Source of the DNA: Methylocystaceae bacterium
GTDB lineage: Bacteria > Pseudomonadota > Alphaproteobacteria > Rhodospirillales > Terasakiellaceae
DNA length: 44,816 nt
Reading direction: 5' to 3'
NCBI GenBank assembly: GCA_013373265.1
Contig: JABXIC010000028.1
Location: 1-44,816 of the forward strand
The notes under the pieces were generated by a model, which saw only the letters and a program-made list of their open reading frames with translations, was not told the origin of the DNA and did no database searches. Positions 1 to 44,816 of this stretch are shown piece after piece (the first letter of the stretch is position 1; each line of letters begins with the position of its first letter). Position numbers and translations under genes: made by a program.

Positions 1-67
1 CCCCTTATCAATAAAAGCGTCCTGATCCGTTCATAGTCTGAAGAAATCCATTCTGGAGATCTGGGCT

Positions 68-748
68 GTGACGGATAAACCGCATTATCTTGGACATCGC
101 AAACGCTTGCGTGAACGGTTTATAAAATCGGGTGCAAGCGCATTGCATGATTATGAATTAATAGAACTTCTCTTGTTCGGGGCAAAACCGCGCGGGGATG
201 TAAAGCCGCTTGCAAAACGCTTGATCGAAACCTATGGCAGTTTTGCCGATGTGGTCAGTGCTGATGCCAAAACATTGGCCCTTGAAGTTGGATTGGGCGA
301 GGCCGCCATCTGCACCTTGAAAGTCGCCCAAGCTGCGGCCGAAAAATTGCTGCAAGAGCAGGTGATGAACAAGCCTGTGTTATCTTCTTGGCAAATGCTG
401 TTGGATTATTGCCGCGCCAGTATGGCCTATCATGGGGTGGAACAGTTTCGTGTCCTCTACCTGAACCGCAAAAATGTCTTGATCGCGGACGAGTTACAAC
501 AGCGCGGCACCATTGACCATACCCCGGTTTATCCGCGTGAAGTGATTAAACGCGCACTGGAACTGGATGCAAGCGCTTTGATCATGGTGCATAACCACCC
601 CAGCGGTGACACCACTCCGTCGCGCAGCGACATTGAGGTGACCAAACACATCCGTGATATCTCCCGCCCTTTAAGTATCGAACTTCATGATCACGTTATT
701 GTGGGACGAAAAGGTTTTTACAGTTTTAAGAGTACAGGATTGCTCTAA
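68..748 (+). CDS. radC: RadC/JAB-domain protein (DNA repair RadC family)
   Basis: A 226-aa protein of normal RadC length. The N-terminal ~95 residues are the helical helix-hairpin-helix-like UPF0758 domain. The C-terminal JAB/MPN domain carries the metal-binding motif HNHPSGDTTPSRSD (H175, H177, D188), so it is expected to be a Zn-dependent JAMM-fold protein. The biochemical role of RadC is unsettled; the old link to DNA repair is weak and family members also occur in mobile elements. The start is GTG with GGAG nine bases upstream. An in-frame TAG at 34-36 may end an upstream gene, but too little is visible to identify it. Family assignment is firm; cellular function is not. Confidence 0.93.
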   Translation: MTDKPHYLGHRKRLRERFIKSGASALHDYELIELLLFGAKPRGDVKPLAKRLIETYGSFADVVSADAKTLALEVGLGEAAICTLKVAQAAAEKLLQEQVMNKPVLSSWQMLLDYCRASMAYHGVEQFRVLYLNRKNVLIADELQQRGTIDHTPVYPREVIKRALELDASALIMVHNHPSGDTTPSRSDIEVTKHIRDISRPLSIELHDHVIVGRKGFYSFKSTGLL

Positions 749-784
749 TCTTTAGATCGGTACAGGGGCTATCCGCACTTAAGG

Positions 785-1423
785 TTATTGTAAAAACGGG
801 TTGCTGCGTTTTTCATCACCGATGGTGGATAGCGGGCCATGGCCGGGGATGAAGACAACGTCATCGCCAAGGGGGAAGAGTTTGGTTTTTATGGCGTTAA
901 TCAGGTCAGCATGGTTGCCTTTAGGGAAATCGGTACGCCCTATGGAGCCTTGAAATAATACATCGCCAACAATAGCCACACGGGTTTCTGTGTCAAAAAA
1001 GACCACATGGCCCGGTGTGTGTCCAGGGCAATGGAGGACTTGCAAAGTGACATTGCCAAAGGTGACCTCGTCACCGTCGTTTAGCCAGCGTGTCGGGGTG
1101 AATGTTTCTGTCGGTGGAAAGCCAAACTGCGCGGTTTGTTGCACCAGATCATCAATCCAGAAACCATCGTCTTTATGGGGGCCTTCAATGGGTAGGTCAT
1201 TCTTTTTGGCAATTTCTGCAACAGCGCCCACATGGTCGAGGTGACCATGTGTGCAGAGAATCTTTTCTAAGGTGACGCCTTCTTTTTTGACGGCTTCCAT
1301 CAAAACGTCCACATCCCCACCGGGATCAACCAGACAGCCCTTCATGGTCGTTTCACACCAGATCAGGGAACAGTTTTGCGCAAAAGCGGTGACGGGAATG
1401 ATGGTGGCTTTCATTGTTGGCAA
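785..1423 (-). CDS. MBL-fold metallo-hydrolase, glyoxalase II/YcbL-like
   Basis: A 212-aa single-domain metallo-beta-lactamase fold. The dinuclear metal ligands are all present: the THGHLDH motif (H59, H61, D63, H64), H135 in [10 protein letters not shown]154, and H195 in FIPGHGP. The length and motif order match the short glyoxalase II-like hydrolases (YcbL type), which lack the C-terminal substrate-binding domain of true glyoxalase II. The substrate is therefore likely a thioester but is not fixed by sequence. An internal Met at residue 4 (position 1414) is an alternative start. The gene converges on radC with a 36-bp gap and is transcribed away from the NnrS-like gene. Confidence 0.88.
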
Positions 1424-1560
1424 ATCCCTGCGTGTGACGTGGAAGGTGAATGTTGATGAGGGGCAGTATGGGAAGTGCCTTGATGGAAGTCAATGTCTGC
1501 CTGTGTCGGGATGGATAATTTGACGCTGTAGACTCCCTTTAAAGTTAGTGCGAAAAAAAC

Positions 1561-2730
1561 ATGACCCAAATATTTCTGGATATCGGTGAACCGACCTCAA
1601 AACCCTCGGGGTTTGTACTGTTGAGTGCCGGACATCGCCCTTTCTTTTTATTGACTGCCCTGTCGGCTATCGTGTTGTTAACGCTTTGGCTGGTGGCTTA
1701 TGTAGGGCGGTTGGCGTTGTCATCATCGTGGCATGCCCATGAAATGGTGTACGGGTTTGCTGTGGCGGCGATATCTGGTTTTTTGTTGGCGGCTGTCCCT
1801 CATTGGACCAACGCTCAAAGCCCGAAAGGTGTGCCTTTAATGGGGCTTTGTGGCCTCTGGCTGTTGGGGCGGATCGGGGTTTTTGTGGCGGAAATTTATC
1901 CTTCGTATGCGGCGTTGGCTTATCTGGATTTGATCTTTTTACCGGTGATGATTGTCGTGGTGGCGCGTATGATTATGGGAGCCAAAAATACGCGAAATTA
2001 TGTTGTGGTGGGTATTGTTGGTGCTTTAATGATGACCGATTTGGTTTATCATTTTTACGATTCTTATGCAGGCGTACGTGCCGGGATTTTTGTGGTGACG
2101 ATTTTGGCGGCTTTGATTGGCGGGCGCGTCATTCCAGCTTTTACGCAAAATGCATTACAGCTTTACAGTGGGCAACCCGTGGCCTGTACCACCCCGGCAT
2201 GGACTTATAAGGTGACTTTGATCAGTATGTTCCTGCTGGTGATTGCCCAAGGCTTGGATATGGATCAAAGGATCACCGGGGTCTTGGCAGCGCTTGTTGC
2301 AGTTCTTCTTTTCATTCGTATGTTGGGCTGGCGGTCCTTAAACAGCTTTTTTGACCCTATCGTTTGGGTGTTACATGCGGCTTATATATGGTTGCCCATT
2401 GGCTATGGGTTAAAAGCCGTGGCAGATTTGACTGGATTGATTGATGGCAATTCGGCTCTACATGCCTTGACTGTTGGCGGTATCGGCATGTTGATTTTGG
2501 CTATAGCTTCACGGGCGGCATTGGGGCATTCGGGCCGGGAGCTAAGAGTTTCAGCCGGAACTGTGCTTGCCTATATACTGGTCTTGGGCGCAACCATTAT
2601 ACGGGTTTTGGTCTTGTCGCCAGAATGGATTATAGTTTCAGGTTTGTTGTGGGTGCTGGGCTTTGGCCTGTTTGCTCTTGTTTATGTGCCGATTTTATTA
2701 AAGCCACGGGTTGATGGATTGCCGGGATAA
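1561..2730 (+). CDS. nnrS: NnrS family haem/copper membrane protein
   Basis: A 389-aa very hydrophobic protein with about 12 predicted membrane spans. The diagnostic NnrS motif is present early: the HAHEMVYGFA segment followed by GFLLAAVPHWTN, plus a later conserved GGRVIPAFTQNAL segment. NnrS proteins are haem- and copper-containing inner-membrane proteins linked to resistance to nitric oxide and nitrosative stress, often near denitrification genes. No nitrite or nitric oxide reductase gene is visible here, so this copy stands alone. I did not find a clean FNR/NNR-type TTGAC-N4-GTCAA box in the 137 bp upstream. The ATG is preceded by an A-rich stretch but a weak ribosome-binding site. Confidence 0.9.
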   Translation: MTQIFLDIGEPTSKPSGFVLLSAGHRPFFLLTALSAIVLLTLWLVAYVGRLALSSSWHAHEMVYGFAVAAISGFLLAAVPHWTNAQSPKGVPLMGLCGLWLLGRIGVFVAEIYPSYAALAYLDLIFLPVMIVVVARMIMGAKNTRNYVVVGIVGALMMTDLVYHFYDSYAGVRAGIFVVTILAALIGGRVIPAFTQNALQLYSGQPVACTTPAWTYKVTLISMFLLVIAQGLDMDQRITGVLAALVAVLLFIRMLGWRSLNSFFDPIVWVLHAAYIWLPIGYGLKAVADLTGLIDGNSALHALTVGGIGMLILAIASRAALGHSGRELRVSAGTVLAYILVLGATIIRVLVLSPEWIIVSGLLWVLGFGLFALVYVPILLKPRVDGLPG

Positions 2731-2786
2731 TTCTGCCTCTAAGTAATTATGGGGATTGTCGAAACGGTGGATGATGTGCATATTCA

Positions 2787-2804
2787 CCTGAAATTAGTTT
2801 CAGG
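2787..2804 (+). promoter_or_regulatory. Hairpin overlapping the ribosome-binding site of the MFS gene
   Basis: CCTGAAATTAGTTTCAGG is a perfect 7-bp inverted repeat with a 4-base loop. Its 3' arm supplies the AGG of the Shine-Dalgarno sequence CAGGAG that lies just before the ATG at 2813. In mRNA this stem would partly hide the ribosome-binding site. Whether it is regulatory is inference. Confidence 0.4.
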
Positions 2805-2812
2805 AGAAAGCA

Positions 2813-4036
2813 ATGACGTATAGCCCTATGGGAATGGTTTTTCGGGTCTTTACCCCCTTTGCTTTCGGATATTTTCTGTCTTATCTGTTTCGGGTCGTCA
2901 ATGCGGTGATTGCACCGGATTTGGTGGCAGACCTTGGCTTGGGGCCGGATATACTGGGGCTGTTGACGGCCTCCTATTTTCTGACTTTCGCAGCATTCCA
3001 GATACCGTTGGGCGTATTGCTGGATCGTTTTGGTCCACGCCAGGTGGAAGCCGCTTTGCTTGTGTTTGCCTCAGCTGGGGCTGCCCTGTTTGCGATGGCC
3101 GAAGATGCGACGGCTCTGATCGGGGCCCGCGCGCTGATCGGGTTTGGTGTCTCCGCCTGTTTGATGGCTTCTTTTAAAGCCTTCACTGTATTTTATGAAA
3201 CGAGCAAGCTGCCGTTGGTCAATGGCTTTATTATGGCGGCTGGTGGCATGGGGGCTTTGGCCGGGACGGCCCCGACGGAACTGGTGGTGCAGGAAATTGG
3301 CTGGCGCGGTGGATTTTGGGCGCTGGCGGGGCTGACCCTTGTCAGTTCTTTATTGGTGTATCTGTTGGTGCCGCACAGCAAAAGACCGGAACATAAAATC
3401 ACAATCAAGGAACAATTGGTCGGCGTGCGTGAAGTGTTTACCAGTCGTTTCTTTTGGCGTATTGCACCGGTTACCATGATGTCGCAAGCCTCGTTTATTT
3501 CTATCCAAAGCCTGTGGTCCGGGCCGTGGCACCGCGATATCGCACATCTGGAACGCACAGATGTGGCCAACAGCCTGTTCTGGATTGCCGCAGCCATGGT
3601 TGCCGGATTCTTGGGTTTGGGCGCTTTAAGTGAGCGCTTGGGACGGTATGGTATTAAAACCATCTATGTGGCGGGATGTGGTATGTTTATTTTTCTCCTC
3701 ACCCAAATTGCCATCATTATGGAATGGGCGGCTGACTGGCCTGTGATCTGGCTTGCCTTTGGTTGTTTCGGCACGACAGGCATTTTGCAATATGCCGTCT
3801 TGTCGCAACATTTTCCAGTCGCTTTAGCCGGACGGGTGAATACGGCCATTAACTTGCTGGTCTTCGTGAATATTTTTATCCTGCAATCACTCAGCGGTCA
3901 GGTCATCGGCCTTTGGCCTGTGGGGGCGGATGGATCATATGCAGCCGAAGCCTATCGCGCAGCTTTCGGCATGTTTTTGGGGTTGCAGGTGGTCGCCTAT
4001 GTCTGGTTTGTCTGGCCGAGACGGAAAGTGATTTGA
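2813..4036 (+). CDS. MFS transporter
   Basis: A 407-aa protein with about 12 hydrophobic segments. The loop after the second helix carries the MFS motif-A-like GVLLDRFGPR (residues 67-76), and a second, weaker copy appears in the loop between helices 8 and 9 (LSERLGRYG). The GWRGGFWALAG segment is typical of metabolite:H+ symporters of the ACS/NarK-like range. The substrate cannot be deduced. The ATG has a good ribosome-binding site (CAGGAG) that is part of a small hairpin. The gene lies 82 bp after the NnrS-like gene on the same strand, so the two may be co-transcribed, but no functional link is evident. Confidence 0.85.
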   Translation: MTYSPMGMVFRVFTPFAFGYFLSYLFRVVNAVIAPDLVADLGLGPDILGLLTASYFLTFAAFQIPLGVLLDRFGPRQVEAALLVFASAGAALFAMAEDATALIGARALIGFGVSACLMASFKAFTVFYETSKLPLVNGFIMAAGGMGALAGTAPTELVVQEIGWRGGFWALAGLTLVSSLLVYLLVPHSKRPEHKITIKEQLVGVREVFTSRFFWRIAPVTMMSQASFISIQSLWSGPWHRDIAHLERTDVANSLFWIAAAMVAGFLGLGALSERLGRYGIKTIYVAGCGMFIFLLTQIAIIMEWAADWPVIWLAFGCFGTTGILQYAVLSQHFPVALAGRVNTAINLLVFVNIFILQSLSGQVIGLWPVGADGSYAAEAYRAAFGMFLGLQVVAYVWFVWPRRKVI

Positions 4037-4132
4037 GACGAAAATATCCATAATTTTTCTTCCAAAAGTGACTCTTTTCTGCCATAAACCGCGCAAATCT
4101 TTATCCCTTCCATCCGCAAAAAAGAGAGTGCC

Positions 4133-5527
4133 ATGATCCCGCGCTATTCCCGAAAAGAGATGACTTCCATTTGGGAGCCTGCCAATAAATTCCGTATCTG
4201 GTTTGAAATTGAAGCCCATGCGGTGACCAAGATGGAAGAACTGAATGTGATTCCGAAAGGCACAGCAGAGGTCATCTGGTCCAAAGGCCAAAAGGAATAT
4301 ACGCCGGAACGTATCGCGCGCATTGACGAGATCGAATTGGAAGTCAAACATGATGTGATCGCCTTTTTGACGGAACTTTCTGAAAATGTGGGTGATGAAG
4401 CGCGCTTTGTTCACCAAGGTATGACGTCTTCTGACGTTTTGGACACATGTCTGTCTGTTCAGATGATGCAAGCGGCTGATTTGTTGCTGGCTGATCTGGA
4501 TCGTTTATTGGCAGCTTTGAAAAAACGCGCAAAAGAAACCAAAGATATGGTTTGTATTGGTCGCTCTCACGGCATTCATGCTGAACCGGTGACCATGGGT
4601 CTTAAGTTTGCCCGTTTCTATGCAGAGATGGATCGCAACCGTAAACGCCTGTTGCAAGCGCGTGAAGAAATTGCTACCTGCGCGATTTCCGGTGCGGTCG
4701 GCACATTTGCTAACGTTGACCCGCGCGTTGAAGAATATGTCGCTGAAAAAATGGGCCTGACGCCGGAGCCGATTTCCACGCAAGTGATCCCGCGTGATCG
4801 TCATGCCAATTATTTCTGCACCTTGGGTGTGATTGCGTCCGGCATTGAAAATATCGCCATTGAAATTCGTCACATGCAACGCACCGAAGTGCGCGAAGCC
4901 CAAGAATATTTTGCACCGGGTCAAAAAGGTTCCAGTGCCATGCCGCATAAACGTAACCCGATCTTGACAGAAAATCTGACGGGTCTGGCGCGTACCGTGC
5001 GTATGGCGGTTGTGCCGGCGCTTGAAAATGTGGCGCTTTGGCATGAACGCGATATTTCACATTCTTCTGTTGAACGTATGATCGCCCCGGATGCGACCGT
5101 GACCCTTGATTTTGCCTTGGGGCGTTTGGCAGGCACTATTGAGAAACTGGTTGTTTATCCGCAAAATATGCTCAATCACATGAACAACTTTGGCGGCATT
5201 CATGACGCCCAACGCGTTTTGTTGTTCTTGACGCAAAATGGTGTTAGCCGTGAAGACAGCTATCGTATCGTACAACGCAACGCCATGCGTGTGTGGAAAT
5301 CTTACGGCATTGACCCGGATAATCCCGATGGCGCTGTTGAAATGGATGCGGTTGAAAAAGAAGCGCAAAACCATGATAACCGTTTGTTCTTCTTCTTGTC
5401 CAAAGATGAAGGCCTGACCGAACATTTGTCGGTTGAACAATTGTCCAGCCTGTTGGATGAAGATTCCGTTTCCTATCACACTAAGCGTGTCGATGTGATT
5501 TTCGAACGCGTTTTCGGTAAAGAGTAA
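4133..5527 (+). CDS. purB: Adenylosuccinate lyase
   Basis: A 464-aa member of the fumarase/aspartase superfamily. It catalyses two steps of purine synthesis: SAICAR to AICAR plus fumarate, and adenylosuccinate to AMP plus fumarate. The N-terminus MIPRYSRKEM is characteristic of PurB. The superfamily signature GSSAMPHKRNP, with the catalytic serine, sits at residues 266-276, and the TSSDVLDT and SHGIHAEP active-site segments are at about 98-105 and 145-152. It is a little longer than the ~435-aa Bacillus-type enzyme. It is followed by serC after 6 bp, so the two are probably one transcription unit. Confidence 0.97.
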   Translation: MIPRYSRKEMTSIWEPANKFRIWFEIEAHAVTKMEELNVIPKGTAEVIWSKGQKEYTPERIARIDEIELEVKHDVIAFLTELSENVGDEARFVHQGMTSSDVLDTCLSVQMMQAADLLLADLDRLLAALKKRAKETKDMVCIGRSHGIHAEPVTMGLKFARFYAEMDRNRKRLLQAREEIATCAISGAVGTFANVDPRVEEYVAEKMGLTPEPISTQVIPRDRHANYFCTLGVIASGIENIAIEIRHMQRTEVREAQEYFAPGQKGSSAMPHKRNPILTENLTGLARTVRMAVVPALENVALWHERDISHSSVERMIAPDATVTLDFALGRLAGTIEKLVVYPQNMLNHMNNFGGIHDAQRVLLFLTQNGVSREDSYRIVQRNAMRVWKSYGIDPDNPDGAVEMDAVEKEAQNHDNRLFFFLSKDEGLTEHLSVEQLSSLLDEDSVSYHTKRVDVIFERVFGKE

Positions 5528-5533
5528 GTACAC

Positions 5534-6691
5534 ATGACCAAACCTTCAGTTAAACCTGTAAACCCGAATTTTTCTTCCGGTCCGTGTTCTAAACGCCCGG
5601 GGTTTACCCTTGAGGCGTTGAAAGATGCGGCCCTTGGTCGATCGCACCGTGCCAAGATTGGTAAGGATAAACTGAAGGAAGTCATTGATCGCACCAAAGA
5701 TGTACTGGGGATCCCGTCTGATTATCTGGTCGGGATTGTCCCAGCCTCTGATACCGGGGCGGTTGAAATGGCCCTGTGGTCCATGCTGGGGGCACGCGGT
5801 GTAGATATGCTGGCGTGGGAAAGTTTTGGCAAAGGTTGGATCAACGATGTGAAAACCCAGCTCAAACTGGATGACGTACGTGTGTTGGAGGCAGGCTATG
5901 GTGACTTGCCGGACCTGTCACAAGTGGATTTTACCCGTGATGTGATCTTTACGTGGAACGGCACGACATCAGGGGTGCGTGTCCCTGATGGAAATTGGAT
6001 TGCAGATGATCGTGAAGGTTTGACCATCTGTGATGCCACCTCGGCTGTTTTTGCCATGGATATCCCTTGGAAGAAAATCGATGTGCTGACCTATTCTTGG
6101 CAAAAAGTCATGGGCGGGGAAGGCGCGCACGGTATGTTGGTGCTGTCCCCGCGTGCGGTTGAACGTCTGGAAAGTTATACCCCTGCATGGCCTTTGCCAA
6201 AAATTTTCCGCATGACCAAAGGCGGTAAAGTGATGGGGGAAATCTTTGAAGGTTCCACCATCAATACACCCTCTATGTTGTGCGTGGAAGATGCCTTGGA
6301 TGGCTTGAAATGGGCAGAAAGCATTGGGGGGCTCGCGGCTTTGCAAAAACGATCCACGGCAAATTTAAAAGTGCTGGAAGATTGGGTTGCAGGTAGCGCC
6401 GACGTCGACTTTTTGGCCTCAGATAAATCAACCCGTTCCAACACATCGGTTTGTTTTAGAATCACGGCTAAGTGGTTTGTGTCTTTAAGTGATGCTGACA
6501 AGACAAAAGCCTTTAAGCGTCTTGTCGCCATTTTGGCCGAAGAAGGGGCGGCTTACGACATTGGGTCTTACAAGGATGCCCCGGCAGGCTTGCGTATCTG
6601 GTGTGGGGCGACTGTGGAAGCAAGTGATCTGGAAAAACTGACCCCGTGGATTGATTGGGGCTTACACCAAGTCGCGGCAGAATTTTCATAA
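5534..6691 (+). CDS. serC: Phosphoserine aminotransferase
   Basis: A 385-aa class V aminotransferase of the alphaproteobacterial SerC subtype. It converts 3-phosphohydroxypyruvate to 3-phosphoserine using glutamate and PLP. The N-terminal [14 protein letters not shown] and the PLP lysine K191 in the [15 protein letters not shown] segment are diagnostic. In many alphaproteobacteria serC is followed directly by serA; here the next gene is an unrelated flavoprotein 126 bp downstream, so the usual serC-serA pair is broken. The ATG is 6 bp after the purB stop. Confidence 0.95.
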
Positions 6692-6817
6692 GAGTCCATA
6701 AGCTGTCATCATGATTTTTGTTTTTTAATGCTGCGTTGCGGTATGAGTTTTTCTTGTCTGTTTCTCCCTAAAAGCATAGGCTTCTTTAATATAAAAATAT
6801 AACAGGGAAAGCGTTAG

Positions 6818-8068
6818 ATGAAGCATGTGATATTGGGCGCAGGGCCATGTGGTGTAAGTGCTGCACAAACTTTGCGCAAGAATGATCCTCATTGTGAAAT
6901 TGTGTTGGTCGGTGATGAGCCGGAATTGCCTTATTCCCGTATGGCCATTCCCTATCTTTTGGTCGGCCGTATTGAAGAAGAAGGCACGCATTTAAAGCGA
7001 TCGGAAAGCTATTATAGCGAAAATCGTATTGCCGTGCGTCAGAATCGTGCTGATAAAGTGGATGCTGCAAACAAACAGGTCACTTTATGCAATGGTGATG
7101 TTGAAACGTTTGATAAGCTGCTGATTGCCACGGGGTCACGCCCGGTCAAACCGCCGATTGAAGGTCTGGACCTGCCTGGTGTGCACCATTGCTGGACCTT
7201 GGCAGATGCCCGTAATATCATTGATCTGGCGGAAGAAGGCTCCCATGTTGTGTTGCTCGGGGCTGGGTTTATTGGCTGTATCATTCTTGAAGCACTCGCT
7301 TTGCGTAAAGTAAACTTAACCGTGATTGAAATGGGCGACCGGATGGTGCCGCGCATGTTGGATGAAGTCGCCGGGACCATGTTGAAAGACTGGTGCGAGG
7401 CAAAAGGTGTGACGGTTCATACCAACACCAAGATCACGAAGCTGGAACCAAACCCCGGATTTGCGGAAGATTCCTTGTTGGCTGATTTGGATAACGGCAA
7501 GCAAGTTCCTGCCCATTTGGTGGTGGTGGCTGCAGGTGTGGCGCCTAACGTTGATTTTGTCGATAAAGATGTGGTCAAGATGGAACAAGGCTTGGTGGTT
7601 GATCGTCATATGATGACCACAGCATCAGATATTTATGCCGCCGGTGATGTGGCTCAAGGCTATGACTTCTCAACAGGTGGCATGTCGGTTCATGCCATTC
7701 AACCGACGGCGACAGAGCATGGCCGGGTCGCCGCGTTGAATATGCTGGGGCAAAATTCCATTTATCAAGGCTCTCTCGTCATGAACGTGCTGGATACCTT
7801 GGGGCTGATCTCGGCTTCTTTCGGTTTATGGGATGGTGTGGAAGGTGGCGATAGCGTCCAGCACGTTGATCAGGAGGCATATCGTTATATCCGCTTGGAA
7901 TTTGATGGTGATTATCTGGTCGGGGCGCAAGTGTTGGGTCGTACAGATCATATTGGTGTCTTGCGTGGATTGATCCAAAGTCGTATTGCTTTGGGGTCTT
8001 GGAAAGAGATATTGATGAAAGATCCGCATCGCATTATGGAGGCCTATATTGCCTGTACACAAAAGTAA
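6818..8068 (+). CDS. FAD/NAD(P)-dependent pyridine nucleotide-disulfide-type oxidoreductase (AorC-like)
   Basis: A 416-aa flavoprotein with two Rossmann modules. The FAD-binding GAGPCG is at residues 7-12, the ATGS motif at 104-107, the NAD(P)-binding GAGFIG at 148-153, and the AAGD motif of the second FAD segment ends near residue 277. There is no CxxxxC redox disulfide, so it belongs to the rubredoxin reductase/NirB-like group rather than to the dihydrolipoamide dehydrogenases. The MoaD-like gene and the tungstate-type transporter genes that follow suggest it is the flavin subunit (AorC type) passing electrons between NAD(P)H and a tungsten enzyme. That is inference: no aldehyde oxidoreductase is in the window. 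Confidence 0.85.
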   Translation: MKHVILGAGPCGVSAAQTLRKNDPHCEIVLVGDEPELPYSRMAIPYLLVGRIEEEGTHLKRSESYYSENRIAVRQNRADKVDAANKQVTLCNGDVETFDKLLIATGSRPVKPPIEGLDLPGVHHCWTLADARNIIDLAEEGSHVVLLGAGFIGCIILEALALRKVNLTVIEMGDRMVPRMLDEVAGTMLKDWCEAKGVTVHTNTKITKLEPNPGFAEDSLLADLDNGKQVPAHLVVVAAGVAPNVDFVDKDVVKMEQGLVVDRHMMTTASDIYAAGDVAQGYDFSTGGMSVHAIQPTATEHGRVAALNMLGQNSIYQGSLVMNVLDTLGLISASFGLWDGVEGGDSVQHVDQEAYRYIRLEFDGDYLVGAQVLGRTDHIGVLRGLIQSRIALGSWKEILMKDPHRIMEAYIACTQK

Positions 8069-8089
8069 TAAGGGGGCACCGGGTCCACA

Positions 8090-8341
8090 ATGAAATTGAC
8101 GCTTAAACTCTATGCCCAATTAGGACAATATTTGCCGCAAGGAACAAGCGCTAATGAAGCAAGCATTGAGATTAACGCGCAAACAAGCGTTCTGGATGTT
8201 TTAAATAAGTTCAATGTTCCGCTGGACATGTGTCATTTGGTATTGGTGAATGGGTCTTACATTGCACCGGATAGTCGCGCGGTGCATATCTTGGAAGATC
8301 ATGACCATTTAGCGGTCTGGCCGCCGATTGCCGGGGGTTAA
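8090..8341 (+). CDS. MoaD/ThiS-family sulfur-carrier protein
   Basis: An 83-aa beta-grasp protein of the MoaD/ThiS family, ending in the Gly-Gly tail (WPPIAGG) that is adenylated and thiocarboxylated in sulfur carriers. It starts 21 bp after the flavoprotein and ends 3 bp before the next gene, so it is clearly part of the same operon. With the tungstate-type ABC genes downstream, it probably supplies dithiolene sulfur to molybdopterin for a tungsten enzyme, as MoaD homologues near aldehyde:ferredoxin oxidoreductase genes are thought to do. It is not the housekeeping moaD, because moaE and other Mo-cofactor genes are absent here. Confidence 0.85.
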   Translation: MKLTLKLYAQLGQYLPQGTSANEASIEINAQTSVLDVLNKFNVPLDMCHLVLVNGSYIAPDSRAVHILEDHDHLAVWPPIAGG

Positions 8342-8344
8342 CGG

Positions 8345-8656
8345 GTGAGCGACTTTATTGAAATCACCCGTGAAATGGGGACCAATCATAAAGATTTTTT
8401 GCGTCTATTGCCAAAATCGGTCCCTGATGCGCAGATTCACACCAGTGGTGATGAAAATGAAGGCGCAAAAGTTGTTATTGAAGACGCCCCGTTTGGCCGC
8501 ATTGAGGTGGATTTGTCTCGTGTGGGCGAAAGGCGCATCGCCCTTTTGGCATTGCCTGTGACTCATGTGACTTTCCGCTTTTATAATGTTGATGAAGAAA
8601 CCGCCCATAAGGAATATAACCGTATGGCAAAATATTTCCAACGTGGCGGGGGCTAA
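8345..8656 (+). CDS. Small unknown protein with Gly-Gly-Gly C-terminus in tungsten-type operon
   Basis: A 103-aa protein starting at GTG, 3 bp after the MoaD-like stop. I do not recognise the family. The sequence is soluble and mixed alpha/beta: an N-terminal ITREMGTNHKDFLRLLP stretch, a central beta-rich part (FGRIEVDLSRVGERRIALLALP) and an amphipathic C-terminal helix. It ends in RGGG, so like the MoaD-like neighbour it has a di-glycine tail that could be activated. Its fixed place between a sulfur carrier and a tungstate importer suggests a role in maturing or serving a tungsten enzyme; this is inference only. Confidence 0.75.
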   Translation: MSDFIEITREMGTNHKDFLRLLPKSVPDAQIHTSGDENEGAKVVIEDAPFGRIEVDLSRVGERRIALLALPVTHVTFRFYNVDEETAHKEYNRMAKYFQRGGG

Positions 8657-8661
8657 GACAG

Positions 8662-9369
8662 GTGATTGAATTTAGCGAGGCATTTGCGGCAGCTTTTCAG
8701 CTGATTGCGCATTTTGATGCTGATTTGTACAATATTGTCGCGCTGTCCTTGCAGGTGAGCTTGTCTGCTGTGACCTTGGCGGCTGTCATTGGGTTACCTG
8801 TGGGGGCTGCCCTTGTGCTGCTGCCTTTTCGGGGAAAACGTGTTGTTGTGGTGTTACTCAACGCGTTGATGGGGCTGCCGCCTGTGGTGGTTGGGTTGAT
8901 TGTATATCTGGTGCTGTCACGCTCTGGTCCGCTTGGGGTTTTGGGGCTTCTTTTTACCCCGACAGCCATGATTATCGCTCAAGTCATTCTGATTGCCCCC
9001 ATCATCGCTGCTCTGACGCGTCAGGTGATTGAAGAATTATGGACAGAATATCAAGAACAGCTTCTTTCTTTAGGCAGTGGACCGGCGTCATCAATCCCTA
9101 CATTGCTTTGGGATGGACGTTTTAGTCTGGTCACCACTGTGTTAGCCGGCTTTGGTCGCGCCAGTGCAGAAGTCGGCGCAGTTATGATTGTCGGGGGTAA
9201 TATCGATCATGTGACCCGCGTGATGACCACAGCCATTGCCCTTGAAGTCAGTAAAGGGGATTTGGCCTTGGCTTTGGGCTTGGGCATTATTCTGCTGTCT
9301 TTATCTGTTGGTATCAATGCCGCCGCCTATGTGTTGGGCGATTATGCCAAGAAAAGGATGGGGGCATGA
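8662..9369 (+). CDS. tupB: ABC transporter permease, tungstate type (TupB-like)
   Basis: A 235-aa inner-membrane permease with about five or six spans. The segment from ALMGLPPVVVGL through SRSGPLG is characteristic of TupB/WtpB-like tungstate permeases, and the EAA-type coupling loop contains GRASAEVGAVMIVGGNI. The start is GTG 5 bp after the preceding stop, and its end overlaps the ATPase gene by 4 bp (ATGA), so the two subunits are translationally coupled. Tungstate is the best guess from family resemblance and the MoaD-like neighbour; molybdate is possible. No periplasmic binding protein (tupA) is encoded nearby. Confidence 0.83.
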   Translation: MIEFSEAFAAAFQLIAHFDADLYNIVALSLQVSLSAVTLAAVIGLPVGAALVLLPFRGKRVVVVLLNALMGLPPVVVGLIVYLVLSRSGPLGVLGLLFTPTAMIIAQVILIAPIIAALTRQVIEELWTEYQEQLLSLGSGPASSIPTLLWDGRFSLVTTVLAGFGRASAEVGAVMIVGGNIDHVTRVMTTAIALEVSKGDLALALGLGIILLSLSVGINAAAYVLGDYAKKRMGA

Positions 9370-10148
9370 CACAAGATAAATCGATTTTACCGCTGACAGT
9401 GCAGGATTTATCCTTTGAAGCCCGAGGTAAGCGCTTGATGAAAGAGGTGTGCTTCACCATTGAGGCTGGCACACGCACCATGATCTTAGGCGCAAACGGG
9501 GCAGGTAAAAGCTTGCTTTTACGCTTGTGCCACGGTTTGTTGACGCCTCATGCGGGTCAGGTTTATTGGAATGGGGATGATAGTTTTTCATCCTCTGTGC
9601 GTATCCGGCAAGCCATGGTCTTTCAACGTCCGGTGATGTTGAGACGTAGCGCGCTGGCTAATATTGAATATGCCTTGAAACTGCGCAACGTTCCTAAGGC
9701 TGAACGGCAAGAGCACGCTTATGACGTTCTTAAAAAAGTGGGGTTGGGTCGTTTGGCCAACCAGCCAGCACGTGTTTTATCTTTTGGGGAGCAACAAAGA
9801 TTGGCGCTTGCGCGGGCTTGGGCGATTGAACCGGAGGTGCTGTTTTTGGATGAACCAACCGCCAGCCTTGACCCCAGTGCGACATATTCAATTGAACAGA
9901 CCATTGATGCCATTGCCAATGGTGGCACAACAATTATCATGACAACACATGATTTGGGGCAGGCCAAACGTTTGGGTACTGACGTGATGTTTATGCATCG
10001 CGGGCGTCTTCTTGAACGCGCGCGTGCAGAAGACTTTTTTGCAGGGCCAGAAAATGATCTGGCGCAGGCTTTTCTGCGTGGTGATTTATTATGGTGGAAG
10101 CGCAAAGAACCATACCCCGGTGGTGGGGTTAACGGGGTGGTCCTTTAA
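9366..10148 (+). CDS. tupC: ABC transporter ATP-binding protein, tungstate type (TupC-like)
   Basis: A 260-aa ABC ATPase. Walker A GANGAGKS is at residues 42-49, Walker B with DEP at about 160-164, and the switch histidine is in TTHDLGQAKRLG. The signature reads LSFGEQQ (138-144) rather than the usual LSGGEQQ, a substitution in the first glycine of the motif. It is coupled to the permease by a 4-bp overlap. There is no C-terminal TOBE/molybdate-binding domain, which fits TupC rather than ModC. The last four bases overlap the end of the convergent response-regulator gene. Confidence 0.85.
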   Translation: MTQDKSILPLTVQDLSFEARGKRLMKEVCFTIEAGTRTMILGANGAGKSLLLRLCHGLLTPHAGQVYWNGDDSFSSSVRIRQAMVFQRPVMLRRSALANIEYALKLRNVPKAERQEHAYDVLKKVGLGRLANQPARVLSFGEQQRLALARAWAIEPEVLFLDEPTASLDPSATYSIEQTIDAIANGGTTIIMTTHDLGQAKRLGTDVMFMHRGRLLERARAEDFFAGPENDLAQAFLRGDLLWWKRKEPYPGGGVNGVVL

Positions 10149-10888
10149 GCCCGCGATACCTTGGGTGTAAACATATAGCCACGGTTTCGGATGGTTTTAA
10201 TAAATTTGGGTGCTTTGGGGTCTTGTTCTATTTTTTTGCGCAGACGCGTGATTTGCACATCAATGCTACGGTCAAACGCGGGTGTGTTATCGCCATGGAC
10301 AAGATCAAGCAACTGGTCGCGTGATAAGATGCGGTTGGGATGTTCCATAAAGGCTTGCAGCAGATTAAACTCACCACTTGAAAGCTGCGGGTGATTACCG
10401 TCAGGATCAACTACATCAAAGGCAGAAAGATCAACTTGCCAGCCTTCAAAGATATAGGTACCGCTTTTGGTGTGTTGGCTGCCGTCAGGTATGTCTTTAG
10501 TTGGTGGACTTTCATTGGATTCTGTACGGCGAATGACACTTCTGACGCGTGCCAAGAGCTCACGCGGTTCAAAAGGTTTACCAAGATAATCATCGGCACC
10601 GACTTCCAGGCCGATAATACGTTCTGTCGTTTCACCACGCCCGCTTAAAATAATAATGCCGATATTGGTTCGGCTTTTTATTTCACGCGTCAGGGTCAGG
10701 CCATCCATATCAGGCAAGCCCAGATCCACAATGCATAAATCAATATCGGTGTCGGCAATCATGTTTAAAGCAGCTTGCCCGGAGGATGTCACGCTGGTCT
10801 GGAAATTCCCATATTCAAGACAAGCGGCAACGACCTCGGAGACTTCCGGGTCATCTTCTACAATAAGGATGTGCTTGTTCTCAGGCAT
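10145..10888 (-). CDS. OmpR/PhoB-family response regulator
   Basis: A 247-aa two-domain regulator. The receiver domain (about 5-120) has the acidic pair E11/D12-D13, phospho-acceptor D55 in IVDLGLPDMDG, and the conserved K in LGKPFEP. The C-terminal winged-helix DNA-binding domain (about 145-243) ends in KTIRNRGYMF, typical of OmpR-family proteins. No cognate histidine kinase gene is adjacent, so it is an orphan in this window; the two hybrid kinases further on carry their own receiver domains. The gene converges on and overlaps the TupC-like gene by 4 bp. A 9-bp inverted repeat surrounds its leader. Confidence 0.92.
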   Translation of the reverse strand: MPENKHILIVEDDPEVSEVVAACLEYGNFQTSVTSSGQAALNMIADTDIDLCIVDLGLPDMDGLTLTREIKSRTNIGIIILSGRGETTERIIGLEVGADDYLGKPFEPRELLARVRSVIRRTESNESPPTKDIPDGSQHTKSGTYIFEGWQVDLSAFDVVDPDGNHPQLSSGEFNLLQAFMEHPNRILSRDQLLDLVHGDNTPAFDRSIDVQITRLRKKIEQDPKAPKFIKTIRNRGYMFTPKVSRA

Positions 10889-10928
10889 ATGATTTCTATT
10901 TTATTAATTCCATTCACATGAAATCATA
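10888..10928 (-). promoter_or_regulatory. Inverted repeat in the leader of the response-regulator gene
   Basis: TATGATTTC at 10888-10896 and GAAATCATA at 10920-10928 are perfect complements separated by 23 bp. The proximal arm abuts the start codon. The gene lacks a clear Shine-Dalgarno sequence next to the ATG. The repeat could be an operator (arm centres about three helical turns apart) or an mRNA stem that covers the start. Confidence 0.35.
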
Positions 10929-11065
10929 AGAAGGAAATCGTGTTCAGGCAACTATCAACTTTTCTGTGAGGGATATATTTTGCATAATCTCTACGTAGGA
11001 GCGTGTGCGAATGGTTCTTATTTTCCTCGTGGTTGTTCTTTTGCCATTTTATGACAAAGTTAACA

Positions 11066-11548
11066 TCAATGACAGCTGCCGTGACGCCCGGTTTTATCGA
11101 AATAACGTTGATGATATTCTTCGGCGCGGTAAAATTTGCTTGCTGGGAGAAGCTCGGTCACAATGGGGTTGGTGAATTTTTGCTGATTGCCCAGTTCATT
11201 TATAATGCGTGTGGCAATTTCTTTCTGATCATCATTATGAAAATAAACGCCGGATCGGTACTGGCTGCCAACATCCGGTCCCTGACGATTAAGCGTTGTT
11301 GGGTCATGCAGATCAAAAAACAAATAGACGAGGTCGTCATAGCTTATGCGGTCCGGGTCATAGACAAGTTGCACCGCTTCCGCATGCCCCGTGGTGCCGG
11401 AGCAGACATCACGGTAGGTTGGGTTCTCTGTATGACCGGCGGTGTAACCGACTTCGGCATCCACTACGCCCGTTGCATCGCGAAAGCGTGCTTCAACGCC
11501 CCAAAAGCAACCTGCGGCGAATGTGGCTTTGAGATATTCTTTTGCCAT
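11066..11548 (-). CDS. msrA: Peptide methionine-(S)-sulfoxide reductase MsrA
   Basis: A 160-aa MsrA. The catalytic motif AAGCFWG has the nucleophilic cysteine at residue 14. The [12 protein letters not shown] and [11 protein letters not shown] segments are the usual MsrA core. It reduces methionine S-sulfoxide in oxidised proteins, recycling through thioredoxin. This is the short form without a fused MsrB domain, and the tail carries one cysteine (GSCH) that may act as a resolving residue. It is transcribed divergently from queG; the 111-bp gap must hold both promoters. A long plus-strand reading frame across it is a shadow. Confidence 0.95.
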
Positions 11549-11659
11549 GACCTTCTTACCTTTCTAAAAATACTTACGGGATAGATAAGCTTTGTTTTCA
11601 CCAAGTGAAACCCCCATTATAACGAATAGTTCTTCAATAAAACGTGAGCGGAAGAAAAC

Positions 11660-12694
11660 GTGGGCGCAGATTTAAAAGAAAACCTTAGGGAACTTGCCTT
11701 GGCAACAGGGTTTGATAGCGTTGGTTTTTGCCGTGCCGAGACCTTGCCTCAACATAAATCAGACTTACAAGAATTTAACGCACGCGGTTTTCATGGCACG
11801 ATGGAGTGGATGCATACCACGCAAGAGCGTCGCGCGGACCCTCAGGTCTTATGGCCTGAAGCAAAAAGCGTGATTGTTTTGGGAATGAATTACGGCCCAA
11901 AAGCAGACCCCATGAAAATGCTATCTCACCCGGATCGTGCTTTGATTAGTTGTTATGCGCAAAACAGGGATTATCACGACACGGTCAAAAAGCGCCTGAA
12001 ACAGATGGCGCGTGAGATGGTTAACCGTTTTGACTGTGAGTTAAAGGTGTTTGTCGATACCGCGCCCGTGATGGAAAAACCACTGGCAGCGCAAACCCAA
12101 TTGGGTTGGCAGGGCAAACACACTTGCATTGTGTCGCGTGAATTTGGATCGTGGCTGTTTTTGGGAGAAATTTATACTACGCTGGAGATTGCACCGGATG
12201 ACGCAGAAACCGATCATTGCGGTTCGTGCAGCAGCTGTATGACGGCATGCCCCACCGATGCGTTTATCGGGGAAGGCCAGATTGATGCACGTAGATGTAT
12301 CTCTTATCTGACCATTGAATATGATGGCGTTATCGAAGAAGAACTCGCCCTGAAAATGGGCAATCGTATATATGGTTGTGATGATTGTCTGGCGGTTTGC
12401 CCCTGGACAAAATTCACCCAACCAACGGGGCATAAAGACTTTAAACCCCGATTGGAATTTCAAGCCCCGCGTCTTGGGGACTTGCTGGAACTGGATGATA
12501 CGGCTTTTCGGGCGTTCTTTACGGCTTCTCCCATTAAACGCATCAAGCGCCATCGTTTTATCCGTAATGTCTTGATTGCGGTTGCCAATGCCAAGTTGAT
12601 AGATTTAAGCCCGAAGGTGGCTAATCTGATGGATGATGACCATCCGGTGATTGCACAGACGGCCAAATGGTGTTTGTCCATATTGACGCGCTAA
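11660..12694 (+). CDS. queG: Epoxyqueuosine reductase
   Basis: A 344-aa QueG, which reduces epoxyqueuosine to queuosine in tRNA as the final step of queuosine synthesis, using cobalamin and two [4Fe-4S] clusters. The catalytic aspartate is D133 in FVDTAPVMEK. Ferredoxin-like cysteines are at C187, C190, C193, C197 and C240, C243, C247 (CGSCSSCMTACP and CDDCLAVCPW). The C-terminal part is the HEAT-like/DUF1730-associated tail. The start is GTG; an upstream GAGCGGAAG serves as a ribosome-binding site. The length and motif spacing are normal. Confidence 0.96.
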   Translation: MGADLKENLRELALATGFDSVGFCRAETLPQHKSDLQEFNARGFHGTMEWMHTTQERRADPQVLWPEAKSVIVLGMNYGPKADPMKMLSHPDRALISCYAQNRDYHDTVKKRLKQMAREMVNRFDCELKVFVDTAPVMEKPLAAQTQLGWQGKHTCIVSREFGSWLFLGEIYTTLEIAPDDAETDHCGSCSSCMTACPTDAFIGEGQIDARRCISYLTIEYDGVIEEELALKMGNRIYGCDDCLAVCPWTKFTQPTGHKDFKPRLEFQAPRLGDLLELDDTAFRAFFTASPIKRIKRHRFIRNVLIAVANAKLIDLSPKVANLMDDDHPVIAQTAKWCLSILTR

Positions 12695-12750
12695 AATGGG
12701 CAGATTCAAATCTTGTTTAAGGGCGGATTACATTCTACATTGCTTTGACT

Positions 12751-12756
12751 TATAAT
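12751..12756 (+). promoter_or_regulatory. Candidate -10 element before thyA
   Basis: TATAAT is present 26 bp upstream of the thyA start in an otherwise gene-free 88-bp gap. No good -35 hexamer lies at the standard distance (TTACAT at 12728-12733 is weak), so this is only a tentative promoter. Confidence 0.3.
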
Positions 12757-12782
12757 AATGATGTTGAAGGCGAATTGACGGC

Positions 12783-13577
12783 ATGCAGCAGTATCTTGAT
12801 CTCATGCGCCATGTGCGCGACACGGGTGTGTTCAAAAGTGACCGGACCGGGACGGGGACCTATAGTGTATTCGGCCATCAGATGCGCTTTGATTTGTCAC
12901 AGGGTTTTCCCTGTGTGACGACCAAGAAGCTCCATTTGCGCTCCATCATCCATGAACTGCTGTGGTTTTTAAAAGGGGATACAAACATCAAATATCTCAA
13001 AGACAATAAAGTGTCGATTTGGGATGAATGGGCTGATGAAAACGGTAACCTCGGCCCGGTATATGGGTATCAATGGCGATCTTGGCCTACACCGGATGGC
13101 GGGCATGTGGATCAGATGAAAAACCTGTTGAACCAGATTAAAAACAATCCGGATTCGCGCCGTTTGATCGTTTCTGCGTGGAACGTCGCCAACATTGAAG
13201 AGATGGCCCTGCCACCGTGTCATTGCCTGTTTCAGTTTTATGTGGCAGAGGGCAAACTGTCTTGTCAGCTTTATCAACGCAGCGCCGATATCTTTTTGGG
13301 TGTGCCGTTCAATATCGCCTCTTATGCATTGCTGACCATGATGATTGCCCAAGTTTGCGATCTTGACGTCGGGGAATTCATTCATAGTTTTGGGGATGCC
13401 CATCTCTATGCCAATCATATGGAACAGGTTGAGCTGCAATTGTCGCGCACGCCGAAAGTGTTGCCGACGTTGAAGATGAACCCGGACATTAAAGACTTGT
13501 TTGACTTCACCTTTGATGACTTTGAACTGGTGGGTTATGAACCTGACGCCCATATTTCTGCACCGGTGGCTGTTTGA
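12783..13577 (+). CDS. thyA: Thymidylate synthase
   Basis: A 264-aa ThyA, exactly the length of the E. coli enzyme. It methylates dUMP to dTMP with methylenetetrahydrofolate. The catalytic cysteine is C146 in [13 protein letters not shown]. The dUMP-binding arginines ([11 protein letters not shown] and [15 protein letters not shown]) and the invariant SFGDAHLY segment are present. It overlaps the start of folA by one base (TGATG), coupling the enzyme that makes dihydrofolate to the one that recycles it. Confidence 0.98.
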
Positions 13578-14080
13578 TGAATGTTTCCATGATCGTTGCG
13601 GTGGCTGAAAACGGCGCCATCGGTAAAGACAACAAGATGCTGTGGCATATCCCTGAAGACTTTAAATATTTTAAAGCCGTGACCATGGGTAAGCCGATGA
13701 TCATGGGGCGTAAGACCTTTGAAAGTATCGGCAAGCCTTTGCCCGGTCGTCTCAGCATTGTGGTGACGCGTGATGAAAACTGGTCCTGTGACGGCGTGCT
13801 GGTTGTGCATGATCTTGAGAGCGCATGGTCGGCAGCTTTTGCCGAGGCGCGTGCAAAAAATACCGATGAAGTAATGATTGTGGGTGGGGCACAAATTTAT
13901 CAACAAGCCATGCCAAAAGCGGACCGCATTTACTATACAGAAGTCCATCGTAGCTATGACTATGATGCTGCTTTCCCCGCACTGGATAAAGCGTTGTGGC
14001 AGGAGGTCTCGCGCGAAACACATGCAGGCGATGGCGCTGAAAAACCGGCTTACAGCTTTGTGGTTTTTGAACGCAAATAA
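13577..14080 (+). CDS. folA: Dihydrofolate reductase
   Basis: A 167-aa DHFR that reduces dihydrofolate to tetrahydrofolate with NADPH. The N-terminus (VSMIVAVAENGAIGKDN), the WHIPEDFKYFK segment, the NADPH-binding GRKTFESIGKPLPGR and the VGGAQIYQQA strand are all classic. I chose the ATG at 13577, which overlaps the thyA stop by one base; a TTG one codon upstream is possible but less likely. It forms an operon with thyA. Confidence 0.96.
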   Translation: MNVSMIVAVAENGAIGKDNKMLWHIPEDFKYFKAVTMGKPMIMGRKTFESIGKPLPGRLSIVVTRDENWSCDGVLVVHDLESAWSAAFAEARAKNTDEVMIVGGAQIYQQAMPKADRIYYTEVHRSYDYDAAFPALDKALWQEVSRETHAGDGAEKPAYSFVVFERK

Positions 14081-14146
14081 CCTGTTTCTATCTGGCCCAT
14101 TAATTGCTTAATGAAGTCTTAATCTAACTTTAAAGGGATTAAGAAG

Positions 14147-14545
14147 ATGGACATTGTTGTCGATGGTAAAACAATTGCTGTAAACATCAAGATGCCGGCA
14201 CTGAGTGATATCGGTAAACCAAAAGGTCAAGGCACAGACTTTGCCGCTATGGTGGAAGAGCAAAATAAGGTTAAGTCTGAAATTCTTGATAAGGGATTTG
14301 GTAAATATGTTTCCGATATGCAGCAAGAAAAGCTGGAAAAGGAAATTAGAGAGAAAATCCTGAACGCTTTGGGTTTGTCAGAAGAAGATTTGGCCAAATT
14401 ATCACCGGGTCAACGTGCAGCAATTGAGGAAACTATTCAACAGACGATTGCGCAAGAGATTCAAGAGCGTGCAGAACAACATGCCAAAGAAAATGAAAGC
14501 AAGTCTAATTTAAGTGTGCCGATGGTGGCTGCTTTTTCACAGTAA
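14147..14545 (+). CDS. Small hypothetical protein, helical and charged
   Basis: A 132-aa protein of unknown family. It opens with a short beta-rich stretch (MDIVVDGKTIAVNIKMPAL), continues with a long charged helical region from about residue 35 to 115 (rich in Glu, Lys and Gln, likely coiled coil), and ends with a Ser-rich tail. No signal peptide, membrane segment or cysteine is seen. The ATG follows GGGATTAAGAAG. It stands 66 bp after folA and ends at a strong bidirectional terminator. The clean start, stop and flanking signals make it a credible gene, but I can offer no function. Confidence 0.7.
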   Translation: MDIVVDGKTIAVNIKMPALSDIGKPKGQGTDFAAMVEEQNKVKSEILDKGFGKYVSDMQQEKLEKEIREKILNALGLSEEDLAKLSPGQRAAIEETIQQTIAQEIQERAEQHAKENESKSNLSVPMVAAFSQ

Positions 14546-14547
14546 GT

Positions 14548-14573
14548 TTTAGAGAGGGGATCCCCTCTCTAAA
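14548..14573. terminator. Bidirectional rho-independent terminator
   Basis: A perfect palindrome centred at 14560/14561, with arms AGAGAGGGGA and TCCCCTCTCT extended by TTT and AAA on either side. It sits between the convergent stops of the 132-aa gene and lysK and would act on both strands. Confidence 0.8.
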
Positions 14574-14583
14574 CACATGTTTA

Positions 14584-16188
14584 TTAGTCGTCCAGGCTTT
14601 GCCCGGCTAATACTTTGTCGATCAGCTCACAGCTCTCTTTCAAGCCATAAAGGGCAAAGAAAGAGCCCATGCGGGGGCCTGTTTCCTGACCGAGAAGGAT
14701 TTCATAAAGCGCCCCAAACCAGTCACGCAGGTTTTCGTAATTGTGCTCTTTGCCGACTGTATAGACTTCGGTCTGAACGTCTTGACCAGAGGTATCCCCC
14801 GCCAAGCTTTCCAGTTTGGCTTTAAGGTCTTGCAAGGCTGCGCGTTCACCATCGGTGGGGGTGCGGTATTTTTTGTTGGGTTTGACAAAATCTTTGTAAT
14901 AGGTGATGGCATAACCAACAAGTTTATCCAACATCGGGCTGTTTTCAGCAGACGCATCCGGGTTGTAACGCTTGATGAAGTGCCAGATCACGTCTTTTTC
15001 TTCCGTGTGACAGACAGAAACCAAGTTTAAAATGATGTTAAAGCTCAACGAATGGGCATCTGCCACCGGATGACCGTTATGGATGTGCCACGCCGGGCTA
15101 TCCAGTTTTTTGGCATCTTCCAAAGTGTCAAAGTTTTGTATATGGCTGATATATTCATCTACCGCCTTGGGGATGACATCAAAATACAGGCGTTTGGCTG
15201 TTTTTGGTTTTTGATACATGAAATAAGACAGGGTTTCCGGTGGGGCATAGCGCAGCCATTCTTCCATAGACAAACCATTGCCTTTGGATTTGGAAATTTT
15301 TTCGCCTTTATCATCCAAGAACAGTTCATAGGTGAAATCCACCGGTGGGTTCCCGCCAATGGCACGGCAGATTTTGGCGGAGAGTTTTTGCGATTCTATT
15401 AAGTCTTTGCCCGCCATTTCATAATTGACACCCAAGGCAGCCCAGCGCATGGCCCAGTCCGCTTTCCATTGGCATTTGACCGCACCACCCATGATGCTGG
15501 TTTCGACTTCTTTACCGTCTTCATTGAGGTAGACCATCGTTGCGGCCTCAGGATTGGTGGCAACGACTTTTGCCAGCAAGACGCGACCTGTTTCCTTATC
15601 AACCGGTAAAAGCGGGCTATAAGTGGCGCGGCGTTCTTCGCCCAATGTGGGGCGGATGATGTCGCAAACTTTTTCATGGTTGCGTAAAATGGAAAGCAAC
15701 GTTTCATCAAAAATGCCATCTTTGTAGCATTTGGTGGCGCTGCGAAATTCGTATTCAAAGCCAAATTGGTCAAGGAAAGCACACAAACGGGCGTTGTTAT
15801 GTTCGCCAAAGCTGGGGTGCGTACCAAACGGGTCGGGCACAACGGTCAACGGTTTGCCCAAATGTGGGGCGATAATTTCTTTGTTCGGGATATTATCTGG
15901 AACTTTGCGAAGCCCATCCATATCGTCAGAAAAAGCGATTAGTTTTGTCGGCATACCATCAGAGAGTATCTGAAACGCACGCATGACCATGGTTGTGCGC
16001 GCAACTTCACCGAATGTGCCGATGTGCGGCAGACCAGAAGGACCGTAGCCTGTTTCAAATAAAACATAGCCCTTTTCGGGCAGCTTACCATTGAGTCGCT
16101 TAAGGATATTGCGTGCTTCCTGAAAGGGCCAAGCTTTTGAATGGTGCGCGGCTTCACGCGCAATAAGTGCAGGTGCATCGGACGGCAT
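14584..16188 (-). CDS. lysK: Lysyl-tRNA synthetase, class I
   Basis: A 534-aa class I LysRS, the archaeal-type enzyme found in many alphaproteobacteria in place of the class II LysS. The Rossmann-fold signatures are PHIGTFGE (HIGH motif, residues 54-60) and KISKS (297-301). The following C-terminal helical region is the anticodon-binding domain. It charges tRNA-Lys. The next gene upstream (16407) is divergent and lysK ends at a strong terminator, so it is a single-gene unit. Confidence 0.96.
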   Translation of the reverse strand: MPSDAPALIAREAAHHSKAWPFQEARNILKRLNGKLPEKGYVLFETGYGPSGLPHIGTFGEVARTTMVMRAFQILSDGMPTKLIAFSDDMDGLRKVPDNIPNKEIIAPHLGKPLTVVPDPFGTHPSFGEHNNARLCAFLDQFGFEYEFRSATKCYKDGIFDETLLSILRNHEKVCDIIRPTLGEERRATYSPLLPVDKETGRVLLAKVVATNPEAATMVYLNEDGKEVETSIMGGAVKCQWKADWAMRWAALGVNYEMAGKDLIESQKLSAKICRAIGGNPPVDFTYELFLDDKGEKISKSKGNGLSMEEWLRYAPPETLSYFMYQKPKTAKRLYFDVIPKAVDEYISHIQNFDTLEDAKKLDSPAWHIHNGHPVADAHSLSFNIILNLVSVCHTEEKDVIWHFIKRYNPDASAENSPMLDKLVGYAITYYKDFVKPNKKYRTPTDGERAALQDLKAKLESLAGDTSGQDVQTEVYTVGKEHNYENLRDWFGALYEILLGQETGPRMGSFFALYGLKESCELIDKVLAGQSLDD

Positions 16189-16337
16189 TTTGCAAAAATC
16201 CTTAAATCTTTAGTGACATTTTAAAAGAAACCCCCGTGTACAGGGCTGGCAAACCTACGCAGAAGAAGGGAAAACGTCAATAGTTAGCCGTTTGGGCATC
16301 TATAAAATAATTATAGACGGGGAAATAGAATGAAAAC

Positions 16338-16377
16338 TTGATTTTTCTTTAGATTGATTCCATACTGTCTGCGACAG
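16338..16377 (+). promoter_or_regulatory. Candidate promoter with start-site palindrome for the 162-aa gene
   Basis: TTGATT (16338-16343) and CATACT (16361-16366) are separated by 17 bp, a plausible sigma-70 promoter. CTGTCTGCGACAG (16365-16377), a 5-bp inverted repeat, lies over the expected transcription start and could be an operator. A good ribosome-binding site (TAGGAGAG) follows before the ATG at 16407. Confidence 0.45.
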
Positions 16378-16406
16378 AATGCACTTTATATTAGGAGAGA
16401 ACTCCG

Positions 16407-16895
16407 ATGGCTAGTAACATGACAATCACGTCCTCTGATGGGCGCGTGGACGTTGTACATGCACCTGAAGGATTACAAGCAGAAAGCGGCAATAACAACC
16501 AAGGGTTTCAACGCAATGGCGGACATGCCGATGAAGTTGAAGACATTGTAAGTATTGGTGTCGCCTTATCTACTGCAGAAAAACTTAGAGATGCCAAAGA
16601 CGAGGTCGAGCTGATGAAAGCTCTCGGCATTGATGAAGAAAAAGCTCGTGAACTGGTTGGCATACATTATCAAGAACTTCCTGGCGAAAAGATGGGTAAA
16701 GAAGATTACCTTTTTGATGCTGTGCGGGAAGTCGTGATCGATATGTTATCCGGAAAAGTGGATAATGATGATGAAGTTGTTGTCTTTAGAGCTTTTGAAG
16801 CCCGTTTAGCAGATAAAATTCGCGAAAAAGAAGTTGATCCGATTAATCGTGAAAATAAAACGCTGAGCGTAGATGGCCAAGACCAGTCTGAATAA
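16407..16895 (+). CDS. Hypothetical acidic protein
   Basis: A 162-aa acidic, soluble protein I do not recognise. It begins with a polar, low-complexity segment (about 1-45, including a Gly/Asn/Gln-rich stretch), followed by a charged helical part (LSTAEKLRDAKDEVELMKAL, then GIDEEKARELVGIHYQELPG) that resembles a small helical hairpin, then a second helical part ending in a Lys/Glu-rich tail. No signal peptide or membrane helix. It has its own promoter-like sequence and a strong Shine-Dalgarno, and is flanked by lysK (divergent) and a helicase gene (same strand, 139 bp on). Function unknown. Confidence 0.7.
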   Translation: MASNMTITSSDGRVDVVHAPEGLQAESGNNNQGFQRNGGHADEVEDIVSIGVALSTAEKLRDAKDEVELMKALGIDEEKARELVGIHYQELPGEKMGKEDYLFDAVREVVIDMLSGKVDNDDEVVVFRAFEARLADKIREKEVDPINRENKTLSVDGQDQSE

Positions 16896-16931
16896 GGTCT
16901 TACATTTAAAAAAATAGTTAACGAAAATGGT

Positions 16932-16958
16932 GAGCGTCAAGTCTCAGACTCGACGCTC
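16932..16958. other. Long inverted repeat between hypothetical gene and helicase
   Basis: GAGCGTC (16932-16938) pairs with GACGCTC (16952-16958), and AGTCT/AGACT nest inside, giving an almost continuous stem. No run of T follows on either strand, so it is not a classical terminator; it may still end the upstream transcript with Rho or act as a binding site. Confidence 0.4.
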
Positions 16959-17040
16959 TATAAGCATGTCTTATACATAAAAATGGGATGTTGTGTTTCT
17001 TGCACTGGTGTTCGATGGAATCTGACAGTATTGTGTGCTT

Positions 17041-19800
17041 ATGAAAGCAGATATCGATTCCATACCCATAAACACATCCCCGATTCGCCCATTGGTAACC
17101 CCTGTCTTGGTTACTCATGTGCGCAGTTGCGCGTGGTTGAGTCTGGATGGAGTGATTGAAACCTTATCGCTGAAAGAAGGCGCACGTCGACTGTCGACCA
17201 GTGATGTTCCCGTCTTGGTCGTTCACGCCCTTGCAACGGCCCGGCGTTTGCGCTGTGGCCCATTTCCCCGCCTCGACATCTTGGAATTGTTTGCTTTTGT
17301 GCGACCTGCCCAATTCTGTTTACCGACCGTGCGTGGGATGGCCCAAGCTTTGGATCTGCCCACCCCTGTGACATTGGAAGATGAAGTCGAAACATTGCGC
17401 ACGGCTTGTGTAAAGCTGTTGCAGGAACTAAGAAACAGGCCATCTAAAGAGATTCAAACCATTGCATGGGCAATGAAAACGGGCGGCTGGTCTTGGGGGC
17501 GTATCGTTTTGGACGCACTTGGTGGTACATCTGAGGATGCCCCCCATAGTGGTGCGCTTTTACGGTCCTTACAAATTTGGCACAAATTAAAAGAATGGGT
17601 CGAAGGACCGCCCCCGCCGCAACCGGGGCATTTACCCGTTGAACCTGTTGAAGCGCGCGCACGATTGGACCAATTGCTGGGTCTTAATGCCGAAGTGCGT
17701 GAAGAACAGAAAGATTATGCCGCTTCCATCAGTGAAGCCTTTCAAGCGCCCAACGCACCGGGTGAACCGTCTATGGCTTTGGTCGAAGCCGGAACGGGTG
17801 TTGGCAAGACCTTGGGCTATATTGCGCCTGCCAGTGTATGGTCGAAGAAAAACCAAGGTGTGGTCTGGATCAGTACCTATACGCGCAATTTGCAACGCCA
17901 GCTGGATGGAGAGCTTGATCGGCTTTATCCTGACCAGAATGAGAAAAAACGCAAGATCGTTATCCGTAAAGGGCGGGAAAATTATTTTTGCCTGCTGAAT
18001 TATGAAGAAGCTGTTTCTCGTTTGCGTCAGCGCGCAGATGATGCACCGGCTTTGGGACTGATGGCACGTTGGGCACTAGCCAGTCGTGATGGTGATATGA
18101 TCGGCGGTGACTTTCCCTCGTGGCTTAAAGAGTTATTGGGTGCGCGTCTTACCGTGGATATGACCGATACACGCGGGGAATGTATTTATTCAAGCTGCAG
18201 TCATTATTCCAAATGCTTTATTGAAAAGACGGTACGCCGGGCACGGCGTGCCGAACTGGTTGTTGCCAACCATGCCTTGGTGATGATCCAAGCGGCCTTG
18301 GGTGGGGTGGAAGAAGCCATGCTGCCGACACGATATATCTTTGATGAAGGCCATCATGTTTTTGATGCTGCTGATAAAGCATTTTCAGCCCATTTATCGG
18401 GTCAAGAAGGGGCAGACTTGCGTCGCTGGTTGTTAGGGGCGGAAGAAACCAGCCGATCACGTGCGCGGGGCTTAAAAGCGCGCATTGAAGATCTGGTGGC
18501 AGGTCAGGAAATGACAGAAGCCTTGGATGACGTGTTGCACCATGCCCATATCCTGCCGGGGCCCAGTTGGCATCAACGCATTTCTGGTGGGGAACCCGTT
18601 GGTCCGTTTGAAAGCTTTTTGGCACGGGTGCGTCAGCAGGTTTATGCACGTGATATCAATAATGGGTCTGCCTTTAGTCTGGAAGCAACCATTCATCCCC
18701 CTGTGGAAGGATTGTTGGAGACATCAGAAAAATTAAAAGAAGCCCTTGGGAAAATCCGCATACCCATGCAAAGCTTGATAAAGGGGTTGATGGCTTTGAT
18801 GGATGAAGAGGCCGATGATATGGATACACAAAGCCGCCAACGCATTGAAGCGGTTTGTGCCAGTTTGGACCGTCGCGGCATTCAGCATGTTTTAGCCTGG
18901 TCGGCCATGCTTGATAGCCTCTTTAGTGAAACGCCGACGCAGTTTGTCGATTGGTTTAGTGTGGATCGTATCGATGGGCGCGATATGGATGTGGGCATGC
19001 ATCGCCATTGGGTTGATCCCACCATCCCATTCGTTGAGGAAGTTGTTGAAAAATCTCATGGGGTGGCGATTACCTCGGCCACTTTGCGCGATGGCAGTGG
19101 GGATGAAGAAGCCGACTGGAAAGTGGCAGCAGCCCGCACGGGCGTCTCCCATCTTGCTCGGCCTGCGATCTTGCATGATGTAAAGTCACCTTTTGATTAT
19201 CCTAAGCAAACCCGCGTTTATATTGTCGATAATGTGCGCAAAGATAATATGGATCAAATCGCCAGTGCTTATCGTGAACTGTTTATCGCTGCCGGTGGTG
19301 GGGCACTAGGGCTGTTTACGGCGGTGAACAGATTGCGAACTGTTTATCAAAAGATTGTTGAACCTTTGGACCGCACAGGCATTCATCTGTTGGCCCAACA
19401 TATGGATGCCATGGATATCGGTACGTTGATTGATATCTTCCGCGCCGAACAAAATAGTTGCTTGTTAGGGACCGATGCGGTGCGTGACGGGGTCGATGTG
19501 CCGGGTGATTCGCTGCATCTTATTGTCTTTGATCGTGTGCCCTGGCCGCGACCGACGATTCTGCACAAGGCTAGGAAGCGGTCTTTTCCCGGACGCTCTT
19601 ATGATGAAATGATTGCCCGATTACGTATGAAACAGGCTTTCGGACGTCTTGTGCGGCGCAAAACAGATCGGGGTGTTTTTGTCATGTTGGACCGTCAAAC
19701 GCCAACCCGGATGTTGGGTGCTTTTCCCGAAGGGGTGGAAATTATCCGTACCGGGTTGGCCGAAACGGTTAAAGGCGTTCACGAATTTTTATGTGAATGA
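17041..19800 (+). CDS. DinG/XPD-type ATP-dependent DNA helicase with Fe-S cluster
   Basis: A helicase of about 919 aa (ATG at 17041; a GTG two codons earlier is possible). Numbering from that GTG, Walker A GTGVGKT is at 253-259, the DEGH box at 437-440, and four cysteines at C319, C383, C388 and C394 lie between them, the arrangement that holds the [4Fe-4S] cluster in XPD/DinG helicases. The C-terminal motif VI region includes AFGRLVRRKTDRGVF. The first ~190 residues look like a decayed DnaQ-type exonuclease domain (DILELFAFVRP, LPTVRGMAQAL), but no clear DEDD residues remain. Expected to unwind DNA 5' to 3' during repair or at R-loops. Confidence 0.88.
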   Translation: MKADIDSIPINTSPIRPLVTPVLVTHVRSCAWLSLDGVIETLSLKEGARRLSTSDVPVLVVHALATARRLRCGPFPRLDILELFAFVRPAQFCLPTVRGMAQALDLPTPVTLEDEVETLRTACVKLLQELRNRPSKEIQTIAWAMKTGGWSWGRIVLDALGGTSEDAPHSGALLRSLQIWHKLKEWVEGPPPPQPGHLPVEPVEARARLDQLLGLNAEVREEQKDYAASISEAFQAPNAPGEPSMALVEAGTGVGKTLGYIAPASVWSKKNQGVVWISTYTRNLQRQLDGELDRLYPDQNEKKRKIVIRKGRENYFCLLNYEEAVSRLRQRADDAPALGLMARWALASRDGDMIGGDFPSWLKELLGARLTVDMTDTRGECIYSSCSHYSKCFIEKTVRRARRAELVVANHALVMIQAALGGVEEAMLPTRYIFDEGHHVFDAADKAFSAHLSGQEGADLRRWLLGAEETSRSRARGLKARIEDLVAGQEMTEALDDVLHHAHILPGPSWHQRISGGEPVGPFESFLARVRQQVYARDINNGSAFSLEATIHPPVEGLLETSEKLKEALGKIRIPMQSLIKGLMALMDEEADDMDTQSRQRIEAVCASLDRRGIQHVLAWSAMLDSLFSETPTQFVDWFSVDRIDGRDMDVGMHRHWVDPTIPFVEEVVEKSHGVAITSATLRDGSGDEEADWKVAAARTGVSHLARPAILHDVKSPFDYPKQTRVYIVDNVRKDNMDQIASAYRELFIAAGGGALGLFTAVNRLRTVYQKIVEPLDRTGIHLLAQHMDAMDIGTLIDIFRAEQNSCLLGTDAVRDGVDVPGDSLHLIVFDRVPWPRPTILHKARKRSFPGRSYDEMIARLRMKQAFGRLVRRKTDRGVFVMLDRQTPTRMLGAFPEGVEIIRTGLAETVKGVHEFLCE

Positions 19801-19809
19801 GTGATTGTT

Positions 19810-22119
19810 TCAAGCTTCGCTTTCTTCCAACACGCGTGTGATTTCAGCCAATGTTGAGGCCACATCAATTGGTTTGGTGAGGTAGGCCTTGAAGCCCAGT
19901 TCTCTGCCACGTTCAACTTCACGCGGCATGGCGTTGGCTGTTAAGGCAATAATCGGAATATCCGAAGTTTGCGGGTCATCGCGCAAGACTTCAAAGGCTT
20001 CAAACCCATCCATGCCGGGCAGATTGATATCCATCAGAACCAGGTCGGGTTTGTTTTGGTGAATGAGTTCCAGACCCTCTTCGGCGGTGCCAGCTTCGAC
20101 AAAGTTGGTGCGTGGAAGTTGCGTTATAAGCTCCCGCATCAAGCGCATGTTGGCGGGATTATCTTCGACATAGAGGATGGTTTTAATGCCGTCCAGACGC
20201 TTCGGTGTGTGTAGGGAATCTGTGCCAACTTGAGGCTTATCGCGTTGAATGCTGTCATCTGATAGCGGGATATCGACCCAGAAAGTACTGCCTTCTCCCA
20301 AGGTGCTGTCGACCCCAATTTCCCCACCCATAATTTCAATAAGATGTTTGGTAATGGTCAGGCCGATCCCTGTGCCTTCGATATCGGTGTTTTCTGCATT
20401 CAAACGATTAAAGGGCTGGAACAATTGATCGAGGTTTTCTGCTTCAATACCATAGCCCGTATCGGTGACGGTAAAGCGCCAGAACCCTTTTGGTCCGAGG
20501 GAGCTATCAAGTTTAACCTGACCATTGGCTACGTTGTATTTGATGGCGTTTGATAAGAGGTTGGACAGAACCTGTTTTAAACGTGTGAAATCACCAACGA
20601 CATAATGATCAGGTAGTTCATCGCCTGTGCGTTCAATGGTGATATTTTGATCGGCGGCGTAGGCTTCAATCATGTCTACGCATTCGTTAATAACTGAACT
20701 CGGATCAATATTTTCAATTGAAAGGCTGATCCGGCCGGATTCGATTTTAGCGAGGTCGAGAACTTCGTTAATCAGTTCTAATAGCAGATTACCAGCTTTC
20801 AAAACATGTTCTATATATTCTGATTGCTTGTCTGAAAGTGGATGGCGTTGATCCATCAACAGAAGCTGTGCAAAACCCAAAATACCGTTCAAAGGTGTGC
20901 GTAATTCATGACTCATGCGCGACAGGAATTCGGACTTGGCGCGGTTGGCTTTTTTGGCTTCTGTAGTGGCGGCTTGCAGTTCATGGGTACGTTCTTCAAC
21001 GCGGTGTTCCAGCTCGTCACGGGCGCGGCGTAATTCACGTTCGGCGCGTTTGATCTCGGTAATATCGGTTTGGATGCCTACGCGACCACCGGCATGGGTG
21101 GGGCGTTCACGGATCAGGAGATGGCGCCCATCGGTTAGGGCGACCTCAATCGAACCACTGGTGTCCCAGTTATAGGCGCTGCGCAGGTCGTGGTAGGAGC
21201 GCCCAAAATGGTCGACAGCCGGTACAACACCACGTTCAATATCCATTTCAATCAAGCGGTTGTAATCAATGCCTGGTTCGATATCGTCTTCACTATATTC
21301 ATAAAAGTCTTTGAAGCGTGTGTTACACAAAACCAGATTCTGTTGGTTATCAAATAGGACAAAGGCTTCAGAAATATTTTCAATCGCATCTTTCAGGCGT
21401 GCTTCGGCTTCCACTGCCGCATTGCGGGCAGAACGTAGCGCGGCGTCGGTTTCCACCTGATGATGCATCATGTCGTTGAAAGCGGTGATCACTTGACCAA
21501 TTTCATCTGTGGATTGCCATTTGACGGCTTCGTAATCATCAGCTGCTTTGGCGCGGCGAATCCCTTTGAGCAAAAGGTCCAGTGGTTTGCCGATCAATCT
21601 TTGTGAAGAGACAAACGTTCCGCCAACCAGAGAGGCTGCCAATAGCACCAGAATAAAGCTATCGAAAATCAGGCGTTCAAGGGCTTGGTTTTGAACTTGA
21701 TTATCATCAAAAATCAAAATGAGTTTGCCCACAACTTCATCGCGTTCTGATCCGGAGAAAACGATATCACGTGTTACTTGTAGTTCTTCTGAATTGGGTT
21801 TGATGTCTTTGGGGCCAACATGTTCCAGCACATGTCCATAGTCATCTAGTAAGGTACCGCTGATGAAATAAGGGTTATTGGTCAAGGTACTCATGGCAAG
21901 GCGAATGGATTGTTCGTCAAAGTTCCAGACCGGGACGGATAGGGTCGAACTTTGGAAATCCGCGATTTCGCTGATTTGTTGTTGGAGACGTTTATTCGCA
22001 TTGTAGTAGTTGCGATATTCGAAAGCCGTAAAGAGCACAATCATACTAACGCCTACCACAAGTAGGTAAGTCATGAGCAATTTCGTTCTTAAGGTCCATG
22101 TCCGCTTGCTATTCGCCAT
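19810..22119 (-). CDS. Hybrid sensor histidine kinase/response regulator
   Basis: A 769-aa membrane hybrid kinase. Two membrane helices (about 12-34 and 152-172) enclose a periplasmic sensor of ~115 residues. A HAMP region follows (about 173-225), then a PAS domain (about 240-355), a coiled coil (357-395), the HisKA domain with phospho-accepting H404 (SHELRTPLNG), the HATPase domain (N, G1 and G2 boxes at about 524-590: NAIKYN, DTGYGI, GTGIGL) and a receiver domain with D697 in MDINLPGMDG. No DNA-binding output or separate partner is adjacent, so phosphotransfer to a distant protein is likely. It ends 10 bp from the convergent helicase gene. Confidence 0.93.
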   Translation of the reverse strand: MANSKRTWTLRTKLLMTYLLVVGVSMIVLFTAFEYRNYYNANKRLQQQISEIADFQSSTLSVPVWNFDEQSIRLAMSTLTNNPYFISGTLLDDYGHVLEHVGPKDIKPNSEELQVTRDIVFSGSERDEVVGKLILIFDDNQVQNQALERLIFDSFILVLLAASLVGGTFVSSQRLIGKPLDLLLKGIRRAKAADDYEAVKWQSTDEIGQVITAFNDMMHHQVETDAALRSARNAAVEAEARLKDAIENISEAFVLFDNQQNLVLCNTRFKDFYEYSEDDIEPGIDYNRLIEMDIERGVVPAVDHFGRSYHDLRSAYNWDTSGSIEVALTDGRHLLIRERPTHAGGRVGIQTDITEIKRAERELRRARDELEHRVEERTHELQAATTEAKKANRAKSEFLSRMSHELRTPLNGILGFAQLLLMDQRHPLSDKQSEYIEHVLKAGNLLLELINEVLDLAKIESGRISLSIENIDPSSVINECVDMIEAYAADQNITIERTGDELPDHYVVGDFTRLKQVLSNLLSNAIKYNVANGQVKLDSSLGPKGFWRFTVTDTGYGIEAENLDQLFQPFNRLNAENTDIEGTGIGLTITKHLIEIMGGEIGVDSTLGEGSTFWVDIPLSDDSIQRDKPQVGTDSLHTPKRLDGIKTILYVEDNPANMRLMRELITQLPRTNFVEAGTAEEGLELIHQNKPDLVLMDINLPGMDGFEAFEVLRDDPQTSDIPIIALTANAMPREVERGRELGFKAYLTKPIDVASTLAEITRVLEESEA

Positions 22120-22580
22120 GGGGCTTTTTATCTCCGCCTAGTACTTTACGTTTAAATACAGAGTTTAAGGTCTTTGGGCAAAACTACAACTTGATTCTGG
22201 TTTTCATTTAAAAAATCTTTATTGAAGAATTGTATTTTATCGGTCATGGCTTATGTGCGGGTGCGAAAAACACGCTTCCGAGGTGTATAAATGCACTTAA
22301 TTACTGCAAGTGAATGACGGCAATTGCCTTGGGGACATGTGGCCAATGATGATCTATGGAAAGTGCTGCATTAAATGAATAAATCCTGTTCCTAGACTTG
22401 TTAAGCTATATCCAGACATTACTTATTAACAAGAGGTCATAACAGAAATTAGAGTCAAAGCGAATCTGGTATGACCAATGGTTTTTAGCTTTTACATATA
22501 TTAAGGGTATAGTGTTAGAAACGCCTGTCATGTAAAAAAACAAGGCATATGAACGTTAATAACAGGGACGAAGAAGTAAG
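22120..22580. other. 461-bp intergenic region without a recognisable gene
   Basis: The region lies between two divergent starts (hybrid kinase and YqeB-like gene). It is AT-rich, has stop codons in all frames, and must hold both promoters. The only clear structure I see is the palindrome GGCAATTGCC at 22319-22328. No tRNA or structured RNA is evident. Confidence 0.6.
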
Positions 22581-23480
22581 TTGAAAGTTGAAACGAAAAG
22601 GTATCACAACCCTGTCGCACTTGTGCGCGGTGTTGGGGACGTGGGCTCTGCGATCGCGTGGCGCTTGTTTAAAGCTGGCTTCAGTGTGATCAGTCACGAA
22701 AACCGTCAACCCAGAACTATTCGTCGTAAAATGTCGTTTTGTGATGCTTTGTGGGATGGGGAGGCTGTTTTGGAGGGGGTTCAAGCGGTCAGGGTTGAAC
22801 GTATGGAAGATGTGTTACCCATTGCTCAATCACAAAAAGGCATTGCTCTATATGCGGGGCCGTATGGGGCATTAGTACAAACGGTTTGTCCCGACATTAT
22901 TGTTGATGGCCGGATACAAAAATTTGCCAAGGTTGAAAATATGACCGAACAAGCTCCGTTGACAATAGCGGTCGGTCCAAGTTTTGTCGCCGGACAAGAT
23001 GTTGATTTTGTGATTGAAAGTTGTTGGGGCGATAATCTTGGCCAAGTCATTGCGCAAGGTTGTGCAAGCGAACCCGTTTCTGTCCCGCCAGAAATAAACG
23101 GTGTCGGTTGGGAAAGATTTGTACGTGCAGGACAGGCCGGGCGTTTTGAAAGTGAACGCGATATTGGCCAGCATGTGAACAAAGGGGACGTTATTGGTCT
23201 TTTGGATGAAAAAACCATTTTGGCCCCGATTACAGGTTATTTGAGAGGCCTACTGCATTCTGGTCTGAGTGTTGTAAAAGACGAGAAGGTTTGTGAGATT
23301 GATCCACGTGAAAGCGATGCTCATTTTGTTGGTTTAGCTGAGCGACCGAACGAGATTTCAAAGGGTGTTATGCATGCAATAAAGGTATTCTCCGCAACGG
23401 CAGAGGATGCTTTTTTTATAAAAGACATTATAAATCAATGCGCTCCAGGAAAATTTAGGAATATGTCAAAAATGTGTTGA
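22581..23480 (+). CDS. YqeB-like (EF2563 family) selenium-dependent molybdenum hydroxylase accessory protein
   Basis: A 299-aa protein with an N-terminal Rossmann-like segment (VALVRGVGDVGSAIAWRLFKAGF), then IALYAGPYGAL and DIIVDGRI, and a C-terminal biotinyl-like/barrel part (LLDEKTILAPITGYLRGLLH). These match the EF2563/YqeB family associated with selenium-dependent molybdenum hydroxylases. The start is most likely TTG at 22581 behind AAGAAGTAAG; no ATG is in frame near it. No selenium or Mo hydroxylase gene (xdh, yqeC, selD) is nearby, so the gene is isolated. It is followed at once by a decayed insertion sequence. Confidence 0.75.
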   Translation: MKVETKRYHNPVALVRGVGDVGSAIAWRLFKAGFSVISHENRQPRTIRRKMSFCDALWDGEAVLEGVQAVRVERMEDVLPIAQSQKGIALYAGPYGALVQTVCPDIIVDGRIQKFAKVENMTEQAPLTIAVGPSFVAGQDVDFVIESCWGDNLGQVIAQGCASEPVSVPPEINGVGWERFVRAGQAGRFESERDIGQHVNKGDVIGLLDEKTILAPITGYLRGLLHSGLSVVKDEKVCEIDPRESDAHFVGLAERPNEISKGVMHAIKVFSATAEDAFFIKDIINQCAPGKFRNMSKMC

Positions 23481-23524
23481 GTTTTAGATTATTGTAATAT
23501 TCGTTTTATTTTGAGGGGAAGCTC

Positions 23525-24310
23525 GGCTCAGGACCTATTAATTTTGTAGCGTCGCCATCCATGTTGTGATTCATGATGGCAGGAAGACCTGTCTATGAAT
23601 GATCATTTCTGGCTAAGTGAAGAACAATTAAATCGTATCAAACCCTATTTTCTTTTGTCTCACGGCGTTCCTCGTGTTGATGACCAACGAGTCATTTCGG
23701 GTATTATTCATGTGCTGAAACGAGGGCTTTAATGGCGTGATGTTCCATCGCAATATGGTCTGCATAAGACGCTCTATAACCGTTTTGTTCGTTGGAGCAA
23801 GATGGGTTGTTCGATAAGATATCCGCGGGTCTTGCGGTTGATGAAGGTGTCCCTGAGTAACTTCAAATCGACGCAACACATCTCAAAGCTCATCGTACGG
23901 CTACTAGCCTGCTCAATCTCCCTTACTTCGTTCGAAGAAACGATGAAAGGGGATGTTCCCCGTCGCATCGGACGAACAAAAGGTGGACTGAATTCCAAGC
24001 TTCATGCCGTTTGTGATGGTCACGGTCGTCCAATCATCTTGTTATTATCTGAAGGGCAGATGAGTGATTATATGCCAATGCCCTCCCTCCTGCAAAATGG
24101 CTATTGGCCGATCGTGGTTACGATGCAGACTGGTTCCGCTAAGCCTTGAAAAACAAAGGTATCAAAGCCTGCATACCACCAAAGAAAAACCGGAAATCAA
24201 AAATACAGTTTAATGGCAAGCTCTATAAGCAACGCCACACAGTCGAGAATATGTTTGGAAAATCAAGGATCGGCGACGTGTCTCAAAGCAGGTGATAAAT
24301 GGGATTGTGC
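23525..24310 (+). mobile_element. Decayed IS5-family (IS427/IS1031-like) insertion sequence
   Basis: The left end begins near 23525 with GGCTCAGGACCTATTAA, which looks like the terminal repeat of IS427-group elements. A transposase coding region follows. I cannot find the matching right-end repeat; similarity to the transposase fades around 24290-24325, just where a rhodanese fragment begins, so the right end has been lost. The element is a fossil and should not be active. Confidence 0.75.
23595..24310 (+). pseudogene. Transposase remnant, IS5 family (frameshifts and stops)
   Basis: Starting at ATG 23595 the reading gives MNDHFWLSEEQLNRIKPYF, then a stop at 23730-23732 within the conserved GL-x-WRDVP segment, a frameshift near 23805, IDATHLKAHRTATSLL, an insertion of about 25-30 bp near 23920, KGDVPRRIGRTKGGLNSKLH, a deletion near 24070, LADRGYDADWF, then KACIPPKKNRK and HTVENMFG. 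Conserved DDE-transposase blocks are thus visible but split across frames. At least three internal stops are TAA at positions where Gln or Glu would be expected. A pseudogene with high confidence. Confidence 0.85.
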
Positions 24311-24317
24311 CAAAGCC

Positions 24318-24475
24318 AAAGAGGTCGTTCTTTATTGCCGTGGTGCGGGCAATCGCTTATGGCTATTAAAACCATGTTGCGTGAAGGTTATCCGGCAAGT
24401 CAGACCAAATATTATCGCGGTGGCGTGCAAGCATGGCATGCGTTGGGTCTTACGGTCGTTGAAGGCAGCTTATAA
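24318..24475 (+). pseudogene. Rhodanese-domain C-terminal remnant
   Basis: Read with one frameshift, this segment encodes KEVVLYC-RG and then, in the -1 frame, CGQSLMAIKTMLREGYP followed by YYRGGVQAWHALGLTVVEG and a stop at 24475. This is the end of a rhodanese (sulfurtransferase) domain: the strand leading to the active-site cysteine, the active-site loop and the last helix and strand. Everything before the active site has been replaced by the decayed IS. A single-base deletion in the active-site loop fits the frame change (C-R-G-C-G-Q-S). Non-functional. Confidence 0.75.
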
Positions 24476-24487
24476 GCGACGATAAAG

Positions 24488-24521
24488 ATAGGGAAGGGCA
24501 CATCGGTTCTTTCCTATTTTT
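24488..24521 (+). terminator. Rho-independent terminator after the rhodanese remnant
   Basis: ATAGGGAA (24488-24495) pairs with TTTCCTAT (24510-24517), an 8-bp stem with one G-U pair, followed by a T run. It probably ended the former rhodanese transcript. It overlaps the last codons of the convergent hybrid kinase gene. Confidence 0.55.
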
Positions 24522-27180
24522 GATTGAGCAAATTGTGCATGAGGCGTGTCAGTTGATCAATGGATGCCGGTTTTTGTAAATAGGCGCTGACACCAAATTC
24601 ACGGGCATTTTCGCGGTGAATGTTTTTGTCATAGCCGGAAATCATGATGATCGGGATATCGTTTTTGATCTTGAGGATTTTCTGTGCCAATTTGTCGCCT
24701 GTCATATGGGGCATGGATTGGTCTGTAATAATCATTTGATATTTAACCGGATTGGTTTGAAAAGCATTAAAGGCCTCTACGCTGTCATTAAAAGATTCAA
24801 CCCTGTAATTTGCAGTTTGCAAAAGTTCAGTGAGAAAGTTCGTGTTGAGTTCTTCATCATCGACAATCAGGACAAGTTCTTGATTACCTTTTGTCATGTG
24901 GGAGTTATCGATTTCTTCAACGGGGGCGATGCTGGTGACGGGGAGATAAATTTCAAATGTTGTACCGACACCGACCTGGCTGTGGGCCAGAACACTGCCA
25001 TTATGATTTTTGACAATCCCGTGCACCATGGACAGCCCCAATCCTGTGCCTTCTCCACTTTTTTTCGTAGTGAAAAAAGGATCGTAGATACGGGTTAAGA
25101 CATCTTCATCCATCCCACTACCGGTGTCGCTTATGGTCAGCTTTACATGGGGACCGGGCTTTAAATTAGTGGTCTGGGCGGCAATTTTATTTGTTACTTT
25201 TACTTCTGCTAACTTAACAGTCATAGTGGCATCTTTGCTGCCCATGGCATGATTGGCATTGGTACATAAATTGATGATGATTTGTTGAATTTGTGTACTG
25301 TCGGCAATGACAGGGGCGATCTTTTCGGGAATGTCGCTGTTGATTTGAATGTTTGCAGGTGTTGTGTTTTGTACCAGTTCCATGGCCTCTTCAATGACGG
25401 GGGCAAGATTGATACTTTTCATCTCACCATCGCTATTTCTGGAGAAGGTCAAAATCTGGGCAACCATATCAGCACCACGCCGGGCAGATTTTTCAATCTT
25501 TTTGATGCGTTCATGATTGGGATCATCTGGTGGAATTTTAAGCTCCAATAGGGCAGCATATCCTAAGATCGGGGTGAGGATGTTATTAAAATCATGTGCA
25601 ATACCGCCTGCTAACGTGCCAATGGTTTCCATTTTTTGAGCTTGGCGCAGTTGTTTTTCCAATTGGCGGCGTTGTTCTTCCTGACGTTTGCGCACGGTGA
25701 TGTCGGTGATGAAACCAACTGCAATTGGTTTCTCGCTTAAACTTTCAGGAAGAACCGAAGAGTTAATTTCAACCGGAATGACTTTGCCATCTTTTCTTTT
25801 AAGTCGCAGTTCGTATGTTTGATGCAAGTCGGCTTTGGCGGCTTCGGCATGGCGCAAAAGGATCGCATGATCTTCTTCAGATACAAAATCACGACAAGGT
25901 TGGCCGATCATTTCTTCATACGTATAGCCTAATAAGTTATGGAGTGCGGAATTGGTGTCGAGCATTTCTAAAGTTGTCAGATCGACAACGGCGAAGCCTT
26001 CCAAGGTAGCCTCAATGATGGTTTGGAACTTGCTTTCGCGTTCTCTCAAGGCTTGTTCTGCTTCTTTGTTGGCCGTGATGTCTTGGCCGGAACTCAATAC
26101 GCCAATGGGGGTGCCTTTGTTGTCATATTCAATCGCCGTGTGCCAGAAGATATGTTTTACTTGGCCGTCTTTTGTCAGGAGATCATTTTCATAATATGTG
26201 GTTCTGTTTTGGGTCGTGTTCTGAGCACTGGGTTCAAATAAGCGATCAAAGATTTGGCGATGGATTGATTTGGCTTCTGGTTTTTGTGAGAGTTCAAACC
26301 AGTCGTGCCCAACAATTTCATGTTCTTTATAGTTCATCAGGTCCAGGCCACGTTGGTTCATCATGATGACCGTGCCATCTTTATCCAGTCGCAGGATGAT
26401 GGCTTCGGCAATTTTTAAATATTGCTCAGTTTCGTTTTTTTGCCGTTTGAGCTCTTGTTCCGCCGTATCACGTGCGTTGAGGTGTGCGCCAATAACGCGT
26501 AGTAAATTGTTACACGCGTTTGTCACTTCTTTAAATTCTGTTTGATCCAGTGATGAATCTAATTCCAGGCGGCTTTGTGCCGGTTTTTGCGGATCAATCT
26601 TCGTGAAATCACTGGCTAAAATTTGCAAAGGACGGGTCACCCGTTTGTAAAACAGGAAGAGCAAGACGATGGAAACGACAAAACTTTGTAGAATGGTAGC
26701 GGTTAAGATGGAGATAGCACGCTCTAAAAAGGCATTGACGGTTTCATGCGGGGCGACTTTTATGGTTAAGGCACCAATATTTCGCGCATCAACTTTATTG
26801 CTTAATAATGGAAAATAATAATCATATTGGGGGGCAAAGAGATATTGTGTGATCATTTGGTATGGCAGATCACCTTTGTATCTATTTAAATTTGTCATCA
26901 ATTCGTTGTTTTCATCATAAATGCTGACACCGATGACAGGGGCAAATTCAAATAAGCCGGAAGCAACCTCGCCAGCCAGTTCATTATCGAATGAATAGAC
27001 AGCTTTGACCGCAGAGCGTTCGATTGATTTTACAACTTCATGAACGCGGTTATTCAGGTTGTCGAGACGCTGTTGATAATCCCAGATGACTTGAATAGTA
27101 CCAATAGCCAATCCCAGACATAGGGTGAGCAACACGACCGTGCGTGTCATTTTATATGCAATGGAATGCCGTGATTTCAT
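24514..27180 (-). CDS. Hybrid sensor histidine kinase with two PAS domains and receiver
   Basis: An 888-aa membrane hybrid kinase. Membrane helices at about 13-33 and 157-178 enclose a ~120-residue periplasmic sensor. A HAMP-like linker (about 179-240) leads to two PAS/PAC domains (about 250-375 and 382-498), HisKA with H529 in the GGIAHDFNN H-box, a HATPase domain (NANHAMG, DTGSGM, GTGLGLS) and a C-terminal receiver with D820 in MIITDQSMPHMTG. The HDFNN-type H-box places it in the family of one- or two-PAS hybrid kinases distinct from the H404 kinase upstream. It is divergent from the MBL-cNMP gene; the two could be functionally paired, but this is inference. Confidence 0.92.
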   Translation of the reverse strand: MKSRHSIAYKMTRTVVLLTLCLGLAIGTIQVIWDYQQRLDNLNNRVHEVVKSIERSAVKAVYSFDNELAGEVASGLFEFAPVIGVSIYDENNELMTNLNRYKGDLPYQMITQYLFAPQYDYYFPLLSNKVDARNIGALTIKVAPHETVNAFLERAISILTATILQSFVVSIVLLFLFYKRVTRPLQILASDFTKIDPQKPAQSRLELDSSLDQTEFKEVTNACNNLLRVIGAHLNARDTAEQELKRQKNETEQYLKIAEAIILRLDKDGTVIMMNQRGLDLMNYKEHEIVGHDWFELSQKPEAKSIHRQIFDRLFEPSAQNTTQNRTTYYENDLLTKDGQVKHIFWHTAIEYDNKGTPIGVLSSGQDITANKEAEQALRERESKFQTIIEATLEGFAVVDLTTLEMLDTNSALHNLLGYTYEEMIGQPCRDFVSEEDHAILLRHAEAAKADLHQTYELRLKRKDGKVIPVEINSSVLPESLSEKPIAVGFITDITVRKRQEEQRRQLEKQLRQAQKMETIGTLAGGIAHDFNNILTPILGYAALLELKIPPDDPNHERIKKIEKSARRGADMVAQILTFSRNSDGEMKSINLAPVIEEAMELVQNTTPANIQINSDIPEKIAPVIADSTQIQQIIINLCTNANHAMGSKDATMTVKLAEVKVTNKIAAQTTNLKPGPHVKLTISDTGSGMDEDVLTRIYDPFFTTKKSGEGTGLGLSMVHGIVKNHNGSVLAHSQVGVGTTFEIYLPVTSIAPVEEIDNSHMTKGNQELVLIVDDEELNTNFLTELLQTANYRVESFNDSVEAFNAFQTNPVKYQMIITDQSMPHMTGDKLAQKILKIKNDIPIIMISGYDKNIHRENAREFGVSAYLQKPASIDQLTRLMHNLLNQK

Positions 27181-27475
27181 GCCTGCTCTGGCCCGCCTTC
27201 ATTATAATCTTAGGGTATTTTGCAAGATAACGCCTATGTTTCGCAATGGAATTAATCGTCGGTAAGTGTATTTACTTATATGCTTTTTTATATTTTTGCG
27301 TCTATTCTGTATTATAAGTACGTTCTTGCTTGTGTTTAAAATACAATATTGCGGTTGTTTGACTTTTGTTAATAAACTGGTGGTATCTTCAATAGACGTA
27401 GTGGGAAAGAAGGTTAGGGTTTTCGGCTAAGTATCTGAGAAAATAAGCAAATTACAATAACAGGTAAACGGGCGC

Positions 27476-29674
27476 ATGGCGCATATTCGTAAAGTAAATG
27501 TATCGACAGGCATAGAATGGGTGGAAGTTCCGGAGGCGGGGGTCTTCATTCTATGTGGTTGTCCACCAGATAGCGTCAAGCATTTGATGAAAATCGGTCT
27601 GATTATTCCGACCGAGCGTGAAGGTTGGAAATTTGAAACGGGACCCAATGCAATTTTATTGTCCGATGTGATTTTGCAAAATGGTAGTTTTACCAATATG
27701 GCAGAATTCCCGGTGCTGCAAATGCTCTATCGCCAAGGGACTTTAATTCCAAACCACCCCAACAACACGGGTGCCAAACCGATTTTGATCGGTGCGCAAG
27801 ACCAGATTAATGCGCAGATGGAATATATTCATCGCGGTAATTATGGTCTGGTGAATGAAGAAGAATTAATTGCAGGCGGTGTCTCTCCTGAAGAAGCCAA
27901 AGTGATGATGCGTATGAAGTTACGCTTTGCTTTTGGTGCCATTCATCATCCCAGCGCCTTGTTAGATAGTCGTGTGGTGAAGGATGAAGCTGTCGAGATT
28001 AAAAACGGTGTCTTTGTAAAACGTCTTGCGCTTAATCAGTTTGAAGTTTCTTATAAAGGCGAAAGCATCGATGTGGATTTACGCCTTGAACCTTTGGAAC
28101 ATTACGTTCCGTCCTATCCGTTGGGCTATCATCAGGTAAACAGAGACAGTTTCTCAATCATCCATTCCGGTGATGGTGATGGGTGGGACGTTAATCGGCC
28201 GACCATGTCCAGTGTCATTTTTTACCAAGGCAAAATCTTTCTTGTGGATGCTGGACCAAATGTGCGCGTGACACTGCAATCTCTGGGCATAGGTATCAGT
28301 GAAGTGGATGGTATTTTCCACACTCACTCCCATGATGACCATTTTGCCGGCTTGCCGGCTTTTATCCGTTCGGATCGTAAAATCAATTATTATGCTGCAC
28401 CTTATGTGCGTGCGTCTGTTGCGAAAAAATTGTCGGCCTTATTGTCCATTGATGAAAAGCGCTTTGAAGACTTTTTCAATATCAATGATCTAAAAGTTGA
28501 TGAATGGAACGATGTTGCAGGCCTTGAAGTGCGCCCGCGTTTGTCGCCTCATCCGGTGGAAACCGCGATCTTGCAGTTTAGAGCCCTGGGCCCTGATGGA
28601 TATAAAACCTACGGGCATTATGCTGATATTGTCTCGTTGAGTGTCCTGAAAGGGATGATCAATGAAGACGAAAGTGCCCCGGGTGTGTCTCAAGCCTTTT
28701 TTGATCGTACGCGCGAACAATATCTTGAAACGATGGATGTGAAGAAAATCGACGTGGGCGGTGGTTTGATCCATGGGGATTCAGCTGACTTTAAATCTGA
28801 TAAATCCGGCAAAATCATTTTGTCCCATACGGCCTTGGCCTTGCGTGCAGACCAGCGTGAAATCGGTTCTGGCGCACCGTTTGGAACCAGCGATATTTTG
28901 ATCCCGTCCTATCAGGACAATGCCCGTAGGTATGCGTTTGAATATCTGCGCGAATATTTCCCGACAGTGCCGACACATGCGCTGCGCACGTTAATGAATA
29001 CATCTATGGTGACGTTTAACCCGGAAACCATCTTGTTGAAAGAGGGGGAACCGGTTGAACATATTTATTTGCTGTTGACCGGATCGGTTGAAATGATCAA
29101 AACCTCCAGCAATCTGCATGCGCTGGTTTCAGCCGGTTCTTTGGTGGGGGAAATTACCGCCTTACATAATTTGCCCGCTATGGAAACCTATCGCGCGCTG
29201 ACCTTTATTAAAGCGCTGCGTATTCCGACCAAGCTTTATCACAATATCGTTGAAAAATATAAGCTCTTTGGCGATATCTTGCGCCTGATGGAAGGGCGGG
29301 AGTTTTTACAATCAACCTGGTTGTTTGGCGAGTCATTGTCTTATACCACGCAAAACAGAATTGCAGACGAGATGGTGTGTCATCATATCAAGAAGGGTGA
29401 GAGCCACAGTTTGCAAGAATATGATGGCATTGCCATTGTCAAAGAAGGGACGGCAAAACTCTATCGTGATGATGTGTTGTTGGAAGAAGTGTCACGCGGT
29501 GATTTCTTTGGTGAAGACGCCATCATATTGGATCGTCCCAGCCATTACCGTGTTGAAGCGGAAAGTGCTTTCGAATTTTGCACTGTGGGTGGGGATATCC
29601 TGCGTGATATTCCAATCGTGCAATGGAAATTGATCGAAAGTATGGAACGCCGACGACACCTTTTGGTCAAATGA
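27476..29674 (+). CDS. MBL-fold protein fused to two cyclic-nucleotide-binding-like domains
   Basis: A 732-aa multidomain protein. Residues ~1-200 are a domain I do not recognise, beginning with a small beta-rich part (GIEWVEVPEAGVFILCGCPP). Residues ~210-480 form a metallo-beta-lactamase domain with metal motif HTHSHDDH (H284, H286, D288, H289) and later H433 and H451 as candidate ligands. Residues ~500-605 and ~610-725 are two cNMP-binding-like folds (ILLKEGEPVEHIYLLLTG and SRGDFFGEDAIIL). The PRAA-type phosphate-cassette arginine is not obvious in either, so nucleotide binding is uncertain. It has no membrane helix. It is divergent from the hybrid kinase and convergent on phnF. Possibly an intracellular signal-controlled oxygen-, nitric-oxide- or nucleotide-related hydrolase. 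Confidence 0.8.
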   Translation: MAHIRKVNVSTGIEWVEVPEAGVFILCGCPPDSVKHLMKIGLIIPTEREGWKFETGPNAILLSDVILQNGSFTNMAEFPVLQMLYRQGTLIPNHPNNTGAKPILIGAQDQINAQMEYIHRGNYGLVNEEELIAGGVSPEEAKVMMRMKLRFAFGAIHHPSALLDSRVVKDEAVEIKNGVFVKRLALNQFEVSYKGESIDVDLRLEPLEHYVPSYPLGYHQVNRDSFSIIHSGDGDGWDVNRPTMSSVIFYQGKIFLVDAGPNVRVTLQSLGIGISEVDGIFHTHSHDDHFAGLPAFIRSDRKINYYAAPYVRASVAKKLSALLSIDEKRFEDFFNINDLKVDEWNDVAGLEVRPRLSPHPVETAILQFRALGPDGYKTYGHYADIVSLSVLKGMINEDESAPGVSQAFFDRTREQYLETMDVKKIDVGGGLIHGDSADFKSDKSGKIILSHTALALRADQREIGSGAPFGTSDILIPSYQDNARRYAFEYLREYFPTVPTHALRTLMNTSMVTFNPETILLKEGEPVEHIYLLLTGSVEMIKTSSNLHALVSAGSLVGEITALHNLPAMETYRALTFIKALRIPTKLYHNIVEKYKLFGDILRLMEGREFLQSTWLFGESLSYTTQNRIADEMVCHHIKKGESHSLQEYDGIAIVKEGTAKLYRDDVLLEEVSRGDFFGEDAIILDRPSHYRVEAESAFEFCTVGGDILRDIPIVQWKLIESMERRRHLLVK

Positions 29675-30394
29675 TTAATTGCCTTGTACAAGAAGCTGAA
29701 CCCGGTCACTTGAAAAACTTGTGATACCAAACTCGATTGGTTTACCCACCACATCGACATCAATGCTTTCCGTTTGCAAGATGGGCTTGTTTTTGGCTTG
29801 CTTGAGTAGATTTGCGACTTTGGCAGAAGGAATTTGGGCGATGATGCGCGTTTGCTTGCGGGTATAATCGTAAATACCGTAGCTTTTAAGACTTTCCGTC
29901 AAAGATTTTGTTTCAATAAAGATTTGATCTATGCCTTTGAAACGGTTTTGCGGCAAGTAGCTGATGGAATGGGCAAGTGGGATATCATCTGCCACACTAA
30001 TAGACTCTAGATAAATCAATGCGCTGCCGATCGGTACGTCAAGATGTTTGGCGATGGCTTTGGAGGCGTCAATAACTTCTGATTTGATCAGTTGCTTATC
30101 CGGCAGGCGATGACGCCCGGTGACAATTTGCGAAAACCGGGTGCGGCTGCCCAAGGGATAATCCAGCAGAGCTTCTTGCACAAAGGTCCCCCGGCCTTGT
30201 TCCACACGGGTGACATTGGCTTCTGTCAGGGCGGCAATGGCGCTTCTGACGGTGTGACGATTAACTTCAAAACGTTTGGCAAGTTCATTTTCTGTGGGCA
30301 GTTTTTCCCCCGGTTTAAATATGCCTTGGGCGATATCACGTAATAATTGCCGTTCAATCTGCTTCCAGATGGCTTCACCCTTTTGCCATTTCAT
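29675..30394 (-). CDS. phnF: GntR/HutC-family phosphonate regulator PhnF
   Basis: A 239-aa regulator with an N-terminal winged helix-turn-helix (about 10-72: ELAKRFEVNRHTVRSAIAAL and GRGTFV) and a C-terminal UTRA effector domain (about 90-235). The position next to phnG identifies it as PhnF, which represses C-P lyase genes in other bacteria. The ATG has AGGAG upstream. It is divergent from phnG, and both operon promoters carry a TCTAGACA motif that is the likely binding site. The stop is directly next to the MBL-cNMP stop (convergent). Confidence 0.93.
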   Translation of the reverse strand: MKWQKGEAIWKQIERQLLRDIAQGIFKPGEKLPTENELAKRFEVNRHTVRSAIAALTEANVTRVEQGRGTFVQEALLDYPLGSRTRFSQIVTGRHRLPDKQLIKSEVIDASKAIAKHLDVPIGSALIYLESISVADDIPLAHSISYLPQNRFKGIDQIFIETKSLTESLKSYGIYDYTRKQTRIIAQIPSAKVANLLKQAKNKPILQTESIDVDVVGKPIEFGITSFSSDRVQLLVQGN

Positions 30395-30444
30395 TGATTT
30401 TTCTCCTAAAAATTAACCGTCATAAAATCTTCACCACGCAACGG

Positions 30445-30473
30445 TTGCACTTGGAATTTATCCGATATATAAC
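30445..30473 (+). promoter_or_regulatory. Candidate sigma-70 promoter of phnG operon
   Basis: TTGCAC (30445-30450) and TATAAC (30468-30473) are separated by exactly 17 bp. Transcription would begin near 30480, about 48 bp before the phnG start and just ahead of the palindromic operator. Confidence 0.55.
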
Positions 30474-30488
30474 AGAAATAGATATAGA

Positions 30489-30513
30489 TGTCTAGACAAA
30501 TATGTAATTTGTC
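30489..30513 (+). promoter_or_regulatory. Candidate PhnF operator at the phnG promoter
   Basis: TGTCTAGACA (30489-30498) is a perfect palindrome. Overlapping it, GACAAAT (30495-30501) and ATTTGTC (30507-30513) form a second inverted repeat with a 5-bp spacer. The element lies just downstream of the predicted start site, a position suited to repression. The TCTAGACA core recurs upstream of phnC. Confidence 0.55.
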
Positions 30514-30527
30514 GAAAGGAGAATTGA

Positions 30528-31010
30528 GTGACCGACACTTTAGAAAAAAATACCGATGGCACAGTTGATGTCGCGACACGTCAACATTGGATATCCGTTT
30601 TATCGCGGTCTTCATCCAATGAATTATGTGCTTATTGGGAAGACCTTTCACCGGGTCTGACTTACAGCATGTTGCGCCAACCCGAAACAGGACTGGTGAT
30701 GGTGCGCGCACGAGCGGGCGGAAAAGGACAACGTTTCAATCTTGGTGAAGCGTCTGTGACACGTTGTTCTGTCAGCATGGAAACCGGAGAGGTCGGTCAC
30801 GGCTATGTCACAGGTCGCAACAAACGCCATGCGGAAATGGCGGCTGCCTTTGATGCTTTATTGCAAAATGAAAATTGGACAGCGCGTCTGTTAGAAAATG
30901 TGATCGCACCGATTGATGAGCGTCTTCAAAAAAGCAAGAACGAGCGCCAAGCTAAAGTCGCCTCTACAAAGGTTGATTTCTTCACCATGGTCAGAGGAGA
31001 AGACGAATGA
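30528..31010 (+). CDS. phnG: C-P lyase subunit PhnG
   Basis: A 160-aa subunit of the PhnGHIJ carbon-phosphorus lyase core complex. It matches the PhnG family in its RQHWISVLSRSSSNEL start and GVG-like TGRNKRHAEMAAAFDAL segment. The start is GTG, seven bases after AAAGGAG. The next gene overlaps by 4 bp. With PhnH, PhnI and PhnL it catalyses the transfer of the phosphonate to ribose by displacing adenine from ATP; PhnG itself is a structural partner in the complex. Confidence 0.95.
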   Translation: MTDTLEKNTDGTVDVATRQHWISVLSRSSSNELCAYWEDLSPGLTYSMLRQPETGLVMVRARAGGKGQRFNLGEASVTRCSVSMETGEVGHGYVTGRNKRHAEMAAAFDALLQNENWTARLLENVIAPIDERLQKSKNERQAKVASTKVDFFTMVRGEDE

Positions 31011-31630
31011 GCACTCAACAAAATCAAGTTGCCGGTTTTTCAATTCCCGGATTTAGTAATCCGATTTTTGATTCAACGGACGTTTTCAGAAAGGTGTTGT
31101 CGGCCATGTCCCGCCCCGGTGAAATTCAAACTATCAAAGCGCCTTCTGCCCATCCTGAAAGTTTAAATCCAACCAGTTCGGCAATCTTATTGGCTTTGGC
31201 TGATATGGAAACCGAAGTTTGGCTTGCCCCTGAAATGGATAGTATTGAGGCACGCAATTACCTGAAATTTCATACAGGGTGCAAAGTGGTTGAAGATCCG
31301 AAAGACAGCAAGTTTGCGGTGGTCAATACCGATACAGGGATTGATGTTTATAACAAGCTGAAGGTTGGCAGTGCGGAATATCCAGATCGTTCTGCAACAG
31401 TGATTATGATGGTTGATGATATCAGCAATGATCACGATATAACTTTGAAAGGGCCGGGGATAAAAGTTAGTAACACCTTAAAAGTAGAACATGTCGCCCA
31501 AGAGTTTTGGTATTGGTTTGAAGAAAATACCCGATTATTTCCTTGTGGTGTGGATGTGATCTTTGCCAGTGCAGAACAAATCGCCGCCGTACCCCGTACC
31601 ATTAAAGTGGAGCACGCCTCATGTATGTAG
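31007..31630 (+). CDS. phnH: C-P lyase subunit PhnH
   Basis: A 207-aa PhnH, a PLP-transferase-fold protein without PLP that is part of the C-P lyase core. The start (GFSNPIFDSTDVFRKVLSAMSRPG) and the LFPCGVDVIFAS segment are typical. It overlaps phnG by 4 bp and phnI by 10 bp, which indicates translational coupling across the operon. Confidence 0.95.
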   Translation: MSTQQNQVAGFSIPGFSNPIFDSTDVFRKVLSAMSRPGEIQTIKAPSAHPESLNPTSSAILLALADMETEVWLAPEMDSIEARNYLKFHTGCKVVEDPKDSKFAVVNTDTGIDVYNKLKVGSAEYPDRSATVIMMVDDISNDHDITLKGPGIKVSNTLKVEHVAQEFWYWFEENTRLFPCGVDVIFASAEQIAAVPRTIKVEHASCM

Positions 31631-32730
31631 CCGTAAAAGGTGGGGAAAAAGCCATTGCCAATGCCCACAAACTTTTGGCGGAAGATCGCCGTGGTTGCCC
31701 CGATGTGGATGAACTACAGACGCGCCAAATTTCAGAACAGCTTGGTCTGGGTGTCAGCCGTATTATGGCGGAAGGCTCCCTTTATGATAAAGACCTTTGC
31801 GCCCTTGCCATGAAACAAGCGCGTGGGGATATGATTGAAGCGATCTTTTTGATCCGTGCCTATCGCACCACATTGCCGCGTTTTTCTTATAGTGTGCCCG
31901 TGGATACCAGCAAGATGGATATTGACCGTCGTATCTCGGCCACCTTTAAGGATTTACCCGGCGGGCAGATTTTGGGGCCGACCTTTGATTATACCCATCG
32001 CCTGATTGATTTTACATTGGAAGCCGATGAACAAGTGCCCAAGGCCAATACGTCCGAGGCTGGCTTGGATGACGACATGCCACGCGTCTTGGATAATCTG
32101 CTCAAAGGTGAAGGCCTGATTCAGAGCGAAGCGGTTGTGGAAGATGAAGATAGTCAAGCCGTTGGCGATCTGACCCGTGAACCGTTGGAATTTCCAGCCA
32201 ATCGGGATGTCCGTTTGCAAAATCTGGCGCGCGGGGATGAAGGTTTTGTCTTAGCATTGGGCTATTCGACGCAGCGCGGGTATGCCAGAAGCCATGCCTT
32301 TGTTGGTGAAATCCGTTTTGGGAAAGCCTCTTTGGTGATTGAGCCGGAAGAACTGGGCTTTGCCATTGATATCGGTGATATCGAATTGACCGAATGTGAA
32401 ACCGTCAACCAGTTTCAAGGATCCAAAACAGAACCGCCACAATTTACCCGTGGGTACGGTCTGGCCTTTGGTCAAAATGAACGCAAAGCCATTTCTATGG
32501 CATTGGTGGATCGGGCCTTGCGTGCGCGTGAATTGGGTGAAGATATTGTTGCTGCCGTACAGGATGAAGAATTTGTCCTGTCCCATAGCGACAATATCCA
32601 GTCCACCGGATTTGTCGAACATATCAAGCTGCCACACTATGTGGATTTCCAATCTGAACTGGAATTGGTGCGCCGGATGCGCCGTGACCTTGAAGAGAAA
32701 AACATTTCTGAAAAACAGGCGGCGGAGTAA
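31621..32730 (+). CDS. phnI: C-P lyase subunit PhnI
   Basis: A 369-aa PhnI, the nucleosidase-like subunit that releases adenine from ATP as phosphonate is coupled to C1' of ribose. The start MYVAVKGGEKAIANAH is diagnostic. Close to the middle, YSTQRGYARSHAFVGEIRFG is also a PhnI signature. It begins within the last 10 bp of phnH and is followed by phnJ after 5 bp. Its length is normal for the family. Confidence 0.97.
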   Translation: MYVAVKGGEKAIANAHKLLAEDRRGCPDVDELQTRQISEQLGLGVSRIMAEGSLYDKDLCALAMKQARGDMIEAIFLIRAYRTTLPRFSYSVPVDTSKMDIDRRISATFKDLPGGQILGPTFDYTHRLIDFTLEADEQVPKANTSEAGLDDDMPRVLDNLLKGEGLIQSEAVVEDEDSQAVGDLTREPLEFPANRDVRLQNLARGDEGFVLALGYSTQRGYARSHAFVGEIRFGKASLVIEPEELGFAIDIGDIELTECETVNQFQGSKTEPPQFTRGYGLAFGQNERKAISMALVDRALRARELGEDIVAAVQDEEFVLSHSDNIQSTGFVEHIKLPHYVDFQSELELVRRMRRDLEEKNISEKQAAE

Positions 32731-32735
32731 CAGTC

Positions 32736-33623
32736 ATGACACAAATACAAAGCGAATATAACTTTGCCTATTTAGATGAACAGACCAAACGCATGATTCG
32801 CCGCGCGATCTTAAAAGCCGTGGCAATTCCGGGGTATCAAGTCCCTTTTGCGGGTCGTGAAATGCCCATGCCGTATGGTTGGGGCACGGGTGGTGTGCAG
32901 GTTACCGCCGCTGTCTTGGCCCCTCAGGATATCTTAAAGGTGATTGACCAAGGCAGTGATGACACCACTAATGCCGTGAGCATCCGTCAATTTTTTGCCA
33001 AGACCGCCAATGTGGTCACGACAGAAAAAACGACTGAGGCGACGATTATTCAGACCCGCCACCGCATACCGGAAACACCGTTGAATGAAGATCAAATTCT
33101 TGTCTATCAAGTGCCGATCCCTGAACCTTTGCGTTTTTTGGAACCGCGTGAAGTTGAAACGCGTAAAATGCATGCCTTGGAAGAATATGGCCTGATGCAT
33201 GTGAAATTATATGAAGATATTTCGCGCCACGGTCATATTGCTACCACTTATGCCTATCCGGCAAAAGTGGACGGGCGTTATGTGATGGATCCTTCACCGA
33301 TCCCGAAATTTGATAATCCTAAAATGAACATGTGTCCGGCCCTTCAGTTGTTTGGCGCGGGACGGGAAAAACGGATTTACGCCATTCCACCTTATACGCA
33401 AGTAACCAGCCTTGATTTTGAAGATTATCCGTTTGAAATCCAGAAGTGGGAAGAAAACTGCGCTCTTTGCGGGGCTGAAGATACGTTCCTTGATGAAGTG
33501 ATTTTGGATGATCAGGGCAATCGTATGTTTGTTTGTTCTGATTCAGATTACTGCAATGACAGGCAAGCCCAAGGTCATCGCGGTGAAGCCAACCGTGAAG
33601 ATGAGATGGAGGCCGCCCAATGA
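32736..33623 (+). CDS. phnJ: C-P lyase catalytic subunit PhnJ (radical SAM)
   Basis: A 295-aa radical-SAM enzyme that breaks the carbon-phosphorus bond of 5-phosphoribosyl-1-phosphonate to give the 1,2-cyclic phosphate and a hydrocarbon. The unusual cluster cysteines C242, C245, C267 and C273 (CALC, then VCSDSDYC) match the PhnJ pattern, and G33 in AIPGYQVPF corresponds to the glycyl radical site described for E. coli PhnJ (Gly32). Overlaps phnK by 4 bp. All residues needed for activity appear intact. Confidence 0.97.
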   Translation: MTQIQSEYNFAYLDEQTKRMIRRAILKAVAIPGYQVPFAGREMPMPYGWGTGGVQVTAAVLAPQDILKVIDQGSDDTTNAVSIRQFFAKTANVVTTEKTTEATIIQTRHRIPETPLNEDQILVYQVPIPEPLRFLEPREVETRKMHALEEYGLMHVKLYEDISRHGHIATTYAYPAKVDGRYVMDPSPIPKFDNPKMNMCPALQLFGAGREKRIYAIPPYTQVTSLDFEDYPFEIQKWEENCALCGAEDTFLDEVILDDQGNRMFVCSDSDYCNDRQAQGHRGEANREDEMEAAQ

Positions 33624-34405
33624 TCGGTTCACATGATGTTTTGTTAAATGTTGAAAATCTAACCATGATGTATGGTGCGCGCGTGGGCTGTGAAGAGGTC
33701 TCTTTTGATCTTTGGCCCGGGGAAGTGCTGGGCATTGTGGGGGAGTCCGGTTCCGGAAAATCAACTTTGTTGCGTTGTATCTCCGGTCAAGTGGCACCAA
33801 CGCACGGGGCGATCAATTATAAGACCCGTGCTAATGGGGTGCGTGACCTCTTTACGGGGATGAGCGAACCGGAGCGACGTTTTTTGATGCGTACCGATTG
33901 GGCCTTTGTCCATCAAAACCCGCGTGATGGGCTGCGCATGAGTGTCAGTGCCGGTGCCAATATTGGTGAAAGGCTGATGGCTGTCGGTCAACGTCATTAC
34001 GGTAATATCCGCGCAACCGCACAAGACTGGTTGGGCAAGGTGGAAATTGCTGATGAACGCCTAGATGATCTGCCGTCCACTTTTTCCGGTGGGATGCAAC
34101 AGCGTTTGCAAATTGCCCGCAATCTGGTGACCAGCCCCCGTCTTGTGTTTATGGACGAACCCACAGGTGGATTGGATGTGTCGGTACAAGCCAAGTTGCT
34201 GGATCTCCTGCGCGGTCTTGTGCAGGACTTGGGCCTATCGGTTGTGATCGTGACCCATGATCTGGCGGTGGCGCGTTTGTTGTCCCATCGTTTGATGGTG
34301 ATGCAGCAGGGCCGTGTGGTCGAAAGTGGTTTGACCGATCAGGTGCTTGATGATCCGCAGCATCCATATACCCAGCTTCTCGTTTCTTCAATTTTGCAAG
34401 CGTAA
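33620..34405 (+). CDS. phnK: ATP-binding protein PhnK
   Basis: A 261-aa ABC-type ATPase with Walker A GESGSGKST (41-49), signature FSGGMQQ (155-161) and DEP at about 179-181. It resembles oligopeptide-transport ATPases but has no partner permease; in E. coli PhnK binds the C-P lyase core as a dimer and its ATPase activity is needed for function. Starts within the last four bases of phnJ. Confidence 0.94.
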   Translation: MIGSHDVLLNVENLTMMYGARVGCEEVSFDLWPGEVLGIVGESGSGKSTLLRCISGQVAPTHGAINYKTRANGVRDLFTGMSEPERRFLMRTDWAFVHQNPRDGLRMSVSAGANIGERLMAVGQRHYGNIRATAQDWLGKVEIADERLDDLPSTFSGGMQQRLQIARNLVTSPRLVFMDEPTGGLDVSVQAKLLDLLRGLVQDLGLSVVIVTHDLAVARLLSHRLMVMQQGRVVESGLTDQVLDDPQHPYTQLLVSSILQA

Positions 34406-34415
34406 GGACTTTAAA

Positions 34416-35108
34416 ATGTCAGAAATGCTTAACGTGGAAAATGTCGCCAAAAGCTTTACATTGCACACACAAGGCGCCCTTACTATTCCCGTCTTTGAAA
34501 AGATCAACTTTTCGCTTCAAGCGGGGGAATGTATCGCTTTAACGGGGGCCTCCGGTGCAGGGAAAAGTACGTTTATGCGCATGATCTACGCCAATTATAT
34601 TTGTAATGAAGGCCGGATTAACATCCGTCATAATGACGGCTGGCTGGATATGGTGGGAGCAACCCCGCATGAAGTCTTGGATGTGCGTCGCCATACCTTG
34701 GGCTATGTCAGTCAGTTTTTGCGCGTCATCCCGCGTGTGGCGACATTGGATATTGTCGCTGAACCCTTGATCGCAACCGGGGTGGCAAAAGAAACGGCGA
34801 TTGAAAAAGCCAAGACATTGCTGACGCGCTTGCGCATCCCGCACCATTTGTGGTCGTTGTCGCCTTTAACCTTTTCTGGTGGTGAACAACAGCGTGTCAA
34901 TATTGCACGCGGGTTTGCGGTGGAATATCCAATCATGTTGTTGGATGAACCGACCGCCTCACTGGATGCAGATAACCGCCGCACGGTTTTGGATTTTATT
35001 GAAGAAGCCAAGGCAATGGGCAGTGCCGTTTTAGGCATTTTTCACGATCAGGAAGCACGTGATGCCGTGTGCACGGGCACATTTGATGTGACACAATATC
35101 AGGTATAA
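34416..35108 (+). CDS. phnL: ATP-binding protein PhnL
   Basis: A 230-aa ABC-type ATPase with Walker A GASGAGKST (44-52), signature FSGGEQQ and LDEPTASLD. I use the ATG at 34416, preceded by AAGGA, rather than a longer frame beginning at 34347, which would run inside phnK. In E. coli PhnL stacks on PhnK in the C-P lyase complex and is required for phosphonate breakdown. No membrane partner is encoded, in line with a non-transport role. Confidence 0.95.
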   Translation: MSEMLNVENVAKSFTLHTQGALTIPVFEKINFSLQAGECIALTGASGAGKSTFMRMIYANYICNEGRINIRHNDGWLDMVGATPHEVLDVRRHTLGYVSQFLRVIPRVATLDIVAEPLIATGVAKETAIEKAKTLLTRLRIPHHLWSLSPLTFSGGEQQRVNIARGFAVEYPIMLLDEPTASLDADNRRTVLDFIEEAKAMGSAVLGIFHDQEARDAVCTGTFDVTQYQV

Positions 35109-35109
35109 A

Positions 35110-36255
35110 ATGATGAACGAACAAATTTTCACCAACGCAAAAATCGTGATGGCCAATGAAGTGGTTGAAGGCACACTGACCCTGCGCGATGATAAAATCT
35201 ATGATATTTCGCATGGCAATTCCGACTTGCCTGTTGCGATCAATATGGGCGGTGACCTGTTGCTGCCGGGACTTGTTGAGTTACATACAGACAATCTTGA
35301 AAAACATATGACGCCACGGCCGAAAACAGAATGGCCGTCTTTGGCAGCGATCATTGCCCATGATAATCAGATTGCCAGCGCGGGCATTACGACTGTGTTT
35401 GATGCTATTTCTATCGGTGATGTGAAAGATGGCAGTGCGCGTATCAGACGGTTGCAAGAAATGGTTGATGGTTTGGCCCATACCAAAAAAGAAAACCTGT
35501 TACGTTCAGACCACTTGATCCATTTGCGCTGTGAAGTGAGCTACCCGGCGATGGCAACGACATTAGATCAGTTGTCAAATAATGAATTGGTGCGCATGTT
35601 TTCGGTCATGGATCATACGCCCGGTCAACGCCAGTTTGTGAGCCTTGAAGCCTATTATATTTATTATCAAGGCAAGTACGGTTTGACTGACGATGAGATG
35701 GAAGGTTTCATCACACAACGTCGTAATGACCAAGAGCAGTTTAGCGCCAAAAACCGTAAGCATGTGGTTGAAACAGCACATCGAAAACACATGGCGTTGG
35801 CCAGTCATGATGATGCGACTAAGGCCCATGTGGATGAGGCCGTGCAGGATAAAATGACTGTTGCTGAGTTCCCGACCACAGTGGAAGCGGCCAAAGAATC
35901 CCATGAAAGCGGTTTGGCGGTAATGATGGGCGGGCCAAATATGGTACGTGGTGGATCACATTCCGGCAATGTATCTGCGGGCGATCTGGCCAATCAAGGG
36001 TATCTGGATATCATTTCCAGTGATTATGTCCCGCATAGTCTGTTGCATGCCGCAATGAAATTGTATGAAGAATTTGACGGTTATGATTTGCCGAAAGCCA
36101 TTCGGTGCGTGACCAAAACACCAGCCGATAGTGTTGGTTTAACCGATCGGGGTGAAATCTCTATCGGTAAACGTGCCGATCTTATTCATGTCCATCATTC
36201 GCGCCACCATCCGGTTATCCGTGGGGTCTGGCGTGAAGGGAACAGGGTGTCATAA
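35110..36255 (+). CDS. phnM: Ribophosphonate triphosphate diphosphatase PhnM
   Basis: A 381-aa amidohydrolase-fold enzyme that removes diphosphate from 5-triphosphoribosyl-1-phosphonate to give the substrate for PhnJ. Metal-binding HTDNLEKH (H59, D61, H66) follows the LLPGLVELHTD segment, and later DYVPHSLLHAA and GKRADLIHV are also family signatures. It begins 1 bp after the phnL stop and is followed by phnN after 5 bp. Confidence 0.96.
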   Translation: MMNEQIFTNAKIVMANEVVEGTLTLRDDKIYDISHGNSDLPVAINMGGDLLLPGLVELHTDNLEKHMTPRPKTEWPSLAAIIAHDNQIASAGITTVFDAISIGDVKDGSARIRRLQEMVDGLAHTKKENLLRSDHLIHLRCEVSYPAMATTLDQLSNNELVRMFSVMDHTPGQRQFVSLEAYYIYYQGKYGLTDDEMEGFITQRRNDQEQFSAKNRKHVVETAHRKHMALASHDDATKAHVDEAVQDKMTVAEFPTTVEAAKESHESGLAVMMGGPNMVRGGSHSGNVSAGDLANQGYLDIISSDYVPHSLLHAAMKLYEEFDGYDLPKAIRCVTKTPADSVGLTDRGEISIGKRADLIHVHHSRHHPVIRGVWREGNRVS

Positions 36256-36260
36256 AAGCG

Positions 36261-36827
36261 ATGAGTGGATATTTGTATCTTGTGGTTGGCCCTAGTGGGG
36301 CGGGTAAAGACAGTCTTTTAGATGCGGCACGGGCGCATTTTAAAGCGGACCGTCATTTACAATTTCCACGGCGCTATATCACGCGGCCAATAGATGCAGG
36401 TGGTGAAGACCATATCGCCGTGAGTGAGGATGAGTTTGAGCAGCTCAAGCGGGATGGGGCATTCGCTTTTTATTGGGGCGCACATGATTTGAAATATGGC
36501 ATCCCCAGTGAAATAGATGGCTATCTGGAGCTTGGCTGCAACGTGATTGTTAATGTATCGCGCGGCGTCATTGAATTTGTCAGAGAGCGTTATGACAAGG
36601 TCAAGATCATATCTGTTATAGTCGATATGGACGTGTTGGAAAAACGCCTGCGTGCGCGTGGTCGTGAAAGTGACGTTGAAATCCAGCGTCGATTGGATCG
36701 GGCCAAGGCCTTTCGGGTACATGGGTCTGATGTGATTGAGATCAACAACAGCAAGTCATTATCCGATGCGATTAATATATTTAATGCTGTTGTCGCCCGA
36801 CCTGCCGCGCAGGAAAAATCGGCTTAG
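36261..36827 (+). CDS. phnN: Ribose 1,5-bisphosphate phosphokinase PhnN
   Basis: A 188-aa P-loop kinase resembling guanylate kinase, with Walker A GPSGAGKDS (10-18). PhnN phosphorylates ribose 1,5-bisphosphate to PRPP, feeding C-P lyase products into nucleotide synthesis. It is the last gene of the phnG-N operon and its stop lies 7 bp from the stop of the convergent DUF1045 gene. Confidence 0.95.
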   Translation: MSGYLYLVVGPSGAGKDSLLDAARAHFKADRHLQFPRRYITRPIDAGGEDHIAVSEDEFEQLKRDGAFAFYWGAHDLKYGIPSEIDGYLELGCNVIVNVSRGVIEFVRERYDKVKIISVIVDMDVLEKRLRARGRESDVEIQRRLDRAKAFRVHGSDVIEINNSKSLSDAINIFNAVVARPAAQEKSA

Positions 36828-36834
36828 ATCGTTC

Positions 36835-37536
36835 TTATCCCGCCTGTAAGGGAAAGCGTTTGATTAAGTGAAAAGGCCGATTGTGGCCGGGATCACCGAA
36901 TAAACAGAGATCATTGATTTCAAATGGCGATAACAGAAGATGTTCGCTTGCCGTTTCTAGGCATTGATGGACGTGATTAAGACGTTCGCCTGACAGTTTA
37001 TTGCTGAGTGTCAGGTGAAAGCGAAATTCATCCATGACATAAGGGTAGCCCCATTTGAGAAGTAAGGCTTCTTGACGTTCGCTCAATCCGGATTGACGTC
37101 TGCGGGCCAGTTCGTCGTCGCTGGGTGCACTTCGAAAGCTATCCAATTTCCAAACGCATTGATCGGCAAGGGCTGAGATTGCCATCTTGCTGTCGCGCGG
37201 TGTAAAGGCGAGAAAACCACCAATCACCTGCAAGGATAACGGGGCACCGCGTACAGGCTTTAAAGTGTCACAAAGGTCTTCGATGGCGAGGGTCAGCCCT
37301 TCAAAGGTTTTGTTCTTTGCAAGTCTGAACGGAGGTTTGAGTGTACCATGGAAACCGTATCGAGTGGGGGACGTCGTAACCTGTTCAATGTCGTCACTAC
37401 TGAGCCCGATGACTTTGGGTCTGGGCGTGCTGCGTTTTGTTTCAGGGTTCCAGCCTAACCAGGCATTCCCAAATCGACCGAGCAGACTATCGCTTTTCGG
37501 TGCATAATATATGGCGTATCGTTCGTATCTTATCAT
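36835..37536 (-). CDS. DUF1045 2H-type phosphoesterase of the phosphonate operon
   Basis: A 233-aa protein of the DUF1045 family, common in alphaproteobacterial phn operons. Two HxT motifs, HGT at H63 and HLT at H174, identify it as a 2H phosphoesterase, the fold that cleaves cyclic 2',3'- or 1'',2''-phosphates. No phnP gene is in this locus, so this protein is the natural candidate to open the 5-phosphoribosyl 1,2-cyclic phosphate made by PhnJ. That is inference supported by fold and context. It is the last gene of the phnCDE operon and follows the acetyltransferase by 6 bp. Confidence 0.85.
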   Translation of the reverse strand: MIRYERYAIYYAPKSDSLLGRFGNAWLGWNPETKRSTPRPKVIGLSSDDIEQVTTSPTRYGFHGTLKPPFRLAKNKTFEGLTLAIEDLCDTLKPVRGAPLSLQVIGGFLAFTPRDSKMAISALADQCVWKLDSFRSAPSDDELARRRQSGLSERQEALLLKWGYPYVMDEFRFHLTLSNKLSGERLNHVHQCLETASEHLLLSPFEINDLCLFGDPGHNRPFHLIKRFPLQAG

Positions 37537-37542
37537 TTTGCC

Positions 37543-38175
37543 CTAGTTGGCAGGATCGTATTTCTTACAAAAGGCTGTGGCATCAAGGCTGCGAAAGTCA
37601 TTGAGTCTTTTAGACAGTTGGTCATGGGTCCAATCCCACCACGAAATGCGCATCAGGGCATCTTGAATGTCTTGTTCAAAACGGCGTCGCAAGGGCTTGG
37701 ACGGCACACCTGTAACGATCATATAGGGTGGAATATCTTTTGTCACCACGGCATTTGATCCAATCACCGCACCTGTGCCGATGGTGACGCCACCTTGAAC
37801 AATCGCGCCATGACCAATCCAGACGTCATGACCTATTGTTAAATGCCTTTCGCGGCGCCAATCAAAGAAAGCAGGGTCGTCTTCCCCCAACTCATAGGCG
37901 GCACTGCGATATTGGAAATGGTGCATGCTGGGGCGATCCATGGGATGTTGCCCGGGGTTCAGGCGGGTATGGGCTGCGATATTAACGAATTTACCCATGG
38001 TTGTGTAGATGATCTCACTATCATTGACCACATAGGAATAGTCGCCCATGGTTGTTTCAATGACTTTGGTGCGTTCACCGATTTCAGTCCATTTGCCCAG
38101 CGTACAATCCTTGACCAAGGCTGTGTCATCAATGGTCGAGGCTTCGCTGAGGTGCTTCATGACGGCTTTTTTCAT
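37543..38175 (-). CDS. Hexapeptide-repeat transferase of the phosphonate operon
   Basis: A 210-aa left-handed beta-helix acyltransferase. Hexapeptide repeats run through most of the chain (TALVKDCTLGKWTEIGERTK and, later, GHGAIVQGGVTIGTGAVIGS), with the active-site loop around HPMDRPSMHHF. It belongs to the phosphonate-metabolism transferase group of the LacA/CatB superfamily often found beside phnE and DUF1045 in alphaproteobacteria. It may acetylate aminoalkylphosphonates, a role PhnO fills in enterobacteria; not proven. It overlaps the phnE stop by one base (TGATG). Confidence 0.88.
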   Translation of the reverse strand: MKKAVMKHLSEASTIDDTALVKDCTLGKWTEIGERTKVIETTMGDYSYVVNDSEIIYTTMGKFVNIAAHTRLNPGQHPMDRPSMHHFQYRSAAYELGEDDPAFFDWRRERHLTIGHDVWIGHGAIVQGGVTIGTGAVIGSNAVVTKDIPPYMIVTGVPSKPLRRRFEQDIQDALMRISWWDWTHDQLSKRLNDFRSLDATAFCKKYDPAN

Positions 38176-38981
38176 CAGGTGACCATCTTACGTAGACGTT
38201 GTGACAACAGGTCCAACAAGCTGACAGAGATAATAATCAAGATCATGACGGCTGCGGTCTCTGCATAATAAAAACCGCGAACATTTTCCCATAATACCAT
38301 ACCGATCCCACCGGCACCAACAATCCCCAGTACGGTGGCGGAACGCACGTTGGATTCAAACCGATAAAGGGAATAGGAAATCCATAACGGCAAAACTTGC
38401 GGGATAACGCCATAGATGACTTCTTGTAAGGCTGTGGCCCCGGTTGCACGGATGCCTTCCACCGGGCGAGGGTCGATCGATTCAACCGCTTCAGAAAAGA
38501 GTTTTGCCAAGATACCGGTGGTGTGGACCCATAAGGCAAGGACACCGGCAAAGGGTCCAAGGCCAACAGCAACCACAAACAGCATGGCAAAAACCATTTC
38601 GTTGATTGCACGAAACGCATCCATCAAACGGCGAACGGGTTGAAAGACCCACCATGGAACCAGATTTTCAGAAGATAAAATACCAAAGGGAACGGCAAAA
38701 ACAATTGAAAGCGCGGTCCCCCAAATGGCAATTTGAATGGTGATCCATATTTCGTTGACATACATGCGCCATTGCGACATGTCCGGTGGGAAAAAGCCGG
38801 AGACAAATTGGCTCATATTTTCAGCATTTTCGATGAGGGAGAGTGGGCGCATATCAGCACCTTCCCAAGACAGAGCCAACAGCGCAAAGGTGATTCCCCA
38901 CATGGCGAGATTGGCAAAGGAACGTTTTGTATTTGGAACTACAATGTCCCGTGTCGATTGGCTGTAGGCTTGCGTTGACAT
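38175..38981 (-). CDS. phnE: Phosphonate ABC transporter permease PhnE
   Basis: A 268-aa permease with about six membrane spans and the coupling motif [15 protein letters not shown] in the EAA loop. It forms the channel for phosphonate import with PhnC and PhnD. Only one PhnE is encoded; some bacteria have two. It has no good Shine-Dalgarno sequence and lies 91 bp after phnD, with a strong hairpin in between that may lower its expression relative to PhnD. Confidence 0.94.
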
Positions 38982-39028
38982 GAGTCTGAATCCGTTCGAC
39001 TAAATGTTTAAAAGAATATAATACGGAA

Positions 39029-39058
39029 AACGGCACCCCTGAAATAAGAGGTGCCGTT
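39029..39058 (-). terminator. Hairpin between phnD and phnE
   Basis: AACGGCACC (39029-39037) pairs perfectly with GGTGCCGTT (39050-39058), leaving a 12-base loop. On the minus strand the stem is followed by TTCCG, a poor U-tract, so it looks like a partial terminator or an mRNA-stabilising stem that favours PhnD over PhnE. Confidence 0.5.
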
Positions 39059-39072
39059 CACGTGAGCCTGAT

Positions 39073-40089
39073 TTATTGTGCAGCAACCATGATTGCCAGA
39101 TCAGACAGTTGCTTGTCGATCTCAGAGATTTTGGTGGCTTTTTCTTGGGCATCCAAACCAGAGTTACCTTCGATTTTCAACTTGTTTTTAAACAGGGCAA
39201 GCTGGCGAACCGGATAAAGTTGTGTGTTGTTGCTTTCCATGAAAGGACCTTGACCATCAGAAATATGGCTCAAAACGTCTTTGGCATGGGCAACGTCACC
39301 CAGACGACCATAACCGAGGAAGAAAGCTTTGATTTTAGATTTCAGTTCTTTCGACATGTCTTTGCGATAAACCATCGGGTCAGACGGGATCAGCGGTGAT
39401 GTCCAAATGATTTTGATTTTTGCAGCAGCTTCCGGTGCTTTCAATTTAGAGCGACCGATTTGTTCAGAGTTGTTGGCAGCCACATCGACTTGGTTATGGG
39501 CAACAGACATCAGGTTTGTTTCATGGTTGGCGTTACGCACTGTTTTGAAACATTTTTTCGGGTCGATGTTGTTTTGTGCAAACACATAGTAAGAGGGCAC
39601 AAGGAAACCGGATGTGGAGTTCGGGTCACCGATACCGAAGTTCAAGGATTTGTCGCATTTGAAGATATCTTCAAGCTTGTTGATGTTTTTGTTAGCAACA
39701 TTGGTGATGATGTGTGAGTAGTAGCCTTGTGTGCCGTCTGCTTTAGACGTTTGGGCGAAAACTTCACCACCGGCGCGGTCAACGGCTTCCATACCGGATT
39801 TGTTGCCAAACCAACCAACATGAACTTTACCAAAGCGCATGGCTTCAATGATGCCTGCATAATCAGGGGCGAAGAAAGGGTTCACTTTCATGCCCAATGC
39901 GGCTTCCATGTCTTTGATCAACGGCATCCATTGTTCTTTCAGGTTGGACGTTGATTCAGTAGAAATGAAACCGAAATTGATTTCTTTCGGGTCTTGTTCC
40001 AAAGGCTTGTAAGACATTTCTGCTTGTGCCGTGCCAGCAACAAAGGCAGTCACTGCGATTGCGGCAGATGCAAGAAGTTTACGGACCAT
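39073..40089 (-). CDS. phnD: Phosphonate ABC transporter substrate-binding protein PhnD
   Basis: A 338-aa periplasmic protein. The signal peptide spans about residues 1-23 with a cleavage site after GTAQA. The mature chain begins with EMSYKPLEQDPKEINFG and contains FISTESTSNL and GWFGNKSGMEAVDRAGG, typical of PhnD. It captures phosphonates in the periplasm for PhnCE. ACAGGAG precedes the ATG; it follows phnC by 54 bp. Confidence 0.96.
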   Translation of the reverse strand: MVRKLLASAAIAVTAFVAGTAQAEMSYKPLEQDPKEINFGFISTESTSNLKEQWMPLIKDMEAALGMKVNPFFAPDYAGIIEAMRFGKVHVGWFGNKSGMEAVDRAGGEVFAQTSKADGTQGYYSHIITNVANKNINKLEDIFKCDKSLNFGIGDPNSTSGFLVPSYYVFAQNNIDPKKCFKTVRNANHETNLMSVAHNQVDVAANNSEQIGRSKLKAPEAAAKIKIIWTSPLIPSDPMVYRKDMSKELKSKIKAFFLGYGRLGDVAHAKDVLSHISDGQGPFMESNNTQLYPVRQLALFKNKLKIEGNSGLDAQEKATKISEIDKQLSDLAIMVAAQ

Positions 40090-40143
40090 TTTTGCTATAC
40101 TCCTGTTAGCGTCAGATATAATAATGAAAAAAGCCGACCAGAT

Positions 40144-40980
40144 TTAAACCGAAGCCAAGGCAGCGGCATCTTTCTGCGTGTAGTTTCCTGCAGGTTTTTC
40201 CTGCTTATTGTTGCCATACAGCTCCAAACTATGATCACCGTAGAGCTGCTTGAGGAAATCCGGTGTTAAGCTCTCTGAATTTCCGTCAAAAACAATTTCA
40301 CCATCGCGCATGGCGATGGTGCGGGGGCAATATTGCATGGCGTAATCAACTTGATGAAGGGACACCAAAACGGTGACTTTATCTTCCAGGTTAACACGCT
40401 CTAATGTATCCATGACTTTGCGCGATGAGGACGGATCAAGCGAAGCGATGGGTTCATCGGCTAAAATGACCTTGGCCCCTTGGGTGATGGTGCGTGCAAT
40501 CGCGGCGCGTTGTTGCTGCCCACCCGATAGGGTCGAAGAACGTTGCAAGGCCAGTTTATCAATACCAACACGGTGCAGGGCATCCATGGCTCGCTTCTTT
40601 TCCGCATGGGTGAACAGCCCCAAGGTGCCGCGCCAGGATGGGATTTGCCCAAGATAGCCCATTAGTACATTAGTCAGTACTGATAATCTGTTTACAAGAT
40701 TGAATTGTTGAAAAACCACACCCACTTCAGAGCGGATTTTGCGAACATTGCTGCCAAGCTTGCCATTTTTTTGCATCACTTGACCAAGGACTTTGATTTC
40801 GCTGTCGTTTTTGTCGCTGTGTATAAGGCCGCCAATATGTCGAATAAGCGTTGATTTACCTGACCCGGATGCACCGATGAGGGCGACCATTTCACCGGGC
40901 TCAATAGACAATTGGATGTTCGTTAGGGCCTTCTTTTCGTTAAATGTTTTATTGAGACCGTGAACTTGAATTGCGGACAT
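40144..40980 (-). CDS. phnC: Phosphonate ABC transporter ATP-binding protein PhnC
   Basis: A 278-aa ABC ATPase with Walker [10 protein letters not shown] (36-44), signature LSGGQQQ (151-157) and DEP at 175-177. It energises phosphonate import. First gene of the minus-strand operon phnC-phnD-phnE-transferase-DUF1045. The promoter in the gap upstream carries a TCTAGACA motif shared with the phnG promoter. Confidence 0.96.
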
Positions 40981-41081
40981 AAAATTACCTGTTGTTATGA
41001 AACATACACAACAGCTAACTTAAAAAGGATCCAAGACTCATACGTGATAGAAATCTTACGTTTGTATGAACAGTTCAGGAT

Positions 41082-41110
41082 ATTACATACACAAGCGCCT
41101 CAGTTGTCTA
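41082..41110 (-). promoter_or_regulatory. Candidate sigma-70 promoter of the phnC operon
   Basis: Read on the minus strand, TAGACA (41110-41105) and TGTAAT (41087-41082) are separated by exactly 17 bp, each matching the consensus at five of six positions. The start site would be near 41075, about 95 bp before phnC. Confidence 0.6.
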
Positions 41111-41114
41111 GATG
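41103..41114 (-). promoter_or_regulatory. Candidate PhnF operator at the phnC promoter
   Basis: On the minus strand CATCTAGACAAC shares TCTAGACA with the palindrome TGTCTAGACA before phnG. It overlaps the predicted -35 hexamer, a position where a bound repressor would block RNA polymerase. Confidence 0.5.
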
Positions 41115-41118
41115 ACTA

Positions 41119-41355
41119 TCATTGACTGAGCATGGATTTGATCTTTTCTTTATCGGGAACGCCACCTGCATGCAGGACCTTTTCCTCAACTACCACGCCC
41201 GGTGTAGACATAACGCCATAACCCATGATTTCTGCTGTATCAGTGACTTTTTCCAAGGTGATTTCCTGACCCATCTCATCGGCGATTTGTTGAATGTTTT
41301 CAGCCGTTTGCTGGCATTTTTTGCACCCTGATCCCAAGACTTTAATGGTTTTCAT
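41119..41355 (-). CDS. Thioredoxin-like redox-active disulfide protein
   Basis: A 78-aa small thioredoxin-fold protein with the active-site CxxC motif GSGCKKC (C11, C14) and a conserved cis-Pro segment (MSTPGVVV). Members of this group often sit next to DUF318/ArsP permeases and may keep a thiol of the permease or its metal-thiol substrate reduced. It starts 12 bp after the permease stop, so the two form an operon. Its stop is close to the phnC promoter. Confidence 0.9.
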   Translation of the reverse strand: MKTIKVLGSGCKKCQQTAENIQQIADEMGQEITLEKVTDTAEIMGYGVMSTPGVVVEEKVLHAGGVPDKEKIKSMLSQ

Positions 41356-41367
41356 TGTATGTTCCTT

Positions 41368-42330
41368 TTATTGAAGGGCATTAAAGAGATAGCCAACGCA
41401 TATAAAGGCGAGGGCAAGAAAACTGGCAAAATAAACCAGCCCTTGCAGACGGATCACTTTGCGCAAGATAACAAATTCGGGGATAGAGATCGCCACCACG
41501 CTCATCATCAAGACCAAGACCGTGCCGATGGGCACCCCTTTTCCCAACAGGGCTTCGGCCACGGGAATAACTCCGGTCGCGTTGGAATAAAGCGGGATCC
41601 CGGCAAGAACGGCCAGCGGCACGGCAAAAAGATTATCCGGCCCGGCATAGTCGGCAAAAAATGTGGTGGGCACAAACCCGTGTAACCCGGCCCCAACGGC
41701 GATGCCGATAAAGACATAAAGCCAAATCCGCCCAACGATTTCTTTGACTTCCCCCCAGGCAAAGGTCATACGCCCTTTTAAACTATTGTCATAGGCCGGC
41801 ATGACGATTTGTCCGGTACGTATTTTCCAGACATAGTCTTCCACGAAGCGTTCCATCTTAAAGACATCACAGGCCCAACCGCCTAAAATACCGACCAGTA
41901 AGCCGGTGCCAACATAGACGGCTGTCAATTCCCAGCCGATAATGGTGCCCAAAATCACAACGGCCACTTCATTAATCATGGGCGAAGCGATCAGGAAGGC
42001 CATGGTCGCGCCAATGGGAATGCCCGCTTCAATAAAGCCGATGAACAACGGCACCGAGGAACAGGAACAAAATGGCGTCACCGCCCCCAATATGACGGCG
42101 AGAAAATAGGTCAGGCCTTTGGGTTTGCCTTCCAGATAAAGCCGGACTTTTTCCGGGGCCAACAAGCTTCTGAAAAGCCCCATCACAAAGATGATCACGC
42201 TGAGCAGAAAGAAAATCTTGCTGGTGTCTTCCACAAAAAAATGCACAGACTTTGCCAGACCCGAGCTGGGCGCAAGTTGTAAAATATCGTAGGTGACGAC
42301 ATTTGCTAAAAGGGTGAAAAGCTCAAACAT
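41368..42330 (-). CDS. DUF318/ArsP-family membrane permease
   Basis: A 320-aa integral membrane protein with about eight spans. The CSCSSVPLFIGF segment (C88, C90) and ASPMINEVAVVILG are diagnostic of the permease family PF03773 (YraQ/ArsP). Some members export organoarsenicals, but other substrates are likely and this one is not proven. Usually an ArsR-type regulator gene is close by; none is visible in this window. It forms an operon with the downstream thioredoxin-like gene. Confidence 0.9.
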   Translation of the reverse strand: MFELFTLLANVVTYDILQLAPSSGLAKSVHFFVEDTSKIFFLLSVIIFVMGLFRSLLAPEKVRLYLEGKPKGLTYFLAVILGAVTPFCSCSSVPLFIGFIEAGIPIGATMAFLIASPMINEVAVVILGTIIGWELTAVYVGTGLLVGILGGWACDVFKMERFVEDYVWKIRTGQIVMPAYDNSLKGRMTFAWGEVKEIVGRIWLYVFIGIAVGAGLHGFVPTTFFADYAGPDNLFAVPLAVLAGIPLYSNATGVIPVAEALLGKGVPIGTVLVLMMSVVAISIPEFVILRKVIRLQGLVYFASFLALAFICVGYLFNALQ

Positions 42331-42359
42331 CTTGAACCTGCAGGCGGCGAGAGGGGTGG

Positions 42360-42390
42360 ATATTTATAAATATACTAATATTCTAATATA
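42360..42390 (-). promoter_or_regulatory. Candidate operator for the permease-thioredoxin operon
   Basis: ATATTTATAAATAT (42360-42373) is a perfect 14-bp palindrome, and CTAATATT/CTAATATA (42375-42390) are tandem repeats. AT-rich dyads of this kind are typical of ArsR/SmtB-family operators, but no ArsR gene is seen here, so the assignment is tentative. Confidence 0.3.
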
Positions 42391-42523
42391 TGCGTGTTTT
42401 AAAAGAGAAGCAAGCAGCATTTGGTTTGAATGATTTTGGGGACAAGTTGGACGTTGCTTGCATCCGTGGTCTGTTTTTCTGGTTAAATAGAAACAGTACA
42501 ATCCATATGTTCCTATTATGTTC

Positions 42524-42552
42524 TTGACTGAACGGATGAGATGTGCCATATA
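42524..42552 (+). promoter_or_regulatory. Candidate sigma-70 promoter of a small RNA or leader
   Basis: TTGACT (42524-42529) and CATATA (42547-42552) are 17 bp apart. Transcription would start near 42560, immediately before the two hairpins. The -10 is poor, the -35 good. Confidence 0.45.
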
Positions 42553-42557
42553 GAACG

Positions 42558-42648
42558 CAGTCAACAGGAGAAGTGCGACCAGATGGTCCCTTCTCCTTTT
42601 TCCTTTGAGCGAAGCCGCTTCCCATTGAATTGGGAGGCGGCTTTTTTC
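42558..42648 (+). ncRNA. Candidate small RNA or transcription attenuator with two hairpins
   Basis: Two stems follow the promoter. The first pairs AGGAGAAG (42566-42573) with CTTCTCCT (42590-42597), with an inner GACC/GGTC stem around AGAT, then a short T run. The second pairs AAGCCGCTTCCCA (42612-42624) with TGGGAGGCGGCTT (42631-42643), a 13-bp stem (one G-T pair), followed by TTTT and TTTTT. Together they could be a ~90-nt sRNA, or a leader that attenuates the gene starting at 42680. I know no named RNA family that fits. Confidence 0.5.
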
Positions 42649-42655
42649 GTTTTTA
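42612..42655 (+). terminator. Rho-independent terminator of the small RNA or leader
   Basis: A 13-bp stem with a 6-base loop (TTGAAT) and a T-rich tail (TTTTCGTTTTT) on the plus strand. It lies 25-30 bp ahead of the 419-aa gene's start, so any transcript reaching that gene from the promoter at 42524 must read through it. Confidence 0.8.
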
Positions 42656-42679
42656 CTCTCAGATATAAGGAGATTGAAC

Positions 42680-43939
42680 ATGGGCATGTTTGATCAATTG
42701 AATAACTTTTTCTCGGTTGGAAACACAATCAGTCAGTCGTCCAATACACAGCCTGATGATGTTTTAAAAACAAAATCCGCTTTGGCGCAGACAGGTGATT
42801 ATAAAGTACCGGATTTTGGCATCACCGATATTCCCGATATGGGGATGATTGATGGTTTGAAGAAGTTTCAGCAAAAGAACGGTCTGAAAGTCGATGGTGT
42901 TATGAAACCGGGTGGCCCCACTGAAGCCAAAATCGGTGAAACAATGGCAAATCAGGGTGTAACCAACACAGACCTCTTGGCAACTGCGAAGCCGAAACCG
43001 AAAGTATCTAAAATTGACCCACTTACAGGCTTGCCTGAAGTTAAGATGCCTAAGCTCAAAAAGCCAACTGCAAAAATGTGGGAACAGGTCGCGCAACAAC
43101 AGAAACCTAAAACAAATCCTTGGTTCATATCTTCAAAGATTAAACCTGTGGAGAATGAAGCCCATTCTGCCAACACCCGCACGATGGATGGTCTGTTGCA
43201 ATATTCCAAGAATGGCTCTTTACCCGCCTTATATGCTGACAGTCTGAAAAATGGTGATGAGAAGGCTGTCCATGAATACGCCAATTTCATGCAGCAGCTG
43301 AGTGACAGGAAAGGCGAGCGCGTTGATGGGTTTCATCAAGAAGTAGTCTCTCGTTTACCTGAAAATGTGAAACAGGTTTTTGCACAGTTAGAGATGGACG
43401 TGGGCGGAAATGAAACGTCAATGGGAGCGAATACTGAGCCACATCTTACTAAACGGGTCGAAGATGTTGATCAGCAATCTGAAAATAGTCAAGGTGGCCA
43501 TGTGGAGGTAAAAAAGAAAGGACCGCTAGAAGGGGAAATAACACCTTGTTCGAAAAATGCTTCTATGATGGAAGCTGCTCGACATGGACGAGATGATGCT
43601 GAGCATCAAATACGTTTGATCAAGAGGAATCGCAAACGAGATGAAAAGGCCTTAGAAAGAGCTGAAGGCGATTTTCATATGGCTGTTGCAGAACTAGGGT
43701 TGTCTTTAGCCACAGATGCTTTAACAGGTGCTTGGAACGCAATTTTAACAGCTTTAGTGTCAGCAGGTGCTCAAGCGCTCGGAATTAATAAAGTGAAGCA
43801 GGCTTATACGAAATACGGAGAAATTCGGTATAGGCTGAAAAATTACGATAACAACTTAGCCCCTCATGAGCGTGATTTTAAGATGTATAAAAATCGTTTG
43901 GCTGACTTGTATCGAGAGAGAAAAGAACTTGGGTGTTAA
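42680..43939 (+). CDS. Hypothetical protein with peptidoglycan-binding-like motif
   Basis: A 419-aa protein (ATG at 42680, seven bases after AAGGAG; a TTG two codons upstream is less likely). Residues about 53-88 (GMIDGLKKFQQKNGLKVDGV and GGPTEAKIGE) look like a peptidoglycan-binding domain of the PG_binding_1 type. A Lys/Pro-rich linker follows, then a charged middle, a hydrophobic helical stretch (about 335-365) and a charged C-terminal helix (RLADLYRERKELGC). No signal peptide is seen. The C-terminal layout resembles secreted effectors, but I recognise no toxin motif. It is convergent, with a 2-bp gap, on an exported Sel1-repeat gene. Function unknown. Confidence 0.7.
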   Translation: MGMFDQLNNFFSVGNTISQSSNTQPDDVLKTKSALAQTGDYKVPDFGITDIPDMGMIDGLKKFQQKNGLKVDGVMKPGGPTEAKIGETMANQGVTNTDLLATAKPKPKVSKIDPLTGLPEVKMPKLKKPTAKMWEQVAQQQKPKTNPWFISSKIKPVENEAHSANTRTMDGLLQYSKNGSLPALYADSLKNGDEKAVHEYANFMQQLSDRKGERVDGFHQEVVSRLPENVKQVFAQLEMDVGGNETSMGANTEPHLTKRVEDVDQQSENSQGGHVEVKKKGPLEGEITPCSKNASMMEAARHGRDDAEHQIRLIKRNRKRDEKALERAEGDFHMAVAELGLSLATDALTGAWNAILTALVSAGAQALGINKVKQAYTKYGEIRYRLKNYDNNLAPHERDFKMYKNRLADLYRERKELGC

Positions 43940-43941
43940 AG

Positions 43942-44816
43942 TCAAAAGGGTAGGGATGGAGTTTCTTTGGAAGCTTCATCTTCCATTACGGCAATATCGC
44001 TTTGACTCATGGAATGTTTTAATCGAGCTAAATGCTTATTAACGTCCAAGCCATTCTGTTTTGCTTTTAAATTCCAATAATAGGCAAACATCAGAGAGCC
44101 ACGGGTATTCTCTGCCTCATACATCTTAGCAAGTGACTGCTGTGCTTCAGGGTGTCCCCCTTTTGCTGCGAATCTTAAAAAACGTTTACGCTTGTCTAAA
44201 TCAGCTTCGAATAATTTCGCAGATAAAAAATAAGCTTGAATATTACCTTCGTTTCTCAATCGAACAAGCCAAAACTCTGACAAAATATGTAGTCTGTCGT
44301 CAGCTATAAATTTCTGAATTTCGAGTAGTTTTAGCTTAATATCTTTTTCTAATGATTTTATATATGCGAACTCACCCTCAAGGGCACTCAAAAAATCAGG
44401 GGAGTTTGGATACAAAATTTTTAAGTAGTCTTCTAGTTTCGCACTTGTCTTTACAATGGGAATTTCTTTGAGCAGGATGTCACGAACACCAGATAATGCC
44501 TCATTTTTTTCTTTGGGTGTTTGAGCTTTTGTAAACAACAAATGAGCCAAATTGAGAGCAAACATGCTATCAATCTTTTCCTTTGGCACCATCTGATAGT
44601 TTTGTATTGCCTTATCAATGTCACGGGGGAGACAGTGTCCCTTTTCATAAAGGAACGCTTTTTGAGCGTAGGCCATATTTGGGTCGATTTTGATTAAATG
44701 TTCGAGTTTGACAAGAGACGCTTTACAATCATTTTTCATGATCGTTTTGTTAAAGTCGTTCCAAAGACGATCAGTATTTTCATTTGCAAGTGCCGTTGTG
44801 GATAGTCCGACAACAA
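43942..44816 (-). CDS. Exported Sel1-repeat protein (partial, start outside window)
   Basis: The minus-strand frame is open from 43942 to the window edge. Residues before the internal Met at 44739 read VVGLSTTALANENTDRLWND, the end of a signal peptide with a probable cleavage after ALA, so the true start is beyond 44816. The mature part holds Sel1/TPR-like repeats: YAQKAFLYEKGHCLPRDIDK and RFLRFAAKGGHPEAQQSLAK. Such proteins act as periplasmic scaffolds. The DNA is AT-rich compared with the rest of the window. Its partner gene converges on it two bases away. Confidence 0.8.
   Translation of the reverse strand, partial: VVGLSTTALANENTDRLWNDFNKTIMKNDCKASLVKLEHLIKIDPNMAYAQKAFLYEKGHCLPRDIDKAIQNYQMVPKEKIDSMFALNLAHLLFTKAQTPKEKNEALSGVRDILLKEIPIVKTSAKLEDYLKILYPNSPDFLSALEGEFAYIKSLEKDIKLKLLEIQKFIADDRLHILSEFWLVRLRNEGNIQAYFLSAKLFEADLDKRKRFLRFAAKGGHPEAQQSLAKMYEAENTRGSLMFAYYWNLKAKQNGLDVNKHLARLKHSMSQSDIAVMEDEASKETPSLPF

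Follow-up and report, generated by a model that had tools for sequence, protein, structure and literature searches.

Which enzyme opens the ring of 5-phosphoribosyl 1,2-cyclic phosphate in a bacterium whose C-P lyase gene cluster lacks phnP? The question is raised by the window studied here, the whole stretch of 44,816 nucleotides from a Methylocystaceae bacterium, and it concerns the step that decides on the entry of phosphonate phosphorus into central metabolism.

Gene content of the phn locus

The C-P lyase locus of the window is complete for phnF and for phnG to phnN. Arranged on the plus strand are phnG (30528..31010; PF06754, 187.2 bits), phnH (31007..31630; PF05845, 202.2 bits), phnI (31621..32730; PF05861, 535.1 bits), phnJ, for the C-P lyase enzyme by which the cyclic phosphate is formed (32736..33623; PF06007, 501.4 bits), phnK (33620..34405; ABC_tran, 108.2 bits), phnL (34416..35108; ABC_tran, 97.2 bits), phnM (35110..36255; TIGR02318, 497.4 bits) and phnN, the gene for the ribose 1,5-bisphosphokinase proposed to consume the product (36261..36827; TIGR02322, 209.4 bits, cut-off 156). 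The genes phnK and phnL are named by their ABC domains and their position, and a later ATG was taken as the start of phnL, whose listed ORF begins at 34347. The regulatory gene phnF (29675..30394; TIGR02325, 244.5 bits) lies on the minus strand. The same strand carries a tightly spaced run consisting of phnC (40144..40980; TIGR02315, 301.2 bits), phnD (39073..40089; PF12974, 227.6 bits), phnE (38175..38981; TIGR01097, 299 bits), a gene for the hexapeptide-repeat transferase of phn operons (37543..38175; TIGR03308, 292.1 bits) and, six bases further on and closing the run, a DUF1045 gene (36835..37536). This last gene and phnN are convergent, with their ends only 7 bases apart. The original prediction had assigned the DUF1045 gene to the transport operon, where we indeed find it as the last member, and it had noted the absence of phnP from the locus, which is borne out by the family-model matches across the locus.

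Family, motifs and predicted fold of the DUF1045 protein

The minus-strand ORF at 36835-37536 opens with ATG and encodes a protein of 233 amino acids. It scores 257.3 bits against the NCBIfam model TIGR03223 (“putative phosphonate metabolism protein”), above the curated cut-off of 248.95, and lies in the C-P lyase gene setting that likewise defines this family; it also matches PF06299 (DUF1045) in Pfam with an E-value of 7.9e-52, followed by sub-threshold Pfam matches to 2_5_RNA_ligase2 and LigT_PEase. The segments YGFHGTLKPPF (H63, T65) and FRFHLTLS (H174, T176) provide the two H-x-T/S motifs of the 2H superfamily in the form of H63-G-T65 and H174-L-T176. A DUF1045 protein with two HxT motifs had been predicted at exactly these coordinates. 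In an alignment of 55 homologues, T176 is at least 90% conserved, and R6, Y60, H63, T65, P69, F108, R135, R146, L151, G163, Y164, P165, and H174 are invariant. The protein matched no lactamase model in Pfam (E ≤ 0.1) or NCBIfam (E ≤ 0.001), and neither a TIGR03307 score at the level of PhnP nor a metallo-beta-lactamase domain was found in it. The gene in the window thus belongs, as a typical representative, to a family already described. It shares operon setting and proposed role with the TIGR03223/DUF1045 family and shows no difference of note, although it ends the transport run instead of following phnM.

An AlphaFold2 model built from the 55 homologues (pLDDT 96.3, pTM 0.91) predicts a 2H fold, and the top Foldseek and VIA matches of this model are 2H proteins. 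The best VIA match is YjcG, a putative 2'-5' RNA ligase (Z 16.0; structure comparison, 1.5e-6), and LigT follows with a Z-score of 13.7. Sequence searches for solved relatives yielded three weak matches (E 0.08-0.57), two of which are 2H proteins. LigT from E. coli and YjcG from B. subtilis have the 2H fold in common with the DUF1045 model; neither of them is known as a phn-operon protein. A functional parallel is offered by the Arabidopsis Appr>p cyclic nucleotide phosphodiesterase (1fsi, 1jh6), a 2H enzyme acting on a ribose 1,2-cyclic phosphate as is proposed here; the VIA comparison of our model with 1jh6 gave a Z-score of 13.8 and an rmsd of 3.6 over 171 aligned residues. However, the two proteins are only 15% identical in the VIA alignment, and the Arabidopsis substrate carries ADP at C5 rather than a phosphate. 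The predicted fold and the motifs fit a cyclic phosphodiesterase, but function cannot be read from a shared fold; RNA ends and nucleotides are the substrates of other members of the 2H superfamily.

Proposed reaction and its precedents

We consider it very probable that the DUF1045 protein is a metal-independent 2H phosphodiesterase which takes the place of PhnP in the C-P lyase pathway. Family membership, motifs, predicted fold, gene context, the absence of PhnP over cut-off, and the mutual exclusion of the two proteins described below all speak for this assignment. In the mechanism that we envisage, PhnJ would release 5-phosphoribosyl 1,2-cyclic phosphate, H63 and H174 would serve as acid and base on the ring, and the bond to O2 would be cut; the product would be ribose 1,5-bisphosphate, which PhnN would convert to PRPP. 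The invariant residues R6, R135, and R146 might hold the phosphates, although this is a guess. Substrate, regiochemistry, metal independence and catalytic roles are those that we infer for the protein from these data. Gene context, predicted fold and a published complementation experiment suggest that DUF1045 would hydrolyze the cyclic phosphate and yield ribose 1,5-bisphosphate. The proposed direction of ring opening has a possible precedent: according to PMC9503650, ADP-ribose cyclic phosphate has its 1'',2'' ring opened by 2H enzymes to a linear phosphate, and the KptA-2H route gives rise to ADP-ribose 1''-phosphate as a by-product. The same chemistry, when applied to the PhnJ product, would give ribose 1,5-bisphosphate. 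PhnP of E. coli (TIGR03307) catalyzes the reaction, and occupies the pathway step, that we propose for the DUF1045 protein; PhnP belongs to the metallo-beta-lactamase family, whereas the DUF1045 protein matches no lactamase model. PhnPP is a member of the PHP family. It represents another route after PhnJ, one that, according to a portion of PMC8774927, yields ribose 5-phosphate instead of ribose 1,5-bisphosphate.

The replacement of PhnP by this protein is not a new idea, as it has been in print since at least 2013; what we add is a test on a genome scale, a caveat concerning kinship, and the comparison of folds. The RcsF protein of some phn papers is presumably DUF1045. A section of a 2023 review, which cites a 2009 PhnP paper, reports on 54 operons surveyed in SEED, of which 27 had PhnP and 16 had rcsF and no PhnP; the rcsF suggestion is repeated in a passage of a 2017 isolate paper. 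Parts of the report by Martinez 2013 (PMC3840354) describe a Rhodobacteraceae fosmid that lacks phnP but carries a 2H gene, presumably of the DUF1045 family, and that allowed growth on methylphosphonate of E. coli without phnHIJKLMNOP, and call the role of the 2H protein as a PhnP analogue likely. In an excerpt of a 2021 paper on Aminobacter, DUF1045 is termed a putative phosphoribosyl cyclic phosphodiesterase with reference to a Hove-Jensen review, and a table on phosphorus stress in Phaeobacter (PMC10132767) includes a “putative C-P lyase DUF1045” alongside PhnI, J, L, and M. An enzyme assay of the DUF1045 protein as ring opener was not found in the literature searched.

Distribution of DUF1045 and PhnP among genomes with phnJ

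Our survey relied on a sample of 385 genomes from the class of the window's organism, 65 of which possess phnJ, and on a phylum sample of 398 genomes with 83 phnJ-positive members. Twenty-five of the latter lie outside the class and 58 inside it (10 of them already in the class sample), the remaining 48 being kept outside the joint count of 90 genomes. PhnP calls rest on the TIGR03307 cut-off, since our own phnP script profile picked up generic lactamases from L009-L018, and its labels were consequently not used. A DUF1045 match was present in 64 of the 65 phnJ-positive genomes of the class, the exception being G161, and 63 of these matches are of the phn type; PhnP over cut-off occurred in none of the 65. 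Because PhnP over cut-off is absent from the class sample, something else must feed PhnN, for which a match was recorded in 55 of these genomes (54 over cut-off). The 25 genomes from outside the class comprise 19 with PhnP only, four with DUF1045 only, none with both, and two with neither, and in all 19 of the first group phnP shares a contig with phnJ at a distance of 3.9-4.6 kb. Hence, among the 90 phnJ-positive Pseudomonadota, 67 have phn-type DUF1045 only, 19 PhnP only, and four neither (68, 19, and 3, respectively, at the plain Pfam cut-off). The expectation that phnP would be missing where DUF1045 resides in phn operons is thereby confirmed at the family cut-offs, with both proteins together in 0 of 90 genomes. 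Fisher tests on the unadjusted tables gave very small p values, in which kinship is ignored. DUF1045, not PhnP, is found in nearly all C-P lyase genomes sampled from the class, and surveys based on phnP can consequently miss such genomes or score unrelated lactamases in them.

The copy of DUF1045 in G259 (49.8 bits; 64 bits against TIGR03223, cut-off 248.95) and that of G030 (47.5 bits) were rejected as phn-type proteins and set aside as divergent. The G259 copy is unlinked to the phn genes, and the neighborhoods of both are alike and contain no phn genes apart from 2H and generic ABC ATPase matches. Counting against our assignment, 3 of 70 phnJ-negative genomes of the class keep DUF1045 (G015 among the first 15; G040 and G030, the latter with its divergent type, among the next 55); these 70 were drawn by handle number from 320, and some are incomplete.

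Gene neighborhoods were inspected in the best 80 of at least 592 GTDB relatives, and the counts are lower bounds since the script missed the DUF1045 label in 5 of the 80 loci (labeled in 75). Within this set, 58 loci carry three or more genes out of phnF, G, H, I, J, L, M, and N within about 9 kb; the direct neighbor of DUF1045 is phnN in at least 55, phnM in at least 46, and either of the two in at least 59. In G107, G148, G327, and G380, for which wide flanks were fetched, a copy of DUF1045 is remote from phnJ and adjoins a phnM. The 22 phn-poor loci among the best 80 belong to 13 genomes with phnJ elsewhere and to nine in which none was found, their completeness not being given. Judging by these nine named genomes as well as G040 and G015, DUF1045 may be retained in the absence of phnJ. 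We considered a separate pathway for the phnM-DUF1045 pairs of phnJ-less genomes and rejected it: in a fast tree, the PhnM proteins beside DUF1045 in G040, Halovulum marinum, and Tropicimonas fall into the main C-P lyase clade, which makes relics the likelier explanation. Such pairs, kept where no phnJ was found, are seen at L072:9232-11167, L224, and L240, the last of which also has phnN. As a further observation, extra PhnJ copies of about 379-397 bits occur beside the main one in G022, G443, G554, G691, G800, and G805; they may represent a divergent second type of C-P lyase.

Kinship of the C-P lyase genomes

A PhnJ tree of 88 genomes (the 90 less G616 and G717; G605 flagged for its long branch) places the 67 DUF1045 genomes on one side of a single branch (SH-aLRT 90), and the survey counts are therefore not independent. 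Since a single change suffices for the DUF1045 group, the 90-genome count cannot be treated as many independent tests; judged from this phylogeny, the mutual exclusion of DUF1045 and PhnP appears to be one old switch followed by steady retention, with few independent events. DUF1045 is retained in all 67 tips of its group, and it is this retention, not the exclusion counts, that carries weight. The four DUF1045 genomes from outside the class are nested within the same group, which suggests that the phn cluster moved together with its 2H gene.

Alternative ring openers and alternative reactions

Could a generic PhnP-like metallo-beta-lactamase encoded elsewhere open the ring, with DUF1045 serving another role in the pathway? 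Matches to TIGR03307 at E ≤ 1e-10 exist in 53 of the 65 phnJ-positive class genomes, and a passage of a paper on Marivita scores phnP by KEGG number as present in all seven genomes. However, the best of these matches reaches 94.3 bits, none exceeds the cut-off of 272.25, and none is closer than 30 kb to a phnJ of its contig; some 33 kb separate the nearest one from the second phnJ of G022. In the window's own genome, where a phnP gene would have spoken against the replacement, we found no PhnP over this cut-off; given a genome completeness of about 90%, the absence is not absolute. The best score there is 30.5 bits, and a further piece of the same 270-amino-acid frame scores 25.8 bits; this frame sits on another contig than the phn locus, and two generic lactamase models outscore TIGR03307 on a fragment of it. 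With phn-type DUF1045 kept in all but two of the phnJ-positive class genomes, we regard such a lactamase as quite unlikely to be the ring opener. A protein encoded next to phnF (27476-29674) unites a metallo-beta-lactamase domain with cyclic-nucleotide-binding domains. It belongs to the superfamily of PhnP and adjoins the locus, but our own script profile found it in 0 of the 80 named DUF1045 loci (best 80 of at least 592 relatives), which marks it as no conserved substitute; an earlier profile run with this protein matched three ORFs among the loci, the window's own included, and the phn locus of a relative from the same order (L075) is devoid of this type of protein. We have consequently discarded this neighbor as a PhnP substitute, and that it opens the ring in the window's genome is most improbable.

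A different type of alternative leaves the DUF1045 protein as a 2H enzyme and changes its reaction: it might open the ring the other way, toward ribose 2,5-bisphosphate, or act on a 5-triphosphate or side-product ring in a repair role. The absence of a PhnN match from 8 of the 63 class genomes with phn-type DUF1045 would accord with this, as would the frequent pairing of DUF1045 with phnM, at times with a second phnM family. Against it stand the 55 genomes of the same set in which PhnN was matched, and the position of phnN as the direct neighbor of DUF1045 in most of the 80 best named loci. We therefore hold such a reaction to be unlikely, and prefer hydrolysis to ribose 1,5-bisphosphate. The function of the DUF1045 protein as a replacement of PhnP, as put forward in the original prediction, is supported by genome survey, fold and motifs and stands as a predicted one.

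Genomes with neither protein

Four of the 90 genomes have neither phn-type DUF1045 nor PhnP over cut-off. In G723 (L067:5931-6937), phnP is missing between phnN and phnC, while G539 (L142) from the same genus has phnP in the same gene order; in G720 (L066:5716-6290), phnP is missing as well, and two reading frames share what is left of phnN between them. Both look like losses, from a decaying locus in the case of G720. The other two, G161 and G259, group as sisters in the PhnJ phylogeny, and neither has a PhnN match. At E ≤ 1e-10, TIGR03307 matches nothing in G259, and its match in G161 is a sub-threshold one (50.9 bits) on another contig.

A xylose-isomerase-like TIM-barrel protein, assigned to PF01261 in G161, is found in both genomes. 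Its gene directly follows phnM in G161; some 8 kb separate it from phnJ in G259, as well as in G767 and G772, the only other phnJ-positive members among 52 genomes of the family of G259; neither PhnP nor PhnN nor DUF1045 was found in the fetched loci of these latter two. The four genes (L065:13665-14567, L168:15188-16075, L169:15336-16223, and L171:6970-7857) are all near or beside phn genes. The protein is present in these four of four genomes, in 0 of 29 other phnJ-positive genomes, and in 1 of 25 phnJ-negative kin, namely G747, whose contig ends just past the gene that elsewhere separates the TIM-barrel gene from phnE. Class-wide, 5 of 385 genomes have matches, those above 200 bits being G161 and G259; the weaker ones of G040, G380, and G107 are not beside phn core genes in the fetched stretches. 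The best NCBIfam match of the G161 protein is the cobamide-remodeling phosphodiesterase CbiR (32.7 bits, below the cut-off of 105), and no NCBIfam model matched the copy of G767. In a comparison with E. coli endonuclease IV, 7 of the 9 metal ligands of that enzyme fall into invariant columns of the TIM-barrel proteins; the other two are unaligned, with a His and a Glu seen at comparable places by eye only. Tentatively, at least one further unrelated enzyme, this endonuclease-IV/CbiR-like candidate, may have been recruited to open the ring or process its product in small-genome alphaproteobacteria of the families f34 and f144, in which the absence of PhnP, phn-type DUF1045, and PhnN is genome-wide for G161 and G259 and refers to the locus for two more. 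If true, the ring-opening step would be unusually swappable. In the literature searched, no paper combining phosphonate, endonuclease IV, and C-P lyase was found. G161 also has a calcineurin-like phosphoesterase gene directly before phnG and one for a PHP-type protein further up the same-strand run, and either of these proteins could perform the step instead.

The arrangement upstream of phnG in G161 (L065:38-8014) comprises, on the same strand, genes for a CehA/McbA-like PHP protein, a peptide-type ABC transporter, an EamA-like protein (transporter and EamA-like genes named by eye) and the calcineurin-like phosphoesterase, followed by phnG to phnM. In G107, a distant TIM-barrel relative (L258:8371-10079) has as its neighbors, each assigned by eye, a peptide-type ABC transporter and what is likely a glycerophosphodiester phosphodiesterase.
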